Source: Candidatus Obscuribacterales bacterium (GTDB lineage Bacteria > Cyanobacteriota > Vampirovibrionia > Obscuribacterales > Obscuribacteraceae). Taken from it: a DNA stretch of 64,000 nt. The DNA lies in assembly GCA_020050685.1 (NCBI GenBank), contig JAGVKG010000016.1, positions 124,001-188,000 on the forward strand, given 5' to 3'. The translations under genes and the position numbers were made by a program. The notes below the pieces were generated by a model. It ran no database searches. It was not told the DNA's origin and was given only the letters and a program-made list of their open reading frames with translations. Shown here piece by piece: positions 1 through 64,000 of this stretch (positions are counted from its first letter, which is position 1; each line of letters begins with the position of its first letter).

Positions 1-225
1 GTTTCGATGCCGCATCCTGGCCATTTGACTCCAGATGTGCATGCTTTTATTGTCACGAAGGTCGATGAACATCATAATATACTTGAGACAAGGCAAAAAC
101 CGGACCCGGAGCATCCCGTTCAAGACATGAACCTGGAGCAACTTTCGATAAATTATTTTGGCGGAAAGACGCTTGAGGAGCTCAGGAAAGAGCACCTTGC
201 CGGGGTGTGGCGCAAATCTGTCTAA
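1..225 (+). CDS. C-terminal part of an unrecognised protein (5' end probably outside the window)
   Basis: An open frame runs from the first base to a TAA at 223-225. There is an ATG at 7, but the frame stays open to the window edge and no ribosome binding site can be assessed, so this is probably the end of a longer protein. The visible 74 residues are hydrophilic, rich in His, Glu and Lys, and have no membrane segment or motif I recognise. The gene converges on yqeY, with only 15 nt between the two stops. Function unknown. It could be a short complete ORF starting at 7, but the open 5' side makes truncation more likely. Confidence 0.5.
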   Translation, partial: VSMPHPGHLTPDVHAFIVTKVDEHHNILETRQKPDPEHPVQDMNLEQLSINYFGGKTLEELRKEHLAGVWRKSV

Positions 226-240
226 CCAACTAAGAATTTG

Positions 241-684
241 TTAGTTCTTAAGCTCGTCAGTTACGACCTGACGCACAAGATTTCCGTCTGCCATGCCTTT
301 TAATTGCGGCATGACCAGTTTCATCAAATTGCCTTGATTACGAGCATCAGCTGCGCAACTTTCAATTGCGTCGCGCACGACCTTGCGAATCTCGGCTTCT
401 GATTTTTGGGCAGGCAGGTATTTCATCAGGATATCCCGCTCTCGCACTTCCTTGTCCGCCAGGTCCCCGCGTCCAGCCTTGGTATATTCAGCAATCGAAT
501 CGTTGCGTTGCTTCACCTGTTTTTGTAGGACAGCCAACTCTTCTTCGCCGGAAAGCTCATTTCCCGTTTCTACTTTCTTGTAGGTCAGCGCGGAAATGGC
601 CGAGCGAAGCGTGTCGATGCGCAGTTGATCGCGCTCTCGCATCGCTTCCTTTAGTTCGACAGAAATTTGCTCTTTCAGGCTCAT
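241..684 (-). CDS. yqeY: GatB/YqeY domain-containing protein
   Basis: This 147-residue protein matches the YqeY family in length and pattern: an N-terminal 'SLKEQI..ELKEAMR..D..R..TLR...SA' helix, a central 'VLQKQVKQRNDSI..Y..AGR.DLA..E..E..IL..YLP' segment, and a C-terminal domain with 'GNLMKLVMPQLKGMADGNLV..VV'. The C-terminal part is related to the tail domain of GatB, the tRNA-dependent Glu/Gln amidotransferase subunit, which binds tRNA. The role of stand-alone YqeY is not well established. It is a soluble cytoplasmic protein. The ATG start is supported by AAGGA at 690-694, 5 nt upstream. It is divergent from the large secreted-protein cluster and looks like ordinary housekeeping DNA bordering it. 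Confidence 0.92.
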   Translation of the reverse strand: MSLKEQISVELKEAMRERDQLRIDTLRSAISALTYKKVETGNELSGEEELAVLQKQVKQRNDSIAEYTKAGRGDLADKEVRERDILMKYLPAQKSEAEIRKVVRDAIESCAADARNQGNLMKLVMPQLKGMADGNLVRQVVTDELKN

Positions 685-945
685 ACTGGTCCTTATTGTG
701 ATTTTGCTTTGGGAAGTTCTATTGTAACAATCAAATTTCTTATTACGCTCATAGATACTTATGTTGGCTAAAGAACAAAACTTAAGAACTAATCTAGTAT
801 CAGATAATAATATATATTAAAAGGGAATAACTCTTTCGGGGGATAAATACTAGCCTACAAACGGGCGATTCGGGTTACAGTTATCGGTGGGGTTGTAGGG
901 TAACTGATCGGTTTATTCCTTTCGGCAAAACGAGGTGCCGGAAGT
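685..945 (+). promoter_or_regulatory. Divergent intergenic region with a structured leader ahead of G1
   Basis: This 261-nt gap separates yqeY (minus) from G1 (plus). The 720-830 part is very AT-rich; TATATT at 813-818 could be a -10 box, but I see no convincing -35. Two hairpins follow. CAGTTATC (878-885) pairs with GGTAACTG (899-906) over 8 bp with one wobble. CTTTCGGCA (919-927) pairs with TGCCGGAAG (936-944) over 9 bp with one wobble, and the stem ends one base before the ATG at 946. The loop of the second hairpin (928-935) contains GAGG, the best Shine-Dalgarno match, so folding could limit initiation. I do not recognise a known riboswitch class. The pairing is seen in the sequence; the regulatory role is inferred. 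Confidence 0.5.
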
Positions 946-3900
946 ATGACATTGTCCCGCAAGCTTTTGGTCTTACTATTGGCGCTGCAAATCGCAGTAG
1001 CGCCAGTTTTTGCACATCCGAATTTCGGTAGAAACCGCGAAGACAGCCAGGCTCAAACTGCTCAGGCGGCAGCACAAGCAGCGTTCAACATGGATTTGAC
1101 ATCAACTGTCAAAGCGCTTGACGCCAGTAACCTTGGCATAAATCGCGGCGTCAACATAAACGTTGGTGGCGTCATGCAGCGTGTGACTTCACAAGATATG
1201 TTGACACCTGCTGAGTATTTAGCAGCCAGTCAGGTGTTAGCCACAAGCGTGCAAAGCCTACGTGTCGCTGCCGATGGCACTGCCTATCGTGGGCACTTCT
1301 CTTTACCAGAATCCGTAACCCAATCTTTGAGCAACTTGGTTATCCCCGAAGGTGTCAAGTTCGTCCAAGATTTTGGCAGTCAAGCTGCGCTAAATATGAC
1401 TGGCGATTTGAACAATTCCGGCAGGTTCTTTGCTTTTTCTTCCAACCCCCAAGTGTTGGCCGGCATCGTCAATGCCAACAATATATATAACAACCAAGGT
1501 GCGGTAATTACCTCGCTACTTGCACACGGCGATTTGCCAACCGGAGTAAATGTTGCCGTCGCCAATTTGGATTTAACTCTCAACGCCGCAGGCCAAATAG
1601 TTAACCAAGGAACAATTGCCAGCTCCGGCAATTTGTCCCTCAATGCTGGTGGTGGCATCGTCAATGCTTTATCGTCAGGCATGCAGGCGGCAACGACACC
1701 CACATTATTTGCTAGCAACAACCTCGCTCTGCAATCCCCCTCGATAGTCAATCAAGGATTGATGGCAGCACAATCGGGTAACCTCAACGCCTTGACCGCC
1801 TCACTTACAAATAGTGGTGTCATGCAAGCCTTAGCTGGAAGTATTTCCGTGCAAAATGTTGTCGGCAATACATTGACCATCGATAACACCAATGGTGCCA
1901 TGTCCGCACTAACAGCAATTTCTTTCCAAACCTTACCCAGTGTTTACGAAACTCCCACTGAAATCAAGCCAGATAGTGAATTGCTGAACGCTTCATGTTC
2001 CTGCGCGCCATCCGACCAAATGCATGAAGCGCTGCAGGAGATGCAGAAGGTATTACTATCACGAGCGACTCTCACTTTAAATGGTGGCGATTTGTCCGCG
2101 CCGCAAGTGGATTTCATCTCGGACCACGGTGACATAAAAATTCACGCTAATCGCATCGACGGCACCGTCAATGTTACCGCTTACAAAATTTACTTACAGT
2201 CAGATGTTGGCGATTTGAACACTGGTACATTAAATCTGACTGGTGATCCGATTTTCTTATCAAACGGCAATCTGACTTTGAATTTGCCTTGGGTCAATGG
2301 CGGATTTTGGACTCGCGGTGAAGAGTTTGTGGCCTTAGCCGGTGGCGACATAAACATGGGCCCGCACCCAGCATATGCCACTATTGATACCACCAGTATT
2401 TTTCCTTGTTTGTCATTTGGTGGCAGAATCGATATTCAGGCAGGAGTAACCTTTACCAAGACTGGTACTGTCACTGGGACGACTCGCAGTGGTGGCAACG
2501 TCAACATGGGTGATGTGCAATTGAGAGGTCATAACACCATAAATGTGGTTGCGCACGAGGGTGATGAGCCGGGCAAGGGGATTGTTCAAATTGGTGAAAT
2601 TGATGGAGAGCTTCCATCCTGTATCGATCCTTTGATTCAACAGGAAGAAGATGAAGATGCAAATGTTCCGGATCCTAACACTATTCCCTATGTGTTTTTT
2701 ACGGGACAAGACTTTGGTTCCGGGGCTGGTACAACACCCAGTACTACACCCACCAGTGGATCGACCCTATCTGGTACCGGTGGAAACCTAAATATTAGTG
2801 CTGTGGCTGGAACGGCTATTCATATTCGCCGAGGTGGTGATGACGCCCCAAGCCAGGCAGAAAAGGCGCTTGCACAGGCCGCCGAGGGACAAAATGGAGC
2901 AACCGGTAATAAGGGAGCCGATGGAAGACCGGGCCAAGATTTTACTTTGACTTTATCGCAACCTTATGGCACGTACCAAATTTTGACTATTGATACTAGT
3001 GGTGGCAACGGACAACCCGGACAAGATGGACAGGCTGGTGGAAATGGCAAGCTGGGTACAACTGGTATCACATTACCTCTTGCTTTTACCGGTGGGTCTG
3101 GTGGGTCCGGCGGTACCGGCGGAAATGGCGGGCGAGGTGGTGACGGGGGAGCTGGTGGTAAAGGTGGTGATGCAGGCAAGATAAACATTAGCCTGAATAG
3201 TCCTGCCTTATTCATAACTAGCATTAATGCAAGTGGCGGATTAGGTGCTCGTGGTGGCAGTGGCGGTGCCGGGGGCGTTGGTGGTAAAGGTGGTGATGGT
3301 GGCAGTGGCATACTGGGTGAGTCGTTCGGTACTGTTCATGGTAAAGACATCGCCTCATTTCTGCAGGCTACATTTCTGTTCAAAAGTTTCCTTCAGCATG
3401 CATCCGACATATTTGGACTGGTAACCGGAACCGGTAATTTTGAAAATGCTCTAACCGTGGGATACCTGAAGGAACAATCCACTATCATCAAAGCCGAACT
3501 ACGTGCAGCAACCGCAGCGCTGGATAAAGAGGTTGCGAGAATCGCGACGGACGGACCAGCTATTTATTCAAAATTGTCTTTTTCAGCTTTGCGAGCCAAA
3601 CCCCAATATGCAACAATGACCGACGCTGAGATTATGGCATTATCGACAAACCTTACCCGTCATATGGATTTAGCGTTTGCTAAGCGTTATCTAGATAGGG
3701 TTGGGGCTAAATCAGATGCAAGAGCGAAGCTAGTAGAGCTGGAAGCAAAGAACCTGGAGCTACCTAAAAGTTATACGCAAAATCGACAACAAGACGCCGT
3801 GGGATTATTTTTAGGATTTGATCAAAGTATCCTTGAGGAAATTATTTCCCCTGGATATATTCCTGGCGGGGTGGGTGGATCGGGTGGTCCGGGAGGCCCT

Positions 3901-5535
3901 GGCGGCAAGGGTGGTGACGGTGGAACAAGTGGAAAAGGTGGCAATGGCGGCAATGGCGGTAATGTAACCTTAACGAATACAGGAAGAATTGTTATTACAG
4001 CAGGGATAATCGACGCATCAGGAGGCCATGGTGGTGATGCCGGTGTTGCCGGCGCAGGAGGTGTGGGAGGACAGGGCGGCTTTGGTGGACTTGGTGGATT
4101 CGGTGGTAATGGTGGGCGCGGCTTAGATGCTTCGCCTTATGTTTCTGGATTTACCCCTGTGCCGATCGGAGTCAATGCCCTGGCGACAGAACCTCAGCCG
4201 TCACCGATTAGTCTATTAGCTTTTGGTGGCGGTAGTCCCGCTCAAGACGGCCTGCCTGGTGGCAGGGGTGGTGATGGAGGTGCGGGGGGCAAAGGCGGCG
4301 ATGGCGGTAAAAATGGTGATGGCGGATCCGGCGGTAATGGTGGCAAAGCTGGCAATGTCGTAATTACAGCATCTTCTTTGACGGCTTCATTTATAGATGT
4401 TTCTGGTGGGGACGGAGGCAATGGTGGGATTTCATTATCCGGCTTCAACATAGGTGGACCTGGTGGACGGGGCGGTATTGGCGGCAATGGCGGCAATGGT
4501 GGCTGGGCTGGACAAGGAGGCTTTTTCTTTCATGGCGGTACGGGTGGTGATGGCGGTATTGGTGGCGCCGGCGGTGTTGGCGGCAATGGCGGCACTGGTG
4601 GCGGTGGTGGCAATGGTGGCAATGCCGGCGCAGGTGGTCCGGCCGGCTCTGTAACGTTAAATGTACCGAAGATAAAGGACAAACTTGAAGTCAATCTTAA
4701 TGGCGGCGTGTCCGGTAAGGGAGGTGCTGCCAGTGCCGGCGGTGCCGGCGGAATTGGTGGTACCGGAGGTGACGGAGGCAAAGGAGGTCGCGGGCAGGTT
4801 GGAGGAAACAACAATATTGCCTTTAATGCACCACTTTTGTTTTATATGTTAGCTGTAGTTTCCATACCAACAGTGATGACTGCTGGAGCGAGTTTTAGCA
4901 TTTTGGGCACGGGATTTGCGGCTTCTGCCTTTGGTCCCGGTGTTCTCTCTCCTGCTTTTTTGCTTGCTACAAATTGGCACCATGGAGGTGGCAGTGGCGG
5001 TGATGGAGGACTTGGTGGACGTGCAGCAAAAGGTGGTAACGGAGGAGATGGTGGTCTTGGTGGCGTTGGTGGCAACACATACACTAATGGTGCTATGGGA
5101 AGTCTTTCCGGTAACACGAATGTTATAAGGGTTCCAGCCTCAGATTTTTCATCTCCGGTGGTTGGTAAAGGAGCTGCCGGTGGCGCCGGTGGCAAGGGTG
5201 GTGCCAATGGAAAGGGTGGAAAAGGTGGTGCTGGTGGTGCAGTCGGACAGGAATCATTTTTTGGCTTATCTACATTTTTAGGTCTTAATTTCAAGACACC
5301 TGGTCAAAATGGTGTCGCCGGACGAAGCCCTAATGAGATTGGTAGTTTTGGAGTTACTCACATTGCCGATCCCGCTAAAGATGGAATTGTCCTACCAAAT
5401 CCTTTGAATCCAGTAGCGCTTGACTCCGAGAATTTGCAGATAGACCAAAACATTGTTGACACGGGTGATGATGCTGATCTTGATGAAATTTCTCAAGATG
5501 AGCCAGAACCTAATGTTCTTTCAATGGTCAAATAG
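946..5535 (+). CDS. G1: secreted glycine-rich (Gly-Gly-X) giant surface protein, 1529 aa
   Basis: The start is the ATG at 946, because no other in-frame start lies just upstream. Residues 1-23 form a signal peptide (basic start, Leu/Ala-rich core, probable cut after VFA). An Ala/Gln-rich linker follows, then a region of about 550 residues with 'DMLTPA', 'NNIYN', 'GGGIVNALS' and 'LTGDP' motifs that is homologous to the start of G2. The 'NQGTIASSG' patterning resembles filamentous-haemagglutinin beta-helix repeats, but no NPNG or NPNL motif of true TPS domains is seen. From about residue 715 the protein becomes blocks of Gly-Gly-X triplets separated by single beta-strand segments. Residues 795-975 are a non-glycine, helical, charged insert; 1295-1344 is strongly hydrophobic. 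The last 40 residues are acidic and contain IVDTGD, also found in G2 and G3. Probably first gene of an operon with G2. Role in adhesion or matrix is inferred. Confidence 0.85.
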   Translation: MTLSRKLLVLLLALQIAVAPVFAHPNFGRNREDSQAQTAQAAAQAAFNMDLTSTVKALDASNLGINRGVNINVGGVMQRVTSQDMLTPAEYLAASQVLATSVQSLRVAADGTAYRGHFSLPESVTQSLSNLVIPEGVKFVQDFGSQAALNMTGDLNNSGRFFAFSSNPQVLAGIVNANNIYNNQGAVITSLLAHGDLPTGVNVAVANLDLTLNAAGQIVNQGTIASSGNLSLNAGGGIVNALSSGMQAATTPTLFASNNLALQSPSIVNQGLMAAQSGNLNALTASLTNSGVMQALAGSISVQNVVGNTLTIDNTNGAMSALTAISFQTLPSVYETPTEIKPDSELLNASCSCAPSDQMHEALQEMQKVLLSRATLTLNGGDLSAPQVDFISDHGDIKIHANRIDGTVNVTAYKIYLQSDVGDLNTGTLNLTGDPIFLSNGNLTLNLPWVNGGFWTRGEEFVALAGGDINMGPHPAYATIDTTSIFPCLSFGGRIDIQAGVTFTKTGTVTGTTRSGGNVNMGDVQLRGHNTINVVAHEGDEPGKGIVQIGEIDGELPSCIDPLIQQEEDEDANVPDPNTIPYVFFTGQDFGSGAGTTPSTTPTSGSTLSGTGGNLNISAVAGTAIHIRRGGDDAPSQAEKALAQAAEGQNGATGNKGADGRPGQDFTLTLSQPYGTYQILTIDTSGGNGQPGQDGQAGGNGKLGTTGITLPLAFTGGSGGSGGTGGNGGRGGDGGAGGKGGDAGKINISLNSPALFITSINASGGLGARGGSGGAGGVGGKGGDGGSGILGESFGTVHGKDIASFLQATFLFKSFLQHASDIFGLVTGTGNFENALTVGYLKEQSTIIKAELRAATAALDKEVARIATDGPAIYSKLSFSALRAKPQYATMTDAEIMALSTNLTRHMDLAFAKRYLDRVGAKSDARAKLVELEAKNLELPKSYTQNRQQDAVGLFLGFDQSILEEIISPGYIPGGVGGSGGPGGPGGKGGDGGTSGKGGNGGNGGNVTLTNTGRIVITAGIIDASGGHGGDAGVAGAGGVGGQGGFGGLGGFGGNGGRGLDASPYVSGFTPVPIGVNALATEPQPSPISLLAFGGGSPAQDGLPGGRGGDGGAGGKGGDGGKNGDGGSGGNGGKAGNVVITASSLTASFIDVSGGDGGNGGISLSGFNIGGPGGRGGIGGNGGNGGWAGQGGFFFHGGTGGDGGIGGAGGVGGNGGTGGGGGNGGNAGAGGPAGSVTLNVPKIKDKLEVNLNGGVSGKGGAASAGGAGGIGGTGGDGGKGGRGQVGGNNNIAFNAPLLFYMLAVVSIPTVMTAGASFSILGTGFAASAFGPGVLSPAFLLATNWHHGGGSGGDGGLGGRAAKGGNGGDGGLGGVGGNTYTNGAMGSLSGNTNVIRVPASDFSSPVVGKGAAGGAGGKGGANGKGGKGGAGGAVGQESFFGLSTFLGLNFKTPGQNGVAGRSPNEIGSFGVTHIADPAKDGIVLPNPLNPVALDSENLQIDQNIVDTGDDADLDEISQDEPEPNVLSMVK
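3091..5243 (+). repeat. Gly-Gly-X triplet arrays within G1
   Basis: Runs of GGX codons (X mostly Asn, Asp, Ala, Lys, Thr, Val) occur at roughly 3091-3180, 3235-3312, 3865-3966, 4018-4125, 4246-4350, 4405-4430, 4453-4640, 4700-4810, 4981-5070 and 5170-5243. Several runs end in a single strand-like segment, such as 'GNVTLTNTG..VITAGIIDASGG' and 'GNVVITASSLTASFIDVSGG', so the array is a series of hybrid units rather than pure polyglycine. Such triplets can pack as polyproline-II helix bundles in other glycine-rich proteins; that fold is an inference here. Confidence 0.75.
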
Positions 5536-5566
5536 ACAAACACACACAGAGACGAAGTGAGCAAGA

Positions 5567-5584
5567 GAAAAGGGGATTAGACGG
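5567..5584 (+). promoter_or_regulatory. Ribosome binding site that decides the G2 start
   Basis: AGGGG at 5571-5575, inside a purine-rich run, lies 9 nt before the GTG at 5585 and 15 nt before the in-frame ATG at 5591. The spacing favours GTG as the initiation codon. The whole gap after the G1 stop is only 49 nt and holds no terminator-like hairpin, which supports co-transcription with G1. Confidence 0.6.
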
Positions 5585-8500
5585 GTGAACATGCTGCAGC
5601 TATTAGTGATCGTACTGGTCGCGCAACTTGTGCTCCCGAATGGATTTATGTCGCAAGCTTTTGCTCAAGAGGCGGGCAATCGATTTGCGCAAGCTCGAGC
5701 TGCTCGTGCTGACGCAGCAGCGGCTGCGCTTGGCTCTTTGAATTTGGATTTGTCATCGACCGAGGCAAGCATTTCGGCAAGTACGCTTGCCAACAGAAAT
5801 ATCAATATTATGGTTAATGGTACTGCCACGACATTTCGCAGCACCGATATGCTGACGCCAGCGCAATTTGTTGCCGGGTGGCAGGTTATATACCAAGGCG
5901 TGCAATCACTTAAGCTTGGTGAAATGGGAAATGCTGTTAGTGGTCGCGTATCGTTTACCGGCAGCATGGCTCAATCAATTGAAAGCCTCGTTGTACCGTC
6001 TGGTGTACGAGTGGTGCAAGATGTTTCTCATTTGGATACAGTTAATTTAAGTGGCAACTTGACTAACCAGGGAAAGTTTGTTTTCTTTTCTTCTGACGCT
6101 GGTGCGCAAAATGCCACTATTTCTGCAAACAACATATACAATCAGGCTGGTGGATTAATTACCTCGGTTGCTGGTAATGGTGGATTGTGGGCTGCCACCC
6201 GTTCACAAGCTTCAAGTGTGAATCTGACTCTTAGCGCGCTTGGTGATATTGTCAATCAGGGAATGATTGAAAGTTCGGGTACGCTAACTGCGCAAGCAGG
6301 TGGTTCGATTGTCAATGCATTACCATCTGGTATTGCCAGTGACTGGTCAGCACCGATTATGCAGGCAGCACACGATATCAATTTGCAAGCTGCCAATATT
6401 GTTAATGCCGGTCAAGTAACTTCAACTGCAGGCAATATAAACCTGGCTAATGGAATTAGTGGCAATGTCAATGTCAATAACACTGGTGGTACGTTTACTG
6501 CTCTCAATGGCGTGATCAATGTTCGTGATTGTGCATCTGTTAGCAACTCAAATATCAACTTGATTGGTGGTAATTATTATTCAAGCGCCCTCAATTCATA
6601 TTCCGGATACGGCACTGTCGACATAAATGTTGAAGACATTTCCGGCATCGTCAATATTTATGCCGCGCAAACCCACGTTATGGCAAGTACACCTAATTTG
6701 CGCTTGGGTGTTTTGGATATAACCGGAGACCCGACTTATTACAATAAGTCGGGCAATATCATTTTGTCTTCAAGTATTAACACAAACAGCTTTGCTCTAG
6801 CCATTGTTGCAAGTGGCGATATTCTTTCGGCAAGCGGGGCTGGGGCGATCAGCACAGCCTCTGGTAGCAGTGGCGGCACTCTGACAATGATCGCTGGTGC
6901 AAATTTCCTTACCTCTGATGGTTCAAGCTCCGGAAGCGATAACACCACAACTACAATTACCGTTAATGGACCATCGCTGACTGGTGGCAAGATCGATTTG
7001 ACCCTTGGCGGTGGCATTACATCCCTGACTACTCAAGGAGCAACCAGTGGTGGCAATGTAATCATCGTTGCAAACAGCGGTACAAGTGCTGACTCCGGGA
7101 CTATTACCTTGCCGTCGTCTGTGACCTTGACCACTGGCGGTGGCTCAGGGGCAAATGGTGATGTGCAAATTTATGCCGGCGCTCAAAGTGGGACTGGTAT
7201 CAATATTGGTGGCATTGATACCAGTGGTGGTACCAGTGCAGGCAACATTACAGTAGCGACCGCGCCGGTAATGATCTTGAATGGATCAAACCAAAATACA
7301 TCCATTGTTATTCTTGACGGGGCCATTCAAAGTGGTAGCGGCACAATCACTGCAGGCAATTTGCAGCCTGCAAACGCAACTATTGGCGCAATGACATCTT
7401 CCGGTGGACAAATGTTGGTGATGGCTGGCGGCAATTTGACTGTTGGCACAACAAGCGCTGGTGGTGGCGGTAGTGTTGACTTGCGTGCAGCCACAGGTAC
7501 TTTGACTTTGCCGTCATCTGTATCAGCCAATGGAAATGTGGCTAACGGTAATGGCGGCTCTGTATCGATACTCGCCAACAATTTAACATTGCCGGGTGGT
7601 GGGACGACACTTTCTGCCAATGCTAGTGGATCAGGAGACGGTGGCACTGTTTCTGCAACAGTGTTTGGTACGCAAGCCCTTTCGGTTGGAACTGGTTCCG
7701 GCAAGCTGACTCTATCTGCAACCGGTGGACCAACTACCGGTGATGGCGGCTCACTTTTGCTGGCAACTGGTGGTGATCTTACAGTTGATCCGACTGGTGC
7801 AACTGCTCAACCACTTGGAACAGATGGCAATGGTGCACACCTCACTTTTACCGCTGGCAATTCTGGATCAGGCAATCTTGTTGTTAGTGCCAACATGGCT
7901 ACTAATGGAGTTGGCACAGGCGATGGTGGACTAATTTCGCTTACTGCAAATAGCAGTACTGTGTTCAATGTGGGAACAGCCGGAAGCAATGGATCAGGTA
8001 CCCTGCAAGCTCTTGCTGGTACGGCCGGCGGAGGCGGTACGATATCAGTTACAAACAACGGTACAGGTGGCGTCACTCTACCCAATCTTGCAAACCTGCT
8101 TGTCACGGCTACTTCCGGCAATGGTGGAAACATAGGACTGCAGGCAGGCAATGGTATCCTGACGCTTCCAGGCGGTGGTACCTTATCTGCTGACGCCGTC
8201 GGCGCAAGCTTTGCTGGTGGTACGATAAACCTTTCGGGCTTAGCAATTAACGTTACTGGTGCACAAGAGTTGACTCTAAGTGCTGTCGCAACTGGCGGTG
8301 GTAATGGTGGGCAAGTATCGGTAGCCGCAAATGGATACACAAGCGATTTGACTGTTGGCACAGGAGCCAATAGCATTGTGATTGCGGCAACTGGTGGAAC
8401 AAATGCCGCGTTAACTGGTGATGGCGGCACGGTAAGTTTGACTGCCGGACGTAATCTATCTGTAAATATGGCATCTTTAGTAGCTGGACCACTAACTGCA

Positions 8501-11500
8501 AGCGGAAATGCTCGCGGTGCTTTGTTGACTTTCAATGTCCCTTCACAAGGTGATGGCACATTTACACTCACAGGGTCATTGGCATCCCTAACTGGAATCG
8601 GCACAGGCAATGGTGGCTCACTTACAATTGCTGTTGCTAGTCAAAATGTTTTGAGCCTGTCAAATACATTCAACACAAATTCCGGATCAAGTGGTGGCGC
8701 AGGTGGTACGGTATCGATTAAGAATACGGGTTCCGGCGGTATCAACATTTCTTCTTCAGGCAATATCACAACCAATGGCGCAGGCGGAGCCGGCGGCACA
8801 ATTATGATTGATGCTGGTATCGGCACGCTGATCATGCCAGGACAAACACTTGCTGCTAATGCAGGTGGTGGCAATTTTAATGGTGGTAGCGTAACTGTCA
8901 AAGGTGGCACTATTACCGCAACTGGTGCACCGCTTGCCTTAAGTGCCAATGCTGCCGGTACAGGTAATGGTGGCACCATCACTGTTCTCACAACCGCATT
9001 TAATTCCGACTTGACTGTCGGTAGCAGTGCCGGAAATATTTCAGTATCGGCAACTGGTGGTTCTGCAGCTAATACCGGCAATGGTGGCACTGTATCGATT
9101 ACAGCTGGACGTGACGTAACTGTAAATTCAGCGCAGATTACCGCTGGACCAGCCGGCACTGGCGGTGTTGGTGCCAACGTAACTTTGGCCACATCGGCTG
9201 CCGGTGGTGGCGCGCTCACCGTTAATGGTGCACTTTCTGTAAACGGTGTTGGTTCAAGCAATGGCGGACAAATTCAATTGACTGCTAATAGCTCGTCACC
9301 AATTACAATTAATGCAAACCTGACGGCTAATGCTGGATCAAGCGGCGGTAGCGGCGGCACTATTACAATTAACAATAGCGGACTTGGAGGCATAGCAACA
9401 TCCGGCGCTTCGGCATTTAGTGTTAATGGTAATAATTCTGTTGGTGGCAATATCACAATTACCGGTGCAAGTTTTTCTGTTAGCGGTAGTAACTTGGCGC
9501 TTAATACAAATGGTGGCGGCTCGGGTAATGGCGGCACGATTTCTGTTACTACAAATGGCGCTGCCGGCGATCTCAATGTTGGCAGCTCTTCCGGACAGTT
9601 TTCCGTTTCGTCTACCAGCGGTTCAAGTGGTGGCAACGGTGGCAGCATTACTGTCTCTGCTTCTCGCAATCTCAGTGCCAGTATGTCAGCAATCACCATT
9701 GGTGCACTTGGCACCAATGGCAATGGCGGTTCGGTTACTTTGCGTGGGGCTACTAGCGTTACATCTGGTACCACGCAGCTAACTGGTGCCTTGAGCGTCA
9801 ATGGTGCCGGCAATGGAACCGGCGGTCAGGTAACGATTACCTCCAATGGTAGTTCTCCAATTACAATCGGCGGGAGCATTACCGCTAATGGCGGCAGCAA
9901 CAGTGGCACTGCCGGTAACATAAGTATTACATCCCAATTGACGGGTGGTATTACCACAACTGGCAGCACAAGTATTTCCAGTACCGGCAATTCATCTTTC
10001 AGCGCCGGTATTAGCTTGATCGCCGATGGAGACCCCATAATTTTTGCACCGGGTAGTATCACTAGCGATGCGTTGACCAACAATACTAATAGCAGTTCGA
10101 TAACCGTAAGAGGCGGTAGCATATCGGTAAGTTCCGGTACTTTGACTCTTAACGCCAATGGTTTAGGTACAGGCAACGGTGGTACCGTATCTGTAACAAC
10201 TAATGGTGGCACGAGCAGCAATTTGAGCGTAGGCACGGGCGCAAATCAAATTGCCGTTGTTGCTCGTAGTGGCACAGCTTCTGGTACCGGTGGTACGGTA
10301 ACCTTCAATGCCAATGGTAGTTTGACGGTTGATCCAAGCGGTATCAACGTATCGCCGGCTGGTACCAACGGCAATGGTGGACAGATTTTCTTGAATGCAC
10401 TCGGGGCCGGCTTAACTGTGACTGGTCCGATTAGTGTCAATGGAGTTGGCACAGGCAATGGCGGTCGAATCGATATTGTTGTCAATCATAATTTGACCGG
10501 ACAAAATACTGCTACCAATTTGAATGGCACGATTACAGCCAACGCTGGAACCACTGGTAGTTCTGGTGGAACGATCAATATCTTCAATAATATTTCCAGC
10601 CAATCGGGCGGCATTACTTTTACAAGTCCACTGGCTATTGCTGCAAATGGAAACACAAGCGGCGGTGGAAGTATCCAAATATCCGTATCCGGCTCGACAA
10701 ATACGATTACGATGCCGAGTGGCTCAATATCAGCCAATGGTGGCGGCACAGGCGGCAGTGGTAATTTTATTCAGGTTAATGCCGGATTTTTAGATATCAC
10801 AGGTGGCGCGCTCACTTTCAATTTGAATGGATCTGGAACTGGTAGCGGCGGTCAGGTGAATGTTTTTGCCAACAATTCTTTAGCTGACCTTGCTGTAGGC
10901 TCCGGCACAGGACAGATGATTATTAATGCTCAGAGCGGTGCAAGCGGTGGCAATGGTGGCAGACTGACTGTTCAGGCGGGCAGAAATGTGACAGTAAATC
11001 CAGCCGGCCTTTCTCTTAATCCACTGGGCACCAATGGCAGCGGCGCCCAAATGACTTTTAATAGCGCTAATTCCGGAACCGGAAATCTTTTGATTAGTGG
11101 AAGTTTGGCCGCCAATGGTGTAGGCACGGGATCAGGCGGACTGATTGTCTTGCGTAGTGGTAGTGATACTACATTCAATGTCGGCGCTACTTCCGGCAAC
11201 ACAAATGGCGTTATGGGTTCACTTTCTGCGCAAGCAGGCACCGGAAGCAATGCAACTGGTGGAAATATCCAGATCTACAATCCCAAGACCGGTGGTATCA
11301 CAATATCAAACTTGAGCAATCTATCAGTTGCCACAACAACTGGTCAAGGCGGCAGCATTACGATTCAATCAACTGGAAGTAATGCCGGGCCTTTGGCATT
11401 AGGTTCAGGAACAATGTCTGTTGATGCCGGCGGCACATCGGCCAGTGGTGGCACTATTAACCTTGCCGGTTCTGCATTGGCAGTAACCGGTGGTGTCTTG

Positions 11501-14500
11501 ACCTTAAGTGGAAATGCAACTGGTACAGGCACAGGCGCAAATATCACAGTCACCACGAGCTCCAACACTGGTGATATAACGATTGGATTATCAACCGGCA
11601 ATCTAAAGATATTTGCCAAGGGTGGGTCCGCAAGCTCATCCTCTGGTAATGGCGGTCAAGTTATAGTTAATTCGGCCGGTGATTTGACTGTCAATTCTCC
11701 ATCGACTAATTTGGTGGCTTCTCCTCAAGGTACGAATGGACAAGGAGCAAGAATTACCCTTTCTGCTGGAAACAGTAACGGTTCCGGTAATTTGCTCATT
11801 AATGGCTCGATTGATGGCAATAGCGTGGGCAATTCCAGTGGTGGCAATGTTACGCTGACAACAGCCAGCTCCGCTCCATTTATTGTTGGGTCACCGACAG
11901 TAAGTGGTGTAAGCGGCACCGTTTCTGCAAATGCTGGTCCAACCGGATTCCAGGGTGGCACAGTAAGCATCACGACTAATTCCGGCAGTAGCTTTAATAG
12001 TGGCGGTTTGACTATTACCAATCCATCCAGCATTTCTGTCAGTGCTGCTGATGGGTCAGGTGGGACCATCAATCTGAATTCAGGCACAGGCACAAATGGC
12101 GGAGTGCTAACAATTGGTAGTGGCACCATGACCGCATCTGGTGCGGGGACGAATCGTGGCGGTGGTCAAATCAATTTCTCAGGTGCAAGTCTTTCGGTTA
12201 GTGGTGGTAATTTGGCATTGGTTGCAAATTCCACCGGTACTGGAAATGGCGGATCAATTTCGGTCAATATGAATGGCTTGAACAACGCTTTAACCGTTGG
12301 TAATGCATCAGGCAATATTTCTGTCTCTGCATTCGGCGGCACTGCCGGACAGTCCGGTGGCAACGGCGGACAGGTGCAATTTTTTGCTGGTGGTAATTTA
12401 ACAGTAGACATGAATGCAGTCAACGCAGGACCTAAGGGTACATCGGGATCGGGCATGCGTTTTACTGCCCGGGCCGGACAAAATGGCAGTGGTACATTAC
12501 AAGTTACCGGTGCAATTGACTCTGCTGCAGTTGGCTCAAATTCCGGTGGCTTTATTGATTTGAGCGCTAATAATGGCATGACATTAAACGGCAACATGAA
12601 TACCAGTGGTTCTTCTGCCGGATCAATTAACGTGAGTTCAACCGGCAATCTTACTTTTACATCAGCACTTTCTCTATTAGCAAATTCATCCACTAGTTCC
12701 GGTGCCTCAATTCAAGTCAATGTTTCCAATGGCCAAATCATTGCCGGATCCGGTGGTGTGGTTTCATCCAATGGCGGAGGAAGTTTTGGATCCGGAGGAT
12801 TTGTTCGCCTTTCCGCTACTAGTATTTCTGTTGGCTCCGGGCTAGCAATTACTGCCAATGCTGCTACCACCAACACAGGTGGCACGGTGCAGCTTGTCAC
12901 CTCTGCTACGGATTCCACTGGTAATCTTGAAATTGGTTCGGGTGCCGGAAAAATATCTGTTTCTGCTACAGGCGGCACGTCCGGATCTAATAGTGGTAAT
13001 GGCGGACAGGTAACTGTTCAGGCGGGAGGACAACTTACTGTTGCCGGTACTTCGCTAAATGCTGCACCACTTGGCCTTAATGGTAGTGGTGCCCGTTATA
13101 CATTTACGGCCGGTGTGCTTGGCTCAACATTTAATGGTGCCTTGGATGCTTCTGGTGTCGGCACGGGCAGTGCCGGATTTATTTCTATTACCTCCGGTGG
13201 TTCATCAGGTGGTACCGTACCACTTGTGGTGCAGGGAACGCTCAGCACTACCGGCGGACGCCTCGGTGGCACGGGTGGATCAATTACCTTGCTTTCTAAT
13301 GGTACCGGTGGCGTTACTCTTGGTACCGGTGGCAATTTGGTGACAGATTCCTACGCCGGCTCCGCTGGTGATATTAGTGTCACAGCCAATGGTGGACCCC
13401 TCACAATTAGTTCCAATTTGATCCAAGCCAATGCCCGGACTACACCAGGAACAATTTTGCTTAAGGGCAATTCCATGGTGGTTAATGGCGCACAAGGTGT
13501 ACAAGTTAACTCTAACGGTGGAGTTGGTTCACGCGGTGGCAATATCACTATAGAAACAACCGCTGCCGGTGGCAATTTGACTGTTGCTGCCAATCAGTTT
13601 CATGTTAGTGCAACCGGGACGGCAACAAGTGGCAGCAATGGATCAATATTGATTAAGGCCGGCGGTAACTTGACAGTTGATGGTGCATATTTGTTGGTTG
13701 GATCTGGTGCTGCCAGCTCCGGAGTGGGCGGCACAATTGATTTGCAAGCCCGCGGACTCGGCACTGCATCACCGGCCAATGGCAATTTGTTAGTAACTGG
13801 AACGCTTACTGCTAACGGTGGTTATGGTGGCAATAATGCCGGTGGTACTATTTCTCTTACTTCCACCGGTCCAAATGCTTTTGTAGTTGGTCCGTCTGCT
13901 TCTGTCAGTGGTATCACTGGCAGCGCCAAGGCAAATGGCTACGGAACCGGATCTGCCGGCAGTGTGAAAGTATTTAATAACGGAACCGGTGGTATTGATG
14001 TTCAAGCTCCTGGCAATCTGTCTGTTACAAGTACTGGTGGAAGTGCCGGCACAATTCAAATTGCTGCAGGCACAGGACCGCTTACCTTTGCTGCAGGTAC
14101 AGTTGCCGCAAATGGTGCAGGCAACGGCTCTGGTGGCACGGTTACTCTGACTGCAGATAGTTTAACTGTCAGTGGTGGTGTTTTGAATTTTTCTTTGAAC
14201 GGATCAGGCACTGGTGCCGGTGGTAATCTTTCAATTACAACCAACTCGACTACTACCGGGCTAACCTTTGGTAATGCAAGTGGCAACTTGAGCCTATCTG
14301 CTCGTGGCGGATCAGTGGGAGCGACATCAGCAGATGGCGGTAATCTTACAGCTTCCACACGTGCTGCACTGGTCGTCAATGTCAGTGCCCTTCAATTGGG
14401 TACACAAGCTCAAAGCGGTAGCGGCAGCGACATCAATTTGTCTACACTGGGTGCCGGATCAATAACGGTTATCGGCAATCCTATAATGAATGGGGTTGGT

Positions 14501-17500
14501 TCCGGTGACGGCGGTAGCATCATTGTCAATGCAACAGGCACTGGTAATGTCTCGATATCAGGTACGCTTTCGGCACAAGGTGGAACAACTGGTGGGGCAG
14601 GTGGCATCATCACCATCGCCGGCACGAAGACAGTAACTTTAACTGGTGCAACTGCCATCAATGCCTCTGGTGGCTTTGGCTCCGGTGGTCAGATAACGAT
14701 CAATGCACCAAGTTCGAGCTTGAGTTTGACCTCTGGTACCATTTCCGCATCTGGCGGCTTAGGTGGTGCCACAGGTGGTCAAGTTTCACTGACTGCTTCC
14801 AGCTTAAGTATTTCCGCTGGTGCGCTTACGCTTTCTGCCAATGGTTTAGGCAGAGGCAACGGTGGACAAGTTTTAGTTACAACAACTGGTGTTGCCAGCG
14901 CGCTTACTGTTGGTAGTGGCACTGGTGGACTAATTCTTTCGGCCACAGGTGGATCGGCCGGAGCAGCCAAAGCCAATAGTGGTGTAATTTCAGTAGTTGC
15001 TGGTGGCAGTCTTGCTGTGGACACTGGTTCCATTTCAGCCAATACATTTGCAAATAACGGCAACGGTGCCAGTATTACTTTGTCGGCAGGCGCTACGGTA
15101 TCCGGTGTGCTTTCCATAAATGGTGCGCTTTCCGCAAATGGAGTTGGGGTTGGCAATGGTGGCACTATTACTTTGCGATCGGTTGGCAATACGGCAATGT
15201 CGCTAGTCGGCAATATTACTGCTAATGCCGGCGCAAGTTCCGGCACAGCTGGTACGGTTTCTCTGACCCAAATTGGCGCTGGGGGAATTAACTTAAGCGG
15301 TGCTACAAATCTCGCGGCTAATGCGACCAACGGTGCTGGAGGCACAGTTCAAATTGTTTCGGCAAAGGGCGCTGTCAACCTTAATGGAGGCACAGTTTCG
15401 GCAAATGCCGGCACTGGCAATTTCAGTGGTGGTACGATTCAAATTACAGTGGACACATTGACTGTAAGCAGTTCCACGCTCGCCCTTAGTGCCAACGCCT
15501 CCGGTACAGGTTCAGGAGGATCGGTAACAGTAACGGCATCCGATGCCAATGCGAACTTAACTGTGGGTAGTGCCAGTGGTAATCTAACAATTTCTGCCAT
15601 CGGTGGCTCTTCAGCCGGCAATGGTGGACAGGTTACCGTATCGGCAGGCAAAAATGTGACGATTAATTCCAGCCTGGCCAATCTCAACGCTGCGCCCCAA
15701 GGTACAAATGGTAATGGTGCCTCATTTACATTTGCTGCTGGCACTGCTGGTATCGGTACTGGCACATTGTCAATTAGTGGAGCTTTGGTTGCTAGCGGCG
15801 TTGGAGCTGGAAATGGCGGAGCAATAACACTGGGCAGTGCCGGTACCTCAGACATCAGTTTGGGCGGATCCCTAAGTGCCAATGCTGGTGCAAGTGGCAC
15901 CAATGGTGGAAATATTTCCATTACAGAAACCGGGGTTGGTGGCATTTCCTTTGCTAGTGGTTCTTCTATCCAAAGTAATGGACAAAATGGAGTTGGCGGC
16001 AATATCAATATTCAAGCAAATGCCGGAGTGATCACAGCACCAAATTTGACGGTCTCGGCAAATGGTGGTGGTAGCTCTGGCAACGGTGGCACCATTCAGT
16101 TTGTCGGCAAATCATTTTCTGTAAGTGGTGCGCCGCTTACTCTTAATGCTAATGCTGCCGGATCCGGAAATGGTGGCTCTGTTACTGTCAAGACCCTTGG
16201 CACGGGTGCGCTTACTATCGGCACTGCAAATACACATGTTCAAATTTCTGCAAAGGGCGGTCCATCGGGTGGCAATGGTGGCACTCTTTTGGTCACCTCG
16301 GGTGCAGACTTAACGATTGCTCCTGCTGCCGCAACTGCAGGACCATTGGCTGGCAATGGTAATGGTGCCAGCATGACATTTACGGCAGGCACATTAACCG
16401 ATGGCAATCTGCTTGTCAGCGGTGCTCTCAATGGCAATGGCTCAGGTACTGGTAATGGTGGCACCATCAACTTAACTACCAATAGCTCAGTGGCTCTCAA
16501 TATCGGCTCGGCCGTGACAAATGGCACCACCGGTGCGCTGACTGTAAATGCAGGCACGTCTGGTGCTGGTGGCGCAATTTCCTTAACCAATCGCGGTACC
16601 GGTGGCATAACTGTGCCTGCTATCGGAAATCTTTCGCTGACCGCAACCAATGGGCAAGGCGGCAGTCTGACGATGGCGGCAAATGCCGGAGTCTTGACTA
16701 TCGCTAGTGGTGCCTTATCGGTTTCGGCCGCTGGCGGAAATTTCAATGGTGGCATTGTTAATTTTAGCGGACTTTCACTTACGGTTAGTGGTGCTGGTGC
16801 TCTGGCATTAAGCGCTAATGGTGCTGGTTCCGGCAATGGCGGACAAATTACTGTAGCTGCAGCTTCTTATTCAAGCAATATCACAGTCGGCACTGCTGCC
16901 GGTAATTTGGTCTTGAGTGCAACGGGTGGCACTGGTGGTGGTACACCTTCAAGTGCTGGAAATGGTGGCACCGTAAATCTGACTGTCGGTAATAACCTTA
17001 TTGTGAACGGCGCATCGCTTGTTGCAAATCCGTTGGGAACAAACGGTAATGGTGCAACTGTCAACTTGAATGTCAATTCGCAAGGACTGGGGCAATTGCA
17101 AATTATTGGTGATCTGCTCTTAAATGGCCGTGGTACCGGTAATGGTGGGCAATTAACAATCAACGCCAGCACCCAAAACCCAATAAGCATTGGTGGAAAC
17201 CTGGGTGTTGCTTCTGGTTTGGCCGGTGGCACCGGCGGTTCAGTTAACATTACCAATACTGGAACTGGTGGCATCACCATGACTGGAACCGGTGGGCTTA
17301 GTGCCAATGCTGCCGGCGGTAGCGGTGGCACCATTAGACTGACTGCTAATGTTGGGGCAATTACTGTAGCTGGACAAACAATTTCGGCCAACTCCGGTGG
17401 CGGCAATTTCAATGCTGGTACGATAAATCTTACTGGGCTTTCCTTGTCGATAACAGGCAGCTCAGCTCTCAGTCTTGTTGCCAATGCCTCCGGCACAGGA

Positions 17501-20500
17501 CGTGGCGGTACTCTTACCGTATCAACCTTGGCTTCGTCAAGCGACCTGGTTGTCGGTAATGCCGCTCAACAGGTAAATGTTACCGCTCAGGGCGGATCGG
17601 CAGGATCTACATCTGGTGATGGTGGCACGATTACTGTTGCCGCCGGACGTAATTTGACCGTTGCTCCAGCCTCCGTCAACGCAGCTCCAATAGGTACAAA
17701 TGGTAGAGGTGGATCGGTGACACTGACTGCCGGACAATCTATGGGTGGGACCTTAACCGTAAGTGGTGCCATGAATGTTAACGGGAAGGGAACTGGTGGC
17801 GGTGGAACGCTTAATTTGACTGCTAACAGCCCAACCAACATTGCACTTTCCGGTAATTTGACGGCCGACGCAGGTTTAAATGGTGGATTTGGCGGGAGTA
17901 TTTCCGTCATAAATAATGGAACGGGTGGTATCACTACTACTGGTGTTTCAAGCATCAGCGTCAATGGCAAAGATTCCAGCGGTGGTTCAATTACCCTGCG
18001 TGGAACCGCTATTACCATAAATGGTGCCAAGTTGATGCTTACTGCAAATGCCGGTGGTAGCTCAAGCGGTGGTTCAATTTCAGTTACTGCATCCGGAGCC
18101 GGCGGCGATCTAACCGTTGGTAATGCCGTTGGCCAAATTGGACTTTCAGCAACCGGTGGTTCAGCCGGCGCAACCTTTGGTAGTGGCGGTCAAGTAACTC
18201 TTTCTGCAGGACGAAATCTCAACTTTGACAGCAGTCAAGCTGATGTCTCGCCATTGAGTATTAATGGAAGCGGTGGCAGGATCACACTTAGCGGATCGAC
18301 TGCTTCCGGTGCAAATGGATCCGTACAAATAAATGGTGCAATTACAGTAAATGGTAATGGTACCGGAAATGGCGGCAATATCAGCATATCTTCAAGCGGC
18401 ACACTGCCTCTGGTAATTTCCAACAACCTGGTTGCTAACGCTGCGACTGGATCCAGCTTTGGCGGATCGATATTCATTAGTCATAGTGGAACCGGCGGCA
18501 TCAATTATTCCGGTTCAAATATTCAGGCTCAAGGTGGTGGCTCAATTACTATGAGCTCTTCTAGTGGGCCGGTTACAAGCTCTGGTGGCTCGATGTCTGT
18601 TGATGGGATTGGTGGAAACACGGCTGGTGGTTCCATTAGTATTAGCTCCTCAACTCTTTCTGTCAGTGGCGGTTCATTAACCCTGAGTGCCAATGGTTTT
18701 GGTGCTGGACGTGGCGGTAGCGTAACTGTGAGCACATCCAATGCCAGTGGCAATATGACCATCGATAATACTCTCGGTGGCATCATTATTTCAGCACGAG
18801 GCGGGGTAGCAGCGGGCGATGGTGGCACAGTGACTCTTTCTGCCGGCGGCAGTTTGATTGTTGATACAACTGCAATCACGGCCGGACCCCAAGCCGGAAA
18901 TAGTAATGGGGCTCGTTTCATATTTTCTGCATCAGGAAGCAACTTGAATGTAACTGGTGCTTTAGATGCAAGCGGACTTGGTACTGGTAATGGAGGACAG
19001 ATAACAATGTCCGTACCATCGTCCACCACAAATGATCCTGCTATTCATATTGATGGTGCTCTTTTGGCAAATTCAGGTAATTTAGGTGGAAGTGGCGGCA
19101 GCATCAAAATTACAAACAATGATCGGGATATTGATTCAAATGGAATCACTTTTGATAGTAACGTAAGTATTTCTGCCAACGGACAGGATCTGGGAGGGGT
19201 AATTGAGTTAGTATCAAAAGTGCTAAAGATTGTTATTTTCAATGATGTCGGACCACCTACCGAGCAATGGGTTGGCGGTTCCATCACCATTCCTGGTGGT
19301 ACTATTTCGGCAGCTGGTGGCTCCTCGTCCGCAAATACAGGCGTCATAACATTGTCGGCCCTATCGATTGGGGTTGGAGCATCAGCTCTTATATTGAATG
19401 CAGACGCAGCAAATGATCGCAATGGCGGTAATGTTTCGGTTTCAACATTTGATCTGAATACTGACTTGGTAATTGGTAACAATCCTGGTCAAATATCAAT
19501 TTTAGCCAGGGGCGGATCCACTGGATCTGCAGCTGGAGATGGTGGCAAGGTAACGCTTGGTACACTCAGCAACTTGATTGTCAACCCAAGCAGCCTGCTG
19601 ACCTCACCACGTGGGACCAATGGCAAGGGCGCACTTTTGACATTTAATTCACCAAAGAATGTACTTATAACATCGAGCCTTAATGTAAATGGAGTCGGTA
19701 CCGGTGACGGTGGAACCATAAGCATTAGTGCTCCAAGCACGACTGATGTATTCAATGTTGGCTCGGCAACAACCAATGGTGTTATTGGTTCACTACAAGC
19801 TCAGGGGGGATCCGCCGGTGGTGCCGGCGGCAAGATCACAATCAATGGAGTAGGAACGCAAGTTGGTGGATCCTTTGACAGCGTCACATTTGATAAAATT
19901 GTTTCAGCTGGATTTAGCCTTGATAATCCGGCAAATATTTCTGTTTCGTCAGCTTCTGGCAAAGGCGGAATTATTGAACTTAACTATGGGTTTTTCAATT
20001 TTGGTACCGAGTGGAAGGGCGCACCGACTTCGTTCGGCACCGGTACATTAGCTGCCAATGCCGGTGACGGAAATGGTGGCTCAATTTCCATAATTGCATC
20101 AGTATTACAAGTTGCAAGTGGTCCGCTTACCATAAGCGCCAATGCAGCCGGAGTCGGAAATGGTGGATCAATTTCAATCAGAACCACAAATCCAATTTCG
20201 TCAAATCCAAATACTAGCGGCGATATTACAATAGGTAGTGCTAGCGGTCAGTTGATCTTGTCTGCAACCGGCGGCTCTGTTGGTTCTATAGCGGGCAATG
20301 GTGGTGCGGTAACTGTTCAGTCGGCAGGTAATATCACAGTTTCTCCTGCCTCATTGACAGCCGGACCACTTGGTACCAACGGTAATGGTGCCCAATTTAC
20401 ATTCTTTGCTGGTACCAACTACTCGGGGGGTAAAGCTGGAGATCTGTTGATACTTGACGATCTCGTGGTCAATGGTGTTGGTTCGGGAAACGGCGGACAA

Positions 20501-23500
20501 ATAAACATACATGTCGCAAGTAATCTTGCCTTTAATATGGGAGCGCCAATTACAAATGGTGTCGATGGTGCACTGAGTGCAAATGCTGGAGCAACAGGCA
20601 CTACAGGTGGCGCTATTAGTCTAAGAACCTACACGGTTTCTAATTTGCTGGGTGCTAGTAACAACCAAGGAATAACTGTTGCTGATCCTTCATTTCTTTC
20701 TGTCAGTGCTCCTGCTGGAAGTGGTGGCACGATAAGTCTGGTTGCTGCACCGGGACCCGGCTCAACTGATGCCGGTCCACTAACTGTAGCAAATGGCACA
20801 TTGTCAACCGGCGCTGGTTCAGGCTCTGGCGGCTCCATAGTACTTTATGGAAAGACACTGTCCGTTACTGGAGGACAACTTGCTTTGGTTGCAAGTGGTG
20901 CTCAGGATGGAAATGGTGGGAGTGTATCAATTACTACTAATAGTCCATCAGGTGCAATTGCTATTGGCGCGGGCGCGATTGTTGTATCTGCGACCGGCGG
21001 CTCATCCGGATCGCAACTAGGAGATGGAGGAAGCCTAACTGTCGGCGCAGGCGGAAACGTCACTATCGATATGGCTAGTGTTAACCTTGGTCCGCAAGGC
21101 GATAATGGACGCGGCTTTAATTTAACTGTTAATGCCGGCGGAACAAATAGTTCCGGGTCGGTGCAGTTGACCGGTGCCATTCTTGCCTCCGGTATTGGCA
21201 CGGGCAGTGGTGGCACAATCAACATGACTGCAAATAACGGTGTTACTTTAAATGGTACAGTTAATGTCAACGGGCGCAATGCCGGATCACTGACAATTAA
21301 TTCAACCGGCACCGGCGGCATCACATTCACTTCAGCAATAAACATCTCGGCTAATGCAACAAGCGGAGCAGGGGGAACGATTACCCTCAATGCAAATCTG
21401 GGAGTGCTTAATTTGGCTAGTGCGGGCAATATGTCAGCTAATGCCGGCGGTGGCAATTTCAATGGTGGCACAGTTGACATTCAGTCCGGAGGTATGACCT
21501 TTGCTGGATCAAACCTTTTCTTTAGCGCCAATGCATCTGGCTCTGGCAATGGTGGCAAAGTCCAGGTTCTTTCCAATAACTCAGATGCGGTTGGCGATCT
21601 TAGTATCGGATTGGGAGCCAACCAAATAAGTGCATCCGCTACAGGTGGTTCCTTGGGATCTGTAGGTGGAGATGGTGGATCGGTGATCTTAACGGCTTCA
21701 GGAGCATTGAGCGTCGATCCTTCGGCAATTAATGTAAATCCACAAGGCGAAAATGGATCGGGCGGAGTATTGAATCTTAGCGCCGGGTCTCGAGGCATGA
21801 CTTTGTCCGCTGCGCTCAGTGCAAATGGTGTTGGTACAGGCAGCGGTGGCGGCATAACCCTGTCGGCGTCCGGTGGCGGTGGCACCTCGCAACCGTTCAA
21901 TCTCAATGTTGGTCTTTCAGTGAATGGTGGCAAGTTAGGCGGCAATGGCGGCACTATCAATATTATTTCGACAGGACTTGATGGCATGGTCATTTCCAAT
22001 CCTGCGACGATTACTGCTAATTCTACCGGTGGAAGCGGTGGCACCATCATTATTGGTACTGGTGAAGGACCTCTTTCTATTGGAATAGCCTCAATTCAAG
22101 CTAGTACCACTGCTGCCGGCTTCAATGGTGGCACAATTACTGTCTTTGGTAACTTGGTCAATGTTACTAGCCCAAGTGGAGTGACAATAAGCGCCAACGC
22201 TGGACCAGGCGGTGCCGGTGGAAAGGTTAGCATTGATCAAGATTCGTCAGTCGGCGATCTGGTTATTGGTGCCAATCAAATAATGATTTCTGTAATTGGT
22301 GGTTCTGTCTCAACAGGAACATTTTCTCCTAATGGTACAGTCACCCTTAAGACTGGCCGGAACCTAACTGTGGATCCCAACTTTATTCAGGCTGGTCCGC
22401 TTGTTTCCCAGTCTGGCGATGGTGCAAGTCTAGATTTCAGAGCCTTAGGTCCCGATCCAGCTGTGTCTGGTAATTTGCTGATTACTGGAAATATTAGTGC
22501 AAGTGCTGCAGTCGGTGGTGGCAGAGCAGGATCGATCTTTTTGATTAGTAATAGTTCCACAGCCTTTGTCCTAGGTTCGACTATTACCAATGGAGTCACG
22601 GGCACGCTTCAGGCTAACTCTTATGGTAATGGTGCCAGTGGGCAGATTTCTATAGGAGCAAGAGGCACGGGCGGTCTCAATGTTCAACAGCCTGGCAATA
22701 TTTCTGTCTCCACGGCAGGGGGAGCTGGCGGTTCGATTTCGCTCTTTACTCCTCAAACCTTGGTGATTTCTGCCGGTACTCTTGCTGCTGATGCGCGCGG
22801 CACTGGATCTAATGCTGGTGGCAGCATAACTTTTGAAAGCGGTAGCCTGACCATAAGTGGTGGGGTGCTGGCGCTGCGTGCCAATGCGGCAGGCACCGGC
22901 AATGGCGGTACTATATCTATTACAACTACTGGTACAAATGGCGATGTTTCGATAGGAAATACTACCGGCTCCTTGAGTATTAGTGCCACCAGTGGCTCGG
23001 TCGGCAGCAGCACCTCAACAACCGGTGGTACTTTGACTATTAAAGCTGTACATAATGTCACCATAAATCCCGCAGCGCTAAATCTAGATCCACAGGGTCT
23101 CACTGGGCAGGGCGGTACTCTCAACCTCACGCTCAATACTGCCGGCAATGGTAGCGCAAATATTACCAGTGCTCTGGTCTTATCTGGCGCAGGATCCGGC
23201 CGAGGTGGAACTATTTCAATTACAACTACAGGTAGTGGTGCCCTTGGTCTTACTAATGGATTGTCTGTGCCAGGCGGACCATTCGGTGGCAATGGTGGCA
23301 CCATTACAATTAGTGCACAAGGTGGTATCAATTTAGCAAACTCAGCCATAATTGCAGCAAATGCTTTTTGGGGCTCGGGTGGAACTATTACAATCAGTAC
23401 ACCAAATTCCGCCTTTACAGCAGCTGGTGGTACCATTTCGGCCAATGCCGGTGGCGCTATCGGCTCCAGTGGTGGCAATGTCACAATCACTGCTTCGACC

Positions 23501-26500
23501 ATGACGGTAACCGGGGCTACTTTGAATATTGCCGGCAATGCTTCTGGTACTGGTACCGGTGGACAAGTGCGTTTAACTACCAATTCTGAAAATGGTGCAA
23601 TCAGTGTTGGCACTGCTGTCGGCCAAGTAAGCTTGTCCGCCACAGGTGGATCGGTACAGGCAATGGCCGGCAATGGCGGACAAGTCTTTGTTACGGCTGG
23701 TGGTAATTTAACAGTTAACCCGGTTGGCATAACTATTAATTCCCTAAGTAATAACGGCAATGGCGGTAGCATGACCCTTATTGCGGGAGCTGGTCCGACA
23801 GCGGCCGGCACCTTGAATATAACCGGGCCTCTCAGTGGCGTAAATTCTGCAAACGGCAGTGGCTCCGGTTCTGGTGGCACAATTACCATAAGAGCCAGTG
23901 GCACGACGGCTATGTCTCTTCCTGGAACGATATCTGCCAATGGCGGCAGTACATCGGGTAACGCAGGAACTATATCAATCACAAAAATTGGCACAGGTGG
24001 TATCACTTTCACAAGCGCGCCAGCCTTGACTGCAACAGCCACTAATGGACAAGGCGGTACTATCTCAATTACATCAAGCTTGTCGGTAATATCATTGGGG
24101 GCCGGAGCAATATCTGTAAATGCAGGTGGCAGCTTTAATGGTGGCACGATTAGCATAAGTGCCACTGCTCTGAACATTAGTGCAGGTAATGTTGCTTTGA
24201 CTGCAAATGCTGCCGGATCGAGTAACGGTGGTTCTGTTACTGTGGCGGTTACCAGCAGCACTTCTTTAATAAATGTAGGAAGTACACCCGGTATTACTGT
24301 ATCTGCAACTGGCGGGTCTAGTGGTTCTACGGGTGGCAATGGTGGCACTGTGTCTTTGACCAGTGGTGGCAATTTGACCGTTGCACCTGGGTCACTACTG
24401 GCAAATCCCCTAGGCAATAATGGGCAGGGTGCTTCCATCAGTCTAATTGCTGCAACATCTGGTACTGGAACTTTAACGGTAAGCGGAGCACTGAGCGTGA
24501 ATGGTGGCGGTGTGAGCGGCACCGGCACTGGTTCCGGTGGCTCCATTACAATTAGATCCTCTGGTGCTACCAATATTAGTCTGGGTGGATCACTTTCTGC
24601 CAAGGCCGGCAATGCAGGTGGCTCCGGTGGAACGATTAATATTACTCAGAATGGAACAAGCAATGGCGGTATCAGTTTTGCTACCGGTTCTAATTTGAAT
24701 GCCAATGGATCAACTGGACAGGGTGGTTCAATTACATTGGATTCCATCAATGGTATTTTGACAATTCCTGCCACAACTATTTCCGTTAATGGTGGTGGTA
24801 CCAGTGGTAATGGTGGCACAATTCAAATTAGAGTATTGCAACTATCCTTTAGTGGTGGACAACTGGCGCTTGCAGCTAATGCAGCAGGCAGTGGCAATGG
24901 CGGTAGTATTTCTGTTACCTCTTTTTCTGCTACTAACGACTTGATTGTCGATGCTGTTGCCAGTGGCATCACAGCGTCCGCTACTGGTGGTAGCGCAGCT
25001 TCCGGTGCAGGCAACGGAGGTTCTATTTCTATATCCAGCAATCGTAGTTTGACTGTAAATCCCGCGGCAAGTTCTCTTAATGTCGCTCCTCTCGGTACAA
25101 ATGGTAGGGGTGGAACTCTTACTCTCACTTCTACTTCGACAAACGGTACATTGCAGGTTAATGGTGCACTTAATGTCAATGGTGTGGGTACAGGTAGCGG
25201 CGGCAGCATAACCATAAATTCCGGAACGGCAAATGCTATTTCCCTTAACGGTACAATTTCTGCAAATTCCGGCAGTGGCGGCGGCGGTGGTGGCACCATC
25301 ACCATCAATCAATTTGGCTTTGGCGGAATTTCCTTTACTTCTGCATTCAATATAACGGCTAATTCTATTGGAGCAGCGGCAGGAACGATTAGTCTTTCGA
25401 CCATTGCCGCACCAATCAGTGGTGCCGCAGGTAGCATATCGGCTAACGCGCTGGCTGGTAGTTTGTCCGGTGGTTCAATAACCATAAGTGCTTGGCAGTT
25501 GTCCGTTACTGGCGGACCGCTTTTCTTCAATGCAAATGGTTCCGGCACTAGTAAGGGCGGCACTGTCTCGGTGACGACCAAAGCACCAACGTCAGACATA
25601 ATTCTTGGTAGTGCTGCCGGAAACGTGCAAGTAAATGCACGTAGTGGTAGTACATCAGGCAATGGTGGCACTGTAATACTGTCAGCAGGAAGAGACCTGA
25701 CGGTTAATCCAAGTTTCTTGCAGGCAGGACCGCAAGGAACGAGTGGTAATGGTGCCAATATTACATTAGAAGTCGGTGGCGCTGGAGGCGGGACGCTCAC
25801 ACTGACAGGAGTACTATCTGTTAGTGGTTTGGGTTCAGGCAATGGAGGGACGCTGAACATTAACGGAAATGGTCCAATTGCTCTGAATATTAACGTGGCA
25901 CTTTCTGCTAATGGTGGCACACTGGGTGGTAATGCCGGTGCGATTAATATTACCGATACGGCATCTAATGCTGTAACCGGCGGTATAGTTCTTGGACCGT
26001 CCTCTTCAATTAGTGCTATTGGACAGGTAGGAAATGGTGGCACGATATCTCTCACCACGGTTGGTTCTATTAAGGCACCGTTGACGGTACCGGCTGGCAC
26101 CATTTCTGCCTCAGCTGGCGGTGGTGATTTCAAGGGTGGTCAAATCACAATTAATGTCAGTTCTATAAACGTCACTGGTACAGGGGTGTTGGGGCTTGTC
26201 GCCGATGCATCAGGCAAGGGCAATGGTGGTTCGGTTGTGGTCACGACAACCAGTAGTTTGATAGTCGGAAACAGTCAAGGCAATTTGTCCGTAACCGCGC
26301 GTGGAGGATCTTCGGCATCGGTATCTGGTGATGGCGGTTCAGTCAACTTAACATCTGCCGGATCGATAACTGTTGATTCGAATTTCCTTCTCTTGCAACC
26401 AAGAGGCAATAATGGACAAGGTGCATCTGTAAGACTTACCTCCAGCTCGACATTGACAGTAAATGGCAACTTAAATGTATCTGGTGTCGGCACCGCGGGT

Positions 26501-29500
26501 GGTGGCTTGCTTAACCTGGCTAGCGGATCCTCACCGATCATTATAAATGGATCGGTACAGGCTGCCAGCGGCGGATCCGGTGGTTCCGGCGGCACAATTA
26601 GCCTTGTCAGTAATGGAATTGCAATCTCAACGGGTAGTGTTTCGGCAAGCGGAGTGGTTGGTTCTGGCGGTAGCATTTTGTTGAATGCTGGAAACGGAGT
26701 TCTTTCCATGCCATCAGGCACCTTACAAGTCAATGGCAATGGAGGTAATTTTAGTGCTGGAACCATAACGCTTTCTGCGGGATTATTAAGCGTGACAGGT
26801 GGTCCTTTAACGCTAAGCGCTAATGGCTCGGGCGCTGGAAATGGTGGGACGATTTCCGTAACCACTCCGAGTGATTTGATTCTTGGTAATGGCAATGGAC
26901 AGCTGATTATTTCGGCAACTGGCGGCAGTGCTTCTTCCTTAGGTGGAAATGGTGGCACTGTTAATTTAACAACAACTGGTAATTTGACTGTAGATTCCAG
27001 TTTCTTAACTGTAGGGCCACAAGGCACCAATGGTCAGGGTGCCGTCCTCTCCTTCACTTCGTCCGGCTCTCAATTACTCATTAACGGGTCAGTCAGTGCA
27101 AGCGGCGCAGGCATTGGTGGCGGTGGTTCGCTGACGATTAAGGCTTTGTTCAACTCCGTGCTTAAGAATAAGACAAATCTATCTATCGATGGTGCTTTGA
27201 CTGCAAATGCCGGTAGCACCGGTGTCAGCGGTGGGACCATCACAATCTCTAACAATACTGGCGGTGCCACATCTACATCCGGAAGCACGAGCATTACTGC
27301 GGATGCACCGGCAGGAGATGCGGGCATTATTTCAATTGATTCTGGCGCTGGTGTTATGAGTTTGGCGGCAGGCACGATTTCCGCAAGTGCTGGTGGACCA
27401 GGAGCAAATGATGGTGGCAAAGTAACGATAAATTCTACAAGTCCAAGTGTTGGTGGATCCCTAACCCTTAGTGCTAACGGTTCAGGCACTGGCAATGGTG
27501 GCACACTCACCTTAAACCTTGTTGATAGCATTGCTACAACTGCCTTGACATTGAACGCCAATGGCGGTGTCTCTGGCAGCGGTGGCACCGTCTCGGTCAC
27601 CACTTCCGGAACAAGTAGTGCAGCCAATCTTATCGTTGGCTCAGGAAATAATCAGATGATTATTTCTGCTTATGGAGGATCGACAACTGGAAACGGAGGA
27701 AGCGTTACGCTTCACGCCGGACATAGTTTGGTTATTGATCCTGGGCAATTGACAGTCGGGCCCACTGGCACTAATGGCAATGGTGCAACTCTAGATTTGT
27801 CGTCTGGTGATTCTGAATTAGCTGATCTATTTATTTCCGGCAACCTCCATGCCAATGGAATTGGTACAGGAAATGGTGGTCAAATTACACTTAGATCTGC
27901 CAGTGCTAAGACCTTTAATATAGGGGGTGCTACCGCTAATGGTGTTGCCGGTACAGTTCAAGCGATTGCCGGTACTCAGGGATTATTTGGTGGTACTGTC
28001 GATGTTGAGTCTTCTGGTGCAGGCAATCTGCTCTTGAATAATCCAGCTGACATTTCTGTAGGAGCGGCAAATGGTGCAGGCGGTGTTATCAATTTGGGAT
28101 CGTCGGAGGAATTAGTTATTGGCGCTGGTACCCTGTCTGCTAATGCGGGCGGCTCCTCATCAGATGGTGGAAGTATTTTCTTGAGCGGTAATACCATCTC
28201 GATACAAGGTGGAAATTTGACCGTGACTGCTAATGCTACCGGTGTTGGACAAGGGGGGACGCTCGGTGTCACTACCTTTGCTGCTGAGGGGAATCTGATC
28301 GTTGGAACGGGAAATGGCCAAATTAGTCTTCAAGCACGTGGTGGTTCGTCCGGATCTACCGCGGGTGATGGCGGTAGTATTGATGTCTCTTCTGGCGGCA
28401 ATCTAACCATTGATCCGGGCTCGCTAAATGCTTCTCCCAGAGGTACAAATGGTGATGGGGCCTCATATGATATTAGTAGCTCTGGGCCATTATTAGTCAG
28501 CGGCAGCCTGCAGGCAAATGGTGTAGGCAATGGTAATGGTGGGAGCATTGCTGTGTCAGTTTTTTCTTCGAATCTATTTACCCTTGGTACGGCCCTGACA
28601 AATGGAGTCAACGGTGTGCTTGAGGCAAATGCTGGTTCCGGTTCCGGTTCCGGAGGAAGTGTTTCGATCATTACCCTTGGTAGCGCTTCTCTTGGTCAGC
28701 CAAGCAATATAAGCATTGGTGCCAATCGTGGTCATGGCGGTTCTATACTATTAAGATCAGTTGCGGGAGCATTGTTTATTGAATCGGGAGTACTTTCGGC
28801 CAATGCTAATTTGGGTAACTTTAATGGTGGATTTATTTTTCTCCAAGCAGAGAGTATAAGTGTCACTGGCGCCGGTCCGCTGACTTTGAGTGCAAATGCG
28901 ACAGGCACTGGTAATGGCGGTGTCATTACTTTGAACTCCGGTGGCAATTTGTCGGTGGGTACAGGGACAGGGCAGATTGCAATTTCAGCCACAGGTGGAT
29001 CGCTGAATCAACTAACTGGTAACGGTGGCACTGTTTCCATTAATACAAGAGGAAGTTTGGCTGTTGACAGTGGTGTTCTCAATGCTGGTTCATTAAGTGC
29101 AAATGGTGATGGAGCTCGACTTACACTGGTAAGCGTTTATGGCAACCTTCAGTTATCAGGAACTTTTGATGCTAGCGGTAGGGGAACTGGTGCTGCCGGT
29201 ATTATTGCCATTACTGGTCAAAATGTAAATGCGCCTGTCGGTAGTAATGTCTTGCTTAAAGCAGATACGGGACCAGCCAGCAGTGGTAGTGGCGGCAGTA
29301 TTTCCATTACAACGACATTTGGGGACCTGGCAATTGGTGCGGCTAATGGGCAATTTAGCCTTTCTGCCAATGGTGGATTTCCGGCTACAAGTGGTAATCC
29401 CGGATCTTTGACCGGTGATGCTGGTTCTATCACTGTTTCTGCTGGGGGAAGCCTGACAGTCAACACTAGTGGCATGAGCGCATCTGCTTTGGGCCAAAAT

Positions 29501-32500
29501 GGTAAGGGACCGAGCCTGACATTTTCTGCTGGTACCACAGGCGGTGCAAACAACATGATTCTCAACGGTGCTCTTACGGCAAACGGTGTTGGAACAGAAG
29601 ATGGCGGTAATGTCAATGTTACTTTTGGTGGCACTGGAGCGCTTTCTATTAATGGGGCTATCAATGTAAGTGGTGGTGAAGGCTTTAAGACTGTTTTTGG
29701 AGAGCTTGTTGGTTCCAATGGTGGAATAGTGACGATTACAAGTCTGAACTCCGGTGCCGTAACCTTTGCCACCGGTGCTAACATAATTGCAGATGCCAGT
29801 GCTGGTCTTACAGTTGCTCCACCCAATGGTCGTCTGGGAATTGGCGGCGATATCACAATTAACGCGACCAATGGTCTGCTAACACTTGGGTCACAGACGA
29901 TCAGCGCCAGTGGTGGCGGTACATCATTCAACAGAAATGGTGACATCGTCATAATCGCCAATTCCATTTCCGTCACAGGCAGTGGCACGACGGTGGCAGC
30001 CAATGGATATGGCAACGGCTCATTGGCAGGCAATGTTACCATTAGAACGACTGGCACCAGTTCAGATCTTACGGTCGGATCTGGACAACTGACTGTATCG
30101 GCAACCAGCACAATTAATACTAATACGGGTAGCTGCAACACATGTACTGTTGACCGTAGCATTATTACGATTGTGGCTGGTCGTAATTTGACAATAAATC
30201 CACAGTTCTTATCCGTAGGTAACCCTGATGGTGGACAAGCACCAATTTTGGATTTAGAAGCAGGTGGACTTGGTGGTGCACAGCCAGGTAACTTGTTGAT
30301 CACCGGTGCTTTGAGCCTGAGCAATATTGCACCTGACACCGGGGGGGCTCAGATTGCCTATAATTCGGGTCGCATCACGCTTATTTCTAATAGCTCAAGC
30401 CCATTTGTTGTTGATCCGGCTGCCACCAGCAATGCAAATGGTGTTCGTGGCACGGTCAGTACTACGAATGTCCAACCGAGATCAAATGGTGGTCACATAA
30501 CCATAGTTAATAACGGTACGGGTGGTGTCACCATTGGTGCCGTAGGATCTAACGCTGCCGTATCGGTTGCCAGTGTCGGCACAGGTGGTTCGATTGTTAT
30601 TAGTACTCCAAATGGACCATTAACTGTCCCAGGTGGAGCAACGCTGGCTGCTGACTCGGTCAGCACTCCCGGTTTTGCCGGTCTGGGAGAAATTATTCTT
30701 TATTCTTCAGTTGTTAATATCAGCGGTACCGGTGCGGCGAAACTAAGCGCTAACGGTGGCGGTATGGTTTTTGTTTACACAACCGCGCCTACGGCAAATA
30801 TCACCATTGGTAATGCCACAGGAAACATATCAATATCTGCTACGACGGGTGTGATTGGCGAGACGACACTAAGAAATCAGGCTTCTTCGATATACGTTCA
30901 GGCGGGCGGCAATTTGGTAATTGATACGACAGCCTTGAATGTGTCGACACTTTCTCTCAATGGGGTCGGCCCAAGCTTGATATTCCAAGCGGGCACGAAA
31001 GCTGACAGCACCCTGACAGTAAACGGAACTTTAAATGCAAGCGGAACTGGGACTGGTGCAGCAGGCAATATAAACCTGTATGCATTTGGTTCTAGTCCGA
31101 TCACTATCAATGGTTCTGTTTTTGCCAAGGGCAATAACAATAGTCAGGCGTTCCATCTTTTTTATCCTAGTTCCATAGTTGATCAGAGCACTATTTCTCT
31201 TGTTGATATTTTTGGTGGCACCGGCAAGGGCGATATTTCGATTGTAAATCAGGGTATCGGTGGAATTACAACCGGTAGCTCAACCAACATTTCCAACACG
31301 ATGTTTGATACCAGTGCAACCAGTCCTAGTTTTTCAAACGATGGGCAACAGATATTGCTTAGTGCTGGTCGTGGTCCACTGACTTTAGGAGCTGGATCAA
31401 TTGATGCTTCTGGACAATTGAATAGAGGTGGAGGATCAATTGACGTTTACGCATCAAACATTGTAACCACTGGCGCGGTGACAATTCGCAGTGATGCGGC
31501 TGGTGGTGGCAAGGGCGGAACTATTAGTATTTCTGTGGACGAAAGCCTTACGCTTAGTGTCTCAGGTCTAAGTGTTTCAGCAACCGGCGGTAGCAATGGC
31601 AGTGTTGCCGGTGACGGCGGGAAAGTGACATTGACCGCAGGCAAAAATATGACACTTAGTTCGACAGCGCTTAATGCACAGCCGATTAGTACATATGGTA
31701 ATGGTGCTATTTATACATTTAAGTCATCAATTAGAGACTTGAGCAGCGCTATGACTTTTGCTACGGGCTTGTCAGCCAACCCAGGTATATCTGGTGGTAA
31801 TGCCGGTACAATTGATATAAATGCAGGTTCACTAATTTATACAGGTGCAGGTGCCTTTACTCTTAATGCTAATGCCAGTGGTGCCGGCAATGGTGGCATT
31901 ATTAATGTAACCACAAGAAACAATAGTGGATTGGTCTTTGGTACCGGAGCCGGCCAATTATCAATTATGGCCCAGGGTGGCAGTACCGGCTCAATTGCCG
32001 GTGACGGCGGAAAGGTTAAGCTTTCAGTTCAAGGTAATCTCACGGTTAACCCGACTGGATTACTGGTCACACCCCGAGGCATTAATGGTGCCGGTGCTCA
32101 AGTCACGCTGACCGCAGGAGGACCAACCGGTACATTGCATGTTGCAGGTGCTCTTAGCGCTGCAGGTGTCGGTACTGGTGCAGGTGGTGTTGTATCGATT
32201 ACTTCCAGTACCGCCAATGTAATTGTGATTGACGGAGCCATTACAGCCGGTTCTGGAGGTTCTGGTGGTGCTGGAGGAAGTATAACTATAAGGAGCAATA
32301 CATCTGGTGGGATTAGCATAGCCTCAGGTGCCAATCTTTCTGCCAATGGTGCCGGTGGGCAAGGTGGCACAATAAATCTAACCTCTCAATTTGGAGCAAT
32401 TGCAACAGCTTCGGCAATTTCCTTGGCAGCTTCAGGCGGCGGTGGTCATTTCAATGGTGGCACTATCACTATTGATGCCTGGTCAATAGACATGTCAGGT

Positions 32501-35500
32501 AGTGGGTCGAGTCTTGTTGCAAACGGATCCGGTACAGGAAATGGTGGCACAGTTTCCATAACCACACGTGGTGCTACCGGAGATATAAATGTTGGTTCCG
32601 GAGCTGGCAATTTGTCCATTTCTGCAATCGGTGGGTCTTCAGGATCTTCAGCAGGCAATGGTGGTAGCGTCACTCTTATTGCTCAGCGCAATCTTACTAT
32701 CAATCCAGCTTCTCTTGCATTTTCTCCTCAAGGAAACCACGGAAATGGTGGCAATCTGACTCTAACCAGCAAGAATGGTCCTCTCAGCATCACAAATACT
32801 ATTGGACTCTCCGCCAATGGTGTCGGCACAGGCAATGGCGGCATAATCATGATTAATGCCGGCGGTTTGCAAGGATCAACGATCAATGGAAATATTTCTG
32901 CCAATGCCGGAGTTCAAGGAACACAGGCTGGTACAGTTAAGATTGTTGGTACTGTCTTGACAGTGCAAAATGCCACATCAATTTCTGCAAATGGCCAGAT
33001 TGGCAGCGGTGGATTAGTCGACATTGTGGCGACTAACTTAACCAGCTCGACATCGTCTGTAACTGCCTCAGGTTTATCTGGTAACGCCAAAGGTGGCACT
33101 GTAAATATTCGTACTAATCAATTGACAATCACTGGTGGCTCGCTCTTTTCGATTGGTACTAATGCTAGTGGCTCAGGATCCGGAGGCAGCAGTACACTTT
33201 CTTTGTTGACCGCACCAAGCAATGTCGAGTTTGCCTTATCAGCAAATGGTGGCATAAGCGGAAATGGTGGCACGGTCTATGTAGAGACTCTTGGAACCGG
33301 CGCCGATCTTATAGTTGGCCAGGGCGTAGGTAAGTTTACGGCCTCGGCAACAGGTGGTTCCTCCGGCTCGGGGTCTGGTAATGGCGGTAATGTCACAATG
33401 GCCGCAACCGGTACTCTTACTGTTGATCCTTCAGCAATAGATGCAGGACCGCTGGGATTGAACGGTAATGGTGCTAACTTGCTTTTAGCGTCAAAGGGTA
33501 AGAGTCTTACGATTAGTGGTCCACTGAATGTCTCAGGCGTTGGTACTGGCAGTGGCGGTAGCATCTTAGTTGGGGCGCTGAGAATACCTGGTAATCCCAC
33601 TGTGCAATCAAGCACTGTAACATTAAGTGCTGACCTATCGGCAAATGGTGGTAGCAGCGGTGGAAGCGGTGGCAAAATTACGGTATTAAATAATGTACTG
33701 GGCGACATTGTGTTTACAAGTGCAGCCAATATAACTGCAAATGGTCAAACCGGTGCCGGCGGTAGCGTCACAATCACGGCTGCTGGTGGCAATATTGCCT
33801 TGGCGGCAGGGACAATTTCTGCCTCGGCTTCCAATTCAAATGCAAGTGGTGGCGCTATCAAGCTTGCCGCCAGACAATTCAATATTTCTTCTGGTGCCCT
33901 TTCCCTGGTGGCCAATGGTGCAGGCACTGGCAACGGTGGTTCCGTTAATGTTGCAACTTCCTACGCTTTAGGCGCTTTGACAATCGGAGGCGCAAGTGGA
34001 AATATTTCCATTTCAGCTACAGGCGGCAGTAGCGGCTCGAACTCAGGAAATGGTGGTAAGGTAACAATAGATTCAGCTGGAAATTTGACTGTTAATACCG
34101 GCTCTCTTGTGGCCGGGCCGCTTGGAACAAATGGTGATGGTGCTACTTTCGTGTTCGCTGCCGCCGGTAACACAATGCTGCTTAGTGGTAATCTTCTTGC
34201 GAACGGAGCTGGTGCTGGTAATGGTGGCAGCATTAGCTTGTCAGCATCAAGCCAAGTTCTAACAGTAATGCAATTAAGTGGCGATTTATCAGCTAACGCC
34301 GGCGCTTCCGGGTTCCAGGGTGGCACGATTACCATTGCTGCGCCCGGTGGTTTGACGGTAACTGGATCTTTGATAGCTGCCTCTGCTGCACAGGGCTCTG
34401 GTGGCAATGTTGAAATTCAAACGAATACTCACACTATGTCCTTTGCTCAAGGGACTATTGCTGCCAATGGTGGTAATAATGGAGCTGGCGGAAAAATAGT
34501 GCTGTCAGGTTTTGCGCTTGATTCATTGGGCAGCGGACTGGTCTTGAATGCCAATGGGGCAGGTCTTGGCGCAGGCGGTTCAGTTGTGGTTGCGACTGCT
34601 TCGGCTCCCACAGGTGGTGCCCTCAGTTTAAATGCAAATGGTGGATCAAGTGGAGATGGTGGTGTGGTTGCAGTTTCAACGGCCGTTCGCACAAGCTCAA
34701 ATATAGTCATTGGATCTGGTGCTGGGCAAATTACATTATCTGCTCAAGGTGGAACGAGCGCAGGAAACGGTGGAGCTGCAATAGTGATCTCGGCTAGTGA
34801 CTTAACGGTAGCTACGGGGTCATTACTGGTCGATCCACTGGCTCTTAATGGCGATGGCGGTCTAGTTTTTCTTATATCCGGTGCGACAAAGAAAGGGAAC
34901 TTGTTAATAAATGGGTCACTTTCGGCATCCGGTAGTGGTACCGGTAGTGGTGGCAGCATCGATCTGCAAGTAAATGCCAATAGCTCCTTTAACATTGGTT
35001 CGGCAGTTTCAAATGGCACGACCGGTTCAATTACTGCAAATGCTGGTGCTACTGGAATTATTGGCGGTTCAATTTCGGTAACAAATATTGGAGCCGGTGG
35101 CGTTACACTTAATAATACAAATAGTATCTCGGTTTCCAGCAATCAGGGTGCCGGCGGACAAATAAGTCTTAACGCTACCTATGGCATTCTATCTATAGGT
35201 GGTGGCGGAATCATCAGTGCCAATGGCAGCACTGGAAACAATGATGGTGGCAATATTGACTTGAATGCTTCTATCTTGTCAATTACAGGAACCGGAGCCG
35301 TAACATTACAAACGAATGCTTCAGGTAGTGGAAGCGGAGGTAATATTTCTGTTTCAGTCTTGGCGAATAATCTAACCGTTGGCGCGGGTAATGGACAATT
35401 GTCTTTGTCATCAAATGGTGGTTCTGTCGGATCTACTGCCGGTAGCGCCGGCTCCATTAGTTTAGTTGTTGGCGGCAACCTAACCGTTTCATCTTCGGCA

Positions 35501-38500
35501 ATTCAAGCCAGTGTTCTTGGGCAGAACGGTAGCGGTGCAAATATATACTTGCAAGCCGGAAAGACTACAGCTAATGGCAATTTACAGATAAGCGGCTCCC
35601 TAAGTGTAAATGGTATTGGGCAAGGAGATGGCGGATCGCTGACACTTTTGTCTAACAGTCATAATTCCTTTACTACAGGTTCTGCTACTACTAATTCCGT
35701 AAGCGGAACCTTGTCTGCTGCTGGCGGAGCAACTGGCAATGGTGGCACAATAACTATTGGCAATATTGGTGCTGGTGGTATCACTATTGGTAGTCCGGTG
35801 AATTTGTCCGTGCAAGCAGTTGCTGGAGATGGTGGCAATATTAATTTGCAGGCACCAAATGGCAATTTGACGATTACTGTCGGTGCAACCGTACCTACTA
35901 AGACCATTTCTGTCGATGGTGGCTCGGGTTCGTATTTAGGTGGAACCATTAGCATTGAATCTGTCCAACTTAATATAGTAGGAGGTGCTCTAACGCTTAG
36001 TGCCAATGGTACTGGTGCAGGAGATGGCGGTGCTATTTCGGTAAATGTGGCTAAGTCTTTGACAGTCGGTAATGCCACAGGTAATTTGATAATTTCAGCA
36101 ACTGGTGGTTCTGCAGGCTCTAATGCTGGCTCTGGTGGCATTATCCAGCTTGAGGTTGGTACGACACTTTCTGTTAATGCAACACACCTAAACGCCTCGC
36201 CTCAAGGTGGTTCCGGCAACGGTGCCACCATAATGCTTTCATCTGGAATGCATGGTTCGGCAGGGTTAGATGTTACTGGAAATTTATCAGCTTCAGGAGT
36301 CGGCGCTGGAACTGGAGGAATGATTGTTCTCAGTTCCTCGTCAATAATCTCTGTTTCCGGTACTTTGCAGGCCGAGGGAGTAAACGGCGGACAAATAATA
36401 CTTAGCTCCAATGGATTGGTCTCTTTCGGTGGAGTATTGAATGCAAGCGGTGTGAGTGCAGGGGGCATAGTTACTATGCAGTCAGCCGGTCTTGGTGGTA
36501 TTAGCTTCACAACGGCTGCAAGTGTTTTGGCAAATGGTCTGACGGGATCGGCTGGTTCAATCAATTTGAATGCCGGCTCTGGAATACTTACTGCACCGGG
36601 TGGTCTGATTCAGGCAAATGCGGGCAGCGGATTTAGTGGCGGGGTAATAAAGATTTCTGCTGCTTCAATGGCAATTTCTGCAAGCAATATGAGTTTAAGT
36701 GCTACTACTGCCGGAAACGGTAGTGGCTCAGGCGGATCTATTACTGTTGCCACAACAGCTTCCAGTAGCGATCTTACTTTTGGTGCGGCGGCAGGACAAA
36801 TAAGCATGCTTGCTGTCGGCGGTTACCTTGGTGGTAATGGTGGCATTCTCACAGTTAGTGCGGGTAATAATCTTGTCATCAACACGCAAGCCATTAATGC
36901 TTCACCGCTAAGTATCGATGGAAATGGTGCCACCTATGTGTTTAATGGTGCCACTGCCGGAAAAACCGGAGGACTTACATTAAATGGTACCCTCAGCGCT
37001 AATGGTAACGGCTATGGAAACACAGGAAGTATACTCCTAACATCTGCCGGCTCTGGTCTTCTTACTGTAAACGGCGCTTTGATTGCAGATGCAGGGCCAA
37101 GATCCCCGATCGGACCCACTCAAGTATTTGGCGCTATTACTGTGAGAGCATTAGGTTCGGGTGGTATTACATTTGCCGGCACCACAAGTATAAGTGCTAA
37201 TAATTCCAGTTCTAGTTTTGGTTTCTTCTCTAATGGCAGTTACAATACCGGCAGGATTACAATCGATGCCGGTACCGGTGCTCTCAGTTTTGCCAATGGC
37301 ATAATTTCCGCGATTGCATTCGACAATAGGAGTTGCTGTGATCCGGCAATTATTGGTGGAATTGTCACTATCAAGGCCGGTACGCTCAGCATAGGCGGAA
37401 GCAACGGCTTAGCTATCAAAGTTGACAATTACAATAGCACTGTCTTTGATCATCGAGCCGGAATAGTTGACATTCAAACTACTGCCGCTAATGGACATGT
37501 CACGATTGGACCAGGGCAGTTGATAATTTCAGCCACTGCCGATGACAGTCTTGATGGCACAGGTGGCGGATCCATCAATGGTATTGATGTATTAGGAAAT
37601 ACCCAGGAAAATGGCACCATTAAGGTAGTTGCCGGTGGAAATTTGACGGTTAACCCTAGCTCTTTAAAGATTGGTCCGATGATTGCAAAACGCGGCAGTG
37701 GCGGCAAACTTGATTTGGGAGCTGGTGGTGGCACTGGTGCAAATCCAGGCAATCTATTTATATCTGGAACGGCTGGTATCAACGCTTTCCCTGGTGCTCA
37801 AGACATCACGCTTGTTTCTAATAGCTCTACTACATTTACGATTGGAGCCTCGGCTTCAGGAAATGGTGTCGTTGGCATTCTTGATACTACGGTTCTTGTA
37901 TTGAGTGGAGTTGTTGATTCACAGACCTTCTTTGCTGGTGGCCCAATTTCTGTTACCAACTATGGCTCTGGTGGCATAACGCTTCAGTCTCAGGCTAATT
38001 TGGTCGCTGGTTATGGAGCCCCTGTTAATACGCCAACAATCAAGCTTAATGCAATAAATGGTGTACTCAGTCTTGCCTCCGGGACGATGACTACACTTGA
38101 TCCATTTGCTTATACTTCTGCCGGCACGCTAATTCAACTTTTCGGACAAACTGTAAATGTGACTGGTGGTACCTTGAACATAGCACCGTATGCTTCTCTC
38201 GGTGGCACCGAGATTGATATCTCGGCTACTGGTACAAGTGGTGATATTACAATCGGTACGAGCTCTAGCAATATTTCGATTAATATTGCTGCTGTACCAG
38301 TAGAGGGGCTATTCCCTCAAGCTGCGGTCGGGCTTGTAGCCGGACGAAATCTCGTTGTTAACCCGGCAGCGCTGAATGTAGCGCCAGCCCGCATGGGCAG
38401 ATTTTACTCATTTACGGCCGGTACCAATGGTGTAGGTAGTCTAGCAGTTAATGGAGCCCTAAGTGCTGATGGTGTAAATACTGGTTACAGTGCGGGCACC

Positions 38501-41500
38501 ATTGAAATTAGGGCTAATACAACCACTCCAATACAAATCGGTGGATCATTGAGTGCAAATTCTGCATTTGAAAGGGCTGTCGCTGGAAGAGTCAACATTA
38601 CCAATACTCGCGGTGGCATAACTTTTGCCGGCACTGCCAATCTCTCTGCAAGTGGACAGAGCGCACAGGGTGGTTTCATAACCATTAGTGCATCTGGTCC
38701 TATCCTAACTAATGGTGGCACGATAGCTGCCAATGCAAATGGTGGCAATTTTTCTGGTGGACAAATTACCATCAATGATACTGGCAGCAACATCACCGCC
38801 ACTGGTGCCAATCTAAGCATAAGCGCAAATGCTGCCGGAGAAGGCGCCGGTGGACAAATTTCCATCGGCTTGTTTGGCACGGGCACCGGTAACATAAATA
38901 TCGGTACAGGAGCAGGCAACATTTCGTTGTCAGCCAAGGGTGGCTCGGTGGGATCGCTTGTCGGTACGGGTGGCAGGATCACAATTCAAAATAGTGGCGC
39001 TGCAACCATAAACGCAAGTGGATTTTCATTCGGACCGCAGGGACAAAGTGGTAATGGTGGGATCGTCTCACTGACAAGTGACTCACTCGCATTTACCGGT
39101 TCGCTAAGCGCAGATGGAGTTGGATTTGGTAATGGCGGTCAGGTTACCTTAGATGTGAGTTCCTCAGGAGTATTTGCTATTGGTGCAGCAACCGCGCTTG
39201 GTGTTAGCGGCAATGTTTCTGCAAGCGGCGGCGCTTCTGGTGGTAACGCCGGCAAAATCAATATTTCGGTAGATGGAAGTTTGACAATCACTTCTGCTTC
39301 AAATATTTCAGCCAATACAGCAAATGGTGCAGCTGGCTCCATTATCCTATGGGGATCCGACACATTAACCCTGCCTACAGGAACCATATCTGTAAATGCC
39401 GGTAATGGCAGCAACTTTTCCGGCGGCTTGATTTCAATAATGTTCTTTGATGACATTGCCGTATCCGGTGGTGGGCTATTGACCATGTCTGCTAATGGAC
39501 AAGGTTCAGAATCTGGCGGGACAATTGATATTCACAATTTTGGCGGTAATGGACTTGTAGGCGGATCGCTTGCCCTAAACGCTAATGGTGGTACCAGTGG
39601 AAATGGTGGCGCTGTAATGGTGAATACAGCCGGCTTAACTATTGGCACTGGTGCCCTGACAGTCGCAATTTCTGCTCAAGGCGGGAGCAGCTCTGGAAAT
39701 GGTGGCACTGTAACTCTAGAAGCATTTGCCGGACTGACTGTGGCCCCCGGGTCGCTTTTGGTTGGACCACAATCAGCAAATGGAAATGGGGGCAATATTG
39801 TTCTTGACTCACGCAGTGGTGGTTCGATTGACAGTGATACGACTATTCTGGGTGGCTTTAGCGCAGACGGTACAGGTAGCGGATCTGGTGGCACCATTCA
39901 GATTTTTGCAGGCAATCTCCTGGTTCAGGGGTCGTTGAGTGCAAATGGTGGCACAAGTGGAAATGGCGGCGTCATAGACATTGAGGTAAGCAGTAATACC
40001 GCATTCAATATTGGCAGCGCCTCTACGAATGGCTCTACCAGCACTATGCAAGCCAATGCTGGTGCCACTGGTTCTCAGGGAGGCAGTATAACGATTGTTA
40101 GCACGGGCACTGGTGGTATCATTCTGCCGAATAACAACAATATATCTGTGCAAGCTGCCGGTGGTAACGGTGGTTCAATTTTGTTGGCAGCAGACGGTGG
40201 GGCATTAGCTCTATCGACAGGCACCTTGTCCGTTAATGGTGGAGCCGGGAACAATAGCGGTGGTAGCTTGAGTTTGTCCGGTAAGACAATTACGGTAAGC
40301 AGTGGAAGCCTGACCGTTAACGCAAATGGTACCGGCATTGGCAATGGTGGCACAATTGCTATTTCGGCTACTGATACAGCATCCGGCGATCTTACGATTG
40401 GAAGTGGGTCAGGTCAGTTCATTATCAATGCCACTGGTGGTTCTGTAAGCTCGCTTACAGGTGGTGGCGGTATAGTGACAGTTTCAGCGAAGCATGATCT
40501 CGTTGTTAACTCTTCATCAATAACAGCAAATCCACTGGGTACTAATGGATCAGGTGCATTCATTACCCTTTTGGCTGGCAATGCCGGTACCGGCAGTTTG
40601 GCGGTAAGCGGTTCCATGAACGTGGATGGCGTTGGTACTGGCTTGGGTGGACATATTTCCATATTAGCCAGCTCGACAACTGTTGTTTCCTTACCCGGAA
40701 CGATTAGTGCTAATGCTGGTGCCAATGGAATTTTGGGTGGCGTAATATTATTGAACAACGAAAATACAGGTGGTATCACATTCAGTAGTTCTACCAATAT
40801 TTCAGCTAACGCAGCCAATGGTGCCTCGGGATCTGTAGTTATTCTTTCAAGAGGTACAAGTGCGGCTTCCGAAAATGCAGGTGCGATTACCTTTATTAGT
40901 GGCAGTGTTAGTGCCAGCAGTTTGTCTTCTAGCAATACCGGCGGCACAATCACCATCGGTAGTGGCACAATGTCAGTTTCCGGTGGGAGCTTGACAATTT
41001 CAGCAGACGGCTCGGGCATTGAAAGCGGCGGCACTATTTCTATTGATCTGATTGCGCAAAACAGTAACCTGGCAATTGGTGCCGGCAGCGGTGCCGTAGC
41101 TGTGTCTGCGCAAGGCGCATCATTAGATGCGCCCAATGGTACAGTTTCCATTTCGACCGGAGGCAATCTGACAGTTGATCCAGCATCGCTCAGCGTGGGC
41201 GGTAGTGGAGCTGGTGCAAACATAAGCCTGCAAGCAGGTGCATTAGGTCCTGGCAATCTTCAAATTACGGGCAGTATCAGTGCCAGTGCATCGAGCAGTG
41301 GCTCTGGTGGAGTCCTGTCGTTGAGTTCAAATAGCTCCTTGCCGTTCACGGTTGGGTCGGCGAGCGCCAATGGAGTAAATGGCAGCGTTACAGCTGATGG
41401 TTCTGGAGATTTCTTAGCTAATGGTGGCACAATAGAAATTCTCACTCATGGTGCCGGTGGTATCACTATTACATCCTCTAGCAATATATCCGCTCAGTCC

Positions 41501-44500
41501 GCTTCCGGTAATGGCGGGATAATTACTCTTAATGCCGCACCCGACTTCGGTGAATCAGGATCGACACCCGGACCTATTTCAATATCGGCGGGTACTTCCT
41601 TGTCGGTCAATGGTTTTGCTGGAGATTTTGATGGAGGAAGTATAAGTCTTATTGGTCAGGGTCTTACACTGCCTGGTGCGCAAGCTTTCACCTTGTCGGC
41701 CAATGGTTATGGAGCTGGGTCGGGAGGCAGCATTAGTGTAGTTGATTATACAAGCGATAATTTGGTGGTGGGGACTGCAGCAGGAAATCTTATACTTTCT
41801 GCGACAGGTGGCTCCTTTGATTCGGCAACAGGAAACGGCGGAACGCTGCTTGTAGCAACTTTGGGATCGCTAGTTGTAAATGCAGTATCTTTATCTGCAT
41901 CACCACAAGGACTATCTGGAATTGGCGCCAGTTTAGAACTAGTCGCTGCCAACTTGTTAGTGAACGGTTCTCTCAACGTAGATGGAGCTGGTACATCAGA
42001 TGGTGGTTCAATAGTCCTTAATTCCAACAGTGCTACCACATTCCATGTGGGTAGTCTAACCACGACCAGTGGTGTAACTGGAACTCTTAGTGCCAATGCC
42101 GGTACGAATGGATCTGGTGGCACGATCTCTATGACGGCTGGTATTGGTGGTATTACAATTGATCATGCAAGTAACATCTCGAATATAACCACATCTGGCC
42201 GTGGCGGTAACATTACTCTTGTTACAACGGGCGCGCTGACGGTGCCAAGCACGACGTTCTCTGCCGACGCTGTTGCTGACAATTTTGCCGGCGGCACTAT
42301 CATGCTTGCAGGTTCCAGTTTGATAGTACAAGGCGGCAGACTTGTTCTCAGTGCCAATGCGAGTGGTTCAGGACAAGCCGGTACCATATCGGTAATAACG
42401 ACGGGTTCTTTCGGACACATCACCGTCGGCAACCAAGCTGGAAATATTAGTGCTTCAGCAATCGGTGCCACCATAGTGGCATCAAGTGCAAACAATAATC
42501 AAGGCAATGGAATATTCCTTTCGGCAGGCAGAAACCTATCGATCGATACTGCCTTCCTCAGCTTTGGACCGTCAGCTACTGCAGTCAATGCTACTGGTGC
42601 TAATTTGGCCTTTGCGGCAGGAACATCAGGGCAAGGTAATTTGTTCGTCAATAGTGCTTTGAGTGTCAGTGGCAAGGGAACCGGCAATGGTGGTGTAATC
42701 CAGCTTTCCTTAAGTAGCACCAACGTATTCAATGCTGGAGCTTCCGGACCAAATGCGATTACAGGCAGCTTATCTGCCAATGCTGGAACAACAGCAGGAT
42801 CTGGTGGAGTTATCTCTGTAACAAACTTCGGCACAGGTGGTATCACACTTGCCTCTACGAGCGTCGTTTCTGCCAATGCGGTTGGAACAAATATGCAAGG
42901 TGGTCGCATTACTCTTGACGCTGCAGCTGGTGCAAGTGGTGGCGTGTTAACAATCCCAAGCGGGAGCATTTCTGCAAATGGTACTCAGTCGGTATTTGCA
43001 TCTGGTCAAACTGTATATAACACTGGTGCAATCTACTTAAGGGGATCCTCAATTGCAGTCACTGGCGGAAGTTTGAGTCTTGCTGCTAACGGCCTTGCCA
43101 AAGGCGGACAGGTAACCGTGATTACAACATCTGGTGCTATTCAGGTTGGCCATGGAACAGGCATGATGAACATATCTGCAACTGGTGGTTTTGGTGGAAC
43201 AGCCTTCTCGGCCATTGGTGGCAACGTCACCTTATCTTCCAGTAGTAACCTCATTATTGATGGTTCAGCACTGGCGTTCAATGCGCAAGCATCTTCGGTT
43301 GCTGGAGGCACATTGACCATAGTTGGAGGAGGAGCAGGAGCTGGTAACTTGCAATTTACTGGTGCCCTTAGTGCAGATGGGATATCGGGCGATGGTGGCA
43401 GTATTTCAATTACATACAATGATGCTACAAACCCATTTGTAATTGGTGCATCAGTGACAAATAGCGGTATCACAGGTAATCTGACAGCAACCGGATCATT
43501 CAGTGGCGGTCAGATTACGATTAGGAACCTGGCCTCAGCCGCTCTGAATTTAGCAGTAAGCGGAACTTTGTCGGTTGATGCAGGAAATACTTTCTCGGAA
43601 GAAGCAGGGATTAATTTGCTTGGCGGTAATCAGCCGGTCAATGTAACCGGAGCTGGTGCAATTGTTGGCAGAGTCAATGCTAGCGGCAGATCTGTAACGA
43701 TTAGTTCGCAAGCCACAGGCGGTGAGCTATTGTTGAATGATTTGACTGCCAGTGCCGGCTCTATTTTGGTCTCGGTCAATGGTGGTGCGATCAGGACCGA
43801 ATCAGACTCTGTCCTCAGCGCCACCAAAGGCAACATTACCTTGCAAAATAACGATACAAGCGCGGGAACAATTGAAATTGGTGGCGGCACAACCATGACC
43901 GCATTTGCTGTTAACGATACAAACCTTGGCAGAGTAAATGTTGTGATTGGTGCCGTGCCACCATCACCAGTGCCCGGCACTCCACCGGCAAATATGACTG
44001 TAAACTCTCTTAATGGTGGGCAAGCATTCTTCGGCACAAACAGCATTGATGCGCCATTCGATGACAATGTCATTAATGTCGACAATTCTCAAGTTGTCTT
44101 TAATACAGGTAGCCGACCATCGTCTGCAATTGAGCTGAATGGCAGTGTCACAATCAACAGCACGAACAAGATAGTAGTAGTTGTTCAAAGCTTAGATTTG
44201 AACAACGGTTCAACTGTTGACTTCATTATCCTCAATCAAGGCTTAGGAAAACTTGGTGGTACATTGCAACAAACAGGTGGAGCCGGAACACCAGCAACCG
44301 GTGGTAACGTGATCTTATTACCTGAGAATATCGCACCGTCACTGACCGCCCAAAATATTCCGCAAAACGTCACGGTTACCTTGCAGGACTTCACAGCAGT
44401 TGATCCAATTAACATTGCCATTGACGGCTCAAGTACAACACCGCGCGTTATCATTACCGGGAATCAGGAATTCACAACTACCACCGGTACATCGGCTGGA

Positions 44501-47500
44501 GTCATTAACATTACTTCCAATCAATCAGGACCGGTTCTACAAATTGCTAACACCGGACTTCTATCCAGCAACGGCTCGCTTTCAGTCTCGGTTGGTGGCG
44601 ATATCAGCCATGGTGGCATGATTAACACAACCGGTAATTTGACTTTGCAAACTTCCAGCGGCAGTAATGGCAACATCGCACTTGCAGGCAATATCACAAG
44701 TGGTGGCACGGCTCTACTTTCAGCCAATGGTGCCGGACTAATCACTAGAACCGCCGGCTTAGTGACTGCCACTACTGCAAGTTTTGCTAGTGGTACGGGT
44801 AATATCGGAGCGAACGGCGCGAACATCATGGTGCATGCCACCAATTTAGCCGCGAGCACAGCTGGCAGTGCCTTCCTAAATAACGATCAAACAGTCAATA
44901 TGGTAGCCTCAACTATTGGTGCAGCACTCAACGTTGTGGCCACTGGAAATATTTCAGTCGGCGGTACAGTTTCTTCTAACGCACTTTCCTTGACCGCAGC
45001 CGTTGGATCTGGTGGTGGCATCATCGTCAACTCCAATCTCACAGGCACAGGAACATCGCCAACGGCATTACTCAAAGCCGATGGTGCAGGCACACTAACA
45101 CAAAGTGGTGGCACAATCTCCGCGACCACACTGACCATGCAATCAGGCTCTGGCGATATCAGTTTGAGTTCAACACAAGCTGCCACACTTCACGTCAGCA
45201 CAAGTGGCAATGTGAGTATCGGCAATGCCGGTACTGCCACCATCGCCTCTGTAACTGCCGGTTCCGTGTTTGCCTTGCAAAATGCTGGTGACCTGACTGT
45301 GCCAATTGCTTTGACAAACGCCACTGTCAATTTGTCTACCCTATTGAACGGCAACATTATACTGAACACCAACTTGGGTAACACAACCGGTACAACAACA
45401 GTTTCACTTAACGGCACCGGATCGCTAACGCAAACCTCAGGCAATATCAGAGGCGCCAATGTATCACTATCAAGTGATACTGGAAATCTCGGTACATCAA
45501 CAACCTCGTTGCAAGTCAATGCCACTTCATCACTATCAATGAATACTGGCGGCGCAGGCACAGTGTTTGTAAATAGCACCGGTGGAGCAGCAATTGGCGA
45601 TTCCAGTTCCGGTGGTGCCTTCATGCTCACGACACCTGGCTCCGTCACCGTCAACGATATTATAAGTACGGGTGGAGCAGTGACAGTTCAAGCTGGTGGT
45701 GGCACACTTACCGTAGCAGCCAACGCTGTACTTTCTGCCAAGGGCAATCTCCGGCTGCAAAATACAAATGCAGGCTCAGGTCAAATTGTTATCGGCAATG
45801 GTGCTGATCTCTTAGCCATCTTCCCAACCTCAAATAACATCTCAATTGAGGTGTTTGTCGGTGCAGCACCGCCACCGCAAACAAATTCTACAGCACCAAG
45901 CAATGTAAACTTGAACACAAGCAATGGTGGTCAAGCCTTCTTCGGTACAAGCAGTATCAATGCAGTGGCGCCAACCAATAATGTAAGCGTGTCCGGCAAC
46001 ACTACTAAAGTTGTATTCAGCACCGGCTCGCAAGGCGCATCCGCAATCCAACTTGCTGGTGGCACAACAATCACTGCAACTGGAAGCAACATTCAGCCGC
46101 TTCAAAGTCTTGACCTCACCAATCCGCAAACGGTTTCAATTATTGTCACTAATCAAACCGACGGTTTAATGGGTGGAACTCTAATCGTAACCAAAGGCAT
46201 TGCCACTGGCGGCACGCTTGTTCTGGAGCCAGGACAATTGGCAAGCACGATAACTGCACAAAACATTCCTAAGGGTGTCACAGTTACATTCGATGGCTTC
46301 CAAATCTCCGATCCTATTAATATAGGACTTACTGCCACTAGCACAACGAAACAAGTCTTGATCAACGGCAGTCAATTGTTTACTGGCGGTACAAACTCAG
46401 TTGTGAATATTGTTTCCGATCAAGCCGGACCAGTACTGGTGATTGGCGCAACTGGATTGCTATCCACTGACGGTTCGTTGACGATGACCGCCAACAACAG
46501 TATGTCGATCAAGGGTCTGCCGATGCAAGGAAATATTACCTTGCAAACAACTGCCAACAATGGCTCGATAACAATCGGCACAAACCAAGGTTCAGTCTCA
46601 AGCAACTTTACCTTTATATTGAATGGTTTAGGCAGCTTGATTCAAAGCGGCGGATTGATTACCGCAAATACTCTCAGCTTCACAAGTGTGACCGGAAATC
46701 TCGGCTCTAAAGCCGCGATTAAGACAAGCATTAGCAATTTGTCCGTCACCACGGGCGGCACCGCATCGATTACAAACACCGGCGCTCTAACTATTCAATC
46801 GAGTTCAGTAAATGGTGCAGTTCTCGTCACCGCAACTGGTGCGATTACACTTGGAGGCAACATCACATCGCTGGCAAACATCGGTCTCACCTCAACTACA
46901 GGTAGCATCACCCAAACAAGCGGAGTGGTATCGGCGACAGCCCTGACAATGAAGACACCAGCCGGTGATATTGGCGCCTTGCAGGCAATTAACACCCAAG
47001 CCACAAGCCTGATTGCTGTTGCCGGAACTTCATCGCTCAATACGCGTACGGTGAACATTGCAAACACTGGCAATGTAACTTTGGGAGTTTCAAACGCCGG
47101 CACATTTACATTGGTGAATGCTGGCAACATCACAACTATCGGCAGTAGCCCTGCCCTCAACATCACACTGCAAACAACTGCTGGTAGCAATGGCAATATC
47201 ACTATCGGTGGTTTGCTTGGTGCCGCCACATCGACAGTAGCAGTAACCGCCGGAGGTTCCGGCGCGATTGCAACATCTGGTACTGGTGCCATTCAAGGTG
47301 CAACCGTTTCCTTGAATGCCAACAACATTGGTACAAGCTTACTCGGTGCTAAAGTTATTGCAGGCAGTCTCTCCGTGACCGCTGGTAGTGATGCTTTTGT
47401 AAACAACGCTGGCAAGGTTAACTTGAACCTCAACACATCCACAGCCACAGGCATCCTGCAAATCACCAGCTCCAAGTTAGTCAACTTAATTGGCTCACTA

Positions 47501-49048: not shown

Positions 49049-49131
49049 TGGCAACAATCAAAAACGCAAGACACTCATAGGATAAACGACAGTAGACCAC
49101 GCAGTCCAAAGAATCATCGACGGTTCATCAT

Positions 49132-49138
49132 AGGGAGG
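49132..49138 (+). promoter_or_regulatory. Strong Shine-Dalgarno site for the subtilase
   Basis: AGGGAGG ends 7 nt before the ATG at 49146. The 97-nt gap after the G2 stop has no clear terminator hairpin, so read-through from G2 is possible. Confidence 0.6.
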
Positions 49139-49145
49139 CAGTTTC

Positions 49146-50489
49146 ATGTATAATCACAAGCAAACATTTTTATCTCTTGTTTCTGTTTTTACTCTCTTAC
49201 TAACAGCTTCCACACCAACATTTTGTCAATCCAATCAAGGCTCACGCTCCAATTTACCGAGACAACATCGAACAGCAGCACCACCATGTGAAGATGATGT
49301 TCTATTATTGATGCCTGCCACAGACAGTGATGAAGACGACATTAAAGACTCTTTGAAAAATATCAAAGGCGAAATTATTGAAGTCATTGGCACAGGGCCA
49401 ATGACTGTCTACAAAGTGAGAGTTGCAAAAGGAACACTGAAAGAAGCAGAAACAAAGATATCAAAAGACAAAACCTTCCAAACCATGCAACGCAATTGGA
49501 AAGCCGCTCCACAAACAGATCGCAGAATACAAATTGCCGCGCGCACAAGGCGTCCCGGAAGCTTCACTCCCAACGATCCATACTTTCCACAGCAGTGGCA
49601 CCTAACACATATCGGTGCTGCACAAGCATGGAACATGAGTTTTGGTAGCAATGCTATTACAATCGGCATTATGGATACCGGAGTAAATTATTGGATCAAC
49701 GAGCTAAAAGGGAAATGCGCAGTCGGTTATGATGCATTCAACGATAAAGACGGTCAGTCTGATATTTATCTTGATCCTGGCTGGTACGTAGGGCATGGTA
49801 CACAAAGCGCTACAACCATGGCCGCCATCACCGATAACGCTATCAACGGAGCTGGCATTGCGCCACTGGCCAAGATATACCCAATTCGCATTTGTGGTGA
49901 CTCACACGGCTACGGTTCAGACGATGCAATCATCAAAGGTCTAATTCGCTGTCATGATCTTCGTATAAAAGTCGCCGCAGTTAACTATGCCTGGGATTAC
50001 CCTTGGTCTTTTGCTGGCACGAAAGCGCACCCGGCTCTAGATAAGTATTTCAAATGGTTTCACGACCAATGTGGTGGAATAGTCGTAAACTCAGCCGGTA
50101 ACCACGGTGTGTACGACCAGAGTACGCGCCTACCTTATTTAATCGTTGTTTCCGCCACCGACCAAAACGATGACATGATTGATTTTACCGGTTGGTGGAA
50201 ATCCAATCACGGTAATCCAATTTGGTTTGGCGCACCCGGCGATCAAGTCTGGTGCTCCGGAACGGAATGTGAACCATGGAGTTATGGGGGTACGTCATCA
50301 GCTTGTCCGATTACAGCAGCAGTTGTCGCGCTTGTTTGGGGTGCGCAGCCGGCGTTAAAGAACACGCAAGTAGAAAGAATATTGATGGACACAGCTACAA
50401 AAGGCAAAGATGGTGCATATTGGAATCCCTCCACAGGATTTGGCATTCCTAATGCAGCGGCTGCAATCAAGAAAATATTAGGGAGATAG
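49146..50489 (+). CDS. Secreted subtilisin-family (S8) serine protease
   Basis: This 447-residue protein has an N-terminal signal peptide (probable cut near TFC/QS, about residue 28). A region of about 80 residues resembles a subtilase propeptide ('DDVLLLMPA...VYKVRV'). The catalytic domain begins at 'NDPYFPQQWHL..IGA..AW'. The triad is visible: Asp177 in 'IGIMDTGVN', His217 in 'GHGTQSATT' and Ser384 in 'GGTSSACP', with oxyanion Asn319 in 'NSAGNHG'. It should cleave peptide bonds outside the cytoplasm. No C-terminal domain or anchor follows the catalytic core. It lies 97 nt after the giant gene G2 on the same strand, so processing or turnover of G1/G2 is a reasonable inference, but the substrate is not shown. 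It converges with the cysteine-peptidase-like gene. Confidence 0.93.
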   Translation: MYNHKQTFLSLVSVFTLLLTASTPTFCQSNQGSRSNLPRQHRTAAPPCEDDVLLLMPATDSDEDDIKDSLKNIKGEIIEVIGTGPMTVYKVRVAKGTLKEAETKISKDKTFQTMQRNWKAAPQTDRRIQIAARTRRPGSFTPNDPYFPQQWHLTHIGAAQAWNMSFGSNAITIGIMDTGVNYWINELKGKCAVGYDAFNDKDGQSDIYLDPGWYVGHGTQSATTMAAITDNAINGAGIAPLAKIYPIRICGDSHGYGSDDAIIKGLIRCHDLRIKVAAVNYAWDYPWSFAGTKAHPALDKYFKWFHDQCGGIVVNSAGNHGVYDQSTRLPYLIVVSATDQNDDMIDFTGWWKSNHGNPIWFGAPGDQVWCSGTECEPWSYGGTSSACPITAAVVALVWGAQPALKNTQVERILMDTATKGKDGAYWNPSTGFGIPNAAAAIKKILGR

Positions 50490-50515
50490 GGAGTTGGCTA
50501 CTCTTGGCGAAGCGT

Positions 50516-51946
50516 CTATTGGGGTTTGCGGCGCTGCATGGTATTGAATAGATCGGCAATGGTCATTTCGCGATCCTTCTTTGCTCCCCATTGATTATCG
50601 ACTTTGACTTTGGCAGTTTTGGCATCATAACCCGTGACATTGACGACATGCCAACCGGCTTGCTGACTATCTGACAAAAATGGCTCATTGCCTGTGTATA
50701 CAAGTATGGTCATTGGCAAATTGCCTTTGTCCATGGCCTTTGCCACGGTGTTCTCCAATTTATCGGCCGAATCCACGTAATTGGTATAGTCTTTCCACTT
50801 TGGGTGTTGAGCCTGAACACACCAAGAATGATCATCCACTTTGTCGCCGAGAATATCATTGCCTATAAATGGCAGGGCTCTTAAATCAGCAAATTGTCCT
50901 GGATCGCTACGAATTGGTGTTTTGTCCCCAGGGTGCCATGGATGCAGCTCCTCGTCCATGACAGCAATTGGATTCAAATGCATATCATATATTCGCTCGC
51001 CCCCGTCCGCAGGCTTCTGACCGGCTACAGGTTCCTGTTGTTGATATTGAAATTCTGGTGCTAGTCTTTTCATGCTCAGATTTACAGCAGTAACCTGAAA
51101 GATTTGGCTGGCATGGTTTCTTTGCCCATAGGCTGTGACTTCGCGAGCAGCCTCATCGTGAGGAATCAAACTGCCTGGATTTGCAGACACGACAATACCG
51201 CTATGACTTTTATATTCACCTGTAGTTGCCATGTCTACAACCAGTCTGGCTGCTTGCGAAGGACGTTTGACATAGGCTCGCACTTCCGCGGCAGCCGAGA
51301 CATTACAGGTATTATGATAGCCCTGGTCAATAGCAGTTGGCTTGGCAGCATGATCCAAAATTTGAGAAGCAAGCTTGGTACGCTGTCTTTCGTCATCATG
51401 TCTTTCCGATTCAGTCGGATGTCCCAACTGACTTATATAGACTAAAGGAACCTGTGGATTGTATTCCACTTGCAATAACTTGGTAATTTGTTTGTAAGTG
51501 TCACCAACTTCCTTGTACGCTTCCGATAAGGCGCGTTCCCTTTTCCACTCGGGATGCTGTTTTCGATACAATTGTTCAAGCTCATCTACTCTTTTTTCAA
51601 AGAGAGCCTCATTTTTCTTAAATTGAGCAAATTCGTCTCTGCCCATTTTTTTCTCTGCCAATTCATTTAAATTGGCACGAGTTTTAGTAATTGCCGAGTC
51701 CTCAATTTTGACGGCTTGATTGAACCCCAGTCCAACTCTTTTATCGCCAGACTTTTCGCTCGATCTGAGCAATTTGCTCATCTCCGGACTGCCCCAAGTT
51801 GAACTATTTAATCTCTCTGACGTTTGCTTGGTATTCTCAGCAGATTGGAATTTATCCCGACTAGCAACACCGTCGGAATTTTTGCTTGGCTTAGCGTTTG
51901 CAGCTTTTTCTGTCATGCGTGCACCAGGCTGACGTTTACCTAACAA
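50516..51946 (-). CDS. Papain-fold (clan CA-like) cysteine peptidase-like protein
   Basis: The 476-residue frame begins with TTG at 51946; an ATG at 51916 would give 466 residues, and neither has a strong ribosome binding site. There is no signal peptide. Residues 1-90 are polar and probably disordered, and 95-165 look helical or coiled-coil. A candidate papain-type active site follows: Gln208 and Cys214 in 'DQGYHNTCNVSAA', with the same 6-residue spacing as papain Gln19/Cys25, then His433 in 'GWHVVNVTGYD' and Asn451 in 'VDNQWG'. The 'WHVVNVTGYD..T..V.VDNQWG' ending is typical of C39/papain-like folds. I infer a protease or related acyltransferase. Substrate and location are unknown. The gene for the 86-residue protein lies just upstream on the same strand. 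Confidence 0.7.
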   Translation of the reverse strand: MLGKRQPGARMTEKAANAKPSKNSDGVASRDKFQSAENTKQTSERLNSSTWGSPEMSKLLRSSEKSGDKRVGLGFNQAVKIEDSAITKTRANLNELAEKKMGRDEFAQFKKNEALFEKRVDELEQLYRKQHPEWKRERALSEAYKEVGDTYKQITKLLQVEYNPQVPLVYISQLGHPTESERHDDERQRTKLASQILDHAAKPTAIDQGYHNTCNVSAAAEVRAYVKRPSQAARLVVDMATTGEYKSHSGIVVSANPGSLIPHDEAAREVTAYGQRNHASQIFQVTAVNLSMKRLAPEFQYQQQEPVAGQKPADGGERIYDMHLNPIAVMDEELHPWHPGDKTPIRSDPGQFADLRALPFIGNDILGDKVDDHSWCVQAQHPKWKDYTNYVDSADKLENTVAKAMDKGNLPMTILVYTGNEPFLSDSQQAGWHVVNVTGYDAKTAKVKVDNQWGAKKDREMTIADLFNTMQRRKPQ

Positions 51947-52020
51947 AAATATACCCAGAAATTCTCAAGCCATGTTCGCATATCGCAACTGACAGCAGAA
52001 TCCTATATTATTTGACCTGG

Positions 52021-52281
52021 CTAGTCGGTATAAAATTCACTGACGGCAGCAAGGGCATCGGTAAGAACTTTATCTTGTTCTTCCGGCGTCTTACATTCGG
52101 CCAATCGTTTATCGATGTGCGCTTCATACTGCTCTTGTTGCTTTAAAACAAGCAGCATTTTTGCCATTTGATAATGCGGATGATCCTGCGGATACTCGGC
52201 GATGATCTGGCAGAGATCTTCATTGGTGAAGAAGTCTCCGGCATCCAGATTGTCTAATTCATTTGAGTCCGGGAAATCCAT
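52021..52281 (-). CDS. Small acidic helical protein, unrecognised
   Basis: An 86-residue protein with an acidic N-terminus (many Asp/Glu in the first 20 residues) and predicted amphipathic helices ('QMAKMLLVLKQQEQYEAHIDKRLAEC', 'EEQDKVLTDALAAVSEFY'). The ATG at 52281 has a weak GGAA 5 nt upstream. It is cytoplasmic, without membrane segments. It lies upstream of the cysteine-peptidase-like gene on the same strand (74 nt to that gene's TTG, 104 nt to its ATG), so the two may be co-transcribed. A regulator or chaperone of that protein is conceivable but unsupported. Codon structure and length look genuine, yet no family is recognised. Confidence 0.6.
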   Translation of the reverse strand: MDFPDSNELDNLDAGDFFTNEDLCQIIAEYPQDHPHYQMAKMLLVLKQQEQYEAHIDKRLAECKTPEEQDKVLTDALAAVSEFYTD

Positions 52282-52432
52282 AGCGGTTCCAAATTGTCCG
52301 AGTTTCCAAAGTGTGATGTTCTAAATTAACCACGAATTCCGATAATTATCCGTCATTTTTCACTTAATATTGTTAAATAATGTGATTTAAAACAGCCCCA
52401 ACTTGGTTGGTAATAACTGGGAATGGAGAGCC
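52282..52432. promoter_or_regulatory. Divergent AT-rich intergenic region
   Basis: This 151-nt gap separates the minus-strand 86-aa gene from the plus-strand TPR gene and must hold promoters for both. The stretch 52340-52392 is strongly AT-rich (TTAATATTGTTAAATAATG), but I cannot pick a convincing -35/-10 pair. GGAG at 52425-52428 is the ribosome binding site of the TPR gene. Confidence 0.35.
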
Positions 52433-53608
52433 GTGAGCCTAAAAGTAATTACATTTCTAATCTTGATTATCGCGCTTTCCACCGAGGCGGTATTTTTGCC
52501 TGCGGAAGCTGCCCAGTCTGAGACGGCGAAAGCCTGGAAAGAGCTTCAACGGCGCGGCACAGAGACTTTTAATGCCGGCGAATATTGGATCGCTGAGCCT
52601 AAATTACTCGAGGCTCTGGAAAAGGCACGCACATTTGGTCCAGATGATATTCGCTTGTCCCAAACCCTCGGCGAGCTTGGACGCTACTACACAGTGCGTG
52701 GCAAGTTTGATATAGCTGAGCCATATTTGGAAGAATCACTTTTCGTCAAAGAAAGAGCGCTCGGCACATATCACGATTCCATGATTCCGGCGATTGCCTC
52801 ACTGGCAAAGTTCTACCTCAATTTCAGCTCAAAGGCTAAAGCCGATCCATTTGCAGAAGAAATATTGGCGCGCATCGATGGCAAAATGAAAGAGCCAAGC
52901 ATGCATGCACGCACGAAAACAAGATTGCAAAAAGGTGGTGTACTAGAAGGATGGGCCGGCTCGGCGGCCATGGAAGCACGCGATCCCCTGCTCGAATGGG
53001 CAATTGCCTGCGACGAGCTGGGCAATATCTATTGCACTCAAGGTGATTTGAAGATGGCTAACAAGCTCTTCGGAGCAGCCTTGGATGTGAAAGCAACAGT
53101 CTTTGGCAAATTCCACCTTTCACTAGCAAACAGCTATGAGAATCTTGGACGTGTGGCCATGCTCCAAGATGACCCCAAGGATGCGGAAACCTACTTTGTT
53201 GATTCACTGAACATAACAGAACAGATTTTGTACCCCGAAAGTCACGAAGTGTACATGCGCATCGACAGATTGGCAAAATGCTACATCAAACAAGGTAAGT
53301 TCGGCAAAGCCGAGCAGCTCTATTTGCGCGCCCAGAGCCTGTGGGACAAAGAGCCATCTAAATACGGTGATGAACAGCGTGCAGCATTTGCGTTAGGTTG
53401 TATGTATGCGGATGCCAGAAACTTTGGAGCAGCCATGCCTTACTTACGCAAGGCTCTACATATGGCCGTCCAATACAATGGACCAGAATCAATCAATCTC
53501 GTTCCGTTCTTGAGAAAAATTGCCTATGTCAATTACTACATAGGTCATAGAGATCAAACTGATTCGCTGCGCGCCAAATCCGATATCATTTCTGGCATCA
53601 TAAAATAG
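52433..53608 (+). CDS. Exported tetratricopeptide (TPR) repeat protein
   Basis: I place the start at the GTG at 52433. It has GGAG 4 nt upstream and gives a clean signal peptide (SLKVITFLILIIALS..., cut near AEAA/QS). A longer in-frame TTG at 52403 would put charged residues ahead of the signal. The mature protein is about 365 residues of paired helices with TPR features: 'LGELGRYYTVRGKFDIAEPYLEES', 'DELGNIYCTQGDLKMANKLFGAAL', 'YENLGRVAMLQDDPKDAETYFVDSL', 'LAKCYIKQGKFGKAEQLYLRA' and 'LGCMYADARNFGAAMPYLRKAL'. The pattern is of the TPR_12/kinesin-light-chain type. TPR proteins scaffold protein-protein contacts, and this one would act outside the cytoplasmic membrane. It converges on aceA with only 5 nt between stops. 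The partner is unknown; the giant exported proteins nearby are a guess. Confidence 0.85.
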   Translation: MSLKVITFLILIIALSTEAVFLPAEAAQSETAKAWKELQRRGTETFNAGEYWIAEPKLLEALEKARTFGPDDIRLSQTLGELGRYYTVRGKFDIAEPYLEESLFVKERALGTYHDSMIPAIASLAKFYLNFSSKAKADPFAEEILARIDGKMKEPSMHARTKTRLQKGGVLEGWAGSAAMEARDPLLEWAIACDELGNIYCTQGDLKMANKLFGAALDVKATVFGKFHLSLANSYENLGRVAMLQDDPKDAETYFVDSLNITEQILYPESHEVYMRIDRLAKCYIKQGKFGKAEQLYLRAQSLWDKEPSKYGDEQRAAFALGCMYADARNFGAAMPYLRKALHMAVQYNGPESINLVPFLRKIAYVNYYIGHRDQTDSLRAKSDIISGIIK

Positions 53609-53613
53609 TTATT

Positions 53614-54990
53614 TCATCGTTTGGTTTGGATTTTATCGGTTTTGCCGACTTTGTTTGGCGAACCGTTACCGTTGCCGTTGTTGAACTGTTCTTCTTCAGT
53701 TGATCCAGCTAAAGCCGTGGTAGATGATTTACCTGAGCTGATTGCTGTCAGCACTTTGTCAAAATATCCCGTGCCAACTTCTTGTTGATGACGGGCAGCA
53801 GTATAACCATTAACTTCTTCAGCAAACTCTTCTTCTTGCACACGCACATAAGCAGGCATGCCTTCGCGCGCATAGTCACGGGCAAGTTTGAAGGCATTGA
53901 GATTTATGGAATGCCATCCGGCCAGAGTAATGAATTGATACTTGAAGCCGAGCTTTCCGAGGTCTTGATTGAATTTGGCAATTTCCGCATCATTCAAATG
54001 TTTTTTCCAGTTGAATGAGGGGGAGCAATTGTAAGCAAGCAATTTGCCAGGAAATTGTGCATGCACAGCTTGAGCAAATTGTTTGGCTTCCTCAAGATCT
54101 GGCTTTGACGTTTCAAACCAGAGCATATCGGCATAAGGAGCATAGGCAAGCGCACGAGCAATTACAGGTTTGAGTCCAGACTGAACTTGGAAGTATCCCT
54201 CAATTGTGCGTTCACCGACAATAAAGGCTCTGTCAATCGGATCAATGTCGGAAGTCAGAAGTGTTGCAGCCAGCGCATCGGTTCTAGCAACAATGATTGT
54301 TGGCACACCAAGGACATCAGCAGCAAGACGAGCTCCAATGAGGGTGCGAATGAATTGCGAGGTTGGCACCAAGACTTTGCCACCAAGATGTCCACATTTT
54401 TTCTCTGCCGCCAATTGATCTTCAAAATGCACGGCTGCAGCTCCTGCTTCGATCATTGATTTCATCAATTCGAATGCATGCACAGGTCCACCAAAACCGG
54501 CTTCCGCATCAGCAAGGATTGGTGCATACCAGTCAATATTTTGCTTCGCGTCTATATCACTACTCTTCGATCCATTTCCATCAAAGCGAGAGATTTGATC
54601 GGCGCGCGTCAAGGCATTGTTCAATCTTTTCACGAGATTGGGAACACTGTTGGATGGATACAAACTTTGATCGGGATAAGTCTGACCAGAAAGATTTGCA
54701 TCGGCCGCCACCTGCCAGCCACTGAGATAAATAGACTTCAAGCCTGCTTTTACCATTTGCACTGCTTGCGATCCATTCAAAGCACCAAATGCAGTGACAT
54801 ATGGTTCTTTGTTGATCAATTCCCATAATCGGTTTGCACCGTGTTGTGCAATCGTATGCTCCACTTTCAACGAAGGTCTGAGACCGACAACTTCTTCTGC
54901 ACTATATGGTCTCTGAATTCCTTTCCATCTAGACTCAGTTGCCCACTTCTTGTTCAGTTCATCGACTTGCTCGTTGACACCTGGCTTCAT
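53614..54990 (-). CDS. aceA: Isocitrate lyase
   Basis: Isocitrate lyase splits isocitrate to succinate and glyoxylate, the first step of the glyoxylate shunt, in the cytoplasm. The 458-residue protein shows the family signature 'KKCGH' at 197-201 with catalytic Cys199, '[10 protein letters not shown]' at 90-99, the metal-binding 'DAEAGFGG' at 161-168 and '[13 protein letters not shown]'. The start ATG at 54990 has GAGG 8 nt upstream and lies 15 nt after the malate synthase stop, so the pair is an operon in the order aceB-aceA. The family normally ends at the 'STEEEQF' equivalent. Here a tail of about 22 residues rich in Asn, Gly and Lys follows, which is unusual because the C-terminus helps close the active site. 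Confidence 0.97.
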
Positions 54991-55005
54991 TATTGCTACC
55001 TCGTT

Positions 55006-56592
55006 TTACTTGTTATTCAAAAATTCATACGCTCGTATAGTGAGAAACTCTGTGAAACTATCCTTCAAAATCAATTCATCCAAAATTGCTGCCGCATCGT
55101 CAAATCGTCCTGGCTTATCGCTCTGCAATTTTTTCATTTCATCTTGGCAGATTTTCTTGTACAACTCTTTGGTGATCACTGTCCCGGATTCTGTCTTACA
55201 GCCTTGATGAATCCACTGCCAAATTTGTGCACGAGCAATTTCTGCCGTTGCCGCGTCTTCCATTAGGTTATAGATTGCCGCAGCGCCAATTCCGCGCAAC
55301 CAAGATTCAATATATTGCAATGCCACATCAACATTGTGTGTGACACCGGTTTCCGTTACCTTGCCACCAGCAATATTCATATTGAGTAGATCGGCGGCAC
55401 TTACTTTCACATCTTGGCGCAGCTTTTCTTTCTGGTTTGGTTTGGAGCCTAATACTAGATCGAATTCTTCTTTGGCAATTGGCACCAGATCCGGGTGAGC
55501 AACCCAGGTGCCATCAAAACCATCGGAGGCTTCCCGCGCCTTATCTTCTTTCACTTTAGCAATTGCCACTTCGTTGACTTTGGCATCTTTACGGCTAGGA
55601 ATGAAGGCAGCCATTCCGCCCATCGCATGCGCCCCGCGCCTATGGCAAGTCTGCACCATTAGTTGACAATACGCTCTCATAAAGGGCACTGCCATCGTTA
55701 CCTGTGATCGATCCGGGAAAATGAAATTCTTATTGCTGTGAAACTTCTTGATGATACTGAAGATGTAATCCCATCTTCCTGCATTCAATCCAGATGAATG
55801 TGCGCGAAGTTCATACAAAATTTCTTGCATTTCAAAAGCAGCCAAAATCGTTTCAATTAAAACCGTTGCCCTAATAGTGCCGCGGGCAATACCTAATTTG
55901 TCCTGCGCATAATTGAACACATCGTTCCAGAGTCTGGCCTCAAGGTGACTTTCCATCTTCGGTAAATAAAAATATGGACCAGATTTACGCTTGAGCAATT
56001 CATGAGCATTATGGAAAAAGTAAATGCCAAAATCAAACAAACTGGCTGAAATCGGCTCATCGGAAACCAGCACATGCTTTTCGTTTAGGTGCCAACCTCT
56101 GGGTCGTAAAACCAGGGTGGCGATATTCTCATTCAATTTGTAAGACTTGCCTTCAGGACTGACAAAATCCAAGTTTCGCCGAACTGCATCGATGAGGTTG
56201 ATTTGACCTTCGACAACATTTTCCCAAGTCGGCGACAAAGAATCTTCCATGTCGGCCATGAATACTTGGGCACCGGAGTTAAAAGCGTTGATCATCATTT
56301 TGCGATCACAAGGACCTGTGATCTCCACACGGCGATCATTTAAATCTGCCGGTGCTAGTGCAACCTGCCAAGCAGACTTTCGCACTTCAGAAGTCTCTGT
56401 CAAAAAATCGGGCAATACCCCTTGATCAAGTTTTACTTGCCGCTCCACTCTTGCCTTAAGGAGACTCTTTCGCTCCTGATTGAACTTAATATGCAGGCCA
56501 GCAATAAAATCCAATGCCTCCGGTGTCAAAACAGCAGCATAATGCGAAGGCAGCGCACCAACTACCTCCACTTGTCGCAACGCGCTTGTCAT
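55006..56592 (-). CDS. aceB: Malate synthase A
   Basis: Malate synthase condenses glyoxylate with acetyl-CoA to malate, completing the glyoxylate shunt. The frame is open back to an ATG at 56643, but the ATG at 56592 has GGAGA 5 nt upstream and gives 528 residues, close to the usual length of the A form (about 530). Visible motifs include 'LRPRGWH' with the catalytic Arg, '[15 protein letters not shown]' (the family signature, though Ala precedes the His where the pattern expects Asp/Glu/Asn/Gln), and '[21 protein letters not shown]' with the catalytic-base Asp. It is followed after 15 nt by aceA. The 260-nt region upstream holds a perfect inverted repeat that may be its operator. Confidence 0.96.
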
Positions 56593-56851
56593 ATTTCTCT
56601 CCGCCTTTAGTAGAGACACGGCAATTCTAATTGCATTGTACATAGATAGAAATGCCCATTGTTGTATTACATATAGTGCTTAGCCGTAAACACCCACGCA
56701 AGAACAAATAGCAATCTTAAAAGTCCTTTACAATACTTTTAAGCCTTGACTCAACGGAACCAGTCATACGCGTTGGCAAATCACACTTACCTTCATACAA
56801 GCAAGTGGAGTGTACTGTCATACGACCATTATTATTTACTGTCAGTCATTT
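56593..56851 (-). promoter_or_regulatory. aceBA upstream region with a 9-bp perfect inverted repeat
   Basis: This 259-nt non-coding gap precedes aceB. CTTAAAAGT at 56716-56724 and ACTTTTAAG at 56735-56743 form a perfect 9-bp inverted repeat with a 10-nt spacer, about 124 nt upstream of the aceB ATG. No T-run follows in the minus direction, so it does not look like an intrinsic terminator for the upstream small gene; an operator is more likely. No clear -10/-35 pair is evident. Confidence 0.45.
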
Positions 56852-57298
56852 CTAAAACTCAGGAGCAATGGCCGGTTCACTCTGCATCAAAACAAGCAGC
56901 GGTATCTTATCTGTGTTGTTGTCTACTTCGCTGAGACGCTGGCTCTCCTCGCGCCTCTTACTTTCGACTGATTCTTCATAATTAGCAATTACTTGATGGG
57001 GAGATTCATCACCCTTAAACCAAAAGGCACGTCCAATCATTTCCATGGCTCGCTGCCGATTCAGCCGACCCTCATTTTTTAAGATCATCCAAATATGCTC
57101 CATGCCCTCTGACGAACCGAAAGACATGCGCACATTTTTCCGCAGGCGCATTTTTTGCAGACGCTGCATAAGCATTCCATGAGTGGGAATTACTTCTTCC
57201 AATATGGCTGATGCCACGATGGTTCTATCAAAGGTGTTTTGGAACATTGAAAGCGTATTCTCCAATCTATCTTTGATAAGTGACTGGTGTATATTCAT
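56852..57298 (-). CDS. Small helical protein of unknown function downstream of G3
   Basis: The frame encodes up to 158 residues from a TTG at 57328. I show the ATG at 57298 (148 residues). An ATG at 57247, after the G3 stop, has GGAG 12 nt upstream and is also possible. The protein is rich in Arg, Met and Glu and probably all helical: 'FDRTIVASAILEEVIPTHGMLMQRLQKMRLRK', 'EGMEHIWMILKNEGRLNRQRAMEMIGRAFWF'. There is no signal peptide or membrane segment. It overlaps the 3' end of G3 out of frame in the chosen form, suggesting translational coupling. Its highly charged composition is the opposite of G3's, so it is a separate gene and not a shifted piece of it. No family recognised. Confidence 0.5.
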   Translation of the reverse strand: MNIHQSLIKDRLENTLSMFQNTFDRTIVASAILEEVIPTHGMLMQRLQKMRLRKNVRMSFGSSEGMEHIWMILKNEGRLNRQRAMEMIGRAFWFKGDESPHQVIANYEESVESKRREESQRLSEVDNNTDKIPLLVLMQSEPAIAPEF

Positions 57299-60200
57299 CC
57301 GATTGATCGAGATCGCCATCATCAGCAAAATCTTGCGTGTCCACTACTACTTCTAAGGCAGACACTTCTGCATTATTGAATCTAGCCGAGATTTTTTCAT
57401 AGGATTCGACCGAAAATTCTCCACCATCAAGTCTGAGATAGGAAGGTCCGATGGAAGTAAATATCATGGTTCCGCCGTTCAAGTTCAGATTGGCAGCAGC
57501 AGCGCCTGCGGTATGCGGAACAATCGTTGTTAGTGCATTTACGTTAGAACTACCCCAAGAGGTACTCAAATTAACTTCCGCACCAGTACCGGATAGGATT
57601 TGCAGAACCAAGCCGGATGTAATGCCAAAGCTGCTTGTGTTATTGATGATTGTATTACTACCAAGTGGCTCTGAATCACTGCTCGGCTGTAAAAACAAAG
57701 GATAGCCTGGCACCGTGCCGGGAGCAAATGGCGGTGGTGCAAGGGTAATAAACGAACCTGTTTGCCCAGCACCAACTTCAATTATGCCGCCGATTGAATT
57801 GGTGGACATGGTACCAACTGCGTTAGATATTAAGTTCGGAAATGATCCTGTAACGTTTCCTTTGGCAAACATTTGCACACCGCCGCCATTGGCTTCAAAG
57901 TAACCTTCCAGAACCATGTTTCCACTTTGGGCCACCATTTGCAGAATGCCACCGGCAGTTTGCATTGACGTTGCGCCGCTGGTAGTGATACCACCTTTGG
58001 TGCTAACTACCCGAATACTGCCGCGGCTGCCTATATCGATTGGTCGCAATATCCCACCAGCATAGCTGTCTGCTAATGTGCCCGCCTCTAAAGTAGTATC
58101 CGCAAGTGATATCGCATTGGTTGCTTGCAGAAGAATTTGTCCTGACTGAAGGCTTACTGTCGTACCGCTAAAAGCAATTGAGTTAGCAGTAAATTGCAGT
58201 AAACCGGCTGGATTGGTCAGGAATATGTTGGCATTGTCACCGGCCAGCACACCACTGCCAGAAGAGAGTATGCAACTGCCGCAGCTAAGCGAATCCGTGA
58301 CAGTCAGCCCACCAATGCTGGTTGCGGTCACCATTCCCAGGCTCTCGCCCGAGATACTCAGTGCGCCGGCGGGTTGATAGAAAATCATGCTGGTAAGCTG
58401 GGCATTGAAATTGAGAGCCCCAACAATATTACCGCTAGTCTGCTTGATGATAATACTGGAATTCGTGCTTGTTGTGCCGCCGCCGGAACCAGCATTGATG
58501 GTAAGCGAATTACCAACTATAGTCTTGCCGCTAATTATGCTTGGTGTGAACTTACCAAAATTAGTTCCGCCAATTTGCATGGCAATATTCGTGGCACTGA
58601 CACTGCCACCATTACCGATTGTGATACTGCCACTTGAGTCAAAAATGATATTGCCTTGAGGGGCTAAAACAGCACCCCGTAAGTCCACAGTACCAGGAAC
58701 AAACGTGTTAGTGGCTCCGACATTGGCCCAACCAGTACTCATGATCAATGTGCCACCAGTGCCGGCGGAGACAGTACTACTTTTCACCTTGATACTTCCA
58801 CCCACACTGATATTCATATTGTTATCGCTGGTAAGTGATCCGCTTACATCCAGCATATGATTTTTCGATGTCGTCAAAGAATTGACAAATAATTGTGCTT
58901 GCGAAATTGCCGGGCTTATAGGATTGCTGACAAACTGCACATTACCTTTAATGTTAGCAACGGCATTGGCGAGAATATTTACTCCAACCGGATTGCTCGT
59001 GCCAAAGTTTTGCAACACAAGCGTATTAGTAGTTGGAATATAAAATGCACTCATGTTACTGACAAAAACTGTCGGGGAAATGGTAATTGTATTGCCCGCA
59101 ACAGTTACACCGGCGGTTGGTATGTTGGTGGAAAGCGATGTCAGTTGAGCAAGCGGTGAGTTTGGACCAGTGACACTGAGATCAAGACTGGCAATACTTT
59201 GGACAGTGCCATTGGATTGGACAATCGTTCCGGCACCGAGATTTATTGTGCCAGTACCCCCTGCTGTTTGATTGAAGACAACAGCCGATTGATAGGGCGA
59301 ACCATTTATATTGACGTTAACTTGAGCATTAGGTGAGCCGGGAGCCGTCACCAGCCCGGAAGCACCAAAGTACGCTTGCGATGTTCCCTGGAAGGTATAT
59401 GTAACGTTGCCGGGAGTTGTTCCCGGTGTCGGCGTTGTCGGAATTGAGCAACAACCAGAAAGAATTGCTACGCCTGTGAGGTATGGCGTCGGTACTTGTG
59501 CGGGTAGTCCCTGATAACCCCAAACCCGACCATAACCTGTAATCGATATGTAATTGGCAATATTGATATTGCCATTGGCATTATCGTTTTCAATAATTAC
59601 CGGACCACCGTTGGCAGCGATATTGCCATTTATATTGATAGCACCACCCGTGCCATTGCTGTAAAGCGTGGCACCACCAAAGAGCGACTCAACTACAGTC
59701 GAGCCGCCACCGACTGTGAAACTGCCAGATGTAGTGAATTGAAAATCAGAAGCAGTTGAAGCGCCACTTAAGGTGACGAAAGCTTGGACATTGGGAACAG
59801 CGTTTATGTTAGCCGTGCCAGCGTTATGCGTCTTCACAATCAAATTATCGGCTGCGACAAATATTTGCACATCATTATTTGCTGCCGGTGTAGTTGGACC
59901 AATCACACCAGCGGCAATCATACCTATGTTGCCATTTTGGCTGGAAAGTCTTACTGTGGCCCCCGTAATCAGATTGGCGGCGAGAGTTTGCACAATGCTT
60001 CCGGCTGCCAAAATGTTGACGGCAGTACTTGTAGAAGTACCAACCGGCCCAGCCAAGGTAATGCTGTAACTGTCATAGCCATTTGTTGTCTCAGTAATTA
60101 AACTAATGTTGTTGGCGCTAATGGCAGTCGTTGATGTGGCTGTCGTGATCGAGCCCAAATTGTTGGTAAAAGTGAGATTCTCAACGTCAGTTAAGCCATT

Positions 60201-63200
60201 CAAATTCAACAAGACATTGCCAGTATTGGCAACTGAAATTGCCGTTGTACTACCATCTCCAGTAACAACCATAGTGAGGGAACCTGTGGATGTGTTGACA
60301 TCAACGATACCCCCTTCTCCGGCAGTCAAACTTACCACTGTGACACCGGCCAGTAAACCAGAACCACCGCTCTCGTTTGTAGTGTTAATTGCACCGGAGG
60401 CTTGCAGTGTCAGACTACCGCTGGCAAGTACATTTGAATTTACAGTCAGATCAGAGGACTGAGCAATCATTGTAATTGCTCCGGTTGACACAACAGTACC
60501 ATCGACAATGATTGAAGCAGCTTGAATATTTACATTACCAGTCGAGGCGCTCGTAGAAGTCTGCGTCAATCCCAATATTGTCAGATCGGCCGAATTGGCA
60601 ATTCCAAGCACTCCACCTCCGGCAGTAATCGTTAGGTTATTAACCATGGTGGCGAGCACACCGATGTTGCCTTTGCCAATGTTCAGAGTTAAGTTGTTAG
60701 CAGTAATCTCCCCCGGTGCAACCTGAGAAATTGGTGCGGACTTTGCCACGCTCAAACTTATACTTTCTGTTCCCATGCTACCAAGTCCGACCGAGGCAAT
60801 TTGTATGCCACTGCCAGCGGATAAAATGATGTTACCGCCAACGCTTGTACCATCTACATCAATTGCCAAAAATCCTTGAGTTGGCGCGTTGGCATAACCG
60901 ACAGGCATTGGACTTCCGGTCGTGTTTGACAGAGTCACGGATACAATGCCGCCCACATCTCCAGTTGCCGAAAGAGCCAGTGGTGCTTGTTGGCTCAGAC
61001 TAATCGTCGCCGCGTTGATAGCTATGGTGCCGCCAACGCCGCCGGCAGCTGCATTAGCGCTAAGCGTACCCGTATTGCTTAAACCAAATTTGCCAGCTGG
61101 CGCTTCCAGATCTATGTTGCCACCATTGCCAGTCGAGGCGGTCACCAAAATATTGTTCGGATTGAATAGGGTAATTCCGCCTGTACCAAGATTCTTTACG
61201 CCAATGGAACCGCCACTTGTACCAGTAGCAGAAAGTGTACCAGCCACACCGTTGCAGTTTGTTGTACAAGGATTGGTAGCGTTGCCTAAGCTGAATACAA
61301 CAGTGTTTGTATTAACGATAATTTCAATTATGCCACCAGGTCCGCCCGGATTGTTGCCAGATGCAGTGCCACCATTAACGCTCAAGTTGCCACCGATATA
61401 GACTTTTCCGCCCTGTCCAGGTCCACCATTTCCTGTAGCATCAAGCGAAATCTGACCACCGGCACCGCCACCAACAAAAGTGTTGGCATTTCCCGGGTTT
61501 ACCTGCACGTTACTTGGATTGGTAAGTGTAATGCCACCGGAGCCCCCGTTTACAACAAAAACGTTTCCACCATTAGCACCACCTCCGGCATTAGCGGTAA
61601 GCGCTCCGTTTTGCACACCATTAGTGGTGGCATTGCCAATGGCAAATGGCACATTGCTGCCGGAAACAATCGAGATACTGCCACCATCACCGCCGGCAGA
61701 ATAGGCTGTGACTATCGGATTTGAACTAAATAAGGTGAACAAGACATTGACTTCAATCTGGTTAGCGCTTGTCGAATGTACTTGCTCAATTTCAACTATA
61801 TTGGCTTGCGGCGCTCCGCCGTTTACACTTCCGGGGCCAGAAAGGTATACATACGAATTAACTGCATATTGAGTGCCCGTTCCGGCAGGCAGGCTGATTT
61901 GCACCGGCGGCACAACCGGAGGAAACGGCAGCATTGTCGGAGTAGGAATGGAAGTAGCTGTTTCTTGCACAGCATTGACAAAATTATCTGCACCACCACT
62001 GGCATCCATATTTCCTTTAATTAAAACCGGACCACCAGGAGCCTGCAAGGAAATTGATCCGCCAGGGCCACCCGTTACTAGAGATTGTTGTCCAGCATTA
62101 GGATTGGCGGGCTGAGCCGTAATGGATATTGCCGGGCTTGTGCTGTTATCCACAAGTATGCCACTCTTGTTAACATTGATTATGGTAATTTGACCGCCGT
62201 TCCAACCATTGGCCTTGAGCATGGGGCTACCGCTTATCGGGCTTATCGATAATTGTGAGGAATTATTGCCGTAAAGGAAAATCGATCCGGCAACACCTTG
62301 CGTAAATGTATTACCTATATCGTTCGCGTCGATGCCACCACTGGCGTTTAGCGCCACATTAATAATCAGAGGTCCGTTAACCGCCTGTAAAGAAATCATC
62401 CCACCATTGCCCGGTTGGGCAACCGCACCGGAATTAACACCTTGATCCGGGGTGTTTACTGTCAGAACGGCTGGACCAGCACTAACCCCGACTTGAATGC
62501 CACCGGCACCCAAATTGACTACGCTCACCGAACCACCATTGCCGTTAAGGGAATTCCCGGCACCACCATCAGCATTAATCGATACCGCCACACCATTGGG
62601 AGTGCCTGCGTTCAAAGTTGTACCAATTAAGAATGGCAAACTTGCGCCGGTATTGCAAATAATACTGACCATGCCACCATTGCCGGCAGCGGTCGGACCA
62701 AACTGACCGGCAGTACCCGCAACACTACCATTAACATTCAATGAGCCAAAAACACCAACCGGACCAAGATTAGACTGTAAAAAGATATTGCCACCATTGC
62801 CACCTGTGGTAACGATGCCAGCCGGAATCTGAGTTGTATCGGTCGGCTGCGCGGAAAGCATGCCGCTGTTTATCACTATACCGGCACTACCTTGGTTCCT
62901 TAGAGCAATAGTGCCGCCGGAAAATCCATTAACAGTAATCATGCCGTTAACACCATTGGTGGTGGCACCAGTCATCACTGAAAATGCAGACGTACTGCTA
63001 TTGGAAGTAATATCAATAGCGCCGGCATTACCAGATTGATAATAACCATTCACACTCGAGCCTATTTGCCATGGCGCAGGAACGTTGGCATTGAATGTAA
63101 CTTGATTGCTACCCGTATTAATTGATTGGACGATCGCAAGGGTTGAATTTGCCCCGTTGTCGAGCCAAGTTTTTTGACCGACGACATACTCGTTAGCATT

Positions 63201-64000
63201 AGGCGTTGCACCAGTTAGCTGAATTGTTGCACCACTAACAAATGTATAGGACTGAGTTGCAAGACTTGCAGCACCACCGCTTGCATCCAAAGGAGCATCG
63301 ACATAGACAGTGCCCATCGGCGCGTATAATCTAATGTAACCACCGTCTCCTCCTGGAACCGCCAGAAACGGATTGCCCGGAGCAGCTGCCACAGAAATTA
63401 GTGGTACCAAGTTAAGGTTGTTGAGACTATCGATTTGTATGCCACCGAGGTTATTGCTCAAAATAATTGCACCACCTGAGCCAAAATTGGTTTGCAGATA
63501 GACACCACCCCATTCAGTTGGATTTCCACTGCCAATGTTACCTTGAGCAGTCAGCGATCCTTGTATGCCGTTTGCCGGTAGGGTAGCCGCACCAACTTCA
63601 AAAACGCCCGCACTATAACTTGTGGCAATTTGAATTAAGCCACCATTGCCGCCAGGTTGATTCGCACCCCAGGCACCGCCGGACGCATCCAACCCTCCGG
63701 CACTAACTACGGTTCCATTAGCCTCTAAAACAATTTGTCCGCCATTGCCGCCCGCATAATTGGTACCACTTGTAAAATTGGTGGCATCGGCAGCTTGCAC
63801 TTCAATGCTGCCTGTAGCGTTGTTGGGATTTGATCCGGTACCATTTGCGCCGACGGAAATTCCACCGCCTAAATTGCGAACGATAACCGTGCCACCCTTA
63901 CCGAAAGCCTCTGTATCTCCTGATGAGGCAATATTGCCGTTTGCGCTAAGCAATCCACTATTGTCAACACCATTAGGACTGCCAGTAGAAGCCGCACCAA
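57267..64000 (-). CDS. G3: C-terminal part of a third giant repeat protein (5' end outside the window)
   Basis: The minus-strand frame is open from the right window edge to a TAG at 57267, giving about 2,244 residues without an N-terminus. From about 64000 down to 61100 it carries repeats related to those of G2, with elements such as 'ATTNGVNGMITVNG', 'NGGxISLQAxxGPVxIxGxLNASGG' and 'NxGSGGITLTNPSNI'. From about 61000 to 59700 there are FHA-like short strands ('NNLTITAGGGVLGIANSADLTI'). A QA[FY]FG module lies at 58799-59615. The last 25 residues are acidic with VVVDTQDFADDGD, matching the tails of G1 and G2. Cys occurs mainly as close pairs (CGSC, CC, CxxxC). It is probably exported and beta-helical; the signal peptide cannot be seen. 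Surface role inferred. Confidence 0.85.
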   Translation of the reverse strand, partial: GAASTGSPNGVDNSGLLSANGNIASSGDTEAFGKGGTVIVRNLGGGISVGANGTGSNPNNATGSIEVQAADATNFTSGTNYAGGNGGQIVLEANGTVVSAGGLDASGGAWGANQPGGNGGLIQIATSYSAGVFEVGAATLPANGIQGSLTAQGNIGSGNPTEWGGVYLQTNFGSGGAIILSNNLGGIQIDSLNNLNLVPLISVAAAPGNPFLAVPGGDGGYIRLYAPMGTVYVDAPLDASGGAASLATQSYTFVSGATIQLTGATPNANEYVVGQKTWLDNGANSTLAIVQSINTGSNQVTFNANVPAPWQIGSSVNGYYQSGNAGAIDITSNSSTSAFSVMTGATTNGVNGMITVNGFSGGTIALRNQGSAGIVINSGMLSAQPTDTTQIPAGIVTTGGNGGNIFLQSNLGPVGVFGSLNVNGSVAGTAGQFGPTAAGNGGMVSIICNTGASLPFLIGTTLNAGTPNGVAVSINADGGAGNSLNGNGGSVSVVNLGAGGIQVGVSAGPAVLTVNTPDQGVNSGAVAQPGNGGMISLQAVNGPLIINVALNASGGIDANDIGNTFTQGVAGSIFLYGNNSSQLSISPISGSPMLKANGWNGGQITIINVNKSGILVDNSTSPAISITAQPANPNAGQQSLVTGGPGGSISLQAPGGPVLIKGNMDASGGADNFVNAVQETATSIPTPTMLPFPPVVPPVQISLPAGTGTQYAVNSYVYLSGPGSVNGGAPQANIVEIEQVHSTSANQIEVNVLFTLFSSNPIVTAYSAGGDGGSISIVSGSNVPFAIGNATTNGVQNGALTANAGGGANGGNVFVVNGGSGGITLTNPSNVQVNPGNANTFVGGGAGGQISLDATGNGGPGQGGKVYIGGNLSVNGGTASGNNPGGPGGIIEIIVNTNTVVFSLGNATNPCTTNCNGVAGTLSATGTSGGSIGVKNLGTGGITLFNPNNILVTASTGNGGNIDLEAPAGKFGLSNTGTLSANAAAGGVGGTIAINAATISLSQQAPLALSATGDVGGIVSVTLSNTTGSPMPVGYANAPTQGFLAIDVDGTSVGGNIILSAGSGIQIASVGLGSMGTESISLSVAKSAPISQVAPGEITANNLTLNIGKGNIGVLATMVNNLTITAGGGVLGIANSADLTILGLTQTSTSASTGNVNIQAASIIVDGTVVSTGAITMIAQSSDLTVNSNVLASGSLTLQASGAINTTNESGGSGLLAGVTVVSLTAGEGGIVDVNTSTGSLTMVVTGDGSTTAISVANTGNVLLNLNGLTDVENLTFTNNLGSITTATSTTAISANNISLITETTNGYDSYSITLAGPVGTSTSTAVNILAAGSIVQTLAANLITGATVRLSSQNGNIGMIAAGVIGPTTPAANNDVQIFVAADNLIVKTHNAGTANINAVPNVQAFVTLSGASTASDFQFTTSGSFTVGGGSTVVESLFGGATLYSNGTGGAININGNIAANGGPVIIENDNANGNINIANYISITGYGRVWGYQGLPAQVPTPYLTGVAILSGCCSIPTTPTPGTTPGNVTYTFQGTSQAYFGASGLVTAPGSPNAQVNVNINGSPYQSAVVFNQTAGGTGTINLGAGTIVQSNGTVQSIASLDLSVTGPNSPLAQLTSLSTNIPTAGVTVAGNTITISPTVFVSNMSAFYIPTTNTLVLQNFGTSNPVGVNILANAVANIKGNVQFVSNPISPAISQAQLFVNSLTTSKNHMLDVSGSLTSDNNMNISVGGSIKVKSSTVSAGTGGTLIMSTGWANVGATNTFVPGTVDLRGAVLAPQGNIIFDSSGSITIGNGGSVSATNIAMQIGGTNFGKFTPSIISGKTIVGNSLTINAGSGGGTTSTNSSIIIKQTSGNIVGALNFNAQLTSMIFYQPAGALSISGESLGMVTATSIGGLTVTDSLSCGSCILSSGSGVLAGDNANIFLTNPAGLLQFTANSIAFSGTTVSLQSGQILLQATNAISLADTTLEAGTLADSYAGGILRPIDIGSRGSIRVVSTKGGITTSGATSMQTAGGILQMVAQSGNMVLEGYFEANGGGVQMFAKGNVTGSFPNLISNAVGTMSTNSIGGIIEVGAGQTGSFITLAPPPFAPGTVPGYPLFLQPSSDSEPLGSNTIINNTSSFGITSGLVLQILSGTGAEVNLSTSWGSSNVNALTTIVPHTAGAAAANLNLNGGTMIFTSIGPSYLRLDGGEFSVESYEKISARFNNAEVSALEVVVDTQDFADDGDLDQSDEYTPVTYQR
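58799..59615 (-). repeat. QA[FY]FG module, copy 4 (in G3)
   Basis: The element order matches the G2 copies: 'NGGPVIIENDNANGNINI', a Pro/Thr-rich turn, 'TSQAYFGASGLV' (about 59355-59390), 'AVVFNQTAGGTGTINLG', 'VQSIASLDLSV', 'FYIPTTNTLVLQNFG', 'NPVGVNILA' and 'SLTSDNNMNISVGG'. It is more diverged than the two full copies in G2 are from each other, and carries an extra CC pair ('LSGCCSIPT') in the loop before the signature. Confidence 0.55.
61100..64000 (-). repeat. Beta-helix-like coding repeats of G3
   Basis: About six units are visible, marked by 'NGV.G.L.ANG/ATG' followed by 'GG.I.V.N.G.GGI' (for example near 63540, 62935, 62580, 61610 and 61230 on the plus-strand scale). Spacing is less regular than in G2. 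Element sequences such as 'FxVGxATTNGVxGxL' are shared with G2 repeats, so the two arrays are related. The array continues beyond the window. Confidence 0.6.

What the first reader, a model, noticed from the sequence alone, without database searches (positions are those of the whole stretch)
50516..52281. Papain-like active site in an unrecognised protein, paired with a small acidic protein
Gln208-x5-Cys214 has the papain oxyanion/nucleophile spacing, and His433 and Asn451 follow in the expected order, but the 200-residue N-terminal region is unlike known propeptides and there is no signal peptide. The preceding 86-residue acidic helical protein could be an inhibitor, chaperone or immunity-like partner.
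Basis: partly seen in the sequence, partly recalled or inferred. Interest (0 to 1): 0.5.

Follow-up and report, generated by a model that had tools for sequence, protein, structure and literature searches.

The report
Unnamed papain-like protease without its partner
A gene from an uncultured non-photosynthetic relative of cyanobacteria appears to encode a papain-like protein-cutting enzyme of a large unnamed family; the small neighbouring protein guessed to be its partner was not found elsewhere, while many longer relatives carry a different, conserved partner gene just downstream.

Summary
The peptidase observation holds. Window 50516-51946 (-) encodes an intact 476-aa protein whose last ~290 residues look like a papain-like cysteine peptidase domain: Gln208, Cys214, His433 and Asn451 are kept in 52, 53, 52 and 51 of 53 aligned rows, in a C1-type frame (QGxxx(T/S)C ... 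HVV..(V/T)GY ... NQWG). No Pfam or NCBIfam model reaches its cut-off on it. A weak AF2 model has papain-fold enzymes among its best PDB hits, none significant. The family is in 53 of 53 genomes of the order searched (1-40 matches each) and, diverged, in 16 genomes outside the class.

The pairing idea fails. The 86-aa protein looks coding but had no match in 59 other genomes. A different conserved partner (about 170-260 aa) lies just downstream of 24 of 34 long-N-terminus members examined and 1 of 11 short ones; 49 of 53 genomes have it. The window's short copy lacks it, though 16 of 24 rows of its clade have it. Best reading: a stand-alone thiol peptidase derived from a modular effector/processing-protease family, its partner lost with the long N-terminus. 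Proteolysis, substrate, export and partner role are untested.

The parts
50516..51946 (-). 476-aa (466 aa from the ATG at 51916) papain-like cysteine peptidase, short stand-alone family member (P0001)
50525..51391 (-). conserved peptidase domain, residues ~186-474
   Evidence: 53-row alignment; A1, 52 rows
51323..51325 (-). Gln208, putative oxyanion-hole residue (52 of 53 rows)
   Evidence: codon read
51305..51307 (-). Cys214, putative nucleophile (53 of 53 rows)
   Evidence: codon read
50648..50650 (-). His433, putative catalytic His (52 of 53 rows)
   Evidence: aligned with the C1 His; codon read
50594..50596 (-). Asn451, putative third catalytic residue, in N-Q-W-G (51 of 53 rows, one Asp)
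   Evidence: aligned with NSWG of Peptidase_C1; codon read
51392..51916 (-). N-terminal region: charged linker, then a helical stretch (model residues 59-149) of which a related segment precedes the domain in relatives
   Evidence: strict segment pattern in 30 of 53 rows
52021..52281 (-). 86-aa acidic ORF upstream (P0002); coding-like, no relative found; not a conserved partner

Best explanation
P0001 is a short, stand-alone member of a papain-like (clan CA, C1-like) cysteine peptidase family found in every Obscuribacterales genome searched. Cys214 attacks the peptide bond, His433 and Asn451 activate it, Gln208 and the Cys amide form the oxyanion hole (inferred by analogy with papain; proteolysis is not shown). 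In many relatives the same domain ends, or is embedded in, long proteins, some with RHS, LysM, FHA and annexin parts, where I infer it serves as terminal effector peptidase or as processing protease that cuts the protein into working pieces. Many long forms carry a conserved downstream partner of about 170-260 aa, which I infer to be a chaperone or regulator acting with the long N-terminal part. P0001 probably descends from that partnered group, has lost the long N-terminus and the partner, and acts alone as a soluble peptidase with an unknown substrate; the helical stretch before the domain may hold it in check.
For: Catalytic residues kept in 51-53 of 53 rows; fuller motif in 47 of 53 family rows and 0 of 229 other genes. 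Pairwise hhalign to four Peptidase_C1 sequences: prob 84%, E 7e-6, His on His and NQWG on NSWG (the same with 10 rows); unrelated control A1-A2 prob 0.1%. Foldseek: 13 of the top 16 PDB rows are papain-fold enzymes (fold class recalled), though only three proteins: GtgE, Alr0975, AvrRpt2. Family in 53 of 53 genomes of the order. Five of nine long or medium members scanned have LysM, RHS_repeat, FHA or Annexin over the cut-off; internal domains in giant ORFs L060 and L061. Partner next downstream, same strand, gap under 150 nt, for 23 of 45 family ORFs, and its HMM, built on those 23, matched seven further loci. Of the best-150 lists, 50 of 150 peptidase matches have a listed partner within 2.5 kb downstream; 4 of 150 partners have a peptidase on their other side, 0 lie opposite within 4 kb. 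Partner in 24 of 34 long against 1 of 11 short forms. P0001 lies in a 24-row set (SH-aLRT 97) with 16 partnered, 7 unpartnered, 1 unknown.
Against: No activity shown; papain folds also do other chemistry. The AF2 model is weak (pLDDT 60.9, pTM 0.60, three sequences) and the stretch with Gln208 and Cys214 is under 50. No Foldseek hit passes E 0.001. Papain-fold VIA rows have Z 5.5-6.2, within stated background, below many helical designs; the best row over the peptidase part, AziU2-U3 (Z 8.1), is one whose fold class I do not know. The profile match covers the His/Asn half only. Four of nine members scanned have no known module. Ten of 34 long forms lack a detected partner. The 200-aa cut-off was chosen after seeing the data, and on phylogenetically independent pairs the link is not significant (8 pairs: same way in about 2.5, never opposite, median p 0.25). 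Loss in P0001 rests on a midpoint-rooted quick tree and a sister branch with support 80. No injection machine found.
Confidence: 0.55

Rival explanations
1. P0001 and the 86-aa P0002 form a toxin-immunity (or protease-inhibitor) pair, P0002 being an orphan, fast-evolving or recently acquired inhibitor that replaced the lost family partner.
For: Same strand, P0002 ends 74 nt before the P0001 TTG; codon use coding-like (0 of 54 shadow ORFs as high); P0001 has no family partner in the window.
Against: No match in 59 other genomes; no Pfam, NCBIfam or PHROGs family beyond chance-level hits; 10 of 11 short family members lack a partner of the conserved kind, so none seems needed.
Confidence: 0.12
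2. The conserved downstream partner of the long forms is an immunity protein that blocks the peptidase, and the family is an interbacterial toxin set working like Cpe1/Cpi1.
For: Downstream, same-strand position; distances of partner and peptidase domain correlate over 20 pairs (r 0.66, 0 of 5000 permutations as high); RHS, annexin, LysM modules in some members; Cpe1/Cpi1 precedent (PMC12136450, passages).
Against: Peptidases with intact motifs but no partner are common (20 of 45); the partner goes with the long N-terminus; a linked chaperone would correlate equally; the partner is one conserved family; no contractile sheath in 0 of 40 genomes.
Confidence: 0.25
3. P0001 is a papain-fold enzyme that is not a protease (transglutaminase, transpeptidase or amidase).
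For: Phytochelatin synthase Alr0975 and pseudomurein endoisopeptidase PeiR are among the structural rows; clan CA folds vary in chemistry (recalled).
Against: Gln six residues before Cys and the NxWG motif follow the protease pattern; the profile match is to Peptidase_C1.
Confidence: 0.15
4. P0001 is a decaying remnant of a longer effector gene and does nothing.
For: Short form inside a mostly partnered clade, on a long end branch (1.49).
Against: Frame intact over 476 codons, coding-like codon use (0.26 against a shadow maximum of 0.19), catalytic residues kept.
Confidence: 0.12

Closest known systems
Peptidase family C1 (papain; Pfam PF00112)
   Same: Gln-x5-Cys spacing, QGxxxSC, H(A/V)V...GY, N-x-W-G; pairwise profile match on the His/Asn half
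   Different: 1 of 52 members touches PF00112 at E up to 1 (0.072); Asn in 45 of 53 rows right after the Cys where papain has Trp (recalled); long variable insert between Cys and His; no classic propeptide recognised
Peptidase_C39_2 (PF13529)
   Same: the only Pfam model to touch several members (9 of 52, best 1.8e-4); His-half similarity
   Different: below the curated cut-off (20.5 against 24 bits for P0001); pairwise hhalign prob 24%
Tox-PL1 and other papain-like domains of polymorphic toxins (PMC3482391, passages and section 12)
   Same: found both at protein ends and internally in repeat-rich modular proteins, read there as toxin or releasing peptidase
   Different: signature there NC-H-DxQ; no papain-fold toxin model among the Pfam hits; no known secretion marker found here
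Cpe1/Cpi1 protease toxin and immunity pair (PMC12136450, passages)
   Same: papain-like domain with a downstream small partner gene
   Different: the partner here is one conserved family tied to long N-termini; no T6SS or CDI context shown

Membership tests
Clan CA papain-like cysteine peptidases | Cys, His and Asn/Asp in order with a Gln before Cys, conserved | tested here: met
   Q, C, H, N in 52, 53, 52, 51 of 53 rows
Clan CA papain-like cysteine peptidases | papain fold with the residues juxtaposed | tested here: inconclusive
   weak model, Gln/Cys stretch under pLDDT 50; papain-fold rows on top but none at E 0.001; VIA Z 5.5-6.2; distances not available
Clan CA papain-like cysteine peptidases | thiol-dependent proteolysis | not testable with these tools
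   needs purified protein
Peptidase_C1 (PF00112) | match over the curated cut-off | tested here: not met
   P0001 not matched; 1 of 52 members at 0.072; hence called C1-like only
Peptidase_C39_2 (PF13529) | match over the curated cut-off | tested here: not met
   20.5 against 24 bits; 22.5 for the domain alone
Polymorphic toxin system | modular N-terminal delivery/repeat region with C-terminal enzymatic domain | tested here: inconclusive
   5 of 9 relatives scanned have RHS_repeat, LysM, FHA or Annexin over the cut-off; P0001 itself has none
Polymorphic toxin system | adjacent immunity gene | tested here: inconclusive
   long forms: conserved downstream partner of unknown role; P0001: no such partner in the window, P0002 without relatives
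Polymorphic toxin system | known delivery system in the genome | tested here: inconclusive
   contractile sheath PF04984 in 0 of 40 genomes, 27 of them of the order; VirB4-type PF03135 in 1 of 40, not the window's; other systems not tested

The most novel reading that the evidence does not exclude
Obscuribacterales hold a lineage-wide arsenal of annexin/LysM/RHS/FHA giant proteins that carry one or more built-in papain-like proteases to cut themselves into separate working pieces after delivery, many with a dedicated downstream chaperone, an independent counterpart of autoprocessing multi-effector proteins; P0001 is a protease freed from such a giant.
Probability: 0.25. Interest if true: 0.75.

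Novelty: new variant of a known kind. Interest (0 to 1): 0.5.

Why it matters
It is a protease family with up to 40 matches per genome that Pfam does not call (52 domains scanned) and NCBIfam does not call for P0001, in an order of bacteria whose way of life is little known (recalled). It brings a second unnamed family, the downstream partner. Together they give a testable handle on how these non-photosynthetic relatives of cyanobacteria may process giant proteins or act on neighbours, and would explain large unannotated genes.

Tried and rejected
P0002 as conserved partner: rejected, no match in 59 other genomes. Viral or plasmid origin: two of eight allowed viral-contig scans gave no confirmed relative, plasmids no match, PHROGs no match for P0001. 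PDB by sequence: nothing significant for P0001, for the domain profile (designed proteins at 0.03-0.35, cathepsin S 1.1, xylellain 1.7) or for the partner (none). Partner fold: AF2 from one sequence gave pLDDT 38, unusable; Pfam Lpp-LpqN at 0.035 for one of five partners is not evidence. A shared N-terminal FGKP stretch looked like a targeting signal but was seen in few members and not in P0001. Promoter scan: 5 sites against 4.0 expected; terminator-like 6 against 1.9, none pursued. Contractile or VirB4-type delivery: not supported. Families not listed by VIA are not thereby excluded.

Rows dropped or overlapping: L044 was left out of A1 (52 of 53 rows kept). In one search L035 was left out (same place as L043), and two of the 25 close downstream neighbours were not counted as partners (L068, second half of a broken member; L075, a 420-aa unrelated-looking protein). 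L047/L048 and L057/L070 are near-duplicates and L062/L075 are close, so counts are not fully independent. L058 has a partner-family match 2.1 kb downstream, counted as unpartnered. In one search, 10 of 55 rows were set aside (cut ends or under 900 nt of room). L020's N-terminus may be cut by a frame break. Gene calls came from my own codon score, trained on these loci. Matches of the partner HMM to the 23 rows it was built from are so by construction.

Full report
What is there. The window lies in contig C34 of a 4.2-Mb assembly. The two named relatives found by scan, L035 and L036, are titled Candidatus Obscuribacterales and Candidatus Melainabacteria; L035 has the contig length of G020:C12, a genome of the window's family, so the source is very likely an Obscuribacterales bacterium. 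On the minus strand, a 476-codon frame (50516-51946, TTG start, ATG at residue 11) follows an 86-codon frame (52021-52281) after 74 nt. The flanking genes run on the other strand: a subtilase (49146-50489; Peptidase_S8 4e-30) and a TPR protein (52403-53608).

Is the active site real. As a bare pattern it is weak: 25 of 229 non-family genes of 250 aa or more contain Qx5C followed by H and N at similar spacing. Conservation decides it. In a 53-row alignment of the domain, Gln208 is kept in 52 rows, Cys214 in 53, His433 in 52 and Asn451 in 51; Pro229 and Arg276 in 53, Trp453 in 51. A fuller motif is in 47 of 53 rows and 0 of 229 other genes. The stretches IDQGYHNTC, WHVVNVTGYD and DNQWG have the form seen in the Peptidase_C1 sequences (YNQGNLGSC, GHAVVLVGYD, RNSWG). 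Pairwise hhalign to those four sequences gives probability 84% and E 7e-6 over 74 columns, His on His and NQWG on NSWG; this E-value is for one comparison, and the Cys half is not in the aligned part. A control with the unrelated partner alignment gives 0.1%, and Peptidase_C39_2 gives 24%. No Pfam or NCBIfam model reaches its cut-off on P0001; Peptidase_C39_2 touches 9 of 52 members.

Structure. AF2 with three sequences (window, L035, L036) gave mean pLDDT 60.9 and pTM 0.60; the stretch holding Gln208 and Cys214 is under 50. Foldseek found no PDB match at E 0.001; 13 of its top 16 rows are papain-fold enzymes, three proteins in all: GtgE, phytochelatin synthase Alr0975 and AvrRpt2 (fold class recalled except AvrRpt2, titled a C70 protease). 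VIA-align puts helical proteins and designs first, then AziU2-U3 over model residues 202-466 (Z 8.1; I do not know its fold class), and further down Alr0975 (6.2), a C39-like domain (6.0), streptopain (6.0), PeiR (5.9), calpain (5.7), xylellain (5.6) and GtgE (5.5), all within the background it warns of. So the fold is supported, not proven, and juxtaposition of the residues could not be measured.

Distribution. A profile of the domain matches 53 of 53 genomes of the order, 1 to 40 matches each, 4 in the window's genome. In a draw of 386 genomes of the phylum 17 match: the window's own and 16 outside its class. In the nine outside loci I read, the proteins have a Gln...(Thr/Ser)-Cys motif (L083 with one residue more, L084 and L085 without the Gly), and some a recognisable His region; no partner match lies in those short stretches. 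Of 60 nearest genomes searched with P0001 alone 36 match, all among the 39 of the order; the 21 others of the class do not.

Architecture. Of nine relatives scanned with Pfam, five have LysM, RHS_repeat, FHA or Annexin over the cut-off and four have none (four Annexin stretches, 8e-28, in L065). One has a PRTase-CE match below the cut-off after the peptidase (L058). In frames open over the whole 19-kb stretches fetched the domain is internal, twice in L060 and once in L061. Zhang et al. (PMC3482391; passages and section 12 read) describe papain-like domains at terminal and internal places as toxins or releasing peptidases, and annexin domains in PVC-delivered toxins. That reading is borrowed here by analogy: a contractile sheath family was found in 0 of 40 genomes, 27 of them of the order (3 of 14 control genomes positive), and a VirB4-type family in 1 of 40 (1 of 14 controls positive).

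The partner question. P0002 codon use is coding-like (0.36 per codon against a shadow-ORF maximum of 0.19; 0 of 54 as high), but of 60 genomes only its own matches. Of 45 family ORFs with a called downstream neighbour, 31 neighbours are on the same strand, 25 within 150 nt, and 23 of these look like one new family (24-row alignment A2). An HMM of those 23 matched seven further loci, and the A2 profile matches 49 of 53 genomes of the order. Both genome lists show only their best 150 matches: 50 of 150 peptidases have a listed partner within 2.5 kb downstream, 4 of 150 partners have a listed peptidase on their other side, and none lies opposite within 4 kb. The 50 is a lower bound. Peptidase and partner distances correlate over 20 pairs (r 0.66, 0 of 5000 permutations as high), which tight linkage alone could give.

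Where the window's copy stands. Among 45 complete rows with room downstream, 24 of 34 with more than 200 aa before the domain have a partner, against 1 of 11 with fewer (Fisher 0.0009, cut-off chosen afterwards). On a quick tree of 53 domains P0001 falls in a 24-row set (SH-aLRT 97) with 16 partnered, 7 unpartnered (itself included) and 1 unknown, and next to partnered L006 (support 80). The trait link is not significant on independent pairs. The window has no partner-family match at E 1 and the genome's only one is beside the C52 paralogue. So P0001 probably lost long N-terminus and partner, together or in turn. If the partner were a needed antidote to the peptidase, active partnerless copies would be hard to keep; this leans me to a chaperone or regulator of the long N-terminus, which is an inference.

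Literature. Seven searches of the open library listed no paper that I could recognise as being on this family. I saw listings and abstract starts, except passages of PMC3482391 (and its section 12), PMC12136450, PMC10318531 (two reference-list passages only) and PMC12419801. Subscription journals and preprints are not in that library, so this is not proof that nothing is in print.

Verdict. The catalytic claim is confirmed at sequence level, the pair claim is not supported, and the more interesting object is the family with its downstream partner. Shown: conservation, distribution, architecture of sampled relatives, neighbourhood. Inferred: proteolysis, processing or effector role, partner function, loss in P0001.

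Noticed in passing
window 5585-49048 (+): A single open frame of 14,487 codons, repeat-rich (Gly/Ser/Asn/Thr), with a hydrophobic N-terminus that looks by eye like a signal peptide: a giant surface-type protein.
   Followed up: no
window 57267-63953 (-): A 2,228-codon frame of similar repeat-rich character on the other strand.
   Followed up: no
window 53614-56643 (-): Two adjacent frames that look like isocitrate lyase and malate synthase (glyoxylate shunt); named by eye, not tested.
   Followed up: no
L065, L066, L069 (downstream of the giant genes): Giant peptidase gene followed by the 175-183-aa partner and then further same-strand genes (in L069 a TPR protein): a possible conserved operon.
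   Followed up: partly
L060 (G020:C42:1000-20000) and L061 (G016:C5:8000-27000): Frames longer than the 19-kb stretches fetched (genome search gave 7,394 and 11,971 codons) with internal papain-like domains; L060 also has an HELLH-type stretch.
   Followed up: partly
L068:6335-7804: A family member split over two frames (one TAA inside), a likely pseudogene or assembly error.
   Followed up: no
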